A stretch of 64,000 bases of DNA from an uncultured Acidobacteriota bacterium. GTDB lineage: Bacteria > Acidobacteriota > Blastocatellia > Pyrinomonadales > Pyrinomonadaceae. The notes below the pieces were generated by a model. That model did no database searches, had not been told where the DNA came from, and saw only the letters and a list, made by a program, of their open reading frames with translations. The first letter of the stretch is position 1; each line of letters opens with the position of its first letter. The stretch lies in the NCBI GenBank assembly GCA_937859595.1, contig CALMAH010000011.1:1-64000 (forward strand). The letters are read 5' to 3'. A program made the translations under genes and the position numbers. Positions 1 to 64,000 of the stretch are shown in pieces.

Positions 1-257
1 GGGGGGCTGGGTCGTGTGCGAGCGGGCGTTGGCGCCCCGGGGCGGGATCCGGCCCCGCCATAGAACCCCTGGTGATGAAATTGCGCCTCGTCAAAACGCC
101 GCGTCTCATCTTCGGTGACGCTTGACGGCGCTTTTGGGAACTCCGCGGTCGAGTAGGGACTCTGGGGAGCGGTGTACTCGCCGACAGGTGCCGTTCGGGC
201 CTTTGCTTTTTTCGGAAATTCCGGATCAAGCGGATTTGTGTCAAATCTTTTCGGCAT
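1..257 (-). CDS. Hypothetical protein, N-terminal part (runs off window edge)
   Basis: An open frame starts at an ATG (257) and stays open to the window edge, giving about 85 residues. The product begins MPKRFDTNPLDPEF and is rich in Pro, Ala, Thr and Gly with no hydrophobic segment, so it looks like a disordered N-terminal region. The rest of the gene lies to the left and may hold a folded or membrane domain. The upstream Shine-Dalgarno is poor (AGGCTG). It lies downstream of the class A PBP gene on the same strand, but a hairpin at 338-368 separates them, so it probably has its own transcript. I do not recognise the family. Confidence 0.55.
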   Translation of the reverse strand, partial: MPKRFDTNPLDPEFPKKAKARTAPVGEYTAPQSPYSTAEFPKAPSSVTEDETRRFDEAQFHHQGFYGGAGSRPGAPTPARTRPSP

Positions 258-337
258 CGTCAGCCTAATAATACGATACTTCCGGGCGGTTTGTTCAAAA
301 TAACAGAATCGGTTCCCATCGATGCGATACAAACGGG

Positions 338-368
338 AAGGCCCGCCGAAGAAAGATCGACGGGCCTT
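338..368 (-). terminator. Hairpin terminator after the PBP1A gene
   Basis: A perfect 8-bp stem (AAGGCCCG / CGGGCCTT) encloses a 15-nt loop just past the stop of the minus-strand PBP gene. On the minus strand it is followed by CCCGTTTG, so the T-tract is weak. It probably marks the end of the mre-PBP transcript. Confidence 0.55.
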
Positions 369-475
369 GAACGGAATATGAACCCCCGATACACGTAATT
401 GGTATCCCCACCGATCGCCTGTCAGAAACTTTGCCAAAGTCACTCTTCAGGTGCGAAATGCTGCCCGGCCAACAT

Positions 476-3040
476 TCAGCCGTCCCCTTTCTTGCCTTTT
501 CTGCGAGTGCCCTCTTGTGGTGTGGGCTGGGGAGTAGGCGTTATGCGAGGTGTCGCCTGAGGCAGCGGCCGCTGAACAGGAGGCGGAGGCTCGGATGGCC
601 TCGGCTTTTGCTCGTCGCCGCCTCCAGTACGGCCCGGTTCGGTGCCGGTTCCCTGTGGCGTGTCAGTTCCTGAACCTGTACCCTCCTCGGTCGCTGAGGT
701 TGTCGCTCCGGAACGAGCCGCAAGCAGGTCGGCACGAGCAAGCTTCTCAAGCTCTTCGCGTTTATTCCGTTCCATCAGCGCACGTATCTCAGGCGGCATT
801 GGAGGCGCCGAAGGGAAGGTCTCTCGCGGTTTGTCTTTCATGAACGGATTCATAAAAGCGTTGAAGATCGGCAGTGCGGTGCCGCCGCCGGTCATCCCAC
901 GCCCGAGCGATTCTTTTCTGAGCGGATTTCCCATCCATACCCCGGTGACAAAGGTTGGTGTAAACCCAACGAACCAAACGTCGGTGTGCTTGTTAACCGT
1001 TCCGGTCTTTCCGGCCAGGGGATGTCCGGCCGCGCTGGCTCCTGGTGCGGTCCCACCGCCGGACGTGACGCCGCGCATCATGTCAACCATAGTAAGTGCA
1101 ACATATTCGCTTGTTACACGTGAACTTGCACCTTCAGATTCTTCAAGGAGAGTGCCATCGCGGCTGTAAACCTTTCGGATAAGGTGCGGATTGGCCCTAA
1201 CACCTCTGTTAGGAAAGGCTCCATATGCCGCAACCATCTCCAGAAGTGACACCTCGCTCGCACCAAGGGCGGACGGCAAGCTCGGCGCCATCGGATTGGT
1301 AATTCCGAAACGACGAACCATCTGGCCGCCGGACTGGATCCCCACCTGATCGAGGAGATGAACCGCTGCCAGGTTGTACGATTTAGCCAAGGCGACACGC
1401 ATCGGAACATTAGGATGGCTAGGTGAGCCGTCATAGTTTGAAGGCTGCCAGCCACCCCGCTTGATCGGGGCCCCACTTACGATCATGTCCGGCGTCATTC
1501 CGTCTTCGACGGCCGCGGTGTAGATAAACGGCTTATAGGCCGAACCTGTCTGACGAAGTCCCTGGGTGGCGTTATTGAATCTATTGGTGTGAAAATCATA
1601 GCCACCGACCATTGCGACGATCTCACCGTTCTTGGAATTGATGCAGACGATAGCTGCCTGGATCTCCGGCACCTGAGACAGTTCGACCTCAAGTACGTGA
1701 TTCTGGTTATCGACCTTTTTTATATGGAATTCCGCCAGGTATCCGGGTTTTAGCTCGTCTTTCGGACGCTTTCCGCTGCGTCCCATATTCTTTGGCCCGA
1801 CAACCGCCCGGTAACGGCCAAACCGGACACCTACCTCATCCGCATTCCTGTTTGACTCAACGACGAGCCCCTTTATGTAATCGCCTTCTTCGTAAACATC
1901 GCCGTGCCAATCGGCGTGTTTGTAAGTACTCAGTGCACGTCTTATGTCCGTTTCATCTGTTAGCGGCTCGCCGTCATGATCAACTAGGATGTTCTGATAA
2001 TCTGACCGCCATTTTCGGTTTCGATCAAAGGCACGGAGCCTTTCACGGATCACCTTTGTTGCGATCTCCTGGGCTTCGACGTTGATAGTGGTATAGACCT
2101 TTAGGCCACCCTGAGCGACGCGAGTCGTATATTTGTTTTCGAGATAACGGCGAACCTCTTCGACCGGGTAGTCCCAAGCAGTCGATTTCGGCAACGCCTG
2201 ATAGTAGGCGGTATCAGCCAACTTGATCGGGCGCGATTTCGCAGACTCGATCTCAGCGGCAGGATATTTTTCAGGGAAATACTTGCCCATCTGATCGAGC
2301 ACAATATTTCGCCGCATCAGCGCCCGCTGCATATTGCGTGTCGGCGAATATTCGGGCGACTTTGGAATAGCGGCGAGCAGAGCTGACTCTTCGAGATTCA
2401 ACTCGCTGAGCGATTTGCCGAAATATGTCCTCGCCCCGGCCTCAAATCCGTAGGCACCGGCGCCGAGGAAAACATAGTTCATATACATCTCCAGAATCTG
2501 ACGCTTTGTGTAGAAGCGTTCTATCTGGAGGGCGACCATCCATTCGTTCACTTTTCGGGTATAGGTCTGGTCCTTGTAAAGAAACAAGTTCTTGGCAAGC
2601 TGCTGAGTGATGGTAGATGCACCCTCGACTCGGCCTGTCGTGAAATTCTTATAAACAGCTCCGACAATACGATAGGGGTCTATACCTATGTGGTCGTAAT
2701 AGCGGAAATCTTCTATCGCGATCAACGCATCCTCGACCTTTTGCGGTATGTCTTTCTCTTTTATTGGGATTCGCTTTTCGATCGCGAACTCCGCGAGAAC
2801 AGTTTCGCCGTCGTCCGCATAAATGGTGGTCACCTGCGGCGGACGATAGGTTGCGAGGGCTGAGACCTCGACTGAGTAACGAGAATTATTAAGGTAATAG
2901 GAAAGAAGAAGCCCGGTCAGGGCACCCGCAGACAACGCCAGGACCAACGAAGATATGAACCAAGCCGTTTTGGCAAGCAGGCGTTTGCCTCTGCCAATAG
3001 AACCGACCTCTTTCTCTACGATCCTTCTTTCTCTAGCCAT
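476..3040 (-). CDS. mrcA: Class A penicillin-binding protein (PBP1A type, bifunctional)
   Basis: Bifunctional peptidoglycan synthase at the outer face of the inner membrane; it polymerises lipid II and cross-links stem peptides. One membrane segment lies at about residues 27-49. The GT51 domain shows the catalytic Glu in EDFRYYDH (E110), GASTITQQLAKN and RKVNEW...KRQILEMYMN. The transpeptidase domain has SAYK (serine near 500), SYN (near 551) and KTGT (near 677). The last 75 or so residues are a Thr/Gly/Pro/Glu-rich low-complexity tail typical of periplasmic linkers. Length (854 aa) is normal. ATG 3040 has TGGAGAAG upstream. It lies 21 bp after rodA, so it is probably the last gene of the shape operon. 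Confidence 0.95.
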   Translation of the reverse strand: MARERRIVEKEVGSIGRGKRLLAKTAWFISSLVLALSAGALTGLLLSYYLNNSRYSVEVSALATYRPPQVTTIYADDGETVLAEFAIEKRIPIKEKDIPQKVEDALIAIEDFRYYDHIGIDPYRIVGAVYKNFTTGRVEGASTITQQLAKNLFLYKDQTYTRKVNEWMVALQIERFYTKRQILEMYMNYVFLGAGAYGFEAGARTYFGKSLSELNLEESALLAAIPKSPEYSPTRNMQRALMRRNIVLDQMGKYFPEKYPAAEIESAKSRPIKLADTAYYQALPKSTAWDYPVEEVRRYLENKYTTRVAQGGLKVYTTINVEAQEIATKVIRERLRAFDRNRKWRSDYQNILVDHDGEPLTDETDIRRALSTYKHADWHGDVYEEGDYIKGLVVESNRNADEVGVRFGRYRAVVGPKNMGRSGKRPKDELKPGYLAEFHIKKVDNQNHVLEVELSQVPEIQAAIVCINSKNGEIVAMVGGYDFHTNRFNNATQGLRQTGSAYKPFIYTAAVEDGMTPDMIVSGAPIKRGGWQPSNYDGSPSHPNVPMRVALAKSYNLAAVHLLDQVGIQSGGQMVRRFGITNPMAPSLPSALGASEVSLLEMVAAYGAFPNRGVRANPHLIRKVYSRDGTLLEESEGASSRVTSEYVALTMVDMMRGVTSGGGTAPGASAAGHPLAGKTGTVNKHTDVWFVGFTPTFVTGVWMGNPLRKESLGRGMTGGGTALPIFNAFMNPFMKDKPRETFPSAPPMPPEIRALMERNKREELEKLARADLLAARSGATTSATEEGTGSGTDTPQGTGTEPGRTGGGDEQKPRPSEPPPPVQRPLPQATPRITPTPQPTPQEGTRRKGKKGDG

Positions 3041-3061
3041 AATACTTCTCCAGATCGAAAA

Positions 3062-4177
3062 CTAATTCACAAACCGGCGCATCCTTATGCTAACTACAAA
3101 ACCGATAGCGATAAACGTGGCCAATATCGCCGAGAGTCCGGAACTCATCAACGGCAGCGGCACACCGATGACCGGAAGAATGCCCAGCGTCATCCCGATA
3201 TTCATAAATATCTGAAACGCCAGGGCCGTAGCTATAGCCATTATAACAAGCATTCCAGACCGTTCGTTAGCCTCTCTTGCCCCGGAGATCAACCGCGACA
3301 GCAAGAGCGCATAGGCAAGAAGCAGCGATATGCAGCCGATAAAACCTGTATTTTCTGCAGTTACGGCAAAAATGAAGTCCGTATGGGGCTCGGGCAAAAA
3401 TCGGAGCACGCTCTGGGATGTATCGCTATCACCGCGGATTCCGGCCAGGCCTCCCTTTCCGACCGTGATCATCGACTGCACGGTGTGATATCCGAATCCG
3501 CGTGGGTCAACGCTTTCCGGGTCGAGAATGGCCATTATGCGCTGCTGCTGGTAAAGCTTGATGAACCCTGTCTCTACGCCGATATAGTAGGCAGAAGGGA
3601 TAAGAATAACGGCGGCCAGTACCGCAGTCACCACATAACGGATCTTCACTGCCGACAAAAACAGAACGGCTGCGAGGATCGGGAGATAGGTTATCGCCTG
3701 GCCCATATCCTCGATGAGTATAAGAATAACGGGCCCCATCAGGATCGCTGTTCCGATGATCAATTCGCGAACGGTAAGAGCTGTGCCCTTTCTTGCCCCG
3801 AAATATTTGGCAAGCATCAAAACCGTGGGGATCTTTGCAAATTCGGACGGCTGGAACTGGCCGATCACTGGGAGCCAAAGCCAAGCCTTTTGCCCATTTA
3901 CCTCTACCCCGAGCGGGGTCAGGACGAGCAGAAGAAGTGAAAGCCCGACGACATAAAAGAAAGGAGCCGCGTCGATGATCCTGCGATAATCGGAAAACGC
4001 CACGACAAAGAATGCGACAAGGGCAATTGCCAACCCAATGATCTGTTTTGACCAGAAGTTGGCATGCGGCAAGGCATTGTAAATTTGCCAGATACCGAAG
4101 ACAGCTATAGCGACCGCCAACAAAGACGTCAGCCAATCAAAATCCCGAAGGTCACGTTTCTCGATTATCGCTACCAT
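3062..4177 (-). CDS. rodA: Rod-shape SEDS glycosyltransferase RodA
   Basis: RodA polymerises lipid II into glycan strands and works with the monofunctional transpeptidase PBP2 in the elongasome. The 371-residue protein is almost entirely membrane-spanning, with about ten segments. SEDS-family hallmarks are visible, including FQPSEFAKI in the first half and, near the C-terminus, GVPLPLMSSGLS. It starts 24 bp after the PBP2 gene, and the RodA-PBP2 pairing supports RodA rather than FtsW. No truncation is visible. Confidence 0.95.
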   Translation of the reverse strand: MVAIIEKRDLRDFDWLTSLLAVAIAVFGIWQIYNALPHANFWSKQIIGLAIALVAFFVVAFSDYRRIIDAAPFFYVVGLSLLLLVLTPLGVEVNGQKAWLWLPVIGQFQPSEFAKIPTVLMLAKYFGARKGTALTVRELIIGTAILMGPVILILIEDMGQAITYLPILAAVLFLSAVKIRYVVTAVLAAVILIPSAYYIGVETGFIKLYQQQRIMAILDPESVDPRGFGYHTVQSMITVGKGGLAGIRGDSDTSQSVLRFLPEPHTDFIFAVTAENTGFIGCISLLLAYALLLSRLISGAREANERSGMLVIMAIATALAFQIFMNIGMTLGILPVIGVPLPLMSSGLSAILATFIAIGFVVSIRMRRFVN

Positions 4178-4201
4178 CGAATCGGCCCGATCCGGGCTGT
4201 C

Positions 4202-6064
4202 CTATCTCCTCGCCATCTCGTCCGGCTGAGGGGTATTCGGCCGGCGTGCGGCGATATACGCCTCGTAAACACCCTTTGCCGCCGGAGCCGCGTGGCTGCC
4301 GCCAAAGCCAACGTTCTCAATTAGGGCCAGAACGGCGATCTCGGGCTTATATGCCGGAGCAAAGCTGACGAACCAAGCATGATCCTTGATCGGTGAACCA
4401 GTCGGCGACACCTGTGCCGTACCCGTCTTCCCGCCGACGTCGAAGCCGGGGATCTGGCTTCCGCGTGCGGTCCCTCCGCCATTTACCGCCGCCCATAGTC
4501 CTCCGACTATCAGTTCCTCTTCGTCCGGCGACAGCTTGATCACCTTTGGTTCGGGTCGCTGGAATCCAAAACCGGGCCTTGCCCCGAAATGCGGCGTTGC
4601 GCTAATCGGCCTGAATTCCTTAAGAAAATGGGGAACGTACATGTTTCCATGAGCCGCAACCGCCGCAAACGACCGGAGCAACGAGATCGGCGTCACAACA
4701 ACCGTGTCCTGTCCTATTCCGGCATAGATCGTGCGGATGTCGCTCCATCGGCCCTCGCGTTTTTCAACTATCGGCTTCCAGCTTTTCGGGGTCTGGCTGA
4801 CGCGTTCGTTAGGTATGTCGATGCCGGTCTGGCGGTCGAACTCCAGGGTCTCTATCATTTCGATCAGCCCCTCGATCTTCATTTTAAGAGCAAGCCGATA
4901 GTAATATCCGTTGCAGGAACGCGAGATCGCGGGGCCAAGCGTCGGTGAGCCGTGGCTCCCCATACAGCGGGTGAACTTATTGCCGAGCATGATGCCGCCG
5001 CCACAGGCAAGCGATGAATTTTGTACCGAGATCGCTCCCGTTTGGAGGCCGCCGACAGACATCGGTATCTTCCAGGTCGAACCCGGTGGGTATCGACCCT
5101 GTGTCGCTCGGTTATAGAGCGGACGTTCGGGATCCTGCCAGTATTCCGAGATCTGCTTGCGGCCTTCGCGCGTCTTGCTGCCCTGCACGAAAACGTTCGG
5201 ATCGAACGACGGCAACGATGCAAGCGCCAGCATTTCGCCGTTGTTTGGATCCATTGCGATGATAGTACCGCGCTTCGTAACGGAGGCGGCAAGCTGCGCT
5301 TCGGCGGCCATCTGTACTTCGAGATCGATGGTGGAGATCAGGTCCTGGCCGGCTTGCGGCGGGACAACCTCTATCTCGCTTTGAATTCGGCCGCGGCTGT
5401 CAACAATGACCTTTCGATATCCGGGTCTTCCACGAAGGAATTCGTCGTAATACTCCTCCAGCCCACCTTTACCGACAATGTCGCCAGGCCGCATCGAAGA
5501 CCAACGCTCCGTCTCCAACTGTTTCGGGCTGACTTCCCCTACATAGCCCAGAAAATGGGCCATGGCCGTGCCGTGAGGATAAAACCTCTGCGGCTGCAAC
5601 TCGATCCGAAGCTCAGGATACTCAAGCGAATGGCCCTCTACCCAGGCGATGTCCTGCATAGAGGCGTTGTCTTTGAGGACCAGTGTCTCGAAATCGTTCT
5701 GGCCCTTTAGCTGCTTAAGCCGATCTGATATGACCTGCGGTTCAAGATTCAAGCCGGCGGCGTATTCGAATATGCGATCGTCTTCCGGGTCCATCTTTCT
5801 CATCGGCTCATTTGAGATGACGACATTAAAGGTTGGACGTGAATCGACGAGGATGGTTCCGTTGCGGTCAAAGATCGCTCCCCGCGGAGCAGGAATGGAT
5901 ATCAGCCGAATACGCTGGTTCTCCGCCCGCTGTTCGTAATAGTCGCCCTTAACGATCTGAAGATCGTATAGCCGGACGCCAAGCAAGGTCAGAAGGATGA
6001 ACGCGACAATGTGTATCGTTGCGATCCGTGCCCCCGTATTCTGTGCCTGGTCTCTAAGCTTCAT
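4202..6064 (-). CDS. mrdA: Penicillin-binding protein 2 (elongasome transpeptidase)
   Basis: Class B PBP that cross-links new side-wall peptidoglycan made by RodA. An N-terminal membrane anchor (about residues 17-34) is followed by the dimerisation/pedestal region and the transpeptidase domain. Active-site motifs are STWK (nucleophile Ser near 329), SCN in ISRSCNGYY, and KTGT near 546. Length 620 fits PBP2. It lies 5 bp after mreD and 24 bp before rodA, the standard mreBCD-mrdA-rodA order. Confidence 0.96.
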   Translation of the reverse strand: MKLRDQAQNTGARIATIHIVAFILLTLLGVRLYDLQIVKGDYYEQRAENQRIRLISIPAPRGAIFDRNGTILVDSRPTFNVVISNEPMRKMDPEDDRIFEYAAGLNLEPQVISDRLKQLKGQNDFETLVLKDNASMQDIAWVEGHSLEYPELRIELQPQRFYPHGTAMAHFLGYVGEVSPKQLETERWSSMRPGDIVGKGGLEEYYDEFLRGRPGYRKVIVDSRGRIQSEIEVVPPQAGQDLISTIDLEVQMAAEAQLAASVTKRGTIIAMDPNNGEMLALASLPSFDPNVFVQGSKTREGRKQISEYWQDPERPLYNRATQGRYPPGSTWKIPMSVGGLQTGAISVQNSSLACGGGIMLGNKFTRCMGSHGSPTLGPAISRSCNGYYYRLALKMKIEGLIEMIETLEFDRQTGIDIPNERVSQTPKSWKPIVEKREGRWSDIRTIYAGIGQDTVVVTPISLLRSFAAVAAHGNMYVPHFLKEFRPISATPHFGARPGFGFQRPEPKVIKLSPDEEELIVGGLWAAVNGGGTARGSQIPGFDVGGKTGTAQVSPTGSPIKDHAWFVSFAPAYKPEIAVLALIENVGFGGSHAAPAAKGVYEAYIAARRPNTPQPDEMARR

Positions 6065-6069
6065 CTTGT

Positions 6070-6615
6070 CTATTTACTGAGTTTTATCGGGTTTCGCCGA
6101 CGCGAGGAGCGTCGAGCAGACAATGATTCCCGGCGTCGGCCCCGGGTCCGTTCCGAGAAAGAAAATTCCAACATAATGTAGATAAGCGTTCCCGCTACGG
6201 TCGTTCCGATTAGCGAGTAGGCGATTGTCGTGCCTACCGGGACATTGGGCTGCTGGCCAAGGAGGCTGTGGACCCCAAAATAGACCAGATCATCGACGAT
6301 ACACGCTGCCGCTATGACGGGAATACGCAATAAAAGGTTGTCCAGATAGACCCTTCTGGCTATCTCGGAAACGAGATAGGCAACCAACGTTTTTGAGAAG
6401 GCGCTTGCCCCAAGAAGTCCGCCGCTAAGAGCATCCACCGCCAGGCCCGCAAGAGTGCCGTAAATGATGGCCCGGATGGCATTTCGTTGGAGAGCGGCAT
6501 AAACGATCACGATCAGCGTGAAATCAACGTATGCCATAGGTTCGGCAACGTTTCGCATCGTCCACTGAAGGAGGACCGCGATGATCAGTGCGACCGTGAT
6601 CTTAACCTGTTCCAT
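6070..6615 (-). CDS. mreD: Rod shape-determining membrane protein MreD
   Basis: Small integral membrane protein (181 aa, about five segments) that links MreB and MreC to the wall synthases. The sequence diverges fast in this family, so the call rests on size, topology (an alternating hydrophobic profile such as GTLAGLAVDALSG followed by further helices) and position between mreC and mrdA. The C-terminal 25 residues are very Arg/Ser-rich and probably cytoplasmic. Confidence 0.9.
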   Translation of the reverse strand: MEQVKITVALIIAVLLQWTMRNVAEPMAYVDFTLIVIVYAALQRNAIRAIIYGTLAGLAVDALSGGLLGASAFSKTLVAYLVSEIARRVYLDNLLLRIPVIAAACIVDDLVYFGVHSLLGQQPNVPVGTTIAYSLIGTTVAGTLIYIMLEFSFSERTRGRRRESLSARRSSRRRNPIKLSK

Positions 6616-6646
6616 GTACTGGTCTTAAACTGCCGGCGACGTATTG

Positions 6647-7540
6647 TTACCGCCTGCCCTTTTCTACATTTGGAAGCGCTCGTTCAAACTCCGGTTTCTT
6701 GGGAGGCTCATAGAGAAGGATAGCGAGTTCCTGCATCGATTCGAGCTTAGATCCCGGCCGTACAAGTATCACGTGCGGCGTAGTAGCCGAACCGGACCTC
6801 ACCTCAACCACCTCCCCGACCCTAAGGCCGGCCGGATAAATGCCGTCCTGACCCGTGGTATATACGATCTGCCCGGGTTGGACCTCAACGCTTCCGGAAA
6901 CGTATCGCATCTCAAGAAGGTCGCTTTTACTTGTGCCTGTCACAACGCCGAGGGCATTTGACTCACCGACCTCTCCCACTATCGCACCGACGCCCGATTT
7001 GTCGCGAGTGATCAGATCTACCTGTGACGTAAGCGGCCCGACTGCCGTTACCCTGCCAACGATCCCGCCGCTTGAGACCACGGGCATATTCAGGTTCACG
7101 CCGTCCAGGCTGCCGCGATCGACAATTGCAGAATCAAACCAGATCGAGGGATCACGCCCAATGATCCGTGTCGGCAATATCCTGTATTTGCTCTCTTCCC
7201 GTAGGCCAAGAAGCTTTCTCAGCCGTTCGTTCTCGGTTGCGAGGTCGCGGGTGCCCTCCAGTTCCACTTCAAGCTCCTGTATCCGCTGCCTTAATTCTTC
7301 GTTCTCGGTCTGTGCAGTTCGGAGAGTGGCAATAGAAGAAAAATAGTTCATGACCGAAGAGGTGACGGTGGTAACCGGCGACTGAACAAAGTCGGCGACC
7401 GTCTGTGTCCATACACGAATAACGCGTTGGCCGCCGTCCACTCTTGCGTCAAAAGCCATCAGAACGAAATTGAGCAGCAGCAGGGCAATAACCAGCCACG
7501 GCGTCAATCTCCATACTTCCTGTTGACTTCGTTCAACCAT
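6647..7540 (-). CDS. mreC: Rod shape-determining protein MreC
   Basis: Periplasmic scaffold of the elongasome. One N-terminal membrane helix (about residues 15-30) is followed by a coiled coil (about 70-110, heptad-like TENEELRQRIQELEVELEG) and a beta-rich C-terminal MreC domain with IGRDPSIWFDSAIVDRGS and NMPVVSSGGIVGRV. Length 297 is typical. It lies 76 bp after mreB and 31 bp before mreD. Confidence 0.95.
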   Translation of the reverse strand: MVERSQQEVWRLTPWLVIALLLLNFVLMAFDARVDGGQRVIRVWTQTVADFVQSPVTTVTSSVMNYFSSIATLRTAQTENEELRQRIQELEVELEGTRDLATENERLRKLLGLREESKYRILPTRIIGRDPSIWFDSAIVDRGSLDGVNLNMPVVSSGGIVGRVTAVGPLTSQVDLITRDKSGVGAIVGEVGESNALGVVTGTSKSDLLEMRYVSGSVEVQPGQIVYTTGQDGIYPAGLRVGEVVEVRSGSATTPHVILVRPGSKLESMQELAILLYEPPKKPEFERALPNVEKGRR

Positions 7541-7616
7541 TTCAATGAGGGATCAAGGATGAAACTGCTGGGGTGGTGTGCTCATTCGTTCCTTTGTTTT
7601 CATCACTTGACCTTGT

Positions 7617-8663
7617 CTAGCTTCCGGTTATCAGTGAATTGTCCCACTTAACCCGCTTGAGGAGTTCGAAATCCGAGAGCATTTTGCCGGTCCCGAGCAC
7701 GACGGATGAGAGCGGATCGTCGGCAATGACCACCGGCAGTCCCGTCTCGATGGTAAGCCGCTTGTCAAGGTTCTTTAGCAGAGCACCGCCGCCAGTGAGC
7801 ACAATGCCGCGTTCGACAATGTCTGCCGAAAGCTCAGGCGGAGTTCGCTCCAGAGCTACGCGAACCGCATTGATTATAGTCGACACTGCGTCTGAGAGGG
7901 CCTCGCGGACTTCCTCGTCCGTCATCGTGATCGTTTTCGGAATACCTTCGATCAGGTTGCGGCCGCGGACGTCCATCGAGAGCGGCTCATCAAGCGGAAA
8001 CGCACTTCCAAGCGCGATCTTGATGGCTTCGGCCGTTCGTTCACCGATGAGGAGATTGTATTTCCTTTTGATATACTGCGTGATCGAATCGTCCATCTCG
8101 TTGCCCGCAACACGAACGGCACGCGAATATACGATGCCCGAAAGCGATATCACGGCGATGTCCGTGGTTCCGCCGCCGATATCGACCACCATGTTGCCGT
8201 GCGGTTCGGTTATCGGCAGGCCTGCACCGATAGCCGCCGCCATTGCTTCTTCGACGAGATAGACCTCCGAGGCCTTGGCCCGGTATGCTGAGTCCTCAAC
8301 TGCCCGGCGCTCGACCTGGGTTATTTCCGAAGGAATGCCGATAACCACCCTCGGACGGACCCACGACTTTCCGTTGTGAGCCTTACGGATAAAATGCTGA
8401 AGCATCTTTTCCGTTACCTCGAAATTGGCGATGACGCCGTCTTTCATAGGGCGGATCGCAACAATGTTACCCGGAGTGCGTCCTAGCATCTCCTTTGCAT
8501 CGCGGCCTACTGCCTCTACCTGGTTCGTCACCTTGTTTATTGCAACAATGGAAGGCTCTGAGACCACAATGCCGCGTCCCTTTGCATAAACAAGGGTGTT
8601 AGCCGTGCCAAGATCAATGGCCAGGTCGCTCGAAAATAGACTGAAAAGTGATTTTAATGCCAT
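7617..8663 (-). CDS. mreB: Actin-like cell-shape protein MreB
   Basis: Bacterial actin that forms short membrane-bound filaments and guides side-wall synthesis. Phosphate-binding motifs [10 protein letters not shown] (residues 17-26) and [13 protein letters not shown], and the adenosine motif [11 protein letters not shown], are intact. At 348 aa it is full length. It is the first gene of the minus-strand shape operon. ATG 8663 has no strong Shine-Dalgarno. Two small inverted repeats lie just upstream. Confidence 0.97.
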
Positions 8664-8675
8664 TTTAAGTTACAT

Positions 8676-8720
8676 CTTTGGGCCAAAGCCCTTTTTCAAA
8701 TTAGATCTGATTGTTTGAAA
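8676..8720. promoter_or_regulatory. Two inverted repeats in the mreB leader
   Basis: CTTTGG-G-CCAAAG (8676-8688) and TTTCAAA...TTTGAAA (8694-8720) lie just upstream of the mreB start. They could be operator or mRNA structures controlling the shape operon. No convincing -35/-10 pair was identified, so the role is inference. Confidence 0.3.
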
Positions 8721-8902
8721 GTACCGGCGCCGCCCCAAAACACCGAAAAAAGGTAAGATTTCAGAAGTGACTAAGCCCCCAAACGCCTAACCCGTTAGCA
8801 TACACCCTTTCGGTGTCCTATTTCCAATGGAAACAAGGGGTCTTGCGAGTTTTTTTGCAGGATCTGCCTTGGCAGGCGGAGATTTTCGCCGGTGGCGTCT
8901 CG

Positions 8903-9613
8903 TCAGGAAGCGCCGGGAAAAGGCTCCTGGGCAGATCGTTCGTCCGTCACAAAACTAAACGGAAGCCACTCGCCCCTCCAATTGTAATACTCAGTAGCGG
9001 CGAACCGCTTCTTGTAGTCGTAGAACGATCGGCCCGAGTATGAATACCCGAGATAATAATGCTGCAGCCCTAACGCGCTACCAAATTCCATCTCTTTGAG
9101 CAACGTGAAGATCCCCAACCCGCGGGCGGCAACCTCAGGATCGAACATTCCATAGATCCCGGAAGCGGAAGAAGTCCCAACATCGAAATAGCTTTCAGCC
9201 ACGAGACGGTCAGCATCAAAAACACTAATTTGCCGCGTATCACAGGGGGCCAGACGAAACGATGCCGGGACAAAGTTCAGGATCGAGCCAGGCGTCGACT
9301 CGACAAATCGTTCCTTATGTTTTTGGAATAGATCCTCTGCGGCGGAAGTGATCCGCAATGGCCCTACCTCGATCCTCAGGTCCGCATTTCGCCGAAGATT
9401 ACGCCGCTGGCTTTTTGAAAGGACCAGATCAGAAAGTCGGATACGGAGGGGTGTCACGAGACGGATCTCGTCACGGTGCATTGCGAGATTGTAGCGAAAA
9501 AAATAACTGCCGAAATGACGCCAGCCGTCGGCCAAGAGTTTATCCAAGCCGTCCGGTGTCACATGGTTAGCGAAGAACTCCTCCGTGATGTAACTGAAGC
9601 GGGCATCGAGCAT
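8903..9613 (-). CDS. Arginyl/leucyl-tRNA-protein transferase-like protein (ATE/Bpt family)
   Basis: Matches the ATE family, which moves an amino acid from aminoacyl-tRNA to protein N-termini for N-end-rule decay. Visible family features are GWRHFGSYFFRYN, SKSQRRNLRRN (family SRSQRR-type motif), a GNAT-like C-terminal domain and HYYLGYSYSGRSFYDYKKRF near the end. The usual Cys pair after the RxFG segment is absent (family C..C reads NLAMHRDEI here). The frame stays open for 22 codons upstream of ATG 9613 and reads a plausible family N-terminus including a Cys, but contains no ATG, GTG or TTG. The start may therefore be unusual or the N-terminus eroded. Substrate specificity is not predicted. 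Confidence 0.75.
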   Translation of the reverse strand: MLDARFSYITEEFFANHVTPDGLDKLLADGWRHFGSYFFRYNLAMHRDEIRLVTPLRIRLSDLVLSKSQRRNLRRNADLRIEVGPLRITSAAEDLFQKHKERFVESTPGSILNFVPASFRLAPCDTRQISVFDADRLVAESYFDVGTSSASGIYGMFDPEVAARGLGIFTLLKEMEFGSALGLQHYYLGYSYSGRSFYDYKKRFAATEYYNWRGEWLPFSFVTDERSAQEPFPGAS

Positions 9614-9713
9614 TGTACATTCGGGCGAGAGTACGGGCCCGGAAGTGAAGCCGATTGCCGCGCATTCGATCGTCTCTGATCAATATCCTGCGGCAAAGCA
9701 CTTCAGACATGGA

Positions 9714-10007
9714 CTACCAGGACACCGAACCTTCTTTTGCGGTGTCTATTTGTGCCATATCGCCTCCTTCGTCATAAAAGAAGATCTTCATATTATCGAA
9801 GAGGAATTCGTGTGATTCGGGGTTCGACACGTCGAGGCCAAAATGATTGATAAGCTGCATCTGCTTTTTCTGCCATTCCGCCCAACAATCTTTGCACATC
9901 TCTTCGCCGATCTTTGCCCCTAACTCCGTAGGCACCGGAGCATAACCGATCGGTTCGCCCTTCTGCCCGCAACGGGCACATTTGAATTTTTCACCGAACA
10001 AAGCCAT
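9714..10007 (-). CDS. YggX-like Fe(II)-trafficking/oxidative-damage protein with four-Cys ribbon
   Basis: The middle and end (ELGAKIGEEMCKDCWAEW followed by an LINHFGLDVSNPESHEFL-type stretch) match the YggX family, which protects Fe-S clusters from oxidation and may traffic iron. Unlike ordinary YggX with one conserved Cys near the N-terminus, this 97-residue protein has two CxxC pairs (C10/C13 and C38/C41) that could bind zinc or iron as a ribbon. ATG 10007 has AAGGATG upstream. It stands alone between the ATE-like gene and the large regulator. Confidence 0.7.
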   Translation of the reverse strand: MALFGEKFKCARCGQKGEPIGYAPVPTELGAKIGEEMCKDCWAEWQKKQMQLINHFGLDVSNPESHEFLFDNMKIFFYDEGGDMAQIDTAKEGSVSW

Positions 10008-10091
10008 AAGAACATCCTTTTTTTTCTTTACTATAACAATTCGAGGATGAGAATGCAGTCGCTAAGATTTTTGCCGAATCGAATGCCAGGA

Positions 10092-12608
10092 TCATTCCTC
10101 GACCAATATTTGCGTAACCGAGGTCTCTTCTATGATGATCTCTTCATAGATCTCAAGCATTTCGAGCTGTTTGCCTTTCTTTTGCGACATTAGTTCGCCC
10201 GGTCTGCCCTTGACCATAGTCGCGGCTCCATTAGCAAATTCCAGTTCAAATACGCCATCCCCGACCATTTTTCTGATCTCTGCTATATAACCATCGCGAA
10301 AATCTCTTTCGGTCATTTCAAGCACATAGCCGATATTTTCACGTATCCTATCAGCCGCACCGGCAAGCCGTGCCCCGATTTTGTGGTCGCCATTTGCCGA
10401 TGAAACGGCCGCAATGCCGTCTATCGAGCAGGCGATCAGCGCACTGTTGTCATATCCGTGTGCGATACTCAGGCTGTTTCTAAAATGGCCCAGGGCTTCA
10501 TCGTTCCTGCCAAGCTGGAATGCAGTAATACCAAGATTTACCAGATTAGTACATTCAAGTAAGTAGTCACCGCTTTTGCGGGAAAACCCCAGAGCTTCTT
10601 CGGCCAATTCGTACCCAGTCCTCATTTGGCCTTTTGCTATCTCGAGATCGCTGTACGCAACAAACGCGATAGCAATGGAAAAATCGTCGCCTAGTTCTCT
10701 TGCTACTCGCAGTTCATCTTGCTGGAACGGCTCTGCCTTTTCGAGATCGCCTCTGCGTTTGGCCACCGCCGCCAGCCCGTGAAGTGCGACAAATTCATTT
10801 CTTTTGTTATTTGCTGCCCGAGCACTATCAAGTCCATCGATATAGATATCCTCTGCCATGTCAAGGTCACCCAGAATGAGAGCATTTCGGGCAAGCCCAT
10901 ATGCCACTCTTGCACGCAGCTCTGAGGACAACGAATCGCCTCGTGCAAGCACTTCTTCAAAAAGCTTCTTTGCTTCACCGGGCAGATTTTTTATCGAATA
11001 AACATCTCTGATGTGGGAGACTATTTGGGCGGCAGTTTCGATGTCGTTTTCGAGCGACCATCTGAGAGCTGCACGAAAATTGTCTATTTCAGCATATAGT
11101 CGATCGTACCAGGAGGCAGACTCGGGGCCGCGCAGATGCGGTTCATTGACTTGTGCAAGTGCAAGAAAATGAACTGCATGCGATCGGCGAAATTCATCTA
11201 AAACCTCTATTCGTTTCAGTTCCGCAATGCAGAACTCACGAACGACCTCAAGATATTTTATGCGAGCATTTCCATCTTTTTGTTCGACATGAACCAGCAG
11301 ATTCTTATCAAGAAGAGATTGGATCACATCGAGAACGCTGGAGTTATATTTGGATTCGCGTTCTTCACCGATCACGGCCTCGGCGTCCTCAATGGTAAAA
11401 CCACCTGCAAAGACCGAAAGACACCTGAAGACCTCCTGTTCGGTCTCATCAAGTAATTCGTATCCCCACTCGATCGCAGCCCGCATAGTCTGATGTCGAT
11501 CAGGCCTTTCACCCGAGCCGCCCGTTAGGAGTTTCAGCTTAATCGCGAGACGGTCGTTTATCGCTTGTGGCGAAAGCAGCCTGATGCGTGCGGCGGCAAG
11601 CTCGATAGCCAGCGGTATGCCGTCAAGTTTTCTGCATATTTCGGCTATCGCACAAGCATTCTCTTCTGTTACGGCAAAACCAGGATTAGCCGATCTGGCT
11701 CGCTGGTTAAAGAGCACGGCAGCGGGGAAATGTTCAAGGTTCTCAAGAGTCGGTGTCAGGCCAGCCGAGGGAACTGCCAAAGGTGAAACCCGAAATTCTA
11801 TTTCGCCCGGTAACCCAAGCCTTACTCGACTTGTTACCAATATCATGAGAGATGACGAACTTTCCCCCAATTTGCGCACCAGCTCTTTGGCGGGAAGCAA
11901 CTGTTCGAAATTGTCCAGTACCAGAAGAAACTGCCTGTCGGTAAAATATGTCGCTAATTTCTCGGTCCTTTCCTTATCTTTTGCCGCAGTTATGCCGATC
12001 TTGGCAGCTATCGCCGAAGGAACATGATCCGGTTCGGCAAGCGAACTCAAGTCAACAAAACTCCAGCCGTCCTTGAAATTTTTGCCGATAGCCTCGGCGG
12101 TGGCAGTGGCAAGTCGAGTCTTGCCACTGCCCCCGGCCCCCGTAAGAGTAACTAACTTATGCCCGCCGGATAGAAGCAGAGCCGCAAGGCGTTCGATCTC
12201 TGATCTTCTTCCGATGATCGTGTCTTCAATGCTTAATTTATCGAGCCCAAAGCTTGTCCTGAGATCAGTCAGTTCAACGTGTTCGGCCAGTATGTCGGCA
12301 ACAAACTTGTAGCCACGGCCTGGGACCGTTGCAATATATCGGTTTTCGGAACGGGTCTCACCAAAGACCTTTCGGAGAGCCGATATCTGGACAGTAAGGT
12401 TGTTTTCCTCTACGAATTGTCCCTCCCAAACCAACTCTAACAATTCGTCTTTTGTCATTGTCCGGCCGGCATTTGTGACTAATGCAAGAAGGAGATCAAA
12501 GGCTCGTGGACTCAGATCGACTGGCTCCTTGAATCGATACAACACACGGCGGACAGGGTCAAGCGAGAAATCGCCGAAGGCAACGGGATGTTCCAAAAGG
12601 TCCGTCAT
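10092..12608 (-). CDS. wHTH regulator with NB-ARC-like ATPase and TPR domains
   Basis: Large one-component regulator (838 aa). Residues 10-105 form an OmpR/CadC-type winged helix (SPRAFDLLLALV, VPGRGYKFVADI). A STAND/NB-ARC-like ATPase follows, with Walker A GAGGSGKT (about 157-164) and Walker B FLLVLDNFEQ (about 226). The C-terminal half is helical TPR-like repeats (for example GLARNALILGDLDMAEDIY). Such proteins switch between ATP- and ADP-bound forms to turn on target genes; the trigger and targets cannot be read here. No sensor kinase is nearby. The end is acidic. Confidence 0.85.
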   Translation of the reverse strand: MTDLLEHPVAFGDFSLDPVRRVLYRFKEPVDLSPRAFDLLLALVTNAGRTMTKDELLELVWEGQFVEENNLTVQISALRKVFGETRSENRYIATVPGRGYKFVADILAEHVELTDLRTSFGLDKLSIEDTIIGRRSEIERLAALLLSGGHKLVTLTGAGGSGKTRLATATAEAIGKNFKDGWSFVDLSSLAEPDHVPSAIAAKIGITAAKDKERTEKLATYFTDRQFLLVLDNFEQLLPAKELVRKLGESSSSLMILVTSRVRLGLPGEIEFRVSPLAVPSAGLTPTLENLEHFPAAVLFNQRARSANPGFAVTEENACAIAEICRKLDGIPLAIELAAARIRLLSPQAINDRLAIKLKLLTGGSGERPDRHQTMRAAIEWGYELLDETEQEVFRCLSVFAGGFTIEDAEAVIGEERESKYNSSVLDVIQSLLDKNLLVHVEQKDGNARIKYLEVVREFCIAELKRIEVLDEFRRSHAVHFLALAQVNEPHLRGPESASWYDRLYAEIDNFRAALRWSLENDIETAAQIVSHIRDVYSIKNLPGEAKKLFEEVLARGDSLSSELRARVAYGLARNALILGDLDMAEDIYIDGLDSARAANNKRNEFVALHGLAAVAKRRGDLEKAEPFQQDELRVARELGDDFSIAIAFVAYSDLEIAKGQMRTGYELAEEALGFSRKSGDYLLECTNLVNLGITAFQLGRNDEALGHFRNSLSIAHGYDNSALIACSIDGIAAVSSANGDHKIGARLAGAADRIRENIGYVLEMTERDFRDGYIAEIRKMVGDGVFELEFANGAATMVKGRPGELMSQKKGKQLEMLEIYEEIIIEETSVTQILVEE

Positions 12609-12783
12609 TGAGATGCAGACTGTGAGGAAAGTGGTAGATTTCCGTCAAAAAAGTATTTTCACAGACATCGGCATGATATTAGGCATGATCTGTGATCGAT
12701 TGGAGTCTAGCATAGAAAAATCTCTTGACCCAAAAAGCTATAAGAAGCCAGGAGGAGTTAATGTTGTATAAACAGCGAAACCT

Positions 12784-13233
12784 CTAACCAGCCATTCTTA
12801 TAGCTTCCAGGACGTCCTCATCGGCAGGACGAAAGAGGCTTAGGGCCTGCACTTTGCGATATGCGATCTTGCCGTCTTTGTCGATCACGACAACGCCGCG
12901 TGCCGATCGGCCCGGCAGCCAGCTTTTCATTCCATACATTTCCGAGACCTTACGGTCGGGATCAGAAAGAAGCCGCAGCGGAAGTTCACTTTTCTCCGCA
13001 AACCCCTTGTGCGATTCCACCGAATCGGTCGAGATACCCACCACATCGGCCCCCGTCGCCTGATACTCCGACCAATGATCCCGAACCGAACAAAGCTGCG
13101 CCGTACACACCGGCGTGTTATCACCCGGATAAAAAAGTAACACGACCGTCCTACCGCGATGCTCGCTCAATGACCAATCATTGCCGTCGCCGTCCAAAAG
13201 CGTAAATTCAGGTGCCTCTTGCCCGATTTCCAT
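12784..13233 (-). CDS. bcp: Peroxiredoxin, Bcp/AhpC-TSA family
   Basis: Thiol peroxidase reducing hydrogen and alkyl peroxides. The active-site stretch FYPGDNTPVCTAQLCSVRD holds the peroxidatic Cys (C43) and a second Cys five residues on (C48), the arrangement of atypical 2-Cys Bcp proteins. Thioredoxin fold, 149 aa, full length. It is divergent from the membrane-protein gene at 13254, with only 20 bp between the two starts, so the two share a very short control region. Confidence 0.9.
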   Translation of the reverse strand: MEIGQEAPEFTLLDGDGNDWSLSEHRGRTVVLLFYPGDNTPVCTAQLCSVRDHWSEYQATGADVVGISTDSVESHKGFAEKSELPLRLLSDPDRKVSEMYGMKSWLPGRSARGVVVIDKDGKIAYRKVQALSLFRPADEDVLEAIRMAG

Positions 13234-13246
13234 ATGCCACTATAAT
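13219..13246 (+). promoter_or_regulatory. Promoter for a likely leaderless transcript (TTGCCC-16-TATAAT)
   Basis: TATAAT at 13241-13246 is a perfect -10 box, with TTGCCC 16 bp upstream. Transcription would begin at about 13253-13254, on the A of the ATG of the downstream membrane-protein gene, leaving no 5' leader. The -35 box lies inside the start of the divergent bcp gene. Confidence 0.5.
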
Positions 13247-13253
13247 AGCCGAG

Positions 13254-13667
13254 ATGATGTTGAAGGTAATTGGCGGTTTCTTATTCCTGTTGCATTTATT
13301 TCTTTTGGGGTGGTCTGTCGGCGGGATGACCGAGTGGCTGCTGCCATCGGTGCCGTGGCCCTCGTACAGTAATCCACTCTTTCCTCGGTGGCTGTTGTTT
13401 TTTCATTGGATGTCGGTGATCACCGCATCTTCCATCATTCTTCTCGGATATTTGCGACAATGGAATGGCACACCGCGTGCGATGGTATTTGGCTATGCCG
13501 CGATGGCCATGGTTTGTTTTGTCGAGACCGTATGGTTTTTGGCCGGCGAATTCAAATATCTTGCAATGATCTTAGAGAATGCCGCTTACATCGCGATCCT
13601 CTTGGTTCTGCACAACCCGACGTTCAGATCGGCCCATTTCTCGAAGACGCCAGCTAGAGATCACTGA
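13254..13667 (+). CDS. Small integral membrane protein (four segments)
   Basis: A 137-residue protein starting MMLKVIGGFLFLLHLF, with four hydrophobic segments and a short polar tail. The open frame extends 14 codons upstream, but that part overlaps the bcp start, has no Shine-Dalgarno and lies upstream of the TATAAT box, so ATG 13254 is preferred. I do not recognise the family. Confidence 0.65.
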   Translation: MMLKVIGGFLFLLHLFLLGWSVGGMTEWLLPSVPWPSYSNPLFPRWLLFFHWMSVITASSIILLGYLRQWNGTPRAMVFGYAAMAMVCFVETVWFLAGEFKYLAMILENAAYIAILLVLHNPTFRSAHFSKTPARDH

Positions 13668-13820
13668 AATTCCCTCATGTCCTAGATGGAGCCTGTCGAT
13701 ATTCGTAGAATCGGTGCCCAAGCATCAGTTCTTTTCACTTTCACACCTTCTACCGAATTTCCCGAATACCTCAAAACTGCCCAACACATCAGTTGAAGGC
13801 AATAGCCTCTTCGTTAGTTT

Positions 13821-14372
13821 TCAAATCGAATGCTTCTCTTTGAACATTTCGAGCAAATCGCTAATCGGCTCTTCGTAGCTATAGAACCGTTCTTCGAGAT
13901 CAATGAAGGCGTCGGCATCGGGAGAAACTGTTTCGAGCATTAGAGTTCGCCGCAAACTTATGTCGATCGGAGGTGAACCATGTGGAAAACGATCGCAGGC
14001 AAGTTGAACGATCTCTGCCGTTTGATGAGCACCTATCTGTTTCAACGCATCGATCGTCTCCTTGGCATAATCACCACTTGAGTTGAAAAAGAACTGGTCG
14101 AAGCCTCCATTGTTGACTTCGCCTTCGAGGCACTCGACAAGCATCACAATGTCAATAGGAGCCATCGCCAGTTCGATTCGCCGTAGTCCTCGTGGGGTTC
14201 CGGATGCCAGTTTCCGACGAATTTCGCCGTAAGAGTCGATCATTCCATGAAGGTTGTCCTTCTCCCCAGGATCTTCTTGCATGTCGATCCAGCGATTGAA
14301 GGCAATCAAAGCGATTGCCACAAGTATTCCAAGAACAACGATGGTCAATAGAATAAGTACTCCTGCACTCAT
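13821..14372 (-). CDS. Membrane-anchored DUF4375 (DMP19-like) protein
   Basis: An N-terminal hydrophobic helix (residues 4-26) anchors a cytoplasmic helical domain. EVNNGGFDQFFFNSSGDYA and the following ALKQIGA...A segment are typical of the DUF4375/DMP19 family. The function of that domain is not established. Length 183 aa. It stands alone, with about 150 bp of featureless AT-rich sequence downstream and about 240 bp upstream (14373-14609) where I see no gene. Confidence 0.7.
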   Translation of the reverse strand: MSAGVLILLTIVVLGILVAIALIAFNRWIDMQEDPGEKDNLHGMIDSYGEIRRKLASGTPRGLRRIELAMAPIDIVMLVECLEGEVNNGGFDQFFFNSSGDYAKETIDALKQIGAHQTAEIVQLACDRFPHGSPPIDISLRRTLMLETVSPDADAFIDLEERFYSYEEPISDLLEMFKEKHSI

Positions 14373-14609
14373 TGTTGAAAATCCCTAATACCTTGAACGG
14401 CTCGGTCTTTGGTGACGGGATGGACTAAGTCAATCGCAGTGTTTGTTCAGTCCAGGCGACATCAATTAGCCGCATCGAGTCAAGATTGAATTGGATCGAG
14501 AAATCCAACAGTCATCCGAACAAAGTCAACCGAAAAAAGGTGTGAAACTCGTTCCAGAAGCTGCCCTCTGAATCCCACCATAAACTAACGCGATCTCGCT
14601 TGGCCGGCA

Positions 14610-14900
14610 TCAATTGAAGATCTCATCCAAATCCCTAGCGGAGTGAAGAACACGGGTGATCGCGACCTTACCGGCCCAAAGCTGATAAAAGATAAGATAG
14701 TTTCCGTGGGGAAAACACCGCAATCCCTCCCGCAGATCGTTTCGCTCGCGACCGGCCATTGGGTTCTGTCCCAACAGGTTCAAGGTCTTTTCAAGGCGGT
14801 CATTGAAGAGTACCGCTGCGTCGATATTGTCCTCCGCTATGAAGATCAGTATCTCGTTGATGTCATTCTTAGCTTCTCTTGAGAGTGAATAATTAGCCAT
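14610..14900 (-). CDS. parE: ParE/RelE-superfamily toxin
   Basis: Toxin of a type II toxin-antitoxin pair; ParE toxins poison DNA gyrase. The 96-residue protein has the fold-typical pattern LSREAKNDINEILIFIAEDN ... GLRCFPHGNYLIFYQL ... ITRVLHSARDLDEIF. It overlaps the antitoxin gene by 8 bp, the usual arrangement of translational coupling. The gyrase target is family knowledge; a RelE-type ribonuclease role is less likely. Confidence 0.88.
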   Translation of the reverse strand: MANYSLSREAKNDINEILIFIAEDNIDAAVLFNDRLEKTLNLLGQNPMAGRERNDLREGLRCFPHGNYLIFYQLWAGKVAITRVLHSARDLDEIFN

Positions 14901-15159
14901 TCTCTCGTTTCATCGCCAGAAGCTTTTCTCGAAACTCGGCCATAACAGTCGGGCCATCATACACGCGCCCCGCCTCTAGGTCGTCAATGCCTTTCTGTAT
15001 CTCGGCGCGGAGGGCACTCAACTTTGCCTCGCGCATTTCATCGCGCTGTTGCAGGAGCCGCAAGCCTTCCCGCACGACCTCGCTCGCTGAGTTATAAAGG
15101 CCGCTTTTCACTCTCTGAGCAACAATTTGTTCGAGTTCTGGAGTTAGCGATACGTTCAT
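14893..15159 (-). CDS. parD: ParD-family antitoxin
   Basis: An 88-residue antitoxin with an N-terminal ribbon-helix-helix DNA-binding domain (MNVSLTPELEQIVAQRVKSG, then SASEVVREGLRLL) and a charged C-terminal helix that wraps the toxin. First gene of the pair, so it is made in excess. A palindromic site 20 bp upstream (15179-15203) is the likely autoregulatory operator. Confidence 0.9.
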   Translation of the reverse strand: MNVSLTPELEQIVAQRVKSGLYNSASEVVREGLRLLQQRDEMREAKLSALRAEIQKGIDDLEAGRVYDGPTVMAEFREKLLAMKRENG

Positions 15160-15178
15160 ATAACGAAGATAGCAATAT

Positions 15179-15203
15179 TTGTTAATAATAACAATCTTTG
15201 TTA
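15179..15203. promoter_or_regulatory. ParD operator: three TTGTTA half-sites
   Basis: TTGTTA-ATAA-TAACAA (15179-15194) is a perfect palindrome, and a third half-site TTGTTA lies at 15198-15203, making a second inverted pair AACAA-TCT-TTGTT. Half-site spacing near 10-13 bp suits side-by-side ribbon-helix-helix dimers. The site overlaps the stop of the upstream radical SAM gene, so toxin-antitoxin control begins within that gene's end. Confidence 0.65.
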
Positions 15204-16271
15204 TTGAAAGTCTCTTACATCCCTAAAAGGCTCATCTTTATCCATGAAATCCGGCCGGTAGTAATATGCAGAAGACCCGAATTCTTGAATAAATCCTTCC
15301 TCGAGGCCCAGTTCTTCTAGCATCGAGAGAGCCTCATACCATTCGCCTTCTGAGATGCCGCGAGAGAGAAGGATGTAACGCTGTTCAGTCGCGGCCTTGT
15401 TGGTTGCGTAGTATTGGGCCATTAGCGAGATGGCCGTTTGTGAGCCGAGTTCGTCGCGGATCCAACGGAGGTTTTCTTTGAGCCCTGCGATATCGTTCGG
15501 CAGCACGAGAAGGCGGATGAGCAGGCCGCGTTTCAGCAACCCGTTTTGGTCAAAGACCAGCTCGCTGTCCATCTGCCGGTGCATTTCTTTTATCGCCGCC
15601 CGAGCGTGTGTCGGGTAATCTCGGATCTTTGAGTACTGAAACCCGGCTGCTGCATCCGAGTATTTCAGGTCTGGCAAATAAACGTCCACGATGCCCTCGA
15701 GCAAGCGAAGCACCTCAACCGAATCATACGCATTTGTGTTGTAAACGATCGGTAGCTTAAGCCCGCGTTCGGCGGCGATCATTATCGCTCTCGCCATCTG
15801 GGGTGAGAAATGCGTCGGTGAGACAAAACCGATATTGTGGCAGCCGCGATCCTGCAGTTCGAGCATCATCTCGGCGAGGCGTTCATGCGTGACCTCGTTG
15901 TCATAAATGCCTTTTGCGGACGAGGGCGTCCGCGTTCCCCAGGTTTGCGAGATCTGATAGTTTTGGCAATAAACGCAGCGCAGATTGCAGTTACCGAAAA
16001 AGATATTCCCGGCACCGCGCGTTCCGGTAAGACAGGGTTCCTCTCCAAAATGTGCTGTATAACTCGAGACGATCGGAAGTCGGCCCGAATAGCACGCGGC
16101 GATCTCGTCCTCCAGCCGGTTATTGCCGCAGAGCTTTGGGCAAACGCTGCACGAACGCAAAAGCTCTTCCAGGGCCTCAACCCTTTCCGTCAGCTTCTTC
16201 TCCCGCAGGAGCACCTGATGCCCGGGAACGAAACCGCCGTCTGCCATGAACATTGTAGGTATATTTTCCAA
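15201..16271 (-). CDS. Radical SAM protein, pyruvate-formate-lyase-activase-like (COG1313 type)
   Basis: S-adenosylmethionine radical enzyme. CNLRCVYC (C95, C99, C102) is the [4Fe-4S] CxxxCxxC motif. A separate Cys cluster upstream (C41, C44, C48, with C60 and C80) is typical of this PflA-like group and may bind a second metal. The substrate is unknown; no glycyl-radical enzyme is nearby. The chosen ATG overlaps the DUF2721 gene by 95 bp. ATG 16253 or 16247 would shorten the overlap and keep every motif. Confidence 0.8.
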   Translation of the reverse strand: MENIPTMFMADGGFVPGHQVLLREKKLTERVEALEELLRSCSVCPKLCGNNRLEDEIAACYSGRLPIVSSYTAHFGEEPCLTGTRGAGNIFFGNCNLRCVYCQNYQISQTWGTRTPSSAKGIYDNEVTHERLAEMMLELQDRGCHNIGFVSPTHFSPQMARAIMIAAERGLKLPIVYNTNAYDSVEVLRLLEGIVDVYLPDLKYSDAAAGFQYSKIRDYPTHARAAIKEMHRQMDSELVFDQNGLLKRGLLIRLLVLPNDIAGLKENLRWIRDELGSQTAISLMAQYYATNKAATEQRYILLSRGISEGEWYEALSMLEELGLEEGFIQEFGSSAYYYRPDFMDKDEPFRDVRDFQ

Positions 16272-16809
16272 TTACTTCCTTCGGTGCGACTTCCTGCGCG
16301 AGCGCCCAGGTAAAATCCATTTCTGCGTTCACCGTCGCCGTCGCCATCCGCGTTTCTCGCAGCATTAAAATGCTGCCCCATGCCAGATAGAATATGCCGA
16401 CTATTCCGATCGGTATCGGCAGCCATCTGTAAACGGCCGGAAAGATACCGACCATTGCGATCGAGATACTCGTCAGGATAAAGAAACCAAGGCCGAAATA
16501 AAGCGTGCCCATAGCGCGCTGTAAGATCCTTGCCCGGCTGGTCACCTTATCTAACAAGGCCACGACCGTATCCACTCGCTTTTCATAAAGCGGTATGGCC
16601 GATTTATCCTCGGTTGTTATCAGCTCGCTCAGCCTTTGCTCAAGGTCGCGGACACGATCAACGACTCGTCCGAGTCGTGTAGAGGTCGAGAGGACGAGTG
16701 AACCGGTTGCGGAGATGAGCAGCGCCGGTGTGATCATCGCCGTCAAGAACTCGATCGTCGAGCTCAACGCACGTGGATCCACATCTACTAGGTCGCCTGA
16801 TGCAAACAT
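16177..16809 (-). CDS. DUF2721 membrane protein
   Basis: 210 aa with an N-terminal helix pair near 21-42 (FLTAMITPALLISATGSLVL), a charged coiled segment (DRVRDLEQRLSEL) and two further hydrophobic helices (about 105-150). This matches DUF2721, whose function is unknown. It overlaps the radical SAM gene start and is divergent from the esterase gene. The C-terminal 20 residues are Arg/Gly-rich. Confidence 0.75.
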   Translation of the reverse strand: MFASGDLVDVDPRALSSTIEFLTAMITPALLISATGSLVLSTSTRLGRVVDRVRDLEQRLSELITTEDKSAIPLYEKRVDTVVALLDKVTSRARILQRAMGTLYFGLGFFILTSISIAMVGIFPAVYRWLPIPIGIVGIFYLAWGSILMLRETRMATATVNAEMDFTWALAQEVAPKEVIGKYTYNVHGRRRFRSRASGAPAGEEADGKG

Positions 16810-16871
16810 TTCGTCTATCCTATTTTGAAGAGATCTACCTTCCCGATCGGTTGATCAACAAAGTGAATAGT

Positions 16872-17873
16872 ATGTCCCGAACAAGCCAAAAGCAAGGAAA
16901 TGTCGTGCATCTAAGAATAGAAAGCGAAGTGTTGAGGGAAAATCCTTTGGATGACCCGCACGAGCGAGATCTGTATGTCTATCTTCCTCCCGGATATGAC
17001 GAAGATGAGGCCCACTATCCCTCCGTTTACTGCTTGACGGGTTTTACCGGCCGCGGCAAGATGCTGCTCAATGACAATGCGTTCTCACCTAACCTTGCCG
17101 AGCGAATGGACAGCCTCATCGGAGCAGGCACAATAAGGCCGATGATAGTTGTAATGCCTGATTGTTTTACCCGCTACGGCGGCTCGCAATACATCAATTC
17201 AACAGCAACGGGCCGTTATGAGGATCATCTTATAGAGGAGATCGTTCCCTACGTCGATAACAGCTTTCGGACGCTTGCGTCGAGCGGTTCGCGTGCCGTG
17301 ATGGGGAAATCTTCGGGTGGATACGGCGCTTTGATCATGGGAATGCGCCATGCGGATGTCTTTGGTTTGGTCTGTTCGACTAGCGGAGACGCCTACTTTG
17401 AATACTGCTACCCGAATGACTTTCCCGCCGCTTTTCGCGAGATCAACGGTGACCCGCTCGGCTACATTGACCGGCTCTGGTCGAACGAAAAGAAACCGAA
17501 AGGTTTCCACTCTGCCCTGAACGTCATCGGTATGTCGGCGTGTTATTCACCGATCGGGACGAATTTTGACCTGCCCTTTGATCTTATCAGCGGGGAACTT
17601 CGGCAAGATGTCTGGCGGAGATGGCTGGAACATGACCCGGTTCGGCTTGTGGAAAAATATGTGGAAAATCTGCAAGGGCTTGATCTTCTATATATTGACG
17701 CAGGCAAACGCGACGAATTTTACCTAGATATTGGTGCACGCATTCTCTCGAAAAAGCTAGATGAACATGCAGTAGAGCATATGCGCGAAGAATTTGACGA
17801 CGGGCATTTCAATATCTCGTATCGATACGACCGTGCTCTTGAACTGATATCTGCAAAGTTTGTTGGCGTGTAG
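16872..17873 (+). CDS. Putative esterase (esterase D / alpha-beta hydrolase fold)
   Basis: Cytoplasmic serine hydrolase of the esterase family PF00756. The nucleophile motif GKSSG (Ser148 from this start) lies after the MIVVMPDCFTRYGGS strand-loop region, and DDGHFN near the C-terminus supplies the His. No signal peptide is seen. The frame is open from 16773, but its first 33 codons overlap the divergent DUF2721 gene, so ATG 16872 (MSRTSQKQG) is preferred; ATG 16800 is the alternative. The substrate is unknown. Confidence 0.8.
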   Translation: MSRTSQKQGNVVHLRIESEVLRENPLDDPHERDLYVYLPPGYDEDEAHYPSVYCLTGFTGRGKMLLNDNAFSPNLAERMDSLIGAGTIRPMIVVMPDCFTRYGGSQYINSTATGRYEDHLIEEIVPYVDNSFRTLASSGSRAVMGKSSGGYGALIMGMRHADVFGLVCSTSGDAYFEYCYPNDFPAAFREINGDPLGYIDRLWSNEKKPKGFHSALNVIGMSACYSPIGTNFDLPFDLISGELRQDVWRRWLEHDPVRLVEKYVENLQGLDLLYIDAGKRDEFYLDIGARILSKKLDEHAVEHMREEFDDGHFNISYRYDRALELISAKFVGV

Positions 17874-17909
17874 AATGTCTGCTCGCCGTATGCAGGCACA
17901 TTCGCCGGC

Positions 17910-18242
17910 TTACATGCCGCGGATGACCCTATCGACCTCGCGGCCCATTCGTCCGGTAAGCATAAACCAGATCATTCTGAAGTCGCTGATAAATGACCAA
18001 AAAGGGTACTGAAATGTCGCCGGCCTGTTTTTCTCAACGACGAAATGTGCGAACCAGGCGAACGCGTAGCCGACAACAAGAAACAGCGGAAAGAAGTACC
18101 AGCGGCCCGTGGCGACAAACCACACGAGAAGCGCCAGGCCGAGCGTCGTGCCGATGAAATGTAGCAGACGCGTAAGCGGCTTGCTGTGTTCCCTCACGTA
18201 AAAGTCCCAAAACTCGCTGTAGTTGTTTATTCGTCCTGACAT
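17910..18242 (-). CDS. Mpo1-like / DUF962 membrane protein
   Basis: 110 aa matching the DUF962/Mpo1-like family: HFIGTTLGLALLVW, GYAFAWFAHFVVEKNRP and TFQYPFWSFISDFRM. The yeast member Mpo1 is a dioxygenase in phytosphingosine alpha-oxidation with conserved histidines; the His residues H27, H66 and nearby acidic residues are retained here. The bacterial role is unknown. Two or three membrane segments. Confidence 0.82.
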   Translation of the reverse strand: MSGRINNYSEFWDFYVREHSKPLTRLLHFIGTTLGLALLVWFVATGRWYFFPLFLVVGYAFAWFAHFVVEKNRPATFQYPFWSFISDFRMIWFMLTGRMGREVDRVIRGM

Positions 18243-18260
18243 CGCTTTACCTCGATCGTT

Positions 18261-18701
18261 TCATGGAGTTGTTCGCATGCTGTTTGCAACGACGATCGCG
18301 GCGACAAGGCAGATTCCGTGGCTGATACCGGCACCGATCATGAAAAATATAGAGGAAACGGTCGTGACGCCGGCCGCATTCCATTTTCGTCTGCCCGCCA
18401 GAAAAATGATCGTCAGAGCACCTAACAGGGCCGCAAACGCGCCGGACACGGCTGCCGAGATCATATACGTGTACATTGACGCATTGACCGCACGCGTCTG
18501 GCCGACAAAGCTGTTCAATGCCACCGCCAAGGCGAAAAATCCCCCGAGCCACGTTGCCATGCCCCCCGCAGCGACCACAACAAGCGTGAACAGGACACCT
18601 GCAATAACTCCGGGGCGGAATGTCGAACGTGGCTTCTCGTTCTGATGATCCGGGCCATGCACGACAGGGTCCGGCCGCGATATAAGACTGTGAACTTCCA
18701 T
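18261..18701 (-). CDS. Hypothetical four-helix membrane protein
   Basis: A 146-residue protein with an N-terminal polar stretch (MEVHSLISRPDP) and four hydrophobic helices. The ATG overlaps the stop of the upstream DUF1801 gene as TAATG, so translation is probably coupled. That is why this start was chosen over the 34-codon longer frame. Family not recognised. Confidence 0.7.
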   Translation of the reverse strand: MEVHSLISRPDPVVHGPDHQNEKPRSTFRPGVIAGVLFTLVVVAAGGMATWLGGFFALAVALNSFVGQTRAVNASMYTYMISAAVSGAFAALLGALTIIFLAGRRKWNAAGVTTVSSIFFMIGAGISHGICLVAAIVVANSMRTTP

Positions 18702-19129
18702 TAGCCGGGTTTGCTGCTTTTCTTCGACTTTGCGACCGATGCCTTGATGAGCTGTTCGAGAATGTGTTCGTCTATGTCGGAAAGCCGCTTGATATAAAGA
18801 CACGAGACGCCGTTCTTGTATTTGCCGAGCTTTGCCAGATATTCTGCTTCATTTGGTGCACCGCAAAGAACGTAGAGCGAAAGATTTGCCTTACGCGGGC
18901 TAAAACCTGTGACCATCCAGTCAAGCTCGCGTCCCGAATCGTATTTCAGCACCCGATGGCCGAAACCGATGATCGAGGGCCCCCACATCTTCGGCTCTTC
19001 GCCTGTGATCCGGGTAAACATCTCGAGCAGGCGAAACGCATCGGCACGCCGTTCCTGGTTCGCTACCGAATTTATGAATCCATCAACACTTGCATCTGTC
19101 TTTTTTGTCTTGAGCTCAACTTTTGCCAT
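18701..19129 (-). CDS. DUF1801 (YdhG-like) protein
   Basis: 142 residues from ATG 19129 (MAKVELKTKKTDASVDGFI). FINSVANQERRADAFRLLEMF, MWGPSIIGFG and YDSGRELDWMVTGFSPRKANLSLY match DUF1801, a small single-domain family related to iron-chaperone-like frataxin folds; function is not settled. A longer frame to 19219 lacks support. The C-terminus ends Lys/Ser-rich. It is coupled to the downstream membrane protein through TAATG. Confidence 0.82.
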   Translation of the reverse strand: MAKVELKTKKTDASVDGFINSVANQERRADAFRLLEMFTRITGEEPKMWGPSIIGFGHRVLKYDSGRELDWMVTGFSPRKANLSLYVLCGAPNEAEYLAKLGKYKNGVSCLYIKRLSDIDEHILEQLIKASVAKSKKSSKPG

Positions 19130-19209
19130 AGCGTCGGTAAGTATATGCGAAACTTGCCGGGGTTGAAAGCTCCGCATGGCCCGGTAACAAGCACCGGACG
19201 GCAATAAAC

Positions 19210-19238
19210 TTGACAACAATTACCGAAATTCCTATGCT
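19210..19238 (+). promoter_or_regulatory. Promoter of tRNA-Asn (TTGACA-17-TATGCT)
   Basis: A perfect -35 box TTGACA (19210-19215), a 17-bp spacer and TATGCT (19233-19238) precede the tRNA by 25 bp. Transcription would start near 19245. This is the best sigma-70-type promoter seen in the window. Confidence 0.75.
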
Positions 19239-19263
19239 CTAAGTTCGCCCCGTGAGGGCTTTT

Positions 19264-19338
<75 letters not shown>

Positions 19339-19353
19339 AATTTCAGAGGTAAG

Positions 19354-19379
19354 ACGGGCATCTCGCAGGTGCCCGTTTT
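19354..19379 (+). terminator. Terminator of tRNA-Asn
   Basis: Stem ACGGGCA / TGCCCGT with a 9-nt loop, followed by TTTT, starting 16 bp after the tRNA CCA end. Confidence 0.75.
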
Positions 19380-19412
19380 GACATTTGCGTCGCTCCTTTT
19401 CGGCCGAGCGGC

Positions 19413-19625
19413 TCAGATCTTGACCCGCCGGGCGAGATTCTTATTTGACAGGACCTGATCGCAGCCTTCGTAAGAGATAAACACATCCGAATCGTTCGCA
19501 CTCTGCTGTGGGTCGCCGTCCGTCGCGATCTTGTGGATCACCCGGCCCATCCAGTCATATTTTTGGAATGTCCACAGCCAGCCCCACGCCCGATAGTCCG
19601 AATAAGCAGGGATCGAAGTTCTAGC
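19413..19625 (-). pseudogene. RHS/YD-repeat protein fragment
   Basis: A 70-codon minus-strand frame with no start, bounded by TAA (19626-19628) and TGA (19413-19415). It reads SDYRAWGWLWTFQKYDWMGR, then VIHKIATDGDP and DSDVFISYEGC. These resemble the core strand-turn repeats of acidobacterial RHS proteins (YDWxGRV, NDSDVxISYxGC). Everything else of the RHS gene is missing. The 3' end of the 323-residue gene at 19538-20509 runs through this remnant in another frame, so the remnant was there before, or arrived with, that gene. Confidence 0.6.
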
Positions 19626-20509
19626 TTATCCGGGCTTTGCCAGACATATTCACCTTCGAATTCAAGTTGGATCAAGCCCCTATCCTCGACTTCGTTAGTT
19701 ATAGTTCCTTGTAATCGCCATATTTCTTCATCTTCACTAATGTCCTTCGTTCGAATACCAATTTTTCCAACTTGATCCCGAAACGCAAACTCTGCAGGTT
19801 CAACTCTTTTGCCGTCTATAATAATTTCGCTAGTCTTGGCAAGCAGTCTGTCAATCTCTGCATTTCTCCGATCTTTGGAAAAGTAGGAAAATAACAAATG
19901 ATTGTTTAAGTCCCGCAAATGACTCCCCTTGTTCATTATCGGCGGTTCAGAACTAAGATCTGGTAAGTTAGCTTCATTTCCCAATACTACTGCCGAGAGT
20001 ATTTCAGTTACTTTGAAATCGGCCCGAAGCCATCCCAGGTGGCCAGCCCAAGGGAATAGTGAAACTTGAAATCTGCCAGTGAACTTGACCTGAAACAAAC
20101 GAGACGAGATGGATTCACGGTCGAAACTGTTTCTTATCGGATCAAGATTCTTAGTTCTCGAAAAGTCGGCAATAGCAAAATAGTCCATATTATTGCATTC
20201 GATTGCATAGAAAAATCTGTCGTCCCCTCCGTCTACACGCGGTTCTCCAGCGGGAGGGATATACAAGATCGCGGTCGTTAAAATCTGTTTAGAATCGTAC
20301 TTCCTTGACTCAAACAAGTTACAGAAATCGACTTTGTCCTCATTTGTAGCCGTAAAGTTCCAATAGTGATACCCAAGCACGTTGGTTCTGGATTCTTCAG
20401 AAACCTTTGCGGAAGCGACAACGCTTAATAGAAGAGAAGTCAAGGTCAGAAAAAAGAGAAAACCAATAATTCTTGTGCCCACGTTTGTCGGAAATTCTGA
20501 GCATTCCAT
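19538..20509 (-). CDS. Hypothetical secreted/anchored protein, foreign-looking
   Basis: 323 aa with an N-terminal hydrophobic helix (residues 14-33) that could be a signal peptide or anchor, then a polar domain with no motif I recognise. Base composition is clearly more AT-rich than the neighbours and codon use differs. The last 27 or so residues (from ELRSLLIRTIG to the end) are read out of frame through an RHS-repeat remnant, so the native C-terminus was probably lost and replaced. It may still be expressed. Confidence 0.5.
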   Translation of the reverse strand: MECSEFPTNVGTRIIGFLFFLTLTSLLLSVVASAKVSEESRTNVLGYHYWNFTATNEDKVDFCNLFESRKYDSKQILTTAILYIPPAGEPRVDGGDDRFFYAIECNNMDYFAIADFSRTKNLDPIRNSFDRESISSRLFQVKFTGRFQVSLFPWAGHLGWLRADFKVTEILSAVVLGNEANLPDLSSEPPIMNKGSHLRDLNNHLLFSYFSKDRRNAEIDRLLAKTSEIIIDGKRVEPAEFAFRDQVGKIGIRTKDISEDEEIWRLQGTITNEVEDRGLIQLEFEGEYVWQSPDKLELRSLLIRTIGRGAGCGHSKNMTGWAG

Positions 20510-20523
20510 AAGTTATACCTCTA

Positions 20524-20841
20524 TTAATCTGACGTATTAGATCTTTCCAGAGCGTCAAGTTGCTCCTTGCAATGGCTTTCGACTAAATCCGTATGCCGCC
20601 TGCTTAGTTCCTGGAAAAAACTGGTGCCAGGCCTTCGATTGTGCGATATTTTTGCATTTATTTTAGCCGGGCCGCGGCCGACGCTTCGCATAGTTTCAAG
20701 CCCGCCGACCCGTTTGGATCGTTCGATGCGGTTTTGTTGCCCTAGGATAGCCTCGGGGCGGGCTTTATGGCAAGAAAATTCGGCCGCAGGCGGCCAGATC
20801 GACTGTATATGAGGCGACCCCGGGAAAAGGTGCGAGGTCAA
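20524..20841 (-). CDS. Doubtful small ORF, no recognisable family
   Basis: A 105-codon frame between the foreign-looking gene and rsmG. The product is polar and Arg/Ser/His-rich, with no domain or signal peptide, and no good Shine-Dalgarno is seen. It could be part of the decayed material beside tRNA-Asn. It is recorded because it lies in an otherwise empty 400-bp stretch; it may well not be a gene. Confidence 0.2.
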   Translation of the reverse strand: MTSHLFPGSPHIQSIWPPAAEFSCHKARPEAILGQQNRIERSKRVGGLETMRSVGRGPAKINAKISHNRRPGTSFFQELSRRHTDLVESHCKEQLDALERSNTSD

Positions 20842-20911
20842 GTACGTTTAACGGAACCGCTGCCGCCGTAAGGAATGGTTACCATTCGGGATAATTTGCT
20901 ATTTTTTTCTC

Positions 20912-21529
20912 CTACTTGTACGGAGCGGAAATAAAAAGGTATCGCCTTTCCGAAAGCGGGAGGTGTATCGGCGTTATCCGAAGCCCGCATTTCCGCATTG
21001 CGTCACCCAGTTCCTTGCCGCCGAACAGAAGAAGAGTGCAACCGGCGGACCACTTGACGAGCCGGGGCAGGTTCTTCTGGAAGCGGTCAAGCGCACGGCT
21101 TGTAACATAGGAAACATCGGGCCGTGGGGTTTCGGAAAACTGGCTGTTAATTATGGTTGTCCGTCCCGCGATCCCGCATTCTGCCGAGACCGTCTGCAAA
21201 AAGCCCGCTTTTTTGGGTTTCGATTCGATCAGATAACCCGTCAGATCCGGCCGGGCGATCAGGCAAGGGACGGAGGGCAGCCCCGCACCCGGCCCGACGT
21301 CCGCAAAACGGGCATTCTGCGGCAGATTTTCGGCCAGCATAAGCGATTCGAGCACGTGCCGCACAGCAAATTCCTCGGCCGAACACGGCGCCGCCAGATG
21401 AAGCAGCGGATTGTGGGCCATAACGAGTTCATAATATGACGCAATCTTTTCGACCGTTTCCGTCGAAAGCTCAAGGCCGAAATGGTGACCATTTGCTTCT
21501 ATTGCACGAATGAATTCTTCCCGTTTCAT
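20912..21529 (-). CDS. rsmG: 16S rRNA m7G527 methyltransferase RsmG
   Basis: Methylates N7 of G527 in 16S rRNA; loss gives low-level streptomycin resistance. The SAM-binding motif ADVGPGAGLPSVPCLIARPD (about residues 70-89) reads DVGPGAGLP rather than the commoner DxGSGxGxP. YLIESKPKKAGFLQ and VTSRALDRF (GidB core) are intact. 205 aa, full length. No mnmG partner is next to it. Confidence 0.93.
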   Translation of the reverse strand: MKREEFIRAIEANGHHFGLELSTETVEKIASYYELVMAHNPLLHLAAPCSAEEFAVRHVLESLMLAENLPQNARFADVGPGAGLPSVPCLIARPDLTGYLIESKPKKAGFLQTVSAECGIAGRTTIINSQFSETPRPDVSYVTSRALDRFQKNLPRLVKWSAGCTLLLFGGKELGDAMRKCGLRITPIHLPLSERRYLFISAPYK

Positions 21530-21655
21530 CTTTCTGCAGTTTCGCCGAATCTACGGCGGTTGCCCTGCACGTGTTTATGCAGATCTGGCCTTTTTTGGTC
21601 GTCCGACGTTTCCTTTGCGAATTCTACTTCTAAGGCTACACTCTTAATCATAGCC

Positions 21656-22282
21656 ATGGAACTAACGGTTGCGATAACAGGTGCCTCGGGCACCATCTAT
21701 GCCTACCGCACGCTTCAGCTTTTGGCCGCGAGCGGTGTGGTCGAGTCCATCAACCTTATCTTCTCCGGCACGGCGGCTACGGTCGCCCAGGTCGAAATGG
21801 GCATTGGCCTCAAAGACCCGGCCGTCTATGAAATAAACGATTGGCTCGGGCTCCCGGAAGAATCTCGGCTCATCAGGCTCTGGCGGTTGGACAATCTGGC
21901 CGCAAAGCCCTCGTCCGGATCCAACAAACAGGACGGAATGATCATCGTTCCATGTTCGATGGGCACGCTCGGGGCGATCGCCTCAGGAGCAGGGACCAAT
22001 CTGATCCATCGTGCGGCCGACGTTTGCCTCAAAGAGGGGAGAAAACTTGTCCTGGTTCCGCGCGAAACTCCGTATAGCTCCATACATCTGGAAAATATGC
22101 TCAAACTTTCGCGTGCCGGGGCCAGAATACTTCCCGCAAGTCCCGGCTTCTACCACCGTCCTAAGAGTATTGAGGAACTCGTTGAACATTTATGCTTCCG
22201 CATCTTGGACCAGTTCGATATTCCTCATTCGAAGAAGACCCAATGGACGGGCGACGAGATCGCCGACGAAGACGGCCTATGA
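21656..22282 (+). CDS. ubiX: UbiX-family flavin prenyltransferase
   Basis: Makes prenylated FMN, the cofactor of UbiD-type decarboxylases. The N-terminal flavin-binding motif VAITGASGTIYAYRTLQLL, IIVPCSMGTLGAIASGAGTN and LVLVPRETPYSSIHLENMLKL are all present in 208 aa. ATG 21656 (MELTVAITG) is used; 58 codons of open frame upstream overlap the divergent rsmG region and lack homology. It is first in a tight operon (overlap ATGA with the next gene) ending in mqnD, which suggests service to the late decarboxylation step of futalosine-route menaquinone synthesis. Confidence 0.92.
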   Translation: MELTVAITGASGTIYAYRTLQLLAASGVVESINLIFSGTAATVAQVEMGIGLKDPAVYEINDWLGLPEESRLIRLWRLDNLAAKPSSGSNKQDGMIIVPCSMGTLGAIASGAGTNLIHRAADVCLKEGRKLVLVPRETPYSSIHLENMLKLSRAGARILPASPGFYHRPKSIEELVEHLCFRILDQFDIPHSKKTQWTGDEIADEDGL

Positions 22283-22974
22283 AGAAAAACCTGCTATTTA
22301 TAAGCTTTGCGTTCCTGTTCTTTTTCGGAACGACCGCTCCGGCACAGGAAAGATACGTCAAACCTTTTGATGAAGGGCCAAAAGATGCATCGTTTTCAGC
22401 CTTTCGCTCAAGGCTGATCGCTGCCGCGGAAAGGAAGGACATAAAGTATATTATCAACGTGCTTGATCCGAAGATCCTGTCCAGCTATGGCGGTCATGAA
22501 GGCGTCAAGCTGTTTAGGGAATATTGGAAACTGGATCAAAAGAACAGCGAGTTCTGGGAAGAGTTTCTGATCGTAATGAAGAATGGCGGAAGGTTCATCG
22601 GCGAAGGGCGAAACCGCATGAGCTTTTTTGCGGCACCCTATCTATTCAATGATATGCCGGACGATCTGGATATGTTCGAATACCACGCGATCTTCGGAAA
22701 CAATGTAAATGTTAGGGAACAGGCAAATATGAACGCAAAGGTTCTGACGCGGCTTTCCTACAACATAGTAAAGACCGACAGGGAAGCTACTATTCATCGG
22801 AAGACCGGTCCGGGCGAATGGGATATAAAGGCCGATTGGTACAAGATAGAATCGCTCGGTGGTGTAAAGGGGTGGGTCAAGGCTGAATTTGTGAGGAGCC
22901 CGATCGATTACCGCGCAGGATTCGAGAAAAAGCGGGGAGTGTGGAAAATGGTCTATTTCGTCGCAGGCGATTAA
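22279..22974 (+). CDS. Secreted SH3-domain protein
   Basis: 231 aa from an ATG that overlaps the ubiX stop (ATGA). A clear signal peptide is present (MKKNLLFISFAFLFFFGTTAPAQ). The C-terminal half has a bacterial SH3-like pattern (NVNVREQANMNAKVLTRLSYNIVK ... WYKIESLGGVKGWVKAEFV), usually wall- or ligand-binding. The N-terminal half is helical and unrecognised. Operon position is between ubiX and a methyltransferase. Confidence 0.8.
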   Translation: MKKNLLFISFAFLFFFGTTAPAQERYVKPFDEGPKDASFSAFRSRLIAAAERKDIKYIINVLDPKILSSYGGHEGVKLFREYWKLDQKNSEFWEEFLIVMKNGGRFIGEGRNRMSFFAAPYLFNDMPDDLDMFEYHAIFGNNVNVREQANMNAKVLTRLSYNIVKTDREATIHRKTGPGEWDIKADWYKIESLGGVKGWVKAEFVRSPIDYRAGFEKKRGVWKMVYFVAGD

Positions 22975-22976
22975 AG

Positions 22977-23729
22977 ATGGAAACGTCCGAAAGATTCTCG
23001 AACCGTGTTGCAAACTACGTAAAGTATCGGCCCGGTTATCCTCCGGAGATGATGGTGTTCTTTCGTGAGCGTCTCGGTCTCAGAGCGGGTTCGGTAATTG
23101 CAGATATCGGTTCCGGCACAGGTCTTTCGGCGAGGCCATTTCTGGAAATGGGATGCAGGGTCTTCGGCGTTGAGCCAAACGCTGCGATGCGTGCCGCTGC
23201 GGAGCGTCTCCTCTCTGCATTTCCAAACTTCATCAGCATCGAGGGCAGTTCGACGGCGACGACACTTGCTGACCATTCGTGCGACCTGATCGTCGCCGCA
23301 CAGGCGTTTCATTGGTTTGAACCCGAAGCGACCCGAAGCGAATTCAAGCGGATACTCAAACAGGGCGGGCACGTTGCGCTGATCTGGAACGAGCGGCAGC
23401 TCGATTCTACGAAATTCCTTCGTGAATACGAACAGCTTCTGCTCAAGTATGGCAGAGACTATGAACAGGTCAGGCACGAACAGATCGATGAAGTAGTTCT
23501 TTCGAGATTTTTCGAAAGGGAGTTCGAAGGAACAAGCTTTTCCAATTCACAGGTATTCGACCTTGAAGGATTGCGGGGAAGATTGCTTTCTTCTTCGTAT
23601 ATGCCGGATGAGGCCGACGCCGCGTATGGGCCTATGATAAAAGAACTCGAAACGCTTTTTGCGATACACGCCGAAAACGGTAGAATCGAGGTTTTATACG
23701 ACACGAATATTTTTGTCTGTGCGCTTTGA
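22977..23729 (+). CDS. Class I SAM-dependent methyltransferase
   Basis: 250 aa. Motif I VIADIGSGTGLSARPF (about 38-53), the acidic residue after it in VFGVEPN, and the CDLIVAAQAFHWFEP motif mark a Methyltransf_11-type Rossmann enzyme. ATG 22977 lies 2 bp after the SH3 gene; the 12-codon longer frame overlaps it. The substrate is not predicted. Being in the ubiX-mqnD operon leaves open a quinone-related role, but the sequence does not look like MenG/UbiE. Confidence 0.85.
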   Translation: METSERFSNRVANYVKYRPGYPPEMMVFFRERLGLRAGSVIADIGSGTGLSARPFLEMGCRVFGVEPNAAMRAAAERLLSAFPNFISIEGSSTATTLADHSCDLIVAAQAFHWFEPEATRSEFKRILKQGGHVALIWNERQLDSTKFLREYEQLLLKYGRDYEQVRHEQIDEVVLSRFFEREFEGTSFSNSQVFDLEGLRGRLLSSSYMPDEADAAYGPMIKELETLFAIHAENGRIEVLYDTNIFVCAL

Positions 23730-23732
23730 TCT

Positions 23733-24593
23733 ATGAGTTTTACACCAGAGACATCTCCTGAGATCAGGACCGTTACGGTCGCCCATTCTCCGGATTCCGA
23801 CGATGCTTTTATGTTTTACGGGCTTGCGACCAACAAGCTCGAAACGGAAGGCCTAAAGTTCGAACACACCCTAAAGGACATCCAGTCGCTCAACGAGGAC
23901 GCGAAGAACGGCGTTTACGACGTGACCGCGGTTTCCTTCCACGCTTATGCCTATGTGGCGGACAAATACGCTTTGTTGCCACATGGCGCAAGTATCGGCG
24001 ACAAATACGGCCCGATAGTAGTTGCCAGAGAGCCTCGCGAAGCTTCCGATATTTCCTCGATGAAGATCGCCGTCCCGGGAGAACTTACCAGCGCCTATCT
24101 GGCACTCAGAATTTTTGACCGCGAGTTCGAGCATGTGGTGGTGCCCTTCGACCAGATAATCGATGCAGTTCAAAAGGGAGAGGCCGATGCCGGCCTGCTC
24201 ATACACGAGGGGCAATTGTTCTACAAGCAGATGGGGCTCGACAAGGTGTTGGACCTCGGCGAATGGTGGCACGAGCGAACCGGCCTGCCGCTCCCTATGG
24301 GCGGCAACGCGATACGCCGCGACCTAGGGCAAGAGATGATGAAGCAGGTGTCGAAACATCTGCACCGCAGCATCCTTTACTCGATGGAAAACCGCGAAGA
24401 CGCGCTTAGCTATGCAATGCAGTTTGCCCGCGACATGCCGCAGGAGCTTGCCGATCGCTTTGTCGCGATGTGGGTGAACGACCTTACTCTCGACTATGGC
24501 GAACGCGGAAGAGAGGGAGTCCGGCGGCTGCTCGACGAGGGATTCGATGCGGGCATCATTCCCCACAAAGTGGATATCGAGTTTGTTGATTAG
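23733..24593 (+). CDS. mqnD: 1,4-dihydroxy-6-naphthoate synthase MqnD
   Basis: Converts cyclic dehypoxanthinyl futalosine to 1,4-dihydroxy-6-naphthoate in the futalosine menaquinone pathway. A periplasmic-binding-protein-like fold with [15 protein letters not shown] at the N-terminus, [29 protein letters not shown] (family) and [16 protein letters not shown] is visible. 286 aa, full length. Last gene of the ubiX operon, 3 bp after the methyltransferase. mqnC (59103-60278) and mqnA (62249-63076) are elsewhere in the window. Confidence 0.95.
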
Positions 24594-24633
24594 TCCACCG
24601 GGCCGTAGCTGGGCATCGCCCTGCCCGGCCTGT

Positions 24634-25020
24634 CTATCGGCCACTCATTTCCAATATCACCTGTGCGACGGCATGTTCCGAAGTGTGCGAAAGCGTGAGG
24701 TGAATCTTCGGCGAACCGAGATCTTTGTGCAGACGTGCCGCCTCGCCCGTAAGCTCGATGTGCGGGGCACCTCGCTCGTCATTCATTATCTCTATATCGT
24801 GCCAGGCAAGATTCCCGCTCCATCCGGTTTTCAGCGCTTTCAGCATCGCTTCTTTGGCAGCAAAGCGGGCTGCATATGAGGCGGCCGCCGCCTTACCTTT
24901 TGCGTCACAATATTCACGCTCTGCCTCGGTAAAGACACGTTCGCCAAAACGCTCGGTTCTGGCGAGCGATTCGCGTATGCGATAGACTTCTATTATGTCG
25001 ATGCCTGTTGAGACGATCAT
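24634..25020 (-). CDS. acpS: Holo-[acyl-carrier-protein] synthase AcpS
   Basis: Transfers phosphopantetheine from CoA to ACP Ser. GIDIIEVYRIRE (metal-binding Asp) and YAARFAAKEAMLKAL (family FxxKEAxxKA) are intact; 128 aa. The gene is divergent from pgeF and the two starts overlap by 26 bp on opposite strands. Confidence 0.95.
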   Translation of the reverse strand: MIVSTGIDIIEVYRIRESLARTERFGERVFTEAEREYCDAKGKAAAASYAARFAAKEAMLKALKTGWSGNLAWHDIEIMNDERGAPHIELTGEAARLHKDLGSPKIHLTLSHTSEHAVAQVILEMSGR

Positions 25021-25867
25021 TGATAAACACGAGAGACAACCCGAGATTGTATCCGATTCTTCATTCTATTGGCGAGAACACGGCGGTATCAAGATGCTCG
25101 TTTGCCGCCCGCTAGAGGACGCCGGTTTTGCAAATGGTTTCTCAACACGTCTCGGCGGAGTCTCGCCCTTTCCCGAAAATGATCTCAATCTCGCCGGATA
25201 CGATAACGACTCAGCGGAAAACATCGGGGAGAACAGGCGGCGTTTTCTCGCCGCATTCGCTGGCGGCTATCGGCTCTCTACGGTATGGCAGGAGCACGGC
25301 GATGGGATAAAGGTAGTTCGAACAGAGGAGGATGCCTCCCGAACGGATGAAAAATTTGACGCCCTTGCTTCGAATATGACGGGGCTACTGGTAGGCGTCA
25401 AGACGGCTGATTGTGTGCCGATTCTCCTTGGTGATGTAAAGACCCGTGCGTATGCGGCGATCCACGCCGGTTGGCGGGGTACCGTAAGGTCTATCGCGGC
25501 AAAAGCTGTAAGAATGATGTCGAGTGAATTCGGCTCAGACCCAAAGGATATCATTGCCGCTATCGGGCCGGCGGCTTGCGGCAGGAACTATGAGATAGGG
25601 CCAGAGGTCGTGGAAGCCTTTGAGGCGGCGTTTTCCACACGTGGAAATTATTTCAGTCCCACCAGCGAAGGCCACGCCCTGATCGACCTTCATCTGGCAA
25701 ACCGGGACCAGTTGCTTTTCGAAGGATCAGCCTCTGACCGGATATTCACCGCCCCCTACTGCACGATCGAACGTACAGACCTCTTTTTTTCCTATCGAAT
25801 CGAGAAAAAGAAATATGGGCGAACGGGTCGGTTGTTGTCCGTCATCGGACACGCGCCGTCATCGTAA
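24995..25867 (+). CDS. pgeF: Peptidoglycan editing factor PgeF / laccase-domain protein
   Basis: Multi-copper-polyphenol-oxidoreductase-like (YfiH) family; E. coli PgeF removes misincorporated L-Ser from peptidoglycan precursors. Active-site His and Cys are seen in WQEHGDGIKVV, TADCVPILL and AIHAGWRGTVRSI, followed by GPAACGRNYEIGPEV. 290 aa. ATG at 24995 and 25001 are both possible. Its end overlaps the convergent DsbD-like gene by 26 bp. Confidence 0.9.
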   Translation: MSMPVETIIDKHERQPEIVSDSSFYWREHGGIKMLVCRPLEDAGFANGFSTRLGGVSPFPENDLNLAGYDNDSAENIGENRRRFLAAFAGGYRLSTVWQEHGDGIKVVRTEEDASRTDEKFDALASNMTGLLVGVKTADCVPILLGDVKTRAYAAIHAGWRGTVRSIAAKAVRMMSSEFGSDPKDIIAAIGPAACGRNYEIGPEVVEAFEAAFSTRGNYFSPTSEGHALIDLHLANRDQLLFEGSASDRIFTAPYCTIERTDLFFSYRIEKKKYGRTGRLLSVIGHAPSS

Positions 25868-26312
25868 CGTTCTGCGTTCGCGGCGGGTAGCAGACCTCGT
25901 CGGTACAGGCCTGATACCTGACGGCCGCCCTGACGGTTATCGTATTGCCGCGAAAATTTGCAGGCACCCTAACTGTAAAAGGGAAAGTTACGCGGCCTTC
26001 GTAAACGTTGATCGTGTCCGGCGAAAACTGAAACCGCTTGTTTCTGCCGCGAGGGTAGGTTACGCCTGTTACCCTTACTCCAGTGGCCGTCAATCTTACC
26101 GTAGTTGGGATCGCATATTCGCTGTTTGGCCGGTTTGAATTTACGTGAAGCCCGGCTGGGATGCTGAGGACTACCGTGCCTCGTGCCGAACCGCCTCGGG
26201 CCACCGTACCATTTCCGATAGAGCCGGAAGCGGTCTGCCCATGCGAGGTTTCGGCACCAGCAAACAAGGAAATACCAAGAAAGATCGCAACGCAATAAAT
26301 GGCATTCTTCAT
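25842..26312 (-). CDS. Secreted stand-alone DsbD N-terminal (alpha) domain protein
   Basis: 156 aa with a signal peptide (first 25 residues). The rest resembles the immunoglobulin-like alpha domain of DsbD: HVNSNRP near the start and VRYQACTDEVCYPP at the end. The C-x4-C pair would match the DsbD-alpha redox cysteines. DsbD beta and gamma domains are absent, so it may act as a separate periplasmic thiol carrier. This is inference. Confidence 0.75.
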   Translation of the reverse strand: MKNAIYCVAIFLGISLFAGAETSHGQTASGSIGNGTVARGGSARGTVVLSIPAGLHVNSNRPNSEYAIPTTVRLTATGVRVTGVTYPRGRNKRFQFSPDTINVYEGRVTFPFTVRVPANFRGNTITVRAAVRYQACTDEVCYPPRTQNVTMTARVR

Positions 26313-26357
26313 AATTTTTAGTTTATTGGGGTGAACCCTTAGTTGGGTATGATGCAG

Positions 26358-26876
26358 TTATGTTACCTGAAAGCTGTCCAAAATCCTTTCTATCCTTTCT
26401 TTATATTCATCCTCACGGTGCCGGAGCAGTTCAGTTCTCAATTCCAAAAGCACCGAATTCTTAACGGCCAAAAGATATTTCACCTGAACATCGACCCCGC
26501 CGAGGTTTCTTTCAGCTTCGATCTGCAGGGCGGGAACCGGGCCGATCTGAAACGATCTGTCGCCTAGTATCTCTATCCCTGAAGATGCGATCGCCTCCCG
26601 TCTGCGGGCGATGCTCGAAAGAGGAAGAACGCTAACTTCGATCGTCGCGATACGCAGATCGGCCGCGTCGTCTTCACCGAAATCTTTTGTGTATGCCAGA
26701 AAGGCCGGTTCGTTTTCTTCACGGACCGGTTCGATAAAGCCCTCCGGCTTAACCAGTGAGAATTGCTCGCGTTCGATCGTTTCTTCCTCGTATGCCTTGG
26801 CGGCATTTCGCTTTATCTTGGTCGAGGCATAGACCATCAACGCGACGAGTATCAAGCCGGGGATCAGTATTTCCAT
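26358..26876 (-). CDS. Hypothetical membrane-anchored protein
   Basis: 172 aa. The first helix (MEILIPGLILVALMVYAS) is a membrane anchor, followed by a positively charged stretch and an alpha/beta soluble domain with no motif I recognise. It lies 27 bp after the rlmN start region on the same strand, so it is possibly co-transcribed with rlmN. Confidence 0.6.
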   Translation of the reverse strand: MEILIPGLILVALMVYASTKIKRNAAKAYEEETIEREQFSLVKPEGFIEPVREENEPAFLAYTKDFGEDDAADLRIATIEVSVLPLSSIARRREAIASSGIEILGDRSFQIGPVPALQIEAERNLGGVDVQVKYLLAVKNSVLLELRTELLRHREDEYKERIERILDSFQVT

Positions 26877-26903
26877 ATCCTTTCTACTGGCGAGACCTTC
26901 GCT

Positions 26904-27992
26904 CTACGCGGTCTGTATCTCCACCGTATTCGGCTCTGCCTTTGCCGCGAGTTGTCCGCAAGCGGCAAAGATATCGCGGCCTCGCGGTGTCCTAACATAC
27001 GCGGAAACACCTTTTTCTTCAAGAACCTGCTTGAACCTTTTGACCTGTTCCGGCGACGACGGATGATAGTCCAGCTGGTCTGCCGGATTATGCGGTATCA
27101 GATTGATCTTCACCTTGCGAAGGCCGTGTTCTTTCAGTAGCCGGGCCAGCTCCCCCGCGTCATTCTCCGAATCGTTTACCCCGCTGAGCAGAACGTATTC
27201 AAACGTAAATCGCTCTCCGCGTTTCAACGTTCTTTCGAAGACCTTTGCCGCCGCCAACAGCTGCTCTATCGGCCATTTCCTGTTTATCGGCATAAGCTTG
27301 TTGCGAAGCTCGTCATTTGCGGCCGTCAGCGAGATCGCCAGATTGGGGCGCCTTTCGAGGCCTGCAAATTCATAGATCTTTGGCACTATCCCCGCCGTTG
27401 AAACCGTGACCCGACCCGGTACGATGTGGAGCCCGTTCGGGTCTGACAATATCTCGAGCGCCTTGATCAGGTTCTCGAAGTTCAAAAAAGGCTCGCCCGC
27501 ACCCATTGCGACCAGGTTGGTCCCATGCGGCGTATCCATACCGGTGCCGTAAACTTCGTTCAGGACAACGATGATCTGTTCGATGATCTCGCCGGTTGTC
27601 AGATCGCGCAGCAAGCCCAGCTTCGCCGTCAGGCAGAAATCGCATTTCAGCGGGCACCCCGATTGAGACGAAAAGCAGATCGTATCGCGGTTGTCAGTTG
27701 GTATGAAAACGGTCTCGACAGGATATCCGTCGCGCGTCCGCATCAGGTATCTGCGCGTACCGTCTTCCGAGATATAGCTCGACTCGATGGAAAGCGTCGA
27801 TGCAGTGGCTAAATCGGCGAGCTTTGCCCGAAGATCTTGCGGCAGATCGGTCATCTCGTCAAAAGAACGCCGCCTGCGTCCGTGCAGCCCTCGAAATACC
27901 TGATCGGCACGATAGAGCGGCTCGCCGAGACGCTCAAAAAGCTCGACAAGTTCTGCGCGCGATGCTCCGGTCAAATGCAGCCGCTCCGACAT
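26904..27992 (-). CDS. rlmN: Dual-specificity rRNA/tRNA A-C2 methyltransferase RlmN
   Basis: Radical SAM enzyme that methylates C2 of A2503 in 23S rRNA and A37 of some tRNAs. The CPLKCDFC motif binds [4Fe-4S]; the reaction-forming Cys pair is the Cys in the C-terminal GRDIFAACGQLA and one near the cluster. 362 aa, typical size. Upstream TAGAAT lies 8 bp before the ATG with no Shine-Dalgarno, suggesting a leaderless or short-leader transcript. Confidence 0.95.
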   Translation of the reverse strand: MSERLHLTGASRAELVELFERLGEPLYRADQVFRGLHGRRRRSFDEMTDLPQDLRAKLADLATASTLSIESSYISEDGTRRYLMRTRDGYPVETVFIPTDNRDTICFSSQSGCPLKCDFCLTAKLGLLRDLTTGEIIEQIIVVLNEVYGTGMDTPHGTNLVAMGAGEPFLNFENLIKALEILSDPNGLHIVPGRVTVSTAGIVPKIYEFAGLERRPNLAISLTAANDELRNKLMPINRKWPIEQLLAAAKVFERTLKRGERFTFEYVLLSGVNDSENDAGELARLLKEHGLRKVKINLIPHNPADQLDYHPSSPEQVKRFKQVLEEKGVSAYVRTPRGRDIFAACGQLAAKAEPNTVEIQTA

Positions 27993-28084
27993 AAGAATTT
28001 ATTCTATCGCATCAAGGCAGGACTGCCATATTGTCTGCGGTGTCGTGCGGCAGCCGTTGCCTTTGTCTGATAGACTTTATTGAA

Positions 28085-28957
28085 ATGCCGGACTTCCCGA
28101 AAAGGCCCAGATCGTCGATCCTGTTCCTCATTTGTTCGGTTTTGATATTTTGCGCGTGTGAACGGCTTCAGGGCGATGCCGCAAACGAAGCGGCCCAGCA
28201 TCCGGCTCCACAGGCACGAACGGAACCTGATCTATCGGCGAGCGGACCTCTCGCCTTTGGCAATCCATCCGGCGCGAACATCAACGACCCCGACAATTAT
28301 CTCATTGTCGACGAGAGCTCTGTCATCTCGTACAACAACAGCCGCGGCACTCCGAACTGGGTTGCGTGGAAAACGACCCGAGATGATCTAGGCCCCGCGA
28401 TCCCGCGACCGGATTTTCAGCCCGACCCGCGTCTTCCGAGAACCTTTAGAGCCATCACGACATTCGATTATTCCGGCAGCGGTTATGACCGCGGTCATCT
28501 GCTGCCAAGCGCAGACCGGTTCGCAGACGCGAAGCTTAACGAGAGGACATTCTATCTGACGAACATCGTTCCTCAGACACCTGCACTGAACCGTTACCCA
28601 TGGGAGAGACTTGAGTCTTATGTCCGGACACAGGCCCGCCGTGGAATGGACTTACATCAGATCTCAGGTGTTTACGGCAGGCAGCGTATTATCAGAGAGA
28701 AACTGGTCGCTCCGACAAACTGCTGGAAGATCATCGCGGTTGTACCACGGGGCCGCCGTATCGAGGACATGGACCCGCGGATGCGGATCATTGCGGTAGA
28801 TATGCCGAACATCACCGGCATCGAGAACGACGATTGGAAAAGGTACAGTGTAACCATTCATGAGATCGAGCAGCGCACGGGGCTTGACTTTTTCAACCAT
28901 CTCCCGTCCTCGCTCAGCGACAGGCTCAAAAGGAGATTTGAGATGGAGAACCGGTGA
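28085..28957 (+). CDS. Secreted DNA/RNA non-specific endonuclease (NucA family)
   Basis: 290 aa from ATG 28085 (MPDFPKRPRSS). The leader SSILFLICSVLIFCAC resembles a lipoprotein signal with Cys at the cleavage position. The nuclease motif YDRGHLLPSADRF has the catalytic His and the ββα-metal core, and the downstream FYLTNIVPQTPALN carries the metal-binding Asn. Likely degrades extracellular nucleic acid. The 18-codon longer frame has no support. Confidence 0.88.
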   Translation: MPDFPKRPRSSILFLICSVLIFCACERLQGDAANEAAQHPAPQARTEPDLSASGPLAFGNPSGANINDPDNYLIVDESSVISYNNSRGTPNWVAWKTTRDDLGPAIPRPDFQPDPRLPRTFRAITTFDYSGSGYDRGHLLPSADRFADAKLNERTFYLTNIVPQTPALNRYPWERLESYVRTQARRGMDLHQISGVYGRQRIIREKLVAPTNCWKIIAVVPRGRRIEDMDPRMRIIAVDMPNITGIENDDWKRYSVTIHEIEQRTGLDFFNHLPSSLSDRLKRRFEMENR

Positions 28958-28998
28958 TCCAATGAAACTTTCAACCGTTTGTGCCGTAAACACCTTCC

Positions 28999-29550
28999 AT
29001 GAAACGTACAGTTCTTTCCGTTATCATCTTTTTGTTGTATATCTCGGCGGCGATGGCACAAGCAAAAGAGGCAAAACCCGCAAAGACAGAAGACGTTGCT
29101 TCAATTGACTCGATCTTGAAAGCTGTCTATGACGTGATCTCAGGCGATGCCGGCGAAGAGCGCGACTGGGACCGTTTTTTATCTCTCTTTCATAAGGACG
29201 CCCGGCTTATTCCCGTCGGGAAGAACCCTCAGACGGGTGTCACCGCCGCAAGTGTCTTTACTCCGGCTGATTACATCGAACGCACTGGCCCGGTCTTTGC
29301 AAAACAGGGCTTTCACGAGCGCGAGATCGGCCGCCGAACTGACCGCTATGGCGATATCGCACAGGTCTTTTCCGCCTATGAGGCATTTAGAAGCAAGAGT
29401 GACAAGGAGCCATTTCTTCGGGGTATAAACAGCTTTCAGCTTCTCTACGACGGCAAACGCTGGTGGGTTTTGACCATCTACTGGCAGGCTGAGACCCCCG
29501 AGAATCCGATACCAAAGGACTACCTGTTCCCAAAACCTTCAAATCCATAG
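28999..29550 (+). CDS. Secreted NTF2/SnoaL-like protein
   Basis: 183 aa with signal peptide MKRTVLSVIIFLLYISAAMA. The mature part (YDVISGDAGEERDWDRFLSLF ... RLIPVG ... FQLLYDGKRWWVLTIYWQ) has the cone-shaped NTF2-like pattern seen in DUF4440/SnoaL proteins. No catalytic residues were identified; probable ligand-binding role. Confidence 0.75.
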   Translation: MKRTVLSVIIFLLYISAAMAQAKEAKPAKTEDVASIDSILKAVYDVISGDAGEERDWDRFLSLFHKDARLIPVGKNPQTGVTAASVFTPADYIERTGPVFAKQGFHEREIGRRTDRYGDIAQVFSAYEAFRSKSDKEPFLRGINSFQLLYDGKRWWVLTIYWQAETPENPIPKDYLFPKPSNP

Positions 29551-29601
29551 GGGTTCATCTGACGAAGACCAAGCTTACGGCACCTTTGCCGGAGGCTTAT
29601 G

Positions 29602-30090
29602 ATGGCAGAACACGTCCTTTATCGAAAACTCGAAATAGAACTCCCGCGCGATGAGGTATTCGCATTTTTTGCCGACGCCGGAAATCTCGAACGGATAACG
29701 CCGCCTGAGCTAAATTTCCACATCCTTACCCCACAGCCCATCGGGATAGCCCGAGGGACGCTCATCGATTACAGGCTTCGGCTTCGGGGGCTCCCGATCA
29801 GCTGGCGCACCGAGATATCCGTTTGGGACCCGCCGAATGAATTTGTAGATAGACAGCTGCGTGGGCCCTATAAACAGTGGATACATCGACACACCTTTAC
29901 GGAACTCGGGCCTCGACGAACACTAATAGAGGACCAGGTTCGCTACCGGCTTCCTTTTGAACCGCTAGGCGATCTCGCTCATTTCATTGTGAAAAGGGAG
30001 TTGACCTATATTTTCGATTTCAGGCAAAAGGCTGTCAAAAAGATACTTGGGGAAACCGCGTCAGATAGGCCACTCGCCGCAGTAGGCTAG
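29602..30090 (+). CDS. SRPBCC-family ligand-binding protein
   Basis: 162 aa with the START/SRPBCC fold: LPRDEVFAFFADAGNLERITPP at the start and the central RGTLIDYRLRLRGLPISWRTEI strand pair. Cytoplasmic, no signal peptide. GGAGG at 29591-29595 favours the second ATG (29602). Its last 30 bp overlap the end of the convergent DapF-like gene. Confidence 0.82.
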   Translation: MAEHVLYRKLEIELPRDEVFAFFADAGNLERITPPELNFHILTPQPIGIARGTLIDYRLRLRGLPISWRTEISVWDPPNEFVDRQLRGPYKQWIHRHTFTELGPRRTLIEDQVRYRLPFEPLGDLAHFIVKRELTYIFDFRQKAVKKILGETASDRPLAAVG

Positions 30091-30915
30091 GTCCGCGCTT
30101 CCGGTTATCAGGATCTCGTTGTCGTTCTGCCACTGGACCTTCGTCGTGCCGCCAGCCGATCTTACGGAGACATTACGCTCCGTCCTGTCTGTGAAAGAGC
30201 TAAGCACAGCGGCTCCGCTCGCACAGGTTCCCGAGGCTGCCGTTTCACCCGCCGCTCGTTCCCAGATCCTGATCTCGATGTTCTCCCGGTCGAGCACCTT
30301 TACAAAGACGATGTTCGCCTTTTCGGGAAACGCAGGATGTGTCTCAAGCTCGCGGCCGTAGATCCGCCACTCCGGGTCGAACTCGTTGACAAAGATGCAG
30401 GCCACCGGGTTGCCAACGTTGACGCCAGAGACCAAAAACGTGCGTTTTAGGACCGTGACCGGATGGTCCACGACCGACTCGGCCGGTTCGCGGGTCGCTA
30501 CGGGGACAAGATCGCTGTGAAACGCAGGCTTGCCGATCTCGGCCTCAAACTGGTAATGCCCTCTCGGTCCGGATCCGATCATACTGAACTTCTTTACACC
30601 CGTCCGCATCAGAAGCCTAAGCTCGGGAGACTGCCATAGCTCTTTGAAATAAAGATAGGCGACCGCACAGCGAGTGCCATTCCCCGAAAATCCGGCATAG
30701 CTTCCGTCCGGGTTGATTATCTCACAGTGGAAATCTGCCTCGCCGTCCTCCAGACGGGTAAGCACCGCGATACCGTCCGCACCCGCTCCTTTATGCCGGT
30801 CGCAGATCGCACGCGACAGGTCGGCACGATCCGTATCGTCAGGGATGTCAGTCGATTCGATGACGATATAGTCATTGCCAAAGCCGTGAAATTTACAAAA
30901 CGCGATCGCAGACAT
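30061..30915 (-). CDS. dapF: Diaminopimelate-epimerase-family protein with both catalytic Cys replaced by Ser
   Basis: The fold is clearly DapF: FHGFGNDYIVIE at the start, NPDGSYAGFSGNG, GNP and ERAAGET at the usual places, 284 aa. In true DapF two cysteines (E. coli C73 and C217) do the proton swap. Here the first is Ser77 (FSGNGTRC) and the second is Ser228 (GETAASGTC); the expected His after GNP is Val (GNPVACIFV). Ser mutants of DapF lose epimerase activity in the classical work. So the gene may be a paralog with another substrate, or the lineage may use serine. A frame extending to 30981 lacks support. Confidence 0.72.
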   Translation of the reverse strand: MSAIAFCKFHGFGNDYIVIESTDIPDDTDRADLSRAICDRHKGAGADGIAVLTRLEDGEADFHCEIINPDGSYAGFSGNGTRCAVAYLYFKELWQSPELRLLMRTGVKKFSMIGSGPRGHYQFEAEIGKPAFHSDLVPVATREPAESVVDHPVTVLKRTFLVSGVNVGNPVACIFVNEFDPEWRIYGRELETHPAFPEKANIVFVKVLDRENIEIRIWERAAGETAASGTCASGAAVLSSFTDRTERNVSVRSAGGTTKVQWQNDNEILITGSADLAYCGEWPI

Positions 30916-31016
30916 AATGGACAAGAAATAAGACGCTCCCTCGGCCTCAGTTTGCACAATGACGAAAGATTGACAAAGCACCGCGAGGTTGGGACTCTAA
31001 GTTTGTAGGATACGTT

Positions 31017-31466
31017 ATGGCCCCGCTTTTAGTTCTGCTTTCCGTATTCGCGGTCGTTTACCTTGCCGATCGTTTTATCCTCACCGGACGGATCGGTCTC
31101 GGGTTCGCCGGCCGTATCGCGATGTCGGCAATGCTCGTACTGACCGGCATCGCCCATTTCACATCAACGGACACGATGGTCCAGATGATGCCCGATATTT
31201 TGCCTGCAAAGCGCGAACTTGTTTATCTGACAGGTGTGCTGGAACTGCTGGCCGCCGGTGGACTTCTCTGGCAGAGAGCGGCAGCCATTGTCTCTCTGCT
31301 CCTGATCGTGTTCTTCTTGGCGGTGCTGCCCGCCAATATCGCCGGCAGCTTGAAGGAGATCGAGATGGGAGGAATGGAATACGGTCCCCTCTATCTGATA
31401 TTTCGGATACCGCTCCAATTCTTTTTCATCTGGTGGGCCTGGTTTTTTGGCGTCAGACGCTCTTGA
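31017..31466 (+). CDS. DoxX-like membrane protein
   Basis: 149 aa, four hydrophobic helices. The central AMLVLTGIAHFTSTD and LVYLTGVLELLAAGGLL are typical of DoxX/DUF-type four-helix proteins. Function is not established. It lies divergent from the DapF-like gene, with about 100 bp between the chosen starts. Confidence 0.75.
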   Translation: MAPLLVLLSVFAVVYLADRFILTGRIGLGFAGRIAMSAMLVLTGIAHFTSTDTMVQMMPDILPAKRELVYLTGVLELLAAGGLLWQRAAAIVSLLLIVFFLAVLPANIAGSLKEIEMGGMEYGPLYLIFRIPLQFFFIWWAWFFGVRRS

Positions 31467-31494
31467 GGCCTGACTGGGCTTCGTTGTGAAACGC

Positions 31495-32547
31495 CTATGG
31501 CCGATCTACCCAATCGGCTATAAAGACGTTGGTGTCGCCTTCTTTCGCGTTGTTCCTGTTCGAGGCAAAGACAAGCTTTTTGCCGTCGGGTGAGAACATC
31601 GGAAACCCATCAAAACTGGGGTTAAAAGTTACTTGTTCCAGACCGGTACCGTCCACGTTTATCAACGCGAGGTCAAAGATCCGCTTTCGCGCGTCGGTCG
31701 CAAAGTAGTTAGTTGAAAAGATTATCCCTTTGCCGTCCGGGGTAAAGAAGGGAGCAAAGCTCGCCACACCAAGTTTCGTTACCTGCCGTTTGTTGCTGCC
31801 GTCGGCGTTCATCACCCATATCTCAAAATTTGCCGGTTCGATCAGATCGTTCGCCAGCCGGTCCTTATAACGAGCTATCTCTTCCTCGGTCTTCGGATGA
31901 TATGCACGATAGACGATCTGCTTTCCGTCAGGTGAAAAGAACGCACCGCCCTCGTAACCGAGCCCGTCCGTAAGCTGCTTTACGTTCCGGCCGTTAATAT
32001 CCATCGTATAGATATTCAGATCGCCGTCGCGAGTTGACGTAAAGACGATCGTTTTGCCGTCTGGTGAGATCGTGGCCTCGGCGTCATAACTCGGGCTGTT
32101 CGTCAACCTTCGAACGCGGCTGCCGTCGGCATTGGCCGTGTAAATGTCATATGTCGGATAGATCGGCCAAACATAACCCTTAGAAAAGTCCGGCGTCGGC
32201 GGACACTCGTCGCTGGCCGCGTGGGTTGACGAATAGATAATCCGCCGCCCGTTCTTGTGAAAAAATGCACATGTCGTGCGGCCTTTACCCGTTGAGACCA
32301 TCCGCAGGTTGCTGCCGTCCAGGTCCATGGTATAAATCTGGTCACACTTGCGTCCGTCGCGTTTTGACTGAAAAATAAGCTTCTTTCCGTCGTACGAGAA
32401 ATAGGCTTCGGCGTTTTCACCGCCAAAGGTCAATTGGCGGATATTTGTGATACGCCGCTCGCCTTCAAAGGTAAGCGAAGGTTGCTGTGCTGCGGCAGAT
32501 ACAGCCAGAACTAACAAAAGCAAAAAAGTAGGGTATAATTTGTGCAT
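31495..32547 (-). CDS. Secreted TolB-like PD40 beta-propeller protein
   Basis: 350 aa from ATG 32547, with signal peptide MHKLYPTFLLLLVLAVSAAAQ. At least six repeats of the PD40/WD40-like type are visible (DGKKLIFQSKRDG, SPDGKTIVFTSTRDG, SPDGKQIVYRAY, TPDGKGIIFSTN, SPDGKKLVFASNRN). It probably forms a periplasmic propeller for protein or peptide binding. The longer frame to 32592 includes codons before the signal peptide and is rejected. Confidence 0.85.
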   Translation of the reverse strand: MHKLYPTFLLLLVLAVSAAAQQPSLTFEGERRITNIRQLTFGGENAEAYFSYDGKKLIFQSKRDGRKCDQIYTMDLDGSNLRMVSTGKGRTTCAFFHKNGRRIIYSSTHAASDECPPTPDFSKGYVWPIYPTYDIYTANADGSRVRRLTNSPSYDAEATISPDGKTIVFTSTRDGDLNIYTMDINGRNVKQLTDGLGYEGGAFFSPDGKQIVYRAYHPKTEEEIARYKDRLANDLIEPANFEIWVMNADGSNKRQVTKLGVASFAPFFTPDGKGIIFSTNYFATDARKRIFDLALINVDGTGLEQVTFNPSFDGFPMFSPDGKKLVFASNRNNAKEGDTNVFIADWVDRP

Positions 32548-32678
32548 GCTTTTCCAATCTAACATCAGATAATGCGAGTTTTCCAATTGCAAAATATCAG
32601 TATATCGAATGCAGAGGGTAAGTTAAACTTTTGAGGTGAGTAGGTCGCCTACGGCCCAGTACCCTGCTCAGAAAGGTA

Positions 32679-33536
32679 ATGTTTGATTCAAAAGAAGAGG
32701 TCTTGAGTTGGTATGAGAGCCAGCCGCGTGCGCTCTCAGATGATTTCATTGAGGCGATCCCGTGGAACGAAGTACGCGAGCACCCGTTCGATGAGCGCTT
32801 TGTCCCGGTCTTGCGGTATATGCGCGACGTCGAAACCCTTACGGATATGTATTGGAAGGAGCTTCGCCGGACACCGACGGGCCGAGATCCCGTGATCAGC
32901 AAATTTATGGAACGCTGGGGCGTAGAGGAGGTGACCCACGGCGAAGTGCTGAACCGGTTTGTAAACGAACTCGGCTACAAGACGGATGACAACTGGAAAA
33001 CCCAGGTCAGAAGCAATGTGTCAATGCTCTATCACATAAACACTTACCTGCTGACATCACTTACAAATTTGATCGGGTCACGCTTTACCGGTACACATAT
33101 GACCTTTGGGGCCGTACATGAGATGACCACGGCCCAGGCATATCGGCGAATGATCGAGATCGCTGATCATCCGGTGCTGACAAGTATACTTAAGGGCATC
33201 ATCCGCGAAGAATCTGCCCATACACACTTCTATTGGAGCATCGCCCGGCTCGAACTTCGCAAGGATCCTCTGGCGCAGCGATTGGCGCGGTTTGTTGTCG
33301 AGAACTTTTATTATCCGGTGGGCCAGGGTTCGCTCAAGAGGTCCCGAACCCGGTTCGCCGTCGCCACCCTCTTTGACCCGCCTGCGGTGGACAGGATGAT
33401 AGAGACTAATGTTACTCGCCGCGTCCAGCAATTGCCCGGCTTTGAAGGCTTGACGAAGGTGACCGAGACCATTGGCGAGATAAGCCGGGACGATCAGGCG
33501 CGTGCCTTTCCGCCGCTTGACCCTGCGATAATTTAG
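32679..33536 (+). CDS. Acyl-ACP desaturase-like diiron protein
   Basis: 285 aa helical protein with the two diiron-ligand motifs of the ferritin-like desaturase group: EEVTHGEVL and EESAHTHFYW. An earlier Glu in MRDVETLTDMYW probably supplies another ligand. Resembles stearoyl-ACP desaturase-type enzymes, but the substrate is unknown. It stands alone, divergent from the propeller gene. Confidence 0.72.
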   Translation: MFDSKEEVLSWYESQPRALSDDFIEAIPWNEVREHPFDERFVPVLRYMRDVETLTDMYWKELRRTPTGRDPVISKFMERWGVEEVTHGEVLNRFVNELGYKTDDNWKTQVRSNVSMLYHINTYLLTSLTNLIGSRFTGTHMTFGAVHEMTTAQAYRRMIEIADHPVLTSILKGIIREESAHTHFYWSIARLELRKDPLAQRLARFVVENFYYPVGQGSLKRSRTRFAVATLFDPPAVDRMIETNVTRRVQQLPGFEGLTKVTETIGEISRDDQARAFPPLDPAII

Positions 33537-33546
33537 GCCGAGACCT

Positions 33547-34506
33547 TCAGATCGGCAGGTAATTTTCTACCCCTTGCGTCAATTTAACGTTCAGTTTTCC
33601 TTCCGATCCTGCCAGATCCAGATGAGCGGCCGCTTCTGAGATAGCGAGGAAGCGATGAACGTCGTGGTTGAACGAGTTTGGGAAAAGCCTTCTTGCGACA
33701 TCGAAGGCGGTCGACCCGCCGCTCTCGACGAGCGATATCACACGTTTTTGTCGCTCGTCGATCGCCCTTATGTAGCGAAAGAATATCTCTTCAAAATCCG
33801 TTATCGGCTCCCCGTGGCCGCCGTATGTCATTGTCGGTTTATAGCTTCTCAGTTTTGCCAGACTGACCAGATACTCTGCCAGCGAAGGAAAACGCCGGTC
33901 ACGGTCGATCGGATCCGGCGACAATATCGGGTTCGGCGTGATCCTTTTGAGTACACAATCGCCGCAATAAAGTGTGCGGTTTGCTTCTCGAACGAACGAA
34001 CACGAGCCGGGGGTGTGTCCGGGCGTGTGCAGAACGCGGAGGCTGCCCGATTCGAAGTCCAGCTCCATCTCGTCTTTGAGATCTTCGAATCCGCCGTCTT
34101 CCAACGAGTCCGTTAAGAGGCTGATACTCTCGTAAAGCGACCGCATCTCCGAAATAACGTCATGGGGCACACCGGCACGGACCAGCAAGTTTTGCTGATG
34201 TTCCTGGGCGAGCCTGCCGAAAAGATGTCCGGTTTCCCAAGCGTGGATCAGAACCAAGGCATCTTTTGCCTCATCCCTTACGCTCTTCGCCAGCCCGCAA
34301 TGGTCCTCATGAGCATGGGTGAGCACTATCCTACGCACATCAGCAAAGGACACTCCGTGCTGGGCGAGCTGATATCGAAGAGCCTCAGCAGCCTCCTTTG
34401 TCTTGGGACCGACGTCGATCAGCGTCACCGGATCTTCGCGGATCAGATAGACATTTACGTCGCCAACATAAAAGGGCGTAGGAATGGCGAGAGGGATGAT
34501 ATTCAT
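33547..34506 (-). CDS. Metallo-beta-lactamase-fold hydrolase with C-terminal winged helix
   Basis: 319 aa. The metal site is LTHAHEDHCG (HxHxDH), GHTPGSCSF and YCGDC, and the end of the protein is predicted as a helical winged domain of the LACTB2 type. Cytoplasmic. The substrate is unknown; LACTB2-like members are ribonucleases or thioesterases. It is divergent from the FAD protein gene. Confidence 0.82.
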   Translation of the reverse strand: MNIIPLAIPTPFYVGDVNVYLIREDPVTLIDVGPKTKEAAEALRYQLAQHGVSFADVRRIVLTHAHEDHCGLAKSVRDEAKDALVLIHAWETGHLFGRLAQEHQQNLLVRAGVPHDVISEMRSLYESISLLTDSLEDGGFEDLKDEMELDFESGSLRVLHTPGHTPGSCSFVREANRTLYCGDCVLKRITPNPILSPDPIDRDRRFPSLAEYLVSLAKLRSYKPTMTYGGHGEPITDFEEIFFRYIRAIDERQKRVISLVESGGSTAFDVARRLFPNSFNHDVHRFLAISEAAAHLDLAGSEGKLNVKLTQGVENYLPI

Positions 34507-34590
34507 CAGTGCGATTTTCCGGTCTTTTTGCGGACTTTGTCAAAGAACTAAGTGAATGTGTAAAGTGAATACAGGGCGGGCAACTGAAAA

Positions 34591-35751
34591 ATGGGAAGTG
34601 GAAGCATCGAGAGGGTCGTGATCGCGGGTGCGGGGCCGGCGGGCGGCACGCTGGCCATCAGGCTCGCTCGTTCCGGGTTTGAGGTCATGCTGGTCGAACG
34701 AGAGAGCTTTCCACGTCACAAACTCTGCGGCGAGTTCATCTCGCCCGAGTGTCGTTCGCATTTTGCCGATCTGGAAGTCGAGTCCGAGATGCTGCTGGCC
34801 GGGGCGAATCAGGTCCGCGAGACAAGATTCTACTCGCGCTCCGGCCGGAGTGTTTCGATCAAAAGCAGCATATTCGGCGGCCCTGCACTTGGGTTGAGCC
34901 GCGCGAGAATGGACCACATTCTTTTGGAAAAAGCTCGTTCCCTGGGTGTCAAGGTAATGACCGCGGCTATGGTAACGGGCCTCGAGGCCGAGGGCGGCCG
35001 ATGCCGTTCGCTTACGGTCCGGAGTGGCGATCAGGTTGAACAGAAAATTTCGGGCGACCTCTTTGTGGATGCCACCGGGCGGGCGGCCGCTCTTTCGAAG
35101 CTGTATACGCGTCGGGCAGGCAAAAAAACGGGTGTCTCACGCACCCCTCCATATTTCGCCTTAAAGGCTCATTTCGCCAACGCCAACATCAACCCTTCGG
35201 ATTGTGAAATGTATGCATTTTCAAACGGTTACGGCGGCATAAACACCGTCGAAGATGGCCTCGCGAATTTTTGCTGCATCGTCAGGTCGAACAAGGCTCG
35301 GAGACAGGGAACCGGCGCCGAGGAAATGGCGACTACCATTATTCGTCAGAACCCGCGGGCAAAAGAAGCTCTTGACGGTGCAGAGCTCGTGGGCGATCGG
35401 CTTGCCGTTTCTATTCAAGGTTTCGGGTGTCGGCCGCTTGACGACCTAGAGAACCTGATAGCCGTTGGGGATTCGGCCGCCTTCATCGATCCGTTTACCG
35501 GGAGTGGGATGCTTATGGCGATCGAGAGTTCGGCTCTGCTTGCGAGGTGCATTTCCGGGAACCGATACGATCCGGAGACACTCAGACCACAGTATCGGCA
35601 GGAGCACCGCAGGGCATTTTCACGGCGATTGCGTGCCGCGTCGCTTCTGCGCTATGCGGCGGACCGCTCTGCGGCTGCCTCGGCACTTATCGCTGCTCTG
35701 AGCTTTGCACCGGGCATAAACCGGGCCCTCGCCCGGTCAACGCGAGCTTGA
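34591..35751 (+). CDS. FAD-dependent oxidoreductase, geranylgeranyl reductase/halogenase-like
   Basis: 386 aa. The dinucleotide-binding motif VIAGAGPAGGTLAIRLARSGFE is at the start, LCGEFISPE follows, and the second FAD motif LIAVGDSAAFIDPFTGSGMLMAIES is near residue 290. This pattern fits group-A flavin monooxygenase/geranylgeranyl reductase-like proteins. A role in polyprenyl or lipid reduction is possible but not shown. Confidence 0.82.
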   Translation: MGSGSIERVVIAGAGPAGGTLAIRLARSGFEVMLVERESFPRHKLCGEFISPECRSHFADLEVESEMLLAGANQVRETRFYSRSGRSVSIKSSIFGGPALGLSRARMDHILLEKARSLGVKVMTAAMVTGLEAEGGRCRSLTVRSGDQVEQKISGDLFVDATGRAAALSKLYTRRAGKKTGVSRTPPYFALKAHFANANINPSDCEMYAFSNGYGGINTVEDGLANFCCIVRSNKARRQGTGAEEMATTIIRQNPRAKEALDGAELVGDRLAVSIQGFGCRPLDDLENLIAVGDSAAFIDPFTGSGMLMAIESSALLARCISGNRYDPETLRPQYRQEHRRAFSRRLRAASLLRYAADRSAAASALIAALSFAPGINRALARSTRA

Positions 35752-35991
35752 TATTGGCCTGCAGTATCTCTCGAAGGGGTATATTCAGACGATTTTACTT
35801 GCCTTAAATTCGTTTTTGCGATACAAACATCAAAGCATTTCTTAACTTTTCTGCAACCTGTCTCATTGATCGAAACGGGTTCCTTTATTGGCAGGCAACG
35901 TTCGGAACTCTCATACTCTTCGGGCCCAGGGCCCCGGTCGAATGGTCGCAGAAGGTGTTCACGCAAGTTTAGAAAAGGGAGATCATTACAA

Positions 35992-38900
35992 ATGAAAGCA
36001 GCTTTTTTCCGATTTCCGAGATGGATCGAGAAGTTCGCAATGTTGGCGTTGTTTGTGCTTTTGGCGACATTCAATGCGATGGCTCAGGCCCAGGCGACTG
36101 CGGCTGACCTCACCGGCACGGTCCTCGACCCGAATGGAGCCGTCATACCTGGAGCCACCGTTACCGCAAGAAATCTCAGCACCGGCGTCAGCCGTACAAC
36201 GACGACCGGCTCGGACGGGACCTATCGCCTGATCGCTCTCCCTCCCGGAGAGTATGAGGTCTCGGCCGAGGCGGACACCTTTAAGAGGGTAGCGATCTCC
36301 CCGGTGAGGCTGACCGTAGGACAGAGCGCCGAACTTCGGATAAATATGGAGATCGGGGAACAGGACATCACCGTTACCATCACTGGTGACGAAGTCGAAT
36401 TGGTGGAAACCACCCGAACTACCGTTGCCACCACCATCGATCAGACCCGGATCGACAATCTTCCGATCAACGAACGAAGCGCAACGGGATTTGCCCTTAC
36501 TATCTCGACCGTCGGGCGAGACAACGGACGCCCTATCGGTCCAGCCCCTACGTCCGGGCTCAACATCGGCGGACAGCGTGGCCGCTCGACCCTTGTTCAG
36601 GTAGATGGAGCCGACTTTACGGACAATTCGATAAACGCTGCCCGATCGACCGTTTCGCAAGAGGCGGTCCAGGAATATCAGGTGACGACCAATTCGTATA
36701 TGCCTGAGTTCGGCCGGGCAACCGGCGGTATCGTCAACATAGTAACCAAGGGCGGCGGCAATGCCTTCAGCGGTAATGTTTTTGGTTTCATTCGCCATAA
36801 ATCGATCCAGGCGAGAAATGCGTTTGCACCTGTCATTGACAATGACCCGAACAAAAAACCGCCCTATACCCGAACTCAATACGGATTTACCTTCGGCGGG
36901 CCGATGGTCCGCGACCGAACGTTTTTCTTTGGGTCGTTCGAGCAGAGGCGGCGCCAGGAGTCGGGGTTCTTTACCGGCGATATAATCGGCGGAGCGACCT
37001 CCAGCATTACCATCGGGCCCCCTTTTCTACCCGCTTCGCAAACTTTCACGAACCTGACCCCGGCGCAGGTCACTTATATCCAGAACACGCTTCCGGTAAA
37101 TCCGTCCGTTGCTCTTGCATACGCACACTTCGCATCGATCGGCGGCCAGACGGCGCTCAACGGTTCCAGCACGTTGGTCAATTTCCTTCCGGGCATCGGC
37201 GTACCTCAAGGACAGGTCGTCGGGCAAAGGTTCCTGCTTTCGGGAACGCCCGTGCCGCTTACGGTCAATTCTCAGGGCGAGTTCATCGCGTACCGTCCCC
37301 TGAACCTGCTCCGGCGCGTTTATCCTTTATCTGAGGCAACAACCTTTTCGTCGGTTCGGCTCGACCACATGATAACCACTGCCCACAGACTGACATTGCG
37401 GCTCGGCTACAATCCCGGGGACCTGACAGGTATTCAGGATGAATCGCAGAACCAGACGCTTGGGCAGAATGACTTTTCGCGTACCGGGATACAGGGGATC
37501 AAGGACACATCATTTGCTGCAAGCCTTTCCAGCGTTTTGCCGGGCAACATAGTCAATGATGCCTATTTTAACTTCGGCCTACGTAAAGCCACGTTCGATT
37601 CTCAGGTGCCGAGCGTTGCTCACCAGATCGCAGGAACGGGATTTATCGGATCCAATCCTTTCTCACCGGTAAACCGTACGGAAGAGCGATTCCAGCTGAG
37701 AAATAATACGACCTGGGCAACCGGAACCCATATCTTCAAGTTCGGTGCCGACTTCAACTGGATCGACGTAAACGCCAGTTTTGAGCTCAATTTTCCCGGC
37801 CTGTATAACTTTAGTCAGCAGGCTTGCGGCAGCCTGATCTCTGGTTGCACCGGGCCGGCATTTACTCCGATCCAAGCATACGGCCTGGGTTTCCCCGCTG
37901 TGTTCATCCAGGGCTTCGGAAACCCGAACAGTGCCCTAAAGAACAAGCCGATCGCCTTTTTCGCTCAGGACACGTGGAGGATATTCCGTAATTTCACGCT
38001 CAACTACGGTATCCGTTATGACGTAGAATTGACCGATGAATTTGACCCGGTCCCGTTCACCGATCCGCTCACTGGCATTACGTTGACGGCCCAGGACGTC
38101 AGGGTCGCTCAGGACGCGCTCAACGTCACGCAGGGCTTTCCGAGAGATACCAACAATTGGGCTCCGCGGCTGGGGGCGGCCTGGGACCTCTTCGGCAATG
38201 GGAAGACCGTGCTGCGGGGGGCAGGCGGTATGTTCTATGACCACCCGCTTCTCGCCGTGGCGTTCAACTCGGACATCGCCGACGGTTCCCAGCAGCAGCA
38301 GGCAACCTTGCTCCCCATCGGCGGGCCGTCGCCTACCGGCCTCTTCAATGCATTTCAGGTGTTTCACGGCACGGTCTGCGGTGTTCAGGGCTCGGTCCCC
38401 GCGATCTGTGGCGCTGCGGTAACGCCGGGTGTTGCGTCATCTGCAAGATACCAGTTCGGACGTCAACGGTTCGACCCCGGTTCGTTTACGGGGTTTGGAC
38501 CCATCCTGCCGTTCACGCTCCACGTAAGCAAGGATTTCCAGTTCCCCTATGCGATACAGGGCAATCTGGGCATTGAACAGATGATCGGGCGTAACATGTC
38601 CATTTCCGCCAGCTACATCACTGTCAATGCAAGGCATCTTGCTCACCCGCAAGATGTGAACAACGTTGATACTGACGCAATGCGCGAGAATTTCCGACGT
38701 TTTGCGGTAAATAACCCGGCCTTCCCTACCTGCACATCCGCAACCCCGACTGCACCCGGTTGTTTTCCGCCGAATCTTTCCACAGCGGCGTTTTTCCCGA
38801 TGCCGACGGTGAGCAATCCGCTCTTTACAGTGGTCTTGCCGGGCCTCATCGCCATCAACAACACAACGGGTGAGCGTATCGTGAGCCCGATCGCCGCGAA

Positions 38901-39768
38901 CTATTTCCGCCGTCTCGGCCCAAACTACTTTTTCGTATCTTCGGTTACCGGCGGCGCGATCAATAAGCCGAGCTTTGACGCTATGCTGCAGGGCACCGTT
39001 CGCACACCGGGGCCGATCAATCCCTACGCGGACGTGAACGCCCAGCTCTCGGACGCGAATTCTTCCTACAACGCCATGAATCTGGAATGGAAGAAGCGAT
39101 TTTCAAACGGGATGCAGTTTTTTGCGACATACACCTGGTCAAAGGCCATCGACTATTCGTCTGACCTTCAGACGTTGCTCAAACCGCAGGACAATACGAA
39201 CTTCAGGGCTGAGAAAGCCGATTCGCTGTTTGACCAACGACATCGCTTTGTCTTCAGCGGTGTTTTTGCGGCTCCAACGAGATGGCAGGGCGGGAACGGC
39301 TTTGAGCGCTTCCTGAGCGGATTCCAGGTGGCTCCGATCGTCGAGTTCGGTTCCGGCAGGCCGTTCAACATACTCGCCGTCGGGGATGCAAATGGCGATT
39401 TTCAGAGTACGAACGAACGACCGACCCAGCGTGGTGATGGAACGCTCTGTCAGACCGGCGTTGACCCCGACTGTCTACAAGGTGTCTTCCCAGCCAACGG
39501 AAATCTCGGCCGAAACATGGGCATCACCCGCAACTACTTTTCGGTTGATATGCGTGTAACGCGGAAGATCCGGTTAAACGAGCGGATCAGTCTTGATCTG
39601 ATCGGTGAGGTCTTCAACATGTTCAACCGTTTCAACGAGGCGGCTGCCAACCCCTTCTATCAGGTTGTTAATGCCACCAACCAGAAGCGGGGCCGCAAGT
39701 TCCTGAGCCAGTCCACGTCGGCATTTGACCCGCGTCAGTTCCAGTTCGGTTTCAGGTTCAATTTCTAA
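35992..39768 (+). CDS. TonB-dependent outer-membrane receptor, Oar/CarboxypepD_reg type
   Basis: 1258 aa from ATG 35992, with AAGGGAGA upstream and a signal peptide (to ...FNAMAQA, residue 34). An N-terminal carboxypeptidase-regulatory-like domain follows (LTGTVLDPNGAVIPGATVTARNLSTG). The plug domain has NIGGQRGRSTLVQVDGADFTDN and a barrel of about 900 residues ends FQFGFRFNF, with a C-terminal Phe as expected of an outer-membrane barrel. These receptors import large substrates; the ligand is unknown. The frame extends to 35866, but that part is before the signal peptide. Confidence 0.92.
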   Translation: MKAAFFRFPRWIEKFAMLALFVLLATFNAMAQAQATAADLTGTVLDPNGAVIPGATVTARNLSTGVSRTTTTGSDGTYRLIALPPGEYEVSAEADTFKRVAISPVRLTVGQSAELRINMEIGEQDITVTITGDEVELVETTRTTVATTIDQTRIDNLPINERSATGFALTISTVGRDNGRPIGPAPTSGLNIGGQRGRSTLVQVDGADFTDNSINAARSTVSQEAVQEYQVTTNSYMPEFGRATGGIVNIVTKGGGNAFSGNVFGFIRHKSIQARNAFAPVIDNDPNKKPPYTRTQYGFTFGGPMVRDRTFFFGSFEQRRRQESGFFTGDIIGGATSSITIGPPFLPASQTFTNLTPAQVTYIQNTLPVNPSVALAYAHFASIGGQTALNGSSTLVNFLPGIGVPQGQVVGQRFLLSGTPVPLTVNSQGEFIAYRPLNLLRRVYPLSEATTFSSVRLDHMITTAHRLTLRLGYNPGDLTGIQDESQNQTLGQNDFSRTGIQGIKDTSFAASLSSVLPGNIVNDAYFNFGLRKATFDSQVPSVAHQIAGTGFIGSNPFSPVNRTEERFQLRNNTTWATGTHIFKFGADFNWIDVNASFELNFPGLYNFSQQACGSLISGCTGPAFTPIQAYGLGFPAVFIQGFGNPNSALKNKPIAFFAQDTWRIFRNFTLNYGIRYDVELTDEFDPVPFTDPLTGITLTAQDVRVAQDALNVTQGFPRDTNNWAPRLGAAWDLFGNGKTVLRGAGGMFYDHPLLAVAFNSDIADGSQQQQATLLPIGGPSPTGLFNAFQVFHGTVCGVQGSVPAICGAAVTPGVASSARYQFGRQRFDPGSFTGFGPILPFTLHVSKDFQFPYAIQGNLGIEQMIGRNMSISASYITVNARHLAHPQDVNNVDTDAMRENFRRFAVNNPAFPTCTSATPTAPGCFPPNLSTAAFFPMPTVSNPLFTVVLPGLIAINNTTGERIVSPIAANYFRRLGPNYFFVSSVTGGAINKPSFDAMLQGTVRTPGPINPYADVNAQLSDANSSYNAMNLEWKKRFSNGMQFFATYTWSKAIDYSSDLQTLLKPQDNTNFRAEKADSLFDQRHRFVFSGVFAAPTRWQGGNGFERFLSGFQVAPIVEFGSGRPFNILAVGDANGDFQSTNERPTQRGDGTLCQTGVDPDCLQGVFPANGNLGRNMGITRNYFSVDMRVTRKIRLNERISLDLIGEVFNMFNRFNEAAANPFYQVVNATNQKRGRKFLSQSTSAFDPRQFQFGFRFNF

Positions 39769-39796
39769 CCGGAGCGATCTTTCTCCTCTGTGTTTG

Positions 39797-39829
39797 GCCG
39801 GGCAGTTTATACTGTCCGGCTCTTTTTTT
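39797..39829 (+). terminator. Strong terminator after the Oar-like gene
   Basis: Stem GCCGGGCAGT / ACTGTCCGGC with a 4-nt TTAT loop, then TCTTTTTTT. It isolates queG from the receptor transcript. Confidence 0.9.
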
Positions 39830-39855
39830 GCGATAATTGAGAAAGGCTCTGGAAG

Positions 39856-40797
39856 ATGTCCGCAACGGGAATAACAGAAAAGATACGCGAAGCCGCACTT
39901 GCGGCCGGTTTCGATGCCGTCGGTTTTGCTCGGGCCGAGGAGATATCGCCTGAAGGCGGTCGTCTGCGGGAGTGGCTCGCTCGCGGATTTCACGGTGAGA
40001 TGAAATGGCTCGAACGCGAACCCGAACGCCGTTCCGACCCCCGCCGCCTTTTTCCCGATGCACGGTCGGTGGTTGCCGTGGCTCTCAATTATTACACTCC
40101 TTCACAACACATTGACGATCCTGCAGAGGGCAAGATATCGAGATACGCCTGGGGCGACGATTATCACGATGTGGTTAAAGAAAAGCTGCGGATGCTTCTT
40201 GCCGGGATACAGGCCCTTTCGCCGGGGGCACAGGGCATGGTCTGTGTTGATACATCGGCGGTAATGGACAAGGCATGGGCAGTTCGCGCTGGTATCGGCT
40301 GGCTCGGCAAACATACGAACGTTATATCGAAAGATTTAGGCTCATGGATATTCCTCGGCGAGATAATCCTGAATATAGAGCTCGAATACGACAATGTGCC
40401 CGTTCCCGATCATTGCGGAAGCTGCACAGCCTGTATCGATGCCTGTCCGACGGATGCGATAGTTGAACCCTATGTGGTCGATTCCCGAAAGTGTATCTCT
40501 TATGCCACGATCGAGCTGCGTGACGACAGATTGCCCGATGAAATAGCCGACAACCTCAACGGCTGGCTCTATGGCTGCGACATCTGCCAGGATGTCTGCC
40601 CATGGAACCGGTTTCAGCAGCCGGCCGATGATCCCCGGTTTGAACCGCGCCGTGGTGAGACAACCTTATCCGAAGATGAGATACTGTCAATGACGCACGC
40701 GGAATATGTCGAGCGTTTTAGGGGATCGGCAGTAAAGAGAGCGAAGCTCACCGGGCTGAAGCGAAACGCAAGGTATCTTATGGAGGGAAGAAAATGA
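39856..40797 (+). CDS. queG: Epoxyqueuosine reductase QueG
   Basis: Last step of tRNA queuosine synthesis: reduces epoxyqueuosine in tRNA, cobalamin-dependent. Two [4Fe-4S] motifs are seen (CGSCTACIDACP and CDICQDVCPW), as is the cobalamin-region KAWAVRAGIGWLGKH. 313 aa, at the short end of the family because the C-terminal HEAT repeats are missing, as in many bacteria. ATGA overlap with the next gene. Confidence 0.94.
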   Translation: MSATGITEKIREAALAAGFDAVGFARAEEISPEGGRLREWLARGFHGEMKWLEREPERRSDPRRLFPDARSVVAVALNYYTPSQHIDDPAEGKISRYAWGDDYHDVVKEKLRMLLAGIQALSPGAQGMVCVDTSAVMDKAWAVRAGIGWLGKHTNVISKDLGSWIFLGEIILNIELEYDNVPVPDHCGSCTACIDACPTDAIVEPYVVDSRKCISYATIELRDDRLPDEIADNLNGWLYGCDICQDVCPWNRFQQPADDPRFEPRRGETTLSEDEILSMTHAEYVERFRGSAVKRAKLTGLKRNARYLMEGRK

Positions 40798-41474
40798 GCA
40801 GGATCAGTGCGGTCTCTGGGGCGATATGCTTAGCTTTCTGGATCGTTTTTGCATCTGCAGGTTGCATCTCCGCTCAGGATAAGACGGCCAACTCAAAATA
40901 TACGGCGGTTCAAGAGCGGCACCGGCAAGCTGAGGCAGAGCTAAAGCGGTTAACAGATCTGCGTGATTCATTGAACGAGATACCCTTCAATGCCGAACAA
41001 AGAGAACCTTATGCCTCGCTGATAAAAGAGCACGAGGAGGAGATCGTTTACAATGAGCCGGCAGGGCAATGGATCGTGCGCTCAGACAGGTTCTGGGTTC
41101 TGGCAGAAAAATATAAAGATCTGCCCATTGCTGACGACATCGCCTGGGTGGCCGCAAATAATCCGCTTCCCGGCGAATGTGAGGGTTTCGTAAATTGCTA
41201 TCTGCATTGGATGCGGATAACCCACGGAAGATATCTTGAGGCCTTTCCGGAGGGCAAGTACCGTGAAGACGCACTAAAGGAGATTGGGGATCTGGTCTCG
41301 GATCTAAATCGAGATAAGGATAAGTCCCCCGACATGTGGCCGACTGAAGAGGAAGAACTCGCAGAATTTCGCGCAACCCTTGATGTGCTGGTTAAAATAA
41401 TGTCAGGAACAGATAGTCCGCAGAAAGAGGCCGTGTTGGCGGATATTGAGAAACTACGCGGCTCGGTCAAATGA
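40794..41474 (+). CDS. Secreted or lipid-anchored hypothetical protein
   Basis: 226 aa from an ATG overlapping the queG stop. The leader ends IVFASAGCISAQ, a possible lipobox with Cys or an ordinary signal peptide. The mature protein is charged and helical, with one stretch LPGECEGFVNCYLHWMRITHGRYLEAFPEGKY that may form a tetratricopeptide-like fold. No family recognised. Confidence 0.65.
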   Translation: MSRISAVSGAICLAFWIVFASAGCISAQDKTANSKYTAVQERHRQAEAELKRLTDLRDSLNEIPFNAEQREPYASLIKEHEEEIVYNEPAGQWIVRSDRFWVLAEKYKDLPIADDIAWVAANNPLPGECEGFVNCYLHWMRITHGRYLEAFPEGKYREDALKEIGDLVSDLNRDKDKSPDMWPTEEEELAEFRATLDVLVKIMSGTDSPQKEAVLADIEKLRGSVK

Positions 41475-41492
41475 TTTGGGGCCCATATTAAG

Positions 41493-42482
41493 TTGTTGAA
41501 AGACGCATACAACCGAACAATAAAGGATCTGCGGATATCCCTGACCGACCGGTGCAACTTTCGATGCTTCTATTGCCTTCCACATGGCGAGCCCGCATGG
41601 GCCAAAAAAGAAACGCTGCTCACGTTTGAGGAGATCGAAAAGCTCGTTGCTATTTTTGTCTCGCTTGGGATACAAAAGATCAGGCTTACGGGCGGCGAGC
41701 CGCTCATCCGCCGCGATATCCCGGTCCTTGTTGAAATGCTGTCTCGGCTGAAGCCGGACCTCAGGGACATTGCCCTTACCACAAACGGTTTCGATTTTGT
41801 GAGACACGCTGAAGCTCTTCGAGGAGCCGGTCTTGACCGCGTTACTTTCAGCCTGGACAGTCTTCGTCCCGAGCGGTTCGCGGAGATAACTGCGGTCGAT
41901 GCTCTTGGCCGTGTGCTTGCGTCGCTCGATGCTGCAAAGTCGCTCGGATTTAAGCCGATCAAGGTCAATGCGGTGATAGTTCGTGGGAGGAACGAGGATG
42001 AACTGGCCGAATTTGCCCGTTTCGCGCGCGAACAGGATATCTCAATGAGGTTTATCGAGTATATGCCGCTCGATTCGGGGCATAACTGGAGCCGCGAAAT
42101 GGTGGTCCCGGCCCGCGAGATACGAGATGCGGTCGAGGCGGCGTTTCCCTTGAGGCTTAAAAGCAAAACAAGAGGCACCGAGACCGCCTGGAAATATGAG
42201 TTTGCGGACGGGGCACCGGGCGAGATCGGCATCATCGCTCCGGTCACGGAAATGTTCTGCGGACAATGCTCCCGCATCAGGCTGACCGCTGACGGCCAGA
42301 TCCGGACATGTCTCTTTTCTCAGGTCGAATATGACCTCGCGGGCCGCCTGCGAGCCGGGGCCACAGATACAGAGATCATTGAATTTATCGAAGCTGCCGT
42401 TTTGAAAAAAGAAGAACGGCATTACATCAACGACCCCGGCTTTATTCAACCCGATCGAACGATGAGCTTTATCGGCGGTTGA
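41493..42482 (+). CDS. moaA: GTP 3',8-cyclase MoaA (molybdenum cofactor)
   Basis: First enzyme of molybdopterin synthesis. N-terminal radical SAM motif CNFRCFYC (C21, C25, C28 counting from the first TTG), second [4Fe-4S] cluster in FCGQCSRIRLTADGQIRTCLF, and the C-terminal Gly-Gly tail (FIGG). 329 aa. No ATG is in frame; it must start at TTG 41493 or 41496. Its last 14 bp overlap the end of the convergent methyltransferase gene. No other moa gene is nearby. Confidence 0.93.
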   Translation: MLKDAYNRTIKDLRISLTDRCNFRCFYCLPHGEPAWAKKETLLTFEEIEKLVAIFVSLGIQKIRLTGGEPLIRRDIPVLVEMLSRLKPDLRDIALTTNGFDFVRHAEALRGAGLDRVTFSLDSLRPERFAEITAVDALGRVLASLDAAKSLGFKPIKVNAVIVRGRNEDELAEFARFAREQDISMRFIEYMPLDSGHNWSREMVVPAREIRDAVEAAFPLRLKSKTRGTETAWKYEFADGAPGEIGIIAPVTEMFCGQCSRIRLTADGQIRTCLFSQVEYDLAGRLRAGATDTEIIEFIEAAVLKKEERHYINDPGFIQPDRTMSFIGG

Positions 42483-42999
42483 TCTTCCGTGAAACTACGC
42501 AGACCGAATTCGGCGCCTCAGTTCCTGCATAGATCGTCTTCACTACTTCTAGAGAGTTGATTTCTAGGTTTCTCGCAAAGGCCTCGGCGTATTCCGAAGC
42601 TTCAAGGCCGGGCGGCGGCTGATGGAAAATGTAGAATCGGCCGTCCCGCTTAAGGAGCCCGCGCACCTCGCGCAGCTCCTCCACAGGATCCATCCAGAAA
42701 GCATTGATATTGAACAAAAATATCTTGTCGTACTTACCCCCGTACAAACCGAGGCCGGGTATCGCCGCGTTCACGACCCGTACCTTTCCGCCGCTGATGT
42801 GATCCGGATGTGCCAGCCTCGCGGCCTCCGCCATTTTCGGCGATCGGTCGATGGCTGTCAGGTGTCCGGTAGTAAGTCTCTCGCAGATCGGACCGATCGC
42901 ATGACCACGTCCGCAGCCGATCTCCATTATCCTGTCGTCCGGCTTTACGTCCAGCAGGCGCACGGCCCATTCGATCCGTTCGGGTAGCTCTTGAACCAT
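42469..42999 (-). CDS. Class I SAM-dependent methyltransferase
   Basis: 176 aa, short Rossmann methyltransferase: motif I RIMEIGCGRGHAIGPIC (about 23-39), ID in LTAIDRSPKM, and a late VEELREVRGLLKRDG strand. It starts 6 bp after the xylH stop, so it is probably co-transcribed with xylGH. The substrate is unknown. Confidence 0.83.
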   Translation of the reverse strand: MVQELPERIEWAVRLLDVKPDDRIMEIGCGRGHAIGPICERLTTGHLTAIDRSPKMAEAARLAHPDHISGGKVRVVNAAIPGLGLYGGKYDKIFLFNINAFWMDPVEELREVRGLLKRDGRFYIFHQPPPGLEASEYAEAFARNLEINSLEVVKTIYAGTEAPNSVCVVSRKINRR

Positions 43000-43005
43000 C
43001 TCCTT

Positions 43006-44148
43006 CTAGCTTCCCCGCCGGCCCATCATATCCAGTCCGACCGCAGCCACTAGGATCGACCCTTTGATTATGTCCTGCATAAAATCCCGGACGTTCATCA
43101 GCGACATGCCGTTGTCCAGGCTTGCCATAATCAATGCGCCCAAACAGGCGCCAAAGATCGTTCCTCTTCCGCCCATCAGCGAGGCCCCGCCGATCACGCA
43201 TGCGGCAATTGCGTCGAGCTCTTTGAGCACGCCTGCGTCCGGGGTCGCGCTGCCGACACGAGCAGTAAAGATCAGCGCAGCAATGCCCGTCAGCCCGCCG
43301 AGCAGAGCGTAAACGAACACGATATTTCGCCGATCATTTATTCCCGAAAGCCTGGCCGCCTCCGCATTGCCGCCGATCGCATAAAGGTAACGCCCGAATG
43401 TGGTTGAGGTCGTCACAAATGCACCCAAAAGAGCGACCGCAACAAATATCAATACAGGAACTGGCACTCCCTGGTATGAGTTCATCACCCAGATGAATCC
43501 GACGATGGCGACGATCGGGATGACAGCACGCGAGAATGCTGCCGCGTAGTTCACTTCGCCAAGCCCATATTTCTTTACTGCTTTTGCCGAGCGAACGGCA
43601 CCGGCAAGCACGGCCGCAACCGCTATCACTGCCAGTATCCACCCATAGTTAGCCGGGACGTTCCCCTGCCCTATTACCTTAAAGGTATCGTCGGCCACCG
43701 GCACGGTGTTCCCTCCGAGCAGCCATTTCACGGCCCCGCGCCAGGCGAGCAGCCCGCCGAGCGTAACAATGAAGGCCGGGATGTTAAGATAGGCCGTGAG
43801 AGACCCCTGGAGCATCCCGATCAATACGCTTATTCCAAGTGCGAGACCTATCGCGACCGGCAGGCTGGATTCCATCGTCGTCAGAGCAAATGCGGCTATC
43901 CCGCCCGCAAACCCAAGAACCGAGCCGACCGAGAGATCGATATTCGCCGAAACGATCACCATCAGCATCCCAACGGCGAGTATCCCGGTCACGGACATTT
44001 GGGTCATCAGGTTTGAAAGATTTCGCGAGGTGAGAAATATCGAATCCGTTGACCAATGGAAAAAAGCCCAGATCAGCCCGAGTACAGCGATCATTATGTA
44101 GGCCCGCAATGTTGCGGTATTTATTCTGGTTGGTTTGTTTTCGGACAT
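43006..44148 (-). CDS. xylH: Sugar ABC transporter permease (XylH/RbsC type)
   Basis: Membrane subunit of a ribose/xylose-type ABC importer. 380 aa with about ten helices. Family-specific stretches include SANIDLSVGSVLGFAGGIAAF (helix-loop with the conserved Asp), FIVTLGGLLAWRGAVKWLLGG, AIGGNAEAARLSGIN (the loop that contacts the ATPase) and GGASLMGGRGTIFG. The ATPase gene (xylG) lies 1 kb upstream, separated by the repeat-bounded GxxExxY insert. No substrate-binding protein gene is seen. Confidence 0.9.
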   Translation of the reverse strand: MSENKPTRINTATLRAYIMIAVLGLIWAFFHWSTDSIFLTSRNLSNLMTQMSVTGILAVGMLMVIVSANIDLSVGSVLGFAGGIAAFALTTMESSLPVAIGLALGISVLIGMLQGSLTAYLNIPAFIVTLGGLLAWRGAVKWLLGGNTVPVADDTFKVIGQGNVPANYGWILAVIAVAAVLAGAVRSAKAVKKYGLGEVNYAAAFSRAVIPIVAIVGFIWVMNSYQGVPVPVLIFVAVALLGAFVTTSTTFGRYLYAIGGNAEAARLSGINDRRNIVFVYALLGGLTGIAALIFTARVGSATPDAGVLKELDAIAACVIGGASLMGGRGTIFGACLGALIMASLDNGMSLMNVRDFMQDIIKGSILVAAVGLDMMGRRGS

Positions 44149-44213
44149 TTCGTTTATTGGATAAGTGTCGCTGCCGGTGTAGTCATATCTCCGCGAAACA
44201 CTCTGTGCACTCA

Positions 44214-44239
44214 GCGTTAAGTCATTGTTGTTCTGAGCT
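44214..44239 (+). repeat. 26-bp direct repeat, left copy
   Basis: Matches 45099-45124 in 24 of 26 positions (differences at position 7, A/C, and position 24, G/T). Too long for a usual target duplication; could be a duplicated target segment or an element end. It ends 10 bp before the left inverted arm. Confidence 0.8.
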
Positions 44240-44249
44240 TATAGCAGAT

Positions 44250-44423
44250 GACTTGAATGGATGGCGTAATTCTTAAAACTCTCTGCGGCTCCCTCAGGAG
44301 AAACTCTTGCGTTCTCGGCGTGGAATGATGCTTAACTACAGTTCCACGCAGAGTAACGCAGAGACTTCGCAGAAATCGCAGAGAGTACCGAATTTCCATA
44401 TAACCAAATCATAACCGCTATAG
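44250..44423 (+). repeat. Left inverted-repeat arm of the GxxExxY insert
   Basis: About 174 bp. It is the imperfect reverse complement of 44887-45040, with several gaps. A 28-bp core (44304-44331) is exact with 44970-44997 reversed. The inner part is a run of CGCAGAG-like units. Arms of this size could fold into a large stem. Confidence 0.85.
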
Positions 44424-44445
44424 TTGATTTTTAACGCAGAAACGA

Positions 44446-44841
44446 TCATTCTCGAAAATTCATAACTCGTCTTCTGATACCTTCCTTCAACATAAGAACA
44501 TTGAAGTTCATTAATAAACCCACTTCCCAACCGCCAAGGCTCATGTAAGTAAGCAATTGCGCTTCATGAATAGGTGCAAGAGCTTCGACAGATTTTGTTT
44601 CTATAACAACACGACCTGAAACCAAAAAATCCAAACGATACCCACATTCTAGTTTTACATCCTTGTAAACGATCGGCACTGGTACTTCCCGTTCAAAAGG
44701 GATATTTCTCAATAAAAATTCTCTGGCAAGACATTCTCTGTAGGCTGATTCCAGCAAACCCGGACCCAGTTTTTTATGTACTTCTATTGCAGCCCCGATC
44801 ACGCTCTCGGTAATTCGATTGTAAGCGTCCGCATTTGTCAT
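44446..44841 (-). CDS. GxxExxY-family protein (PDDEXK-nuclease-like fold)
   Basis: 131 aa. The family motif is GPGLLESAY (G-x-x-E-x-x-Y), preceded by VIGAAIEVHKKL and followed by YRLDFLVSGRVVIETKS, which resembles the D...ExK metal site of PDDEXK nucleases, and QLLTYMSLGGWEVGLLMNFN. Function is not established. It is flanked by nested repeats and splits a transport operon, so its location suggests movement. Confidence 0.85.
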   Translation of the reverse strand: MTNADAYNRITESVIGAAIEVHKKLGPGLLESAYRECLAREFLLRNIPFEREVPVPIVYKDVKLECGYRLDFLVSGRVVIETKSVEALAPIHEAQLLTYMSLGGWEVGLLMNFNVLMLKEGIRRRVMNFRE

Positions 44842-44886
44842 AAAGGAATATTATTACGCTTTCCTTCTTTCCCTATCCTAATTCCC

Positions 44887-45040
44887 CTATAGCGGTTACG
44901 GGTCGGGTATATGGAAATTCTGCGATCTCTGCGAAGTCTCTGCGTCCCTCTGCGTGAAACTATGATCAGGCATCATTCCACGCCGAGAACGCAAGAGATC
45001 TTCGCAGAGAGTTTTCAGAATTTCGCCATTCATCCAAGTC
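44887..45040 (-). repeat. Right inverted-repeat arm of the GxxExxY insert
   Basis: About 154 bp. When reversed it matches the left arm (44250-44423), with one gap of about 9-10 bp and another of about 7 bp. The outer tip (near GTC, 45038-45040) pairs with 44250 and the inner tip CTATAG (44887-44892) with 44418-44423. Confidence 0.85.
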
Positions 45041-45098
45041 GTATCCGCTCTGGTTGATTTCTCGACCTTCTTCTGCAAACAACAAATCTGAGTTCTAT

Positions 45099-45124
45099 GC
45101 GTTACGTCATTGTTGTTCTGATCT
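45099..45124 (+). repeat. 26-bp direct repeat, right copy
   Basis: Second copy of 44214-44239. It ends 34 bp before the xylG stop (45159). Between it and the right arm lie 58 bp of unmatched sequence, so the unit is not symmetrical. Confidence 0.8.
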
Positions 45125-45158
45125 CAACCGATTTTCAACGTTGGATCTATATGACCGA

Positions 45159-46679
45159 TCAAACTCCCTGGCCTGTTGCGGCGGCCATCACCTTTTCGGG
45201 CGTCGCTTCCTCGCGTACAAATTCTCCGGTCAATCTTCCTTCGTGCAGAACAATTACGCGGTCAGAAAGTCCCAGGACCTCTGGCAGCTCTGACGAGACA
45301 AGTACGATCGCGAGTCCCTGCTTTGCAAGCTTATTGATCTCGGCATATATCTCCTGTTTTGCCCCCACGTCCACACCTCGCGTTGGCTCGTCCAGAAACA
45401 ATATCCTTGGTTTGGTCAGAAGCCATTTTCCGAGCACCACCTTTTGCTGATTGCCGCCGGAAAGATTTCCGGTAATCGTCATCGGCGATGCCGCCTTGAT
45501 CTGAAGGCCTCTCATTGGTTCGCCAACAGCACTCAGCTCCTTATAGGGGTGGGTCAGGAACCGTCCGGAAATGCTGTCCAGCGCCGCAAGCGTCATATTG
45601 TTCAGGATCGTCTGGTCGAGTATAAGCCCAAAGCGCTTTCTGTCTTCCGTAACAAAGCTGATCCCGTTCCTTATTGCGTCAGCGGGGGTTTTTATCTTTA
45701 CCGGCTGCCCTTCGACGTGGATGCTGCCTGAGTGTTTTCCGTCCCAGGCACCGAAGATCGTGGTCAGCAGCTCTGTACGTCCCGCCCCCATCAATCCTGC
45801 GACGCCGAGCACCTCGCCTTTCCTCACCCTGAATGAGACGTCGTCAACAATTTTTCTGAAAGGCGGCGAGGCCGAGTATGCCGATACGCCCACTACCTCA
45901 AGCGCCACCGGCCCAAATTCGTGTTCCGCTGTCGGGAATATCTCGCCGACATTGCGGCCGACCATCTCCGCGATCACCCGCTCCCGGGTCAGGCCCTCGC
46001 GGTCAAATGTTCCGACCGTTTTGCCGTCTCTGAGCACGGTTATTCGTTCGCTCATTCTTAGAACCTCGTCAAGTTTGTGAGAGATATAGATCATTCCCAC
46101 TCCGCGTTCCTGAAGCCCGCGAAGTATCGAGAAAAGCGTTTCAACTTCGGATTCGGTCAGAGCCGCTGTCGGCTCATCGAGGACAAGTATCCTAGCGTTC
46201 TGTGACAGAGCCTTTGCAATTTCTACAAGCTGCTGTCGCCCGATGCCCAGGCTACCTGCTTTTACCCTCGGGTCTATGTCAAGCCCGAGTTCGTGAAGCA
46301 GGGCAGCGGCATTGTGGTAAAGCTCCGCCCAATTGATAATGCCAAACTGCGAAGGCTCGCGCCCCAGAAAAATGTTCTCGGCAACCGTCAGCTCTTTTAC
46401 CAGCGAGAGTTCCTGGAAGATTATCGCAACTCCGGCCTCTTCCGAATCCCTTATGCCGCGAAAGTGCCGTTTCGTGCCATCTATCCAGATATCGCCATCG
46501 AATGTGCCCGCCGGGTAAACGCCGGACAGCACCTTCATCAGCGTTGACTTTCCCGCACCGTTCTCGCCAACAAGTGCGTGGAACTCACGGGCGTTTAGCG
46601 TAATGCCGACCCCGTCGAGCGCCCTGACACCCGGAAATTCCTTCACGATGTTTCGCATTTCCAAAAGTGGTTCGGTCAT
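45159..46679 (-). CDS. xylG: Sugar ABC transporter ATP-binding protein (XylG/RbsA type)
   Basis: Two fused ATPase domains, 506 aa, as usual in carbohydrate uptake CUT2 transporters. Domain 1: Walker [11 protein letters not shown], signature-like [14 protein letters not shown], Walker [12 protein letters not shown]. Domain 2: degenerate Walker [12 protein letters not shown], signature [15 protein letters not shown], Walker [13 protein letters not shown]. Divergent from acs. The substrate sugar is not shown; no XylF-type binding protein is nearby. Confidence 0.92.
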
Positions 46680-46800
46680 ATTCGTTGCGGGGCTTGGGAG
46701 ATTTTACACAGATTGCCCTCCGGATTCCAGAGATCAAAGCGAACGCCGACTGCTGCATCCTCGGCTTTTCAAGTTGCACCGCTGCTCCTATACTATCTGC

Positions 46801-48753
46801 ATGTCAGAGCAGATAGCCATCGAATCCGTCCTTAACGAATCGCGTATTTTCGAGCCGCCTCGGGCATTTTCTGCAAATGCTCATATCAAAGGCTTTGAGG
46901 AATACGAACGGCTTTACGCCGAGGCCGCCGCGGACCCGCCGGCATTTTGGGAAAAACAGGCCGAAGCTCTTCACTGGTTCAAAAAATGGGACACGGTGCT
47001 CGAATGGAACGAACCCTTTGCCAAATGGTTTGTCGGCGGCAAGCTGAATATTTCCTACAATTGCCTCGATCGGCATCTGTCTTCATGGCGTAAAAACAAG
47101 GCCGCCATTATCTGGGAAGGCGAACCCGGCGAACAGCGGACGCTGACCTATCTCCAGCTTCACGGCGAGGTCTGCCGGTTCGCCAATGTGATGAAAAAAC
47201 TCGGGGTCTCGACCGGTGACCGCGTTGCTCTTTATATGCCGCTGGTCCCGGAACTTGCGATAGCAATGCTCGCCTGTGCCCGAATAGGAGCGACACACAC
47301 CGTTATATTTGGGGGATTTTCGGCGGATGCGATTCGCGACCGCGTGAATGACGGCCAGTGCAAGCTGATAATTACAGCCGATGGCGGCTACCGCCGCGGA
47401 TCGGAGATAAAACTAAAGGCCACGGTAGATGAAGCCGCCGCACAAACACCATCGGTCGAAAAGATAGTTGTCTTCAAACGGACGGGTTCAAAGGTCGATA
47501 TGCGGCCGGGCCGCGACCACTGGTGGCATGAGCTTATGCAGACCGTAAATGCCGAGTGTCCGGCCGAGGAGCTCGATTCCGAACATCCGCTCTATATCCT
47601 TTACACATCCGGCACGACCGGCAAGCCAAAGGGCATACTCCATACCACCGGAGGCTACCTGACCCAGGCTGCTTACACGGCGAAAATGGTCTTTGACCTA
47701 AAGGACGAAGATGTTTATTGGTGCACAGCGGACATAGGCTGGGTCACCGGCCACAGCTATGTTGTTTACGGGCCTATGGCCAACGGCGCAACGGTTTTGA
47801 TGTATGAAGGTGCTCCGAACTATCCGGATTTCGACAGATTTTGGGACATAGTCGCACGCCATAAGGTAAACATCCTTTACACCGCCCCTACGGCCATACG
47901 GGCGTTCATCAAATGGGGTGAGCAATATCCGCTAAAACACGACCTCTCGTCGCTTCGCCTGCTTGGCACGGTCGGCGAGCCGATCAATCCCGAAGCATGG
48001 ATGTGGTATCACGAGGTGATCGGAAAGGGCCGCTGCCCGATCGTCGATACATGGTGGCAGACCGAGACCGGATCGATAATGATCTCGCCTCTTCCGGGTG
48101 CGACCCCTACCGTCCCCGGTACCGCGACCAGGCCGCTGCCCGGCATAATCGTAGATGTGGTTACAAAGGCCGGAGTGCCGGTCAACCCCGGCGAAGGCGG
48201 GTATCTCGTGGTCAAACACCCATGGCCGTCAATGCTCAGGACACTCTGGGGAGACGACGAACGCTACAAAAAAACCTATTGGTCGGAGATACCGAATGTT
48301 TATTTCGCAGGCGACGGCGCTCGCCGCGATGAGCACGGATATTACTGGATAATGGGCCGGGTCGATGATGTGATAAACGTCAGCGGTCATCGGCTCGGGA
48401 CCGCAGAGATCGAATCTGCGCTCGTCTCGCACGAGACCGTCGCTGAGGCGGCCGTGGTCGGTCGCCCAGACGATCTTAAAGGCCAGGCCATCTCCGCGTT
48501 TGTAACGCTTGAAGGAGGCCGGACAGGCAGCGATGAACTGAAGGAAACGCTCCGAGCACACGTCGCTAAGGAGATCGGCTCGCTGGCAAAGCCGGACGAT
48601 ATCCGCTTTACCGACGCTCTGCCCAAGACGCGTTCGGGCAAGATAATGCGCCGCCTGCTCCGCGAAATAGCTACCGGAGGGCAAGTGGCAGGTGACGTTA
48701 CGACCCTCGAGGATTTCTCAGTGCTTGAAAAACTGCGCGAGGATGAGGAGTAG
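46801..48753 (+). CDS. acs: Acetyl-coenzyme A synthetase
   Basis: Activates acetate to acetyl-CoA via acetyl-AMP. 650 aa from ATG 46801 ([11 protein letters not shown]). AMP-binding motifs [11 protein letters not shown] (near 270) and DTWWQTETG are intact, and the C-terminal [14 protein letters not shown] holds the catalytic Lys that is usually regulated by acetylation. Upstream 66 codons of open frame overlap xylG and are not used. Confidence 0.95.
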
Positions 48754-48826
48754 TAATAAATGTGGTCCCGCCATCGAACTTTGATGGAACCTGCTACACA
48801 TTGAACTGCTAAAATAAAAAAAGGGT

Positions 48827-49465
48827 ATGTCCGAAAAAGCATCAGTGCCACAACCTGCCGAAGAGTTGGCGCTCGCAGGTCGCGAGTTTTACCGTCGCGG
48901 CTGGGTGCTGGGGACTAGCGGCAATTTCAGCATGCTGCTCGCTCGAAGACCGCTCAGGATCTGTGTGACGGCAAGCGGTATAGAAAAAGGGGATCTGGAC
49001 GAAACGAACTTCCTGGAACTCGACGATGATGCCGAGATCTTACAGGGGTTTGGCAAGCCTTCGGCCGAGACCTTGCTGCATCTCTGCATTTACCGGCACG
49101 TGCCAAAGGCCCGGTCGATATTGCATACTCATTCGGTTTGGGGAACCATACTTTCAGATCATTTTTACGAAGGCGGATTCATTGTGATGGAGGGCTATGA
49201 GATGCTCAAAGGGCTTTCGGGCGTTACTACACACGAGCATAAGGAGCTTGTACCGATAGTCGATAATTCGCAGGACTACATTGCCCTCTCGCATGTGATA
49301 GAAAACGTGCTTCGCGAAAGCAAAGACATACACGGCATCTATCTTCGCCGACATGGACTATATACCTGGGGCGAGACGGTCTCCGATGCCCGTCGGCACG
49401 TAGAGATATTTGAGTTTTTGTTTGAGGTGCTTGGACGAATGGTGACCATGAAGCAAAACCCATGA
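48827..49465 (+). CDS. mtnB: Methylthioribulose-1-phosphate dehydratase MtnB
   Basis: Second step of the methionine-salvage ring-opening branch; class II aldolase fold, zinc-dependent. GTSGNFSMLL, PSAETLLHLCIYRHVPKARSILHTHSVWG (two Zn His in LHTH) and IYLRRHGLYTWG (third His) are present. 212 aa. First of the mtn genes here; overlaps the next gene as ATGA. Confidence 0.93.
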   Translation: MSEKASVPQPAEELALAGREFYRRGWVLGTSGNFSMLLARRPLRICVTASGIEKGDLDETNFLELDDDAEILQGFGKPSAETLLHLCIYRHVPKARSILHTHSVWGTILSDHFYEGGFIVMEGYEMLKGLSGVTTHEHKELVPIVDNSQDYIALSHVIENVLRESKDIHGIYLRRHGLYTWGETVSDARRHVEIFEFLFEVLGRMVTMKQNP

Positions 49466-50058
49466 AACACTGGATCAAATTAATCAGCCTTCTTGCTGTA
49501 AGTTTGGCATTGGGCAATTATGCAAGCGGCCAGGGTCATAGGAATACGGATATTGAAGATCTCGTTTCTCAACTCTATAAGGCTCCTTGGAGCGGCGCTG
49601 AATTGATTGGCGAGAGCCCAACAATGTGGGATTTCCAATTGACCGAACCAATGCGTAAGATCTTGGAGATCGGAAGTTTGGCCAAAAACCCACTTCTCGC
49701 GCGAATTGGCCAACATGAGGTGACAGATCAGGTGATCTTCCTTTTAGGCGGTGTCGGCGACGAAAAGGTGATCGAGCCGATCATAAACGCGATGATCAGC
49801 AGACGCGACCTGAAGCATCATTACAAGGGCAGGCAAATAAATAGAGCGGCGAATCTTGCACTCACGAACATTACGGCAGCGGATGTGATTTGGCATCATG
49901 GAGGCGGAATAGTGGTCGAGCGTTGTCGGGACAACCCAAAGGAGTGCTGGCTTGCCTGGTGGAAACGGAACAGATCCTCGTTTGCCATCAGCGCGGTGAA
50001 TCAAAACCGTTGTTACTCATACTACCCCAACTACGGTATATATCGGAACAGGCCGTAG
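49462..50058 (+). CDS. Secreted hypothetical protein inside the mtn operon
   Basis: 198 aa, with signal peptide MKHWIKLISLLAVSLALGNYASG. The mature part is helical, with a HEAT-like stretch (LLGGVGDEKVIEPIINAMISRRD) and a Tyr-rich end. No link to methionine salvage is evident. Start overlaps the mtnB stop by four bases, so it is translated with mtnB. It was probably inserted between mtnB and mtnD. Confidence 0.65.
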   Translation: MKHWIKLISLLAVSLALGNYASGQGHRNTDIEDLVSQLYKAPWSGAELIGESPTMWDFQLTEPMRKILEIGSLAKNPLLARIGQHEVTDQVIFLLGGVGDEKVIEPIINAMISRRDLKHHYKGRQINRAANLALTNITAADVIWHHGGGIVVERCRDNPKECWLAWWKRNRSSFAISAVNQNRCYSYYPNYGIYRNRP

Positions 50059-50076
50059 TAATATTTTTTTTTCGAT

Positions 50077-50631
50077 ATGGCGATTGTGGATGTACCAAGT
50101 AGGAATCTTCGACTTACCGAGCCGGAAAAGATATCTACCTACCTACTCGGCATCGGCATCGACTACGAACGCTGGGACAACATCGTAGAACTTGGCCCGG
50201 ATGCGAGCGACGAGGAAATACTTTCTTTCTACTCGAAGGAGATCGAGGAATTAAAGAGAAAAGGCGGATATGTGACGGCAGACGTGATAAACGTTACGCC
50301 CGAAACGCCGGGACTCGATGCGATGCTCGACAAGTTCAACAAAGAGCACTGGCACGATGAGGACGAGGTCCGCTTTATCGTCAAGGGCCACGGGCTTTTT
50401 CACATCGCTCCCGAAGGCGGAGATGTTGTCTCGATCGAAATGGAGGCCGGCGACCTGATCCGCGTGCCGCGCGGAACGAGGCACTGGTTCAACCTATGCG
50501 GCGACCGCACCGTCCGGGCCATCCGTTTGTTCCAGGATCCTTCAGGCTGGACACCGCATTACACCAACTCCGGCGTCGATGCCGGTTTCGAGCCGATGTG
50601 CTTCGGCGTCTCATATATACCGGTGGCGTAG
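50077..50631 (+). CDS. mtnD: Acireductone dioxygenase MtnD
   Basis: Converts the acireductone to the 2-keto precursor of methionine and formate. 184 aa cupin with metal ligands HWHDEDE (H-x-H-x4-E) and the later His in RGTRHWFNL. It lies 18 bp after the embedded hypothetical gene. The Fe form is usual in salvage; metal choice is not decided by sequence. Confidence 0.94.
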
Positions 50632-50640
50632 AACTATTGC

Positions 50641-50693
50641 CACAAAGATCACAGAGTGCATGCGATCTCTTTGTCTTCTCTGTGTGCTCTGTG
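50641..50693. repeat. Palindromic CACAGAG/CTCTGTG repeat between mtnD and mtnC
   Basis: Inverted units ACAAAGA...TCTTTGT and CACAGAG...CTCTGTG (two right copies) fill the gap up to 7 bp before the mtnC ATG. Composition resembles the arms of the GxxExxY insert. Could act as a dispersed repeat or attenuator-like structure. Confidence 0.5.
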
Positions 50694-50700
50694 TCTGAAT

Positions 50701-51402
50701 ATGGAAAAGGCAATTCTTCTCGACATCGAAGGCACTACAACACCGATAGATTTTGTTCACAAGACGCTTTTTCCATATGCCCGGGCGCGCATGGCGGGTT
50801 TTGTTTCCGATAATTTCAATGACCTGAAAATAGAGGTCGCCCAGCTTGCGGAAGAACACGCAGCCGAAGGCGACAATAATGTAGAATTCAGGCCGGATTC
50901 GGCAAATTCGGTCTCTGAATATCTCAATTTTCTCATCGACAACGACCGAAAATCCACGCCGCTTAAGTCGATACAGGGAATGATCTGGCAAACCGGTTAT
51001 GAGTCCGGTGACCTCGTTTCGACTGTTTACGCGGATGTCCCGGCGGCATTCAAACGCTGGAAAGACGAGGGCAAAACGGTCGCCATTTATTCGTCCGGCA
51101 GCGTCCTCGCCCAGCAGCTTATTTTCAAATACTCCGACCAGGGTGACCTAACGCATTACATCGACCGCTATTTTGACACCAATGTCGGCCATAAGCGTGA
51201 GGCTGAGAGTTATTGCAAGATCGCCGAGCAGTTAGAACTGCAGCCAGACACAATACTTTTCGTTTCCGATATCCCGGAGGAACTATATGCAGCGGCTGAG
51301 GTCGGGATGCGTGTTCTTCTCTCTGTTCGGCCCGGAAACGCTCCGGTCGCCCAGAAAGACAGACTAACGACGATCACGTCGTTTGATGAGATCGACATTT
51401 GA
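50701..51402 (+). CDS. mtnC: Enolase-phosphatase E1 MtnC
   Basis: HAD-family bifunctional enzyme that enolises and dephosphorylates 2,3-diketo-5-methylthiopentyl-1-phosphate, just before MtnD. DIEGTTTPIDFVH carries the HAD nucleophile Asp, and VAIYSSGSVLAQQ and ILFVSDIPEE are motifs II and III/IV. 233 aa. ATG 50701 is used because the frame upstream is repeat sequence. Confidence 0.93.
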   Translation: MEKAILLDIEGTTTPIDFVHKTLFPYARARMAGFVSDNFNDLKIEVAQLAEEHAAEGDNNVEFRPDSANSVSEYLNFLIDNDRKSTPLKSIQGMIWQTGYESGDLVSTVYADVPAAFKRWKDEGKTVAIYSSGSVLAQQLIFKYSDQGDLTHYIDRYFDTNVGHKREAESYCKIAEQLELQPDTILFVSDIPEELYAAAEVGMRVLLSVRPGNAPVAQKDRLTTITSFDEIDI

Positions 51403-51405
51403 GCG

Positions 51406-51735
51406 TCATTCAAAATAAAGGTGGTAGTGCCTTGCACAGCCGGGGTTGAATTCGCGTTCACAGGCAGGGCAGAGGTTCTCACAGGCAAGATAGTCTTCGA
51501 TCGAGAGCACAGCACCGCAACCGCCGCAGAGTATCGCCTTTTCTGAGCGTTCCGCCCGCGGCCAAATTGCCGGCTTGTGTTCCGCCACAGCCTCGTGGCA
51601 GTCAAAGCAGGAATACCATCGGCCGCAACACTTGAATCTTATTGCGATTATATCCACCGGACAGTGCCAGTGTCCGCAACGCGTTTCGGCATCAACCCCG
51701 ACGCCAAATACCTCATTTCCGTGTACGAGCCGCAG
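51406..51735 (-). CDS. CHY zinc-finger protein, apparent CTG start
   Basis: About 109 aa. Zinc ligands typical of CHY proteins are TRCGHWHCPVDIIAIRFKCC, then YSCFDCHE, LCGGCGAVLS, CPACEREFNPGC and HYHLYFE. The first ordinary start (GTG 51657) would drop TRCGHWHC, yet that stretch is conserved in the family. In-frame codons upstream to TAA (51757-51759) contain no ATG, GTG or TTG; CTG at 51735 has a near-perfect GGGAGGAG nine bases ahead. Function may be metal handling or protein folding, as for yeast Hot13. Confidence 0.72.
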   Translation of the reverse strand: MRLVHGNEVFGVGVDAETRCGHWHCPVDIIAIRFKCCGRWYSCFDCHEAVAEHKPAIWPRAERSEKAILCGGCGAVLSIEDYLACENLCPACEREFNPGCARHYHLYFE

Positions 51736-51744
51736 AGCTTTCGT

Positions 51745-51752
51745 CTCCTCCC
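51745..51752 (-). promoter_or_regulatory. Shine-Dalgarno deciding the CTG start
   Basis: GGGAGGAG on the minus strand, 9 nt before the CTG at 51735. It is the main reason for the extended start. Confidence 0.55.
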
Positions 51753-51803
51753 TTAGTTAAGATAGTATGAAATGGATCACGATCAGAAAGGGGCGGATCA
51801 TTT

Positions 51804-52367
51804 ATGGAAGAAAACGGACTCGAAACGGCAACACTCGCGGCAGGATGTTTTTGGTGTGTTGAGGCGATCTTTGACGATCTCGTTGGAGTTCACGACGTCG
51901 TCTCCGGATATTCGGGCGGGCATAAGGAAAACCCGACCTATCAGGAGGTCTGCTCCGAAACCACCGGCCATGCCGAGGTTGTTCAGGTCAGGTTTGACCC
52001 CGCCGAGCTCTCGTACGCAGATCTGCTCCGCGTCTTCTTTTCCGTTCATGACCCCACAACCCTGAACCGCCAGGGTAACGACATCGGGACCTCATATCGT
52101 TCAGCTATTTTCTTCCATTCAGATGAACAACGGCGGATCGCACACGAGATCATCGACGAGGTCACAAAAGAGGCCGTCTATGACGATCCGATAGTAACGG
52201 AGATAACCGTATTCGAAAAGTTCTGGCCCGCCGAGGACTATCACCAGGAGTATTTTGCGAACAATCCGAACCAGCCATATTGTGCGGCCGTCGTTGCGCC
52301 CAAGGTGGCGAAATTCCGGCAGAGATTCTCGGCAAGGTTAAAGGGCGGAAGGAAACGGGCGGTCTAA
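51804..52367 (+). CDS. msrA: Peptide methionine (S)-S-oxide reductase MsrA
   Basis: Repairs oxidised methionine. GCFWCVEAIF holds the catalytic Cys15; YSGGHKENPTYQEVCSETTGHAE and HDPTTLNRQGNDIGTSYRS are family-conserved. 187 aa. Divergent from the CHY protein gene, 68 bp between starts. Confidence 0.95.
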   Translation: MEENGLETATLAAGCFWCVEAIFDDLVGVHDVVSGYSGGHKENPTYQEVCSETTGHAEVVQVRFDPAELSYADLLRVFFSVHDPTTLNRQGNDIGTSYRSAIFFHSDEQRRIAHEIIDEVTKEAVYDDPIVTEITVFEKFWPAEDYHQEYFANNPNQPYCAAVVAPKVAKFRQRFSARLKGGRKRAV

Positions 52368-52390
52368 CTGCGTGGCGCCAAAACCCAACA

Positions 52391-52663
52391 CTAAACCTTA
52401 CCAAAGAGCATCAATACGCCGATCGCGATAAAAGCCAACGCAGCGATCCGTTGCAGCCATTCGGTCGGGACATATTGGCTAAGTGCTCCTCCGAGCAAAA
52501 CACCGAGAAGGGAAACAAGTACTAACGCGAGGCTCGCACCTAGGAAGACCGCCAGTTTGGCGTCAGTTCTTGCCGTCAGCACTATCACGGCAAGCTGTGT
52601 CTTATCTCCGAGTTCTGCGAGAAACAATGTAAGAAAGGCGGTACCGAATATCTTCCATTCCAT
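52391..52663 (-). CDS. Half-size GDT1/TMEM165-family cation exchanger
   Basis: 90 aa with three helices and one copy of the family motif ELGDKTQ (E-x-G-D-K-T). Full-length GDT1 proteins have two copies; short versions like this probably work as dimers, transporting Ca/Mn for protons. Ends 24 bp from the msrA stop (convergent). Confidence 0.85.
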   Translation of the reverse strand: MEWKIFGTAFLTLFLAELGDKTQLAVIVLTARTDAKLAVFLGASLALVLVSLLGVLLGGALSQYVPTEWLQRIAALAFIAIGVLMLFGKV

Positions 52664-52702
52664 ACCGCCTATTCTATCGGCTGCACAAAGGATGACAAAT
52701 CA

Positions 52703-53626
52703 CTAGAAAGCTATCCTGATCGATCTCTTCAGGTGTTCGAGCAGTCCGTGCCGCTCATAAGGTACCTTGCGGGTGTTAAGGAGATAAAGTATCCGATGTT
52801 TTGTGTAGGAGAACACCTTTCTAAAGCTTGGCCGCTCCGCTAACCGCTCCATCACCTTCTGGATCGCGAGGCAGACGCCTTCAGCAAATTCGCCGGAGTC
52901 TCCGATAGCCTTGACTTCGATCGTTCCGTTAAGGAACCGGACAGCGCCATTCCTCGCGGAAAGTGACGGATATTCAACAGAAAGCTGCGCACATGCCTTA
53001 TGAAATGCCGCTTTGAAGTTAAGGTTGGCCCTCGAAAGGGAGTTATCGATAGTCGTCAGTATCTCACTCAGAAGATCCTCGATCTCTTGCCGGTCCGCGT
53101 CTTTAGGGTCAAGCAGATGAAATGCAGGCCGGCCGGCGGTCAAACGGGCCATTCTAACGGCGTCGGCCAGGATCTTGTCCTCCACATAGGTGTCGTTACC
53201 GTTTCGGCTATTCGACATTTCGGGAGATCTGTAAACGCCGATCCGTCCATTTGACGTACGCGAACGGAGTATTATGCGTTCAAACGCCTTCCGGCCTTTC
53301 GAAACAACCCCGGTTTCGAGGTCATGTTCCAACGCCTGCAGGGTGTTCTGGGGAGTAAAGATGATCTCTGCCTCATAGGCACAGAGTTCAACATGTACAC
53401 GGCCGATGAACTGCATTGACCGCAGATATCTGACAAGTGCGTCTAGATCGACGAAGGATGTATTGAGGTTTTCGTGGATCGCGTTCATCTTCATTCTTTG
53501 CAGAGACTGATCTCCGGTCTTTGCTCTCGGGCTAAAGAGGGAAATCTCCGAATATGGGCTTGCGTGCATATATGGCGAATCCGGCTCGGCTTCCAGTAAG
53601 TTTTTTCTTTTATTGAGGTTGGTCAT
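52703..53626 (-). CDS. Hypothetical protein, lineage-type
   Basis: 307 aa, mostly cytoplasmic-looking with no signal or membrane segment. One stretch reads FVDLDALVRYLRSMQFIGRVHVELCAYEAEIIF. Later ones read AGRPAFHLLDPKDADRQEIE and FLNGTIEVKAIGDSGEFAEGV. No family recognised. The start is uncertain; ATGs 12-47 codons further in are possible. Confidence 0.55.
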   Translation of the reverse strand: MTNLNKRKNLLEAEPDSPYMHASPYSEISLFSPRAKTGDQSLQRMKMNAIHENLNTSFVDLDALVRYLRSMQFIGRVHVELCAYEAEIIFTPQNTLQALEHDLETGVVSKGRKAFERIILRSRTSNGRIGVYRSPEMSNSRNGNDTYVEDKILADAVRMARLTAGRPAFHLLDPKDADRQEIEDLLSEILTTIDNSLSRANLNFKAAFHKACAQLSVEYPSLSARNGAVRFLNGTIEVKAIGDSGEFAEGVCLAIQKVMERLAERPSFRKVFSYTKHRILYLLNTRKVPYERHGLLEHLKRSIRIAF

Positions 53627-53758
53627 GAATAGCTAAACCGTACTTTCCGAAGATGGTTTCTTCACGTTTCTTTACACTTGACCTAGAACTATTTCCCGCG
53701 CGCTTTCGTCTAATGCTCGGTTCAGAACGCAAAAATTGAAAGATCCGAAGGAGCTAAG

Positions 53759-54325
53759 ATGAAGAAGCCTATTCTTGCTGCGCTAATTGTATCGCTTGCT
53801 GCATTTGCCGTTGCTGGTCAAAGTTCAACAGCAGATTATTCGGGCGTGTGGAAACTCGATGTAGATCGATCGGATGTGGCTCAGAGCCCGGGCATTGAAT
53901 CGATGACGATGACGGTCGTGCATGATGCCGGGACTCTCTCGGTTTCGACCGAGACCAAGCGGTCGGCTGGGAGAGCAGGGGCGCCCGGAAGGGGCGGCGG
54001 AATGGGCAGAGGAGGGATCGGCGCAGGGCCGGCCGGCGACGGAAAATTCACCTACGATCTCAACGGTTCGGAAACCAAAACGGAACAGGCCACCCAGTTC
54101 GGACCAGTGCCAGTCCGGTTAAAGGCAGCATTCGAAAAGGACAAGCTTACACTTTCATCGGTACGGACACTTTCGGCACCAATGGGGGATGTGTCGGTGA
54201 CCACAAGAGAAGAATGGGTCTTGTCGCAAGACGGTCAGAGGTTAACGGTCAAGCGTGTTACGGAGACTCCCCGCGGAACGAATACAATGACCTTGGTGTT
54301 TACAAGATCAGATCAAGAATATTGA
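53759..54325 (+). CDS. Secreted hypothetical protein with Gly/Arg-rich loop
   Basis: 188 aa with signal peptide MKKPILAALIVSLAAFAVAG. The mature protein begins DYSGVWKLDVDRSDV and ends TMTLVFTRSDQEY, resembling lipocalin-like strands. A low-complexity loop near residues 72-94 (GRAGAPGRGGGMGRGGIG) interrupts the middle. No function known. A terminator follows. Confidence 0.7.
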   Translation: MKKPILAALIVSLAAFAVAGQSSTADYSGVWKLDVDRSDVAQSPGIESMTMTVVHDAGTLSVSTETKRSAGRAGAPGRGGGMGRGGIGAGPAGDGKFTYDLNGSETKTEQATQFGPVPVRLKAAFEKDKLTLSSVRTLSAPMGDVSVTTREEWVLSQDGQRLTVKRVTETPRGTNTMTLVFTRSDQEY

Positions 54326-54338
54326 AACGACGAGTGAT

Positions 54339-54366
54339 GCCCCGGTAGGTATTGAGGCGCCGGGGC
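54339..54366 (+). terminator. Terminator hairpin
   Basis: Stem GCCCCGG / CCGGGGC with a 14-nt loop, then CTGTTGTTT (weak U-tract). Lies between convergent genes and may serve both. Confidence 0.55.
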
Positions 54367-54403
54367 CTGTTGTTTCCGTTTCCGAGATCAAACTCCGCTT
54401 CGA

Positions 54404-55363
54404 TCATTCGGCAAATTTCAGTTCGTCAACTATCTCGCGAACGTATTTCCTTCCAAGTTCTACTTCGTCGCGGCCAAGTGACACGGCACCCACAACAGCA
54501 TGGCCCCCTCCGCCGTAACGTTCGCAGATCTCGGCGATGTTATGCATCCGGGGACGAGGAGCCCATGGGTTCGATCCTACAGAGATCTTCGTCCTGAATG
54601 AGCACTGACTCAATGAAACGTTGTATGTGGTCTCGGGAAAGAAATAATAGGGAATGAACTTATTGTAGCCCTCGACCCCCGTACCGACGAGGTCGAACAT
54701 CACGACACCCCGGTCGTAAGACGCCCGCTCGCGAATGATCTCGACGGTCGTCCAATGGTCCTCGATGATATGGTCTAGTTTGTTCTTTACTTCAAGTTCA
54801 TTGACGATCTCGTCCAAGCTTCGGTCAGTCATCATGTGGATGATCTTTTCAATGAAGGCCACATCTTTTTCACCTTCAATAAGTTGCATCAGCCTTAATG
54901 CCGGTGCTCGCAGCTCCACACACTGTGCAGCCGACTCATAGAACGCACCGTCAATGATATGGGCCCATTCGATCAGCTCCTCGAGGGACCGGTCTTCAAA
55001 ACCGAATTTTTCCTTGGCGATCCGAGCAAGAAATTTAGCGTTTGAAGCGCTTGTGGTGTCCAAAAATTTCTTTCCCGACGTATCCGCCAGGAAATGTGCC
55101 TCATCCTCCTTCGAAAGAAAGGCTGATTGGTGATGATCGAACCACCAGGTAAGGCGGTCGTCGGCGCAGTACTTGAAATCAAGTATCGCATTCTCCTTTC
55201 CGTCCAGTTGTTCGCGGTCAAAGGCGTTCCCCGCCCGGTGCATCGTCGGCGTATAGCCAATGACCGCATCCGATCTAACTGTCGCTCGGTAAAACTTGGT
55301 AAAGATCGCAGCCGATGAGACCCCGTCAAAGCAATTTCCGTGATAAAGTATCCTGAGATCCAT
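54404..55363 (-). CDS. DHH-family phosphoesterase
   Basis: 319 aa from ATG 55363 (MDLRILYHGNCFDG). DHH domain: FDHHQSAF (DHH core) and NCFDGVSSAA; C-terminal DHHA1-like RYGGGGHAVVGAVSLG with the GGGH motif. Probably a nano-RNase or phosphodiesterase for short nucleotides. The longer frame begins with TTG at 55387. Confidence 0.82.
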   Translation of the reverse strand: MDLRILYHGNCFDGVSSAAIFTKFYRATVRSDAVIGYTPTMHRAGNAFDREQLDGKENAILDFKYCADDRLTWWFDHHQSAFLSKEDEAHFLADTSGKKFLDTTSASNAKFLARIAKEKFGFEDRSLEELIEWAHIIDGAFYESAAQCVELRAPALRLMQLIEGEKDVAFIEKIIHMMTDRSLDEIVNELEVKNKLDHIIEDHWTTVEIIRERASYDRGVVMFDLVGTGVEGYNKFIPYYFFPETTYNVSLSQCSFRTKISVGSNPWAPRPRMHNIAEICERYGGGGHAVVGAVSLGRDEVELGRKYVREIVDELKFAE

Positions 55364-55433
55364 AAAAAGCAACAGGCCCGCAGGCAAAACATTCTAGGTT
55401 AGTTTGCCGTTCAGAGTTCGTCAAGGGAGACCC

Positions 55434-55898
55434 ATGGAAATAAGGAAAGCGACTGAAAAAGACGCTCCTTTGCTGATCGAGTTCAACCAGGCAATGGCGT
55501 TTGAAACAGAGGGAAAACGACTCGATCCCTCCGTCATCGGTCCCGGTGTGAGAGCAGTATTTGGCGATGTCACAAAGGGATTTTATCTGGTGGCCGAGGT
55601 TGAGAAGATGATCGCCGGCGGACTTATGGTCACGTTAGAATGGAGCGATTGGCGTAACGGTTGGTTCTGGTGGATCCAAAGCGTTTACGTGCGTCAAGAC
55701 TTCAGAGGCCGGGGGGTTTACCGTCGCTTGTACGAGCATGTCAAACGCCTTGCCGATGAGCAAGGCGGCGTTTGTGGATTCCGGCTGTACGTCGAAAGGG
55801 AGAACGAACGGGCGATGCGGGTCTACGAGAAACTGGGGATGAGCCGTACCGATTACGAAATGTATGAGGAAATAAAGAGGCCGGGACGATCAGATTGA
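55434..55898 (+). CDS. GNAT-family acetyltransferase
   Basis: 154 aa. Acetyl-CoA motif VYVRQDFRGRGVYRRLYEHV (Q/RxxGxG/A) and late LYVERENERAMRVYEKLGM are typical GNAT. ATG 55434 is preferred; a 10-codon longer frame lacks support. Substrate unknown. Confidence 0.88.
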   Translation: MEIRKATEKDAPLLIEFNQAMAFETEGKRLDPSVIGPGVRAVFGDVTKGFYLVAEVEKMIAGGLMVTLEWSDWRNGWFWWIQSVYVRQDFRGRGVYRRLYEHVKRLADEQGGVCGFRLYVERENERAMRVYEKLGMSRTDYEMYEEIKRPGRSD

Positions 55899-55908
55899 CT
55901 GTCCCGGC
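55880..55908 (+). terminator. Terminator overlapping the GNAT stop
   Basis: Stem GCCGGGAC / GTCCCGGC with a 13-nt loop spanning the stop codon, followed by ATTTCT. Confidence 0.7.
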
Positions 55909-56246
55909 ATTTCTATGAAAGCAAAAGTACGAAGCCCTATTTGAAGGTGTGGAAGTTCATCGTAGTTTATTGTTCACCCTATAACGATTAGACAAGAGGC
56001 TTTCGGCCATTTGCTTCCAAAGACCCTAAAAGCTTGAAGGTTGTATTTGGGAAAGAGCCCGATCTAGTCTTCGTGCCCACACTCGAAGATTTCCCCCAAG
56101 CAATCTGAGCCCTTTCCCAAACCTTTTCCGGTCACATCAGCAAACGCCAAGCTGTAATAACTCGCCTGGCCCGCAGCCTTCAGTTGACCTGATCTTATTT
56201 TCAATAAATGTACCTTCCGATACACTCGTCTAATTGCAAAGAGCGT

Positions 56247-56265
56247 GCCAAACATTATGTTTGGC
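56247..56265. repeat. Perfect 8-bp hairpin
   Basis: GCCAAACA-TTA-TGTTTGGC. Role unknown; could terminate transcripts from either side. Confidence 0.6.
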
Positions 56266-56304
56266 TAAAAGTCCGATAAATTATAGCGTTGTGTTTCGGG
56301 CGCT

Positions 56305-56336
56305 AAATAAAGACTTTTGGGTGTATGTCTTTATTT
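56305..56336. repeat. Perfect 10-bp hairpin
   Basis: AAATAAAGAC and GTCTTTATTT around a 12-nt loop, upstream of the small gene at 56421. Confidence 0.6.
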
Positions 56337-56420
56337 CATACAATAAAGAAAAATGCAACTTGAAAATGTCCTATTTTCATTCATTGTCTGGCAACAACGC
56401 AATATGCTGTAATCTTATTG

Positions 56421-56708
56421 ATGGGCAAAATCACCGAAGCCGAGTTTAGCGTGATATGCGAAGCGATCATTAGTGATCGAGCGAGCATTTGTAAGCACAA
56501 TCCGATGGGGTCGGAAGAAGAAACTCTGCTTTGGATGTTGCTTGGCTGCCTAGTGAGCTACCTCAGCCTGAGCGAGATGGAGACTCCTTGTTTCAAAGGT
56601 ATTCCCGATGCAAACACTTACAGAGAAGCCATCTCTAATATATTAAGACGTCGAATGGAACCGGATTTCAATTTTTCGAGATATTTTCAACTATTTAATT
56701 CCAAATGA
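56421..56708 (+). CDS. Hypothetical small helical protein
   Basis: 95 aa from ATG 56421. Amphipathic and helical (EEETLLWMLLGCLVSYLSLSEMETPC), with two Cys residues. Its stop overlaps the next ATG as ATGA, which supports it being real and coupled to the hydrolase. Base use is more AT-rich than in the rest of the window. Family not recognised. Confidence 0.5.
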   Translation: MGKITEAEFSVICEAIISDRASICKHNPMGSEEETLLWMLLGCLVSYLSLSEMETPCFKGIPDANTYREAISNILRRRMEPDFNFSRYFQLFNSK

Positions 56709-57397
56709 TCGTTACTAAGTTTGTATTAAGCGCATTTCAGCAAAACACACGAATAGTTGCGTGCGAAGATACTGGACAGGCAATGTGTATCGATCCGGGT
56801 GATGCGTCGTCCGAACTGGTCGAATTCATAAGGGCCGAAGGAATGACCCTAAAGGCAATAGCCTTGACACATGGCCATCTGGACCACGTTGGAGGAACAC
56901 TGGCGCTCCATCGCGAATTTCCCGAGGCCGAAATCATTTTGCATAAGGACGACGAGGATCTTTACTACGGATTGCCCCAACAACCACTGTTCATGGGAAT
57001 TTCGCCGCACCAATTTGCCCCGCTGGGACTGGATTTTCAACCTCCGCCTAAGCTGACGCGAAACTGGCAGCATGGCGAGATCCTCAATGTCGGCAGCCTT
57101 TCCTTCAGCGTTCGCCACTGTCCGGGACATACTCGCGGCCATGTGATCTTGGCGGAGATCGAACAAAAGTCGGTGTTTGTTGGAGACTGCCTATTCTTAG
57201 GGTCAGTAGGGCGTTCTGATCTTCCGGGTGGTGATCATCAGCAGTTGATCACCTCGATCCGAGAACAGATACTCAGTCTCGGGGACGACTTTGTTGTTTA
57301 CTCAGGCCACGGACCAGAGACTACCACCGGCGAGGAAAGACTCTCAAATCCATTTCTCAATGGTGCATTTGAAGCCGCTCGGGGACGCTATGTTTAA
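56705..57397 (+). CDS. Metallo-beta-lactamase-fold hydrolase (glyoxalase II-like)
   Basis: 230 aa. Metal motif LTHGHLDHVGGTL, then CPGHTRGHV and VGDCLF, and GHGPETT at the end. This YcbL-like single-domain set usually hydrolyses thioesters such as lactoylglutathione. Coupled to the small gene before it. Confidence 0.85.
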   Translation: MIVTKFVLSAFQQNTRIVACEDTGQAMCIDPGDASSELVEFIRAEGMTLKAIALTHGHLDHVGGTLALHREFPEAEIILHKDDEDLYYGLPQQPLFMGISPHQFAPLGLDFQPPPKLTRNWQHGEILNVGSLSFSVRHCPGHTRGHVILAEIEQKSVFVGDCLFLGSVGRSDLPGGDHQQLITSIREQILSLGDDFVVYSGHGPETTTGEERLSNPFLNGAFEAARGRYV

Positions 57398-57487
57398 CTT
57401 GATTCACCCGCCATGGCAATCGTTTGGGAATGTGGCTCCCGGCGACTAATGTTACAATTGTCCAAATTAGCTCAAGGAGTAAGACAG

Positions 57488-58396
57488 ATGAGACAGATTT
57501 TTGTGCTTTCTTTGATCATTGCCTTAGGCTCATCGGCCGCCTTCGCACATCTGAGCGCGGCACATACCAGGATCGGTTCAATGCCGCCTCAAGTAACGTT
57601 TCGCACCGAGAGGGTCGCCGGAAACGTATATGTTCTCTTTGGACAAGGCGGAAATATCGGGCTTTCCGTAGGGCCTGACGGCATATTAATGGTCGACACC
57701 CAGTTTGCGAACGTAGCGGATCGGATCAAGGAAGAGTTGAAGAAGCTCGGCTCGGAAACGCCTAAATTCATCTTTAATACTCACTGGCACGGCGACCACA
57801 CGGGAGGCAACGAGATATTTGGGGCCACCTCGATGATCCTGGCCCACGAAAATGTGCGAAGGCGTATGGAGGAGACCACAATGTTTCGCGGCCAGCCGAG
57901 AAAGCCTTCGCCCGCGGTCGCACTTCCGATGATCACATATGGTGCCGGTTTGTCCATCTACTTCAACGGCGAACGTATAAACGCGATCCACTTTCCTAAA
58001 GGACATACTGACGGCGATACGGTCCTGCACTTCACCTCGTCAAACGTCTTCCATCTTGGTGATGATTTTTTTGTCGGCAGATTTCCCTTTGTTGACTTGG
58101 AGAGCGGAGGGACCGTCGAGGGCCTGATAAGAAACATCGGCGATATGATGCAGATGATACCCGCCGATGCCCACATCATTCCGGGCCATGGCCCTATGGC
58201 CAAGATCGACGACCTCCGCGACTATCACCAAATGCTGATCGATACTACGCTGATCGTCCGGCGGGGAATGTCCGAGGGCAAAACGTTGGACGAACTGAAG
58301 TCGGCGGGACTGCCGGAGAGATACAAGGAGGCGGGGTCCGGATTTATCAACACAAACGCCTGGATCGAGACGATCTTCAGGAGTTACTCAAAATAA
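57488..58396 (+). CDS. Secreted metallo-beta-lactamase-fold protein
   Basis: 302 aa with a signal peptide (MRQIFVLSLIIALGSSAAFA). Zinc site NTHWHGDHTGGNE, then FPKGHTDGDTV and PGHGPMA. Best start is ATG 57488, preceded by AAGGAG. Not a clear B3 lactamase; more like periplasmic hydrolases of unknown substrate. Confidence 0.83.
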   Translation: MRQIFVLSLIIALGSSAAFAHLSAAHTRIGSMPPQVTFRTERVAGNVYVLFGQGGNIGLSVGPDGILMVDTQFANVADRIKEELKKLGSETPKFIFNTHWHGDHTGGNEIFGATSMILAHENVRRRMEETTMFRGQPRKPSPAVALPMITYGAGLSIYFNGERINAIHFPKGHTDGDTVLHFTSSNVFHLGDDFFVGRFPFVDLESGGTVEGLIRNIGDMMQMIPADAHIIPGHGPMAKIDDLRDYHQMLIDTTLIVRRGMSEGKTLDELKSAGLPERYKEAGSGFINTNAWIETIFRSYSK

Positions 58397-58477
58397 ACGT
58401 CCTCGGCCCAGTTTGGTCGCAAGCATTACGTCCGCGCCAATTTTTGCTGCTGCTGACAAGGCAGATCGAAGTTTTTT

Positions 58478-58813
58478 CTAAAGATACTGACGGGCAAGTT
58501 CTGCGAGAACGGCTCCCACCCCGATGTAAAGCACCTTCAATACGATCCCGACAAGAGAAAATAAGAGAATTGTAATGAGCGTCGAGAAAAGAGAGGAAAA
58601 CTTGCGCTTGATCAAGACCCCCGTCGTAACAAAAGCCGCCACGCTCATAGTGCCCGTGGTCAATAATGCCAAGATCAAATACCCTGCAATCCCGTAATTC
58701 GCATCCGAACCGTGAAAACCATTCAGCGCTACCAAGAGCATCAAGAAAGCGAGAACGCCCGCAGATACGTTGATCACGAGCGTTGCCACGGCCGAGATGA
58801 GCTTTTGAATCAT
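58478..58813 (-). CDS. Small membrane protein (three to four helices)
   Basis: 111 aa, four hydrophobic segments. No family recognised. About 290 bp of sequence without a credible gene lies upstream (58814-59102). Confidence 0.6.
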   Translation of the reverse strand: MIQKLISAVATLVINVSAGVLAFLMLLVALNGFHGSDANYGIAGYLILALLTTGTMSVAAFVTTGVLIKRKFSSLFSTLITILLFSLVGIVLKVLYIGVGAVLAELARQYL

Positions 58814-59102
58814 AAACTTAATAAGGAATTAGCCTTCTTGGGACGATCTGTTTACGGAATGCGCGATTTTGACGCTGCCGAATATGAGCGAAGAACTTTG
58901 GCTCGAAACTCTCTTTGCCTAAAACGGAGGTTCAATTCGAAACGGACGAAGTTACCTACTGATGACTCTGCTCGCTTCGAATGACGGCCGTTCACGAGAA
59001 AGTGATCTTGTGACAATTCGATCAAGACGAGATTACTCAGTTTTACTGGCTCGGCGTTCTCGGAATACCCACCAACTCGGGCCTGCAATTATGGCAAAAT
59101 CA

Positions 59103-60278
59103 CTAATCAGCAAACGCGACGCTCAGCTGCTTGAGTTTAAGAGAATCTGATCGGTCGAGCGAGTCGGTGTCAACTCGATCGATATAGTTGTATAGGATAT
59201 CGCGTTGTTGGGGCGTGTAGCCGGCTTCGCGGATCTGGTAGCGGAGGTCGCGTTCGTTAGCTTCGTTGTTAGCACCGGCGGCGGAGACAACGTTTTCCTC
59301 TATCATTATCGAGCCCATATCGTCGGCGCCAAAGTGCAGAGCGGCCTGCCCAAGACGAATGCCCTGGGTCAGCCACGACGATTGAATGTGCTGAATGTTG
59401 TCCAAAAAGAGCCGCGAGACCGAGAGCATTTTTAGATAATCAACCCCCGTTGGTTCTTCAGTGATCTTGCGCCCCAAGGCAGTGTTCTCTCGTTGGAATG
59501 TCCACGGAATAAAGGCCGTAAATTCGCCGTAGTTTGGATCCGATGCCTTGTTCGCCAGAGCTTCGTCCTGCACCTGCCGGATACGTTCCAGATGCCGCAC
59601 GCGGTGTTCGACCTTATCGCCGATGCCGAACATCATCGTCGCCGTTGAAATAAGCCCGACCTTGTGGACGGCTCGCATCACGTCGAGCCATTCCTGCGAA
59701 GTGCATTTGGTCGAGACGCGCTTTCGCACCTCGTCGTCCAATATCTCACCGCCGCCGCCCGGCATTGAATTTAGCCCCGCCGCCTTTAGCCGCTGCATTA
59801 TCGTCACGTAGTCAAGCTTTGATATAAGCGAGATGTTGTGTATCTCCGACGGAGAAAAGCAGTGCAGCTGAAAATCAGGATACTTTGCGTGGAGCGTCCG
59901 CAAAAGATCTTCGTACCATTCGATATTGAAGTCCGGGTGCAGCCCGCCCTGCATCAACACGCCAGTACCGCCAAGAGCGATCGTTTCATCGATCCTCTTG
60001 CAGATCTCGTCGATCGAATGTACATACGTATCCGGCATGCCGGGCCTACGATAAAACGCACAAAATGTGCAGACGACATTGCAAACGTTCGTGTAGTTTA
60101 TGTTGCGGTCGATGATATAGGTTACAACATCGGTCGGGTTCTTCCGCGTCCTGATCTCGTGCGCAGCTAAACCGATCCGGGCGAGATCATTTGAGTTGAG
60201 TAAGATCGTCGCGTCTTCGGCCGTCAATCGGTCACCATCAAGTGCTTTATCCAAGATTGGCTGAATAGATGTTCCCAT
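59103..60278 (-). CDS. mqnC: Cyclic dehypoxanthinyl futalosine synthase MqnC
   Basis: Radical SAM enzyme of futalosine menaquinone synthesis. NVCNVVCTFCAFYR holds the CxxxCxxC cluster (C66, C70, C73). GGVLMQGGLHPD-like (GTGVLMQGGLHPDFNIEWY), NSMPGGGGEIL and MFGIGDKVEHRVRHLERIR are family features. 391 aa. Upstream on the minus strand, TAGAAT and GGAAG precede the ATG. Confidence 0.95.
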   Translation of the reverse strand: MGTSIQPILDKALDGDRLTAEDATILLNSNDLARIGLAAHEIRTRKNPTDVVTYIIDRNINYTNVCNVVCTFCAFYRRPGMPDTYVHSIDEICKRIDETIALGGTGVLMQGGLHPDFNIEWYEDLLRTLHAKYPDFQLHCFSPSEIHNISLISKLDYVTIMQRLKAAGLNSMPGGGGEILDDEVRKRVSTKCTSQEWLDVMRAVHKVGLISTATMMFGIGDKVEHRVRHLERIRQVQDEALANKASDPNYGEFTAFIPWTFQRENTALGRKITEEPTGVDYLKMLSVSRLFLDNIQHIQSSWLTQGIRLGQAALHFGADDMGSIMIEENVVSAAGANNEANERDLRYQIREAGYTPQQRDILYNYIDRVDTDSLDRSDSLKLKQLSVAFAD

Positions 60279-60336
60279 TTCGCTTCCTGCTATAATTCTA
60301 GCAAAACGGTCGCAATAAATTTAATGAATTCCGCAT

Positions 60337-60867
60337 ATGGCACGTTCTAGAAAGACAGTTACATTTAAGGCAAAGTTCACAAATGCCGCGGAACAGGGCG
60401 GGGGTTGGCATTTCCTGGTCATAGAACCCGAAGTAGTTGAACGCCTCGGATTCAAAGGCGGGTCAAAGCGGGTCCTTTGCTCGATCAATGGTACCGAACG
60501 CTTTCCCTGCGCCCTTATGCCCTGGGGTGAGATCTTCTACATCATTGTCAATAAGAAACGCCGAGCGGACCTTGGCCTCAACGTCGGGGACTTCGTCGAG
60601 GTCAGGCTTCAAAGAGACGACAGCAAATATGGCATGCCCATGCCCGAGGAGCTTCAAGAGGTGCTGAACCAAGATCCTGAAGGCGACCGGCTTTTTCATG
60701 CGCTTACGCCCGGCAAACAACGCTCCATGTTGTACTTCATCGGCAAGTTCAAAGACATCGACCGCCGAATCCATACTGCCCTTAGCCTCGTCGAACACCT
60801 CAAAAAGAACAACGGTAAGATCATCTCCGAAGAGCTTTCCCAGGAGCTAAAACGTCCCGTCTTTTGA
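60337..60867 (+). CDS. DUF1905/YdeI-domain protein
   Basis: 176 aa. N-terminal DUF1905 barrel (VTFKAKFTNAAEQGGGWHFLVIE ... VKRVLCSINGTERFPCALMPWG pattern), C-terminal YdeI/OmpD-associated helices (LTPGKQRSMLYFIGKFKDIDRRIHTALSLVEHL). Often linked to protection against antimicrobial peptides; inference only. Confidence 0.8.
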   Translation: MARSRKTVTFKAKFTNAAEQGGGWHFLVIEPEVVERLGFKGGSKRVLCSINGTERFPCALMPWGEIFYIIVNKKRRADLGLNVGDFVEVRLQRDDSKYGMPMPEELQEVLNQDPEGDRLFHALTPGKQRSMLYFIGKFKDIDRRIHTALSLVEHLKKNNGKIISEELSQELKRPVF

Positions 60868-61020
60868 GAGGTTGGCAAATTTTCCGCCCGCTTTACGTCT
60901 TTAAAACTGATCCCCATGTGCGGTCGAATCAAAATTCAGTTCATCAAAACGCGATGATACATTTTTCGGAACATTTCCGCGTTTCAGGTGTATAGATATT
61001 AAAGGGGAGAAGTTTAGTAA

Positions 61021-61119
61021 ATGGAAGACAGAGAACAAATTGGAACTAACGATCTTGGCCTTGTGCTGTTTATTGTTGTCGCCGGCTGGCTGCTGATCTT
61101 TCATTCAGGACTTTTTTAA
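61021..61119 (+). CDS. 32-residue single-helix membrane peptide
   Basis: Product starts MEDREQIGTNDLG, has one hydrophobic helix (LVLFIVVAGWLLIF) and ends HSGLF. GGGGAG lies 11 bases upstream. Very small, so it is easily missed. An N-terminal acidic part and one helix fit a regulator or subunit partner, but this is not known. It lies between the YdeI-domain gene and the DUF2306 gene. Confidence 0.5.
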   Translation: MEDREQIGTNDLGLVLFIVVAGWLLIFHSGLF

Positions 61120-61255
61120 GCAAACGCCGTCGTTGAGCGACCTTTTCTCCCTTTTCACAAAAATCTCAGGTAAAACTCAAAATTAATTAAAGACCTCGCC
61201 GCGAGTTCTGAATAAGATTCCCCTCAGTCTCAAATCACTGAGGAGGAGTTTGCAG

Positions 61256-61921
61256 ATGATAGATGCGAACGAGCTGGGTCGAGGTATAAGGCAGATATAT
61301 CCGTTTGATGTTTATTTGAAAGGTGTTTTACTTGCGCTGGTCGCCGCGGGAGCCGTCGCATTCTTTCTGCTTGCTGCGGTCAAATATCTCATCTTCACCG
61401 AAAGTTCTTATACGATCTGGTGGGTCAATCGCTGGCCGCTGCTGGTTCACGTCATATGCGGTTCGATCGCGCTTTTCGCAGGTCCGGTACAGTTCATTGC
61501 GTTAATTCGAAACCGCTACCTCAGAGTTCATCGGGCCATTGGCGCAATGTATGTCGGTTCGGTGATGATCGGCTCATTGAGCGGATATTATCTCGCTTTC
61601 AATTCGGTGGTCGGGCCGCTGCTGGGGTATTCGCTCGTAGTGCTTTCAACGGCGTGGCTGGCCACCACTCTTGTTGCTCTTGCCTGCATCCTGCAATACC
61701 GCATCGCCGAGCATCGCCTGTGGATGACCCGCAGCTATATCGTCACTTTCGCGTTCGTTGGCTTCCGATTCCTCTTTGAGACACCGTTCCTCGCCGACTT
61801 CCCGCCCCACGAACGCTCTGCAGTCATCATCTGGTTTGCCTGGATACCAACGCTCTTGGTTTTCGAGGTTGGCCGTCAGGTTCATTCGCTTGTCTCACGA
61901 AAAATGCTGCCTGCACACTAG
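61256..61921 (+). CDS. DUF2306 membrane protein
   Basis: 221 aa, about six helices. RWPLLVHVICGSIALFAGPVQFIALIRNRYLRVHRAIGAMYVGSV and AEHRLWMTRSY match DUF2306; conserved His residues (H69, H94) suggest heme or metal binding but function is unknown. ATG 61256 has a strong AGGAGG (61241-61246). Confidence 0.85.
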   Translation: MIDANELGRGIRQIYPFDVYLKGVLLALVAAGAVAFFLLAAVKYLIFTESSYTIWWVNRWPLLVHVICGSIALFAGPVQFIALIRNRYLRVHRAIGAMYVGSVMIGSLSGYYLAFNSVVGPLLGYSLVVLSTAWLATTLVALACILQYRIAEHRLWMTRSYIVTFAFVGFRFLFETPFLADFPPHERSAVIIWFAWIPTLLVFEVGRQVHSLVSRKMLPAH

Positions 61922-61956
61922 GTGTTAAATGATAAACTGTTTCGCACAAATGGATC

Positions 61957-62312
61957 ATGCCAAGCCTTGACCTAACACATCGAAATATCGAGGTCGATGC
62001 CGTACGCACCGCGGCGATCGTAGGCATCTGCAGGGCGTTCTGACTGGCTTTGTTTTCGGTGGGTACGGCCTGGGATGGTTTGGTCTGGTGGGTCATGCGA
62101 GGCTCCTCTTGGTCTCACTAACCATCTCCTTGCTCACTATTGTTGTAGCTGCTGCGATCTATGGTATCTCGACACGCGGTCCCCTTGAGAGCCTGCTTCG
62201 TTTGGTGACCTACGGCCGCAGGTTGGCCAGAGACCGTGTCGGAGATACTTATAAAAACCTCAGGGGTCTAAACCTCGGGATCAAGCCATTCTTTTCGGCG
62301 AGTTCGAAATAG
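61957..62312 (+). pseudogene. DUF418 gene with large internal deletion
   Basis: An N-terminal piece (MPSLDLTHRNIEVDAVRTAAIVGI, 61957-62043 with a premature TGA) joins directly to a C-terminal DUF418 piece in a different frame (VLTGFVFGGYGLGWFGLVGHARLL, then RGPLESLLRLVTYG, from about 62037). The family is about 350-400 aa, so some 250 or more codons are missing. The original stop seems lost; the frame runs into the end of mqnA on the other strand. Confidence 0.65.
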
Positions 62313-63076
62313 AGGTCAATTCCACGGCGCATAGTATCGTCTATCGAGTAAGCGATGCTGTCCGTCAGGTACTCTACTAGCTCCTCGCCGCTCATATACA
62401 ACTCCTCTTCGTAGTTTGCTGCGATCTGATCGATATGCGCGAGCCCCTCATCGCGAGCAGCTGCAAAATCAATTCCGATCTCATCTCGCTTTGTCATCCA
62501 CATCGCAAATACAAACCCCAAACCGGTATACTGATGCCAAAGTTCAGCAAGATCAAACGATCTTAGATTGTGGATCTTAGATCTTGGATTTGAATCCACG
62601 TTCCGTGTGGCGTGTTCCGCAATTGCCAGCGCCGGGTCGCCAATTAGAAGAGCCGCGTCCGAAGAGGCGAGCATCGAATCAAGATCGGGCTCGGCATCTC
62701 GCCACTCGGGCTCGAACCCTAGAAATTCACGAAATATGATCTTGGTCAGCACGACCGATGTTTTTGACGAAACATCCAGAGAGACTGTCTTTACACCTTC
62801 CAGATCCCGGCCATCTGTTACGAGACAAACACTCTGAACCCTGGTTTTCGCGCCAACACAGACATCAGGGATCAGTTTCACCCCGTCAATGAACTGCGAG
62901 GCGATCACCGGAACAAGTGCCGCCTCTACTCGATCTTGCGAGAGCAACTCAGCCGAGCGCGCAGGCGCATTATCAAGTATCAGTTCGACCTTGCCGTGGT
63001 TTTGCCCATAAAGGAACGACCATACGAGCGGTGCCGTGTTCGAGTAGCTCGAAGCCGATATCCGTAAAATACTCAT
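62249..63076 (-). CDS. mqnA: Chorismate dehydratase MqnA
   Basis: Converts chorismate to 3-enolpyruvyl benzoate, first step of the futalosine route. Periplasmic-binding-like fold, 275 aa; RISASSYSNTAPLVWSF, AALVPVIASQFI, LLIGDPAL and FDLAELWHQYTGLGFVFAMW are typical. A short stretch (VDSNPRSKIHNLRS) between the last two motifs looks like a repeat insertion. Confidence 0.93.
   Translation of the reverse strand: MSILRISASSYSNTAPLVWSFLYGQNHGKVELILDNAPARSAELLSQDRVEAALVPVIASQFIDGVKLIPDVCVGAKTRVQSVCLVTDGRDLEGVKTVSLDVSSKTSVVLTKIIFREFLGFEPEWRDAEPDLDSMLASSDAALLIGDPALAIAEHATRNVDSNPRSKIHNLRSFDLAELWHQYTGLGFVFAMWMTKRDEIGIDFAAARDEGLAHIDQIAANYEEELYMSGEELVEYLTDSIAYSIDDTMRRGIDLYFELAEKNGLIPRFRPLRFL
62560..62597. 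repeat. Short repeat insert within mqnA
   Basis: ATCTAAGATC occurs twice (minus strand) four bases apart inside a low-complexity stretch coding SNPRSKIHNLRS. Its composition resembles dispersed heptamer-type repeats. In frame, so the protein is still whole. Confidence 0.55.
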
Positions 63077-63094
63077 CAGTAAATATTGATAATG

Positions 63095-63379
63095 TCAGCC
63101 GCCGTAAACGTCCGCGTAATCATCGTTTCCCGTCAACTTTCTCAGCGCAAATGGGCATGTTGCAAATATCTTCAGTCCATTCGCCCTTGCATGCTCAGCC
63201 GCGGCGTCCAGCAGTTTTTCCCCGACACCTTGCCCGCGAAGGCTTTCATCAACCTGGGTATGGTCGATTATAAATCCGGTCTCGCCCGCCTTTGAATAGG
63301 TCATTTCCGCAAGCCGCTTGCCCTCGCCTTTGATGATGAAAGCCCCGCGGCCCCCTGCTTCAATGTGCTTGATATCCAT
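63095..63379 (-). CDS. Short GNAT-like N-acetyltransferase
   Basis: 94 aa from ATG 63379 (MDIKHIEAGG). FIIDHTQVDESLRGQGVGEKLLDAAAEHARANGLKIFATCPFA is the CoA-binding core of the small GNAT set. Substrate unknown. Confidence 0.85.
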   Translation of the reverse strand: MDIKHIEAGGRGAFIIKGEGKRLAEMTYSKAGETGFIIDHTQVDESLRGQGVGEKLLDAAAEHARANGLKIFATCPFALRKLTGNDDYADVYGG

Positions 63380-63493
63380 AAATTGATTTTCCCGCAAAGA
63401 TCCATAGACACAAAACGGTATTTCGAGGTTTGACGCCAGATATCGAGCGTTCGCAGCATTGCTCAGCTTCGCGGGGTCAACTATTCTAATTGG

Positions 63494-64000
63494 GTGACCA
63501 TCTACGATATTACTGTCCCCATAAGTGAATCGGTGCCCATCTATGAGGGAGACCCAAAGGCCGTCATCGAAACATTTCTTGCAATGGCCGATGGCGGGCC
63601 TGCGAATGTTTCAAAGCTTTGCTTTGGAGCACACACCGGAACCCACGTCGATGCACCAAATCATTTCATCGAAGGAACGCGGCGGGTGGAGGATCTGGAA
63701 CTCGATAAGATGATCGGCGCATGCACCGTGGTCGAGATCCCTGGGGATGTTCTCGCGATCGAACCCGAACATCTCGCAGGGATCGGCGCGGCGGAACGCA
63801 TCTTGTTCAAAACGCGCAACTCCGCATTCTGGAACACGCCTGAAGATGGCTTTCGCACGGATTTCACTTACATTTCCCCTGATGCGGCACGTTTGCTTGC
63901 CGAACGCCGGTTGAAACTGGTCGGTATCGATTATCTATCGGTAGAAAAGTTTGGCTCTGATGCTTTCCCGACCCATATCGCTCTTCTTGAGAAAGAGATC
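63494..64000 (+). CDS. Cyclase-family protein (kynurenine formamidase-like), partial
   Basis: Starts at GTG 63494 and runs off the window. TIYDITVPISESVPIYEGDP and GAHTGTHVDAPNHF (HxGTHxD metal site) mark the cyclase/formamidase family; FGSDAFPTHIALLE continues the fold. TATTCT lies about 6 bp before the start with no Shine-Dalgarno, suggesting a leaderless mRNA. Substrate not determined. Confidence 0.85.
   Translation, partial: MTIYDITVPISESVPIYEGDPKAVIETFLAMADGGPANVSKLCFGAHTGTHVDAPNHFIEGTRRVEDLELDKMIGACTVVEIPGDVLAIEPEHLAGIGAAERILFKTRNSAFWNTPEDGFRTDFTYISPDAARLLAERRLKLVGIDYLSVEKFGSDAFPTHIALLEKEI

Follow-up and report, generated by a model that had tools for sequence, protein, structure and literature searches.

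The diaminopimelate (DAP) epimerase homolog encoded in the window (the whole stretch of 64,000 nucleotides that was analysed, contig 11 in the 3.82-Mb genome, 98% complete, of an uncultured Acidobacteriota bacterium) is, by sequence and fold, a variant inside the DapF family that carries serine at both catalytic positions. To our knowledge, every studied DapF uses a catalytic cysteine at both sites, and no earlier report of a Ser/Ser DapF was found in the literature searched, subscription journals and protein databases lying outside that search. We lean towards the reading that this protein works as a DAP epimerase by means of a serine dyad, an active-site variant shared by its whole lineage; we infer its substrate, its reaction and catalysis by serine from sequence, fold, conservation, its being the sole copy and the pathway context.

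The gene and its product

The features of the locus that matter here are the following.

30061..30915, minus strand: Ser/Ser DapF homolog, 284 residues from ATG (TIGR00652, PF01678, AlphaFold, Foldseek)
30685..30687, minus strand: TCG codon of Ser77, equivalent to the catalytic Cys73 of H. influenzae DapF, directly ahead of helix 78-90
30403..30405, minus strand: codon of Val171, which replaces the His of GNPH
30232..30234, minus strand: TCG codon of Ser228, equivalent to the catalytic Cys217 of H. influenzae DapF, directly ahead of helix 229-241
29599-30090, plus strand: polyketide-cyclase-like gene, convergent with dapF

A GTG at 30981 is an alternative start for the same ORF and gives a 306-residue form. 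The DapF equivalog model TIGR00652 matches the ORF with 187.7 bits (E 2.7e-55), above its cut-off of 114.65, PF01678 matches both of its halves (142 bits), and the Pfam search of the ORF protein returned no family except DAP_epimerase. Both neighbours of dapF are unrelated genes on the opposite strand, so that the local operon context is uninformative: on one flank lies the polyketide-cyclase-like gene, whose 3' end shares 30 bases (30061-30090) with that of dapF, and on the other a MauE-like membrane protein (sub-threshold match).

Aligned with solved DapFs, the first catalytic site reads SGNGTRC against the usual CGNGIRC, the second ASGTC against the usual ACGTG, and the GNPH motif is GNPV. 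The alignment thus confirms what the earlier note had read from the DNA, namely serine at both catalytic positions and valine for the His after GNP, and the serines are further borne out by their TCG codons and by their presence throughout the genus and class. Because the cysteine pair that defines the family was looked for and is replaced (Ser77, Ser228), the protein was not classed as a classical DapF, from which it also differs, within its genus, by Val171 in place of the GNPH His.

The AlphaFold model (pLDDT 95.7) shows the two-domain DapF fold. Its catalytic residues sit at the N-terminal tips of helices 2 and 4, since helices 78-90 and 229-241 begin right behind Ser77 and Ser228, and the top Foldseek matches are nearly all DapFs. 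The likeness to classical DapFs (PDB 9mro, 1gqz, 4ijz) covers the full-length two-domain fold, with TM-scores of about 0.82-0.88 at 27-33% identity, and extends to the invariant DAP-binding Asn, Glu and Arg residues and the same position in the DAP pathway as in the TIGR00652 family. The claim that the remaining fold is intact therefore stood, with the addition of further changes in the genus (the Gly past Ser228; Thr and Glu in TNVEF). Membership of the PhzF family (13-16% identity, TM about 0.7, ranking behind the DapFs in Foldseek) or of the proline racemase superfamily (13-15% identity, TM about 0.7) was rejected. So was a relocated catalytic cysteine, as no Cys column is particular to the Ser/Ser group; the Cys after Ser228 (SGTC) is limited to the window's family, some members of which have Ala or Gly instead.

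Serine at a catalytic cysteine position is also present in the engineered C73S and C217S DapFs (PDB 2q9h, 2q9j) and in HisR C67S/C209S. Those mutants are lab-made, single and of reduced turnover, whereas in the window's protein and its kin both serines are natural and conserved across the phylum. Threonine variants of proline racemases and Asp/Glu racemases are likewise natural, one Cys of a two-base racemase being replaced (PMC8142540), but they change a single position, in families other than DapF, and dehydration or one-way turnover results.

Distribution and history of the serine pair

All genomes of the genus and of the class (Blastocatellia) with a DapF spanning both sites encode serine at both. 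The phylum was sampled by a pattern scan and by a search of 149 genomes with TIGR00652, which matched in 145, together with the loci fetched from both. Ser/Ser was found in 106 sequences, from 38 of the 63 sampled families, Cys/Cys in 58 sequences from 25 families and Cys/Ser in three sequences from three families; the Ser/Cys combination was absent from the sequences read. The question raised earlier of whether the pair is fixed among relatives is thus answered for the sampled class, where it is, and for the phylum, where it is widespread. The Ser/Ser gene is nearly always the sole DapF of its genome in the sampled families. Among the matches listed, the named genomes with Ser/Ser are Aminicenantes, Bryobacterales, HR08/HR10 bacteria and one Methylomirabilota bacterium, and the remaining named phyla are all Cys/Cys.

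Both types are present together in G120, G131, G160, G210 and G428 (for example L141 with L215 in G120 and L251 with L373 in G428), this co-occurrence being seen in some f28 genomes and one Bryobacterales MAG. In G210 (contig C114), the match to the second, Cys/Cys DapF-like gene (L219) contains one in-frame TGA.

A maximum-likelihood tree was built of 107 DapFs by quick search, with SH-aLRT as its only measure of support. In it, 61 Ser/Ser rows fall into a single clade (support 98) that adjoins canonical Cys/Cys DapFs of other phyla. Three further Ser/Ser rows (f28, Methylomirabilota) form a second group (support 99), and one (f9) lies within another clade, alongside acidobacterial Cys/Cys DapFs and the three Cys/Ser proteins. 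From this placement, the Cys-to-Ser swap occurred at least twice. The Ser/Cys state changes 3 times on the tree against a mean of 34.6 when shuffled, and this non-random distribution, with Ser/Ser in every DapF of the genus and class that spans both sites, shows that the pair is neither a sequencing accident nor a product of chance. The acidobacterial Cys/Cys DapFs (GVPH / ERGVEGETLACGTG type) share phylum and enzyme family with the window DapF but form a separate clade (support 98), with both cysteines present, a one-residue insertion and GVPH. The Cys/Ser DapFs (L146, L182 and L203, from families f14, f25 and f45), whose first site is Cys and whose second is Ser, are a possible intermediate state. 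The earlier note had named two marks of an ordinary DapF, normal turnover of LL-DAP and a DapF clade without another homolog; the Ser/Ser members largely show the second, for they group in a DapF clade with good support and most of them have no other homolog beside them.

At site 1, 118 of 126 serine codons are TCN and 8 are AGC, the latter in several separate families (L152 is Ser/Ser by alignment, and its regex row, 'TS', in this codon survey is a mis-hit). As no single synonymous step leads from TCN to AGC, it is serine itself that is maintained, and neither Ala nor Gly occurs at either site among the members of the Ser/Ser clade that were read. Purifying selection acts on dapF: within the genus, dN is about 0.28 against a dS of at least 1.7 where computable, a dS near saturation, and the divergence rate of DapF is similar to that of DapB and LysA. 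N14, N68, N169, N201, E219 and R220, the DAP contacts taken from solved structures (PMC12039745) and matched by motif, are invariant. The clear differences between Ser/Ser and canonical Cys/Cys sequences are the two serines and, at position 86, Ala in place of Lys/Arg; the residue immediately ahead of Ser228 is frequently Ser too in the Ser/Ser sequences.

The invariant DAP contacts bear on an alternative that we consider unlikely, in which the Ser/Ser protein takes DAP or a closely related compound as ligand but catalyses a different reaction, be it one-base exchange, elimination or the epimerisation of some other diamino acid, and an unrecognised racemase makes meso-DAP. Such a shift has parallels, as a Cys-to-Thr change in the proline racemase branch turned an epimerase into a dehydratase (PMC8142540) and HisR is a DapF-like gene with a different substrate (PMC11602996). 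The genomes holding both copies also speak for it and, because a few genomes carry both, Ser/Ser and Cys/Cys DapFs may not be interchangeable. Besides the conserved contacts, the lack of a second DapF in most genomes argues against this alternative, as does the clustering of Ser/Ser members with ordinary DapFs, far nearer than to proline racemases or PhzF.

The window's genus carries additional active-site changes, fixed or common: loss of the GNPH His (H171V), of the Gly three residues past Ser228 (G231C/A) and of the Thr and Glu of TNVEF (T200A/V, E203V). The His-to-Val change is confined to this genus. The motif is GNPN in the sister genera; most of the remaining Ser/Ser proteins show GNPH, and a sizeable number GNPQ. 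Beyond the window's family, the majority of Ser/Ser members have His or Gln after GNP. Since it is limited to the genus, the His loss is a later, local step, separate from the Cys-to-Ser swap. These losses, together with the GNPN of the sister genera, could mean that serine is functional in most of the phylum and that the enzyme of the window's genus is degenerate or re-purposed. Four genus genomes without a DapF match (G001, G016, G019, G030) point the same way, but they are 89-96% complete drafts in 180-600 contigs, in which assembly gaps or true loss would look alike. With dN well under dS in the genus, a divergence similar to that of dapB and lysA, and no replacement DapF found, we regard such degeneration as very improbable.

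Pathway context and the source of meso-DAP

In the window genome, aspartokinase, DapA, DapB and DapD score above their NCBIfam cut-offs and lie close together, in the company of a DapE/ArgE-type deacylase and of an aminotransferase to which no model gives a confident name. LysA is also above its cut-off, and the MurE of all class genomes read has DNPR, a motif that accompanies DAP and not lysine in the MurEs studied. The window genome therefore combines the genes to make LL-DAP with enzymes that normally need meso-DAP.

A whole-genome search of this 98%-complete genome found no second DapF, and Ddh and plant-type DapL are both absent from it, so that a bypass through either was rejected. In the phylum sample, four f33/g60 genomes and G098 are the only ones with a DapL above its cut-off, and Ddh is confined to two f33/g60 genomes. 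With the pathway genes present and Ddh and DapL absent, LL-DAP should be made and there is no other recognisable maker of meso-DAP. Of the two possibilities put forward in the earlier note, that of a true DapF elsewhere thus found no support, as neither a Cys/Cys DapF in the rest of the genome nor dapL was found. The other, that the lineage uses serine, best fits the complete DAP pathway, the sole homolog and the phylum-wide serines, and remains something that we infer.

The pathway alone is no proof of epimerisation because, according to PMC8741058 (its ref. 73), E. coli dapF mutants are viable with LL-DAP in the wall. It is conceivable, if rather unlikely, that these bacteria build LL-DAP walls and keep a catalytically dead DapF homolog for a binding or regulatory role. 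The E. coli DapF-RppH pair would be the model for this, DapF(C73&217A) still binding and activating RppH (PMC4227774). The LysA of the window's genome would agree, as it reads CDGGD against the CESGD/CETGD of many other families of the phylum, and its stereochemistry may differ. This alternative is opposed by the phylum-wide invariance of the serines and of the substrate-binding residues, and by the joint presence, in f15 and other families, of a CES-type LysA (expected to need meso-DAP) and a sole Ser/Ser DapF.

As to LysA itself, CDGGD or CDSGD is found in the genus and in several families of the class (L224:5864-7246, that is G000:C38:53863-55245, L351-L363, L369 and L370), and CESGD/CETGD in many other families of the phylum; judged from the motif, the former may alter the stereochemistry of the substrate.

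In family f15, the neighbours of dapF are an LD-carboxypeptidase (PF02016) and a Mur-ligase N-terminal domain, which we read as Mpl-like. The Ser/Ser DapF is retained in four near-complete genomes without a LysA match (G064, G079, G116, G156), which suggests a role for DapF in the wall. Lysine auxotrophy has been reported for Chloracidobacterium thermophilum (PMC4376005). Two genomes of two contigs and 3.7 Mb (G046, G050) have no dapB match, yet both contain a Ser/Ser DapF and LysA, and G046 also encodes a MurE with DNPR.

Possible serine chemistry and its consequences

If the window protein is the serine-dyad epimerase that we favour, LL-DAP would be made through the succinylase branch (aspartokinase, DapA, DapB, DapD, the aminotransferase and the DapE-like deacylase), and the Ser/Ser DapF would invert one centre of it to give meso-DAP for MurE and LysA. 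One serine would be the base, alkoxide-like, and its partner the acid, in parallel to the thiolate/thiol pair of classical DapF. The lowered thiol pKa of DapF has been attributed to placement at helix N-ends (PMC12039745). As Ser77 and Ser228 occupy the same positions, the same helix dipoles, with backbone amides and a dehydrated pocket, may permit serine to serve as base and acid, probably with slower turnover than in classical DapF.

What is known of serine in this fold weighs against such a reaction. Cys-to-Ser mutants of DapF-fold enzymes lose most of their activity (PMC11602996 for HisR; PMC12039745), in support of the earlier statement that serine mutants of the cysteine enzymes are crippled, and serine is the poorer base, Cys being preferred for its easier desolvation and lower pKa (PMC8142540). 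The additional losses in the genus (His, Gly and the TNVEF residues) and the coexisting Cys/Cys copies also count against the epimerase reading. A slow enzyme may nevertheless suffice, because impaired E. coli DapF mutants show normal growth (PMC6254735) and dapF-null cells survive, with LL-DAP in the wall (PMC8741058, its ref. 73).

The broader proposal, on which we are evenly divided, is that an amino-acid epimerase with a Ser/Ser dyad is the standard DapF of much of Acidobacteriota. It would carry out cofactor-independent deprotonation of the alpha-carbon, having arisen in the main clade and in at least one other DapF clade, in the latter possibly via Cys/Ser.

The thiol/thiolate pair is regarded as the hallmark of DapF and as what makes the enzyme work chemically, and covalent inhibitors have been designed on it. 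If much of a major phylum does run this step with serines, the two-thiol rule would not be general, thiol-directed DapF inhibitors would miss such bacteria and annotation by the cysteine motif would misjudge them. If the protein is not an epimerase, the source of meso-DAP in Acidobacteriota, or its use at all, becomes a question. With a Ser/Ser protein as the sole DapF homolog, these bacteria would thus have either serine chemistry for a cell-wall building block or some other route to it.
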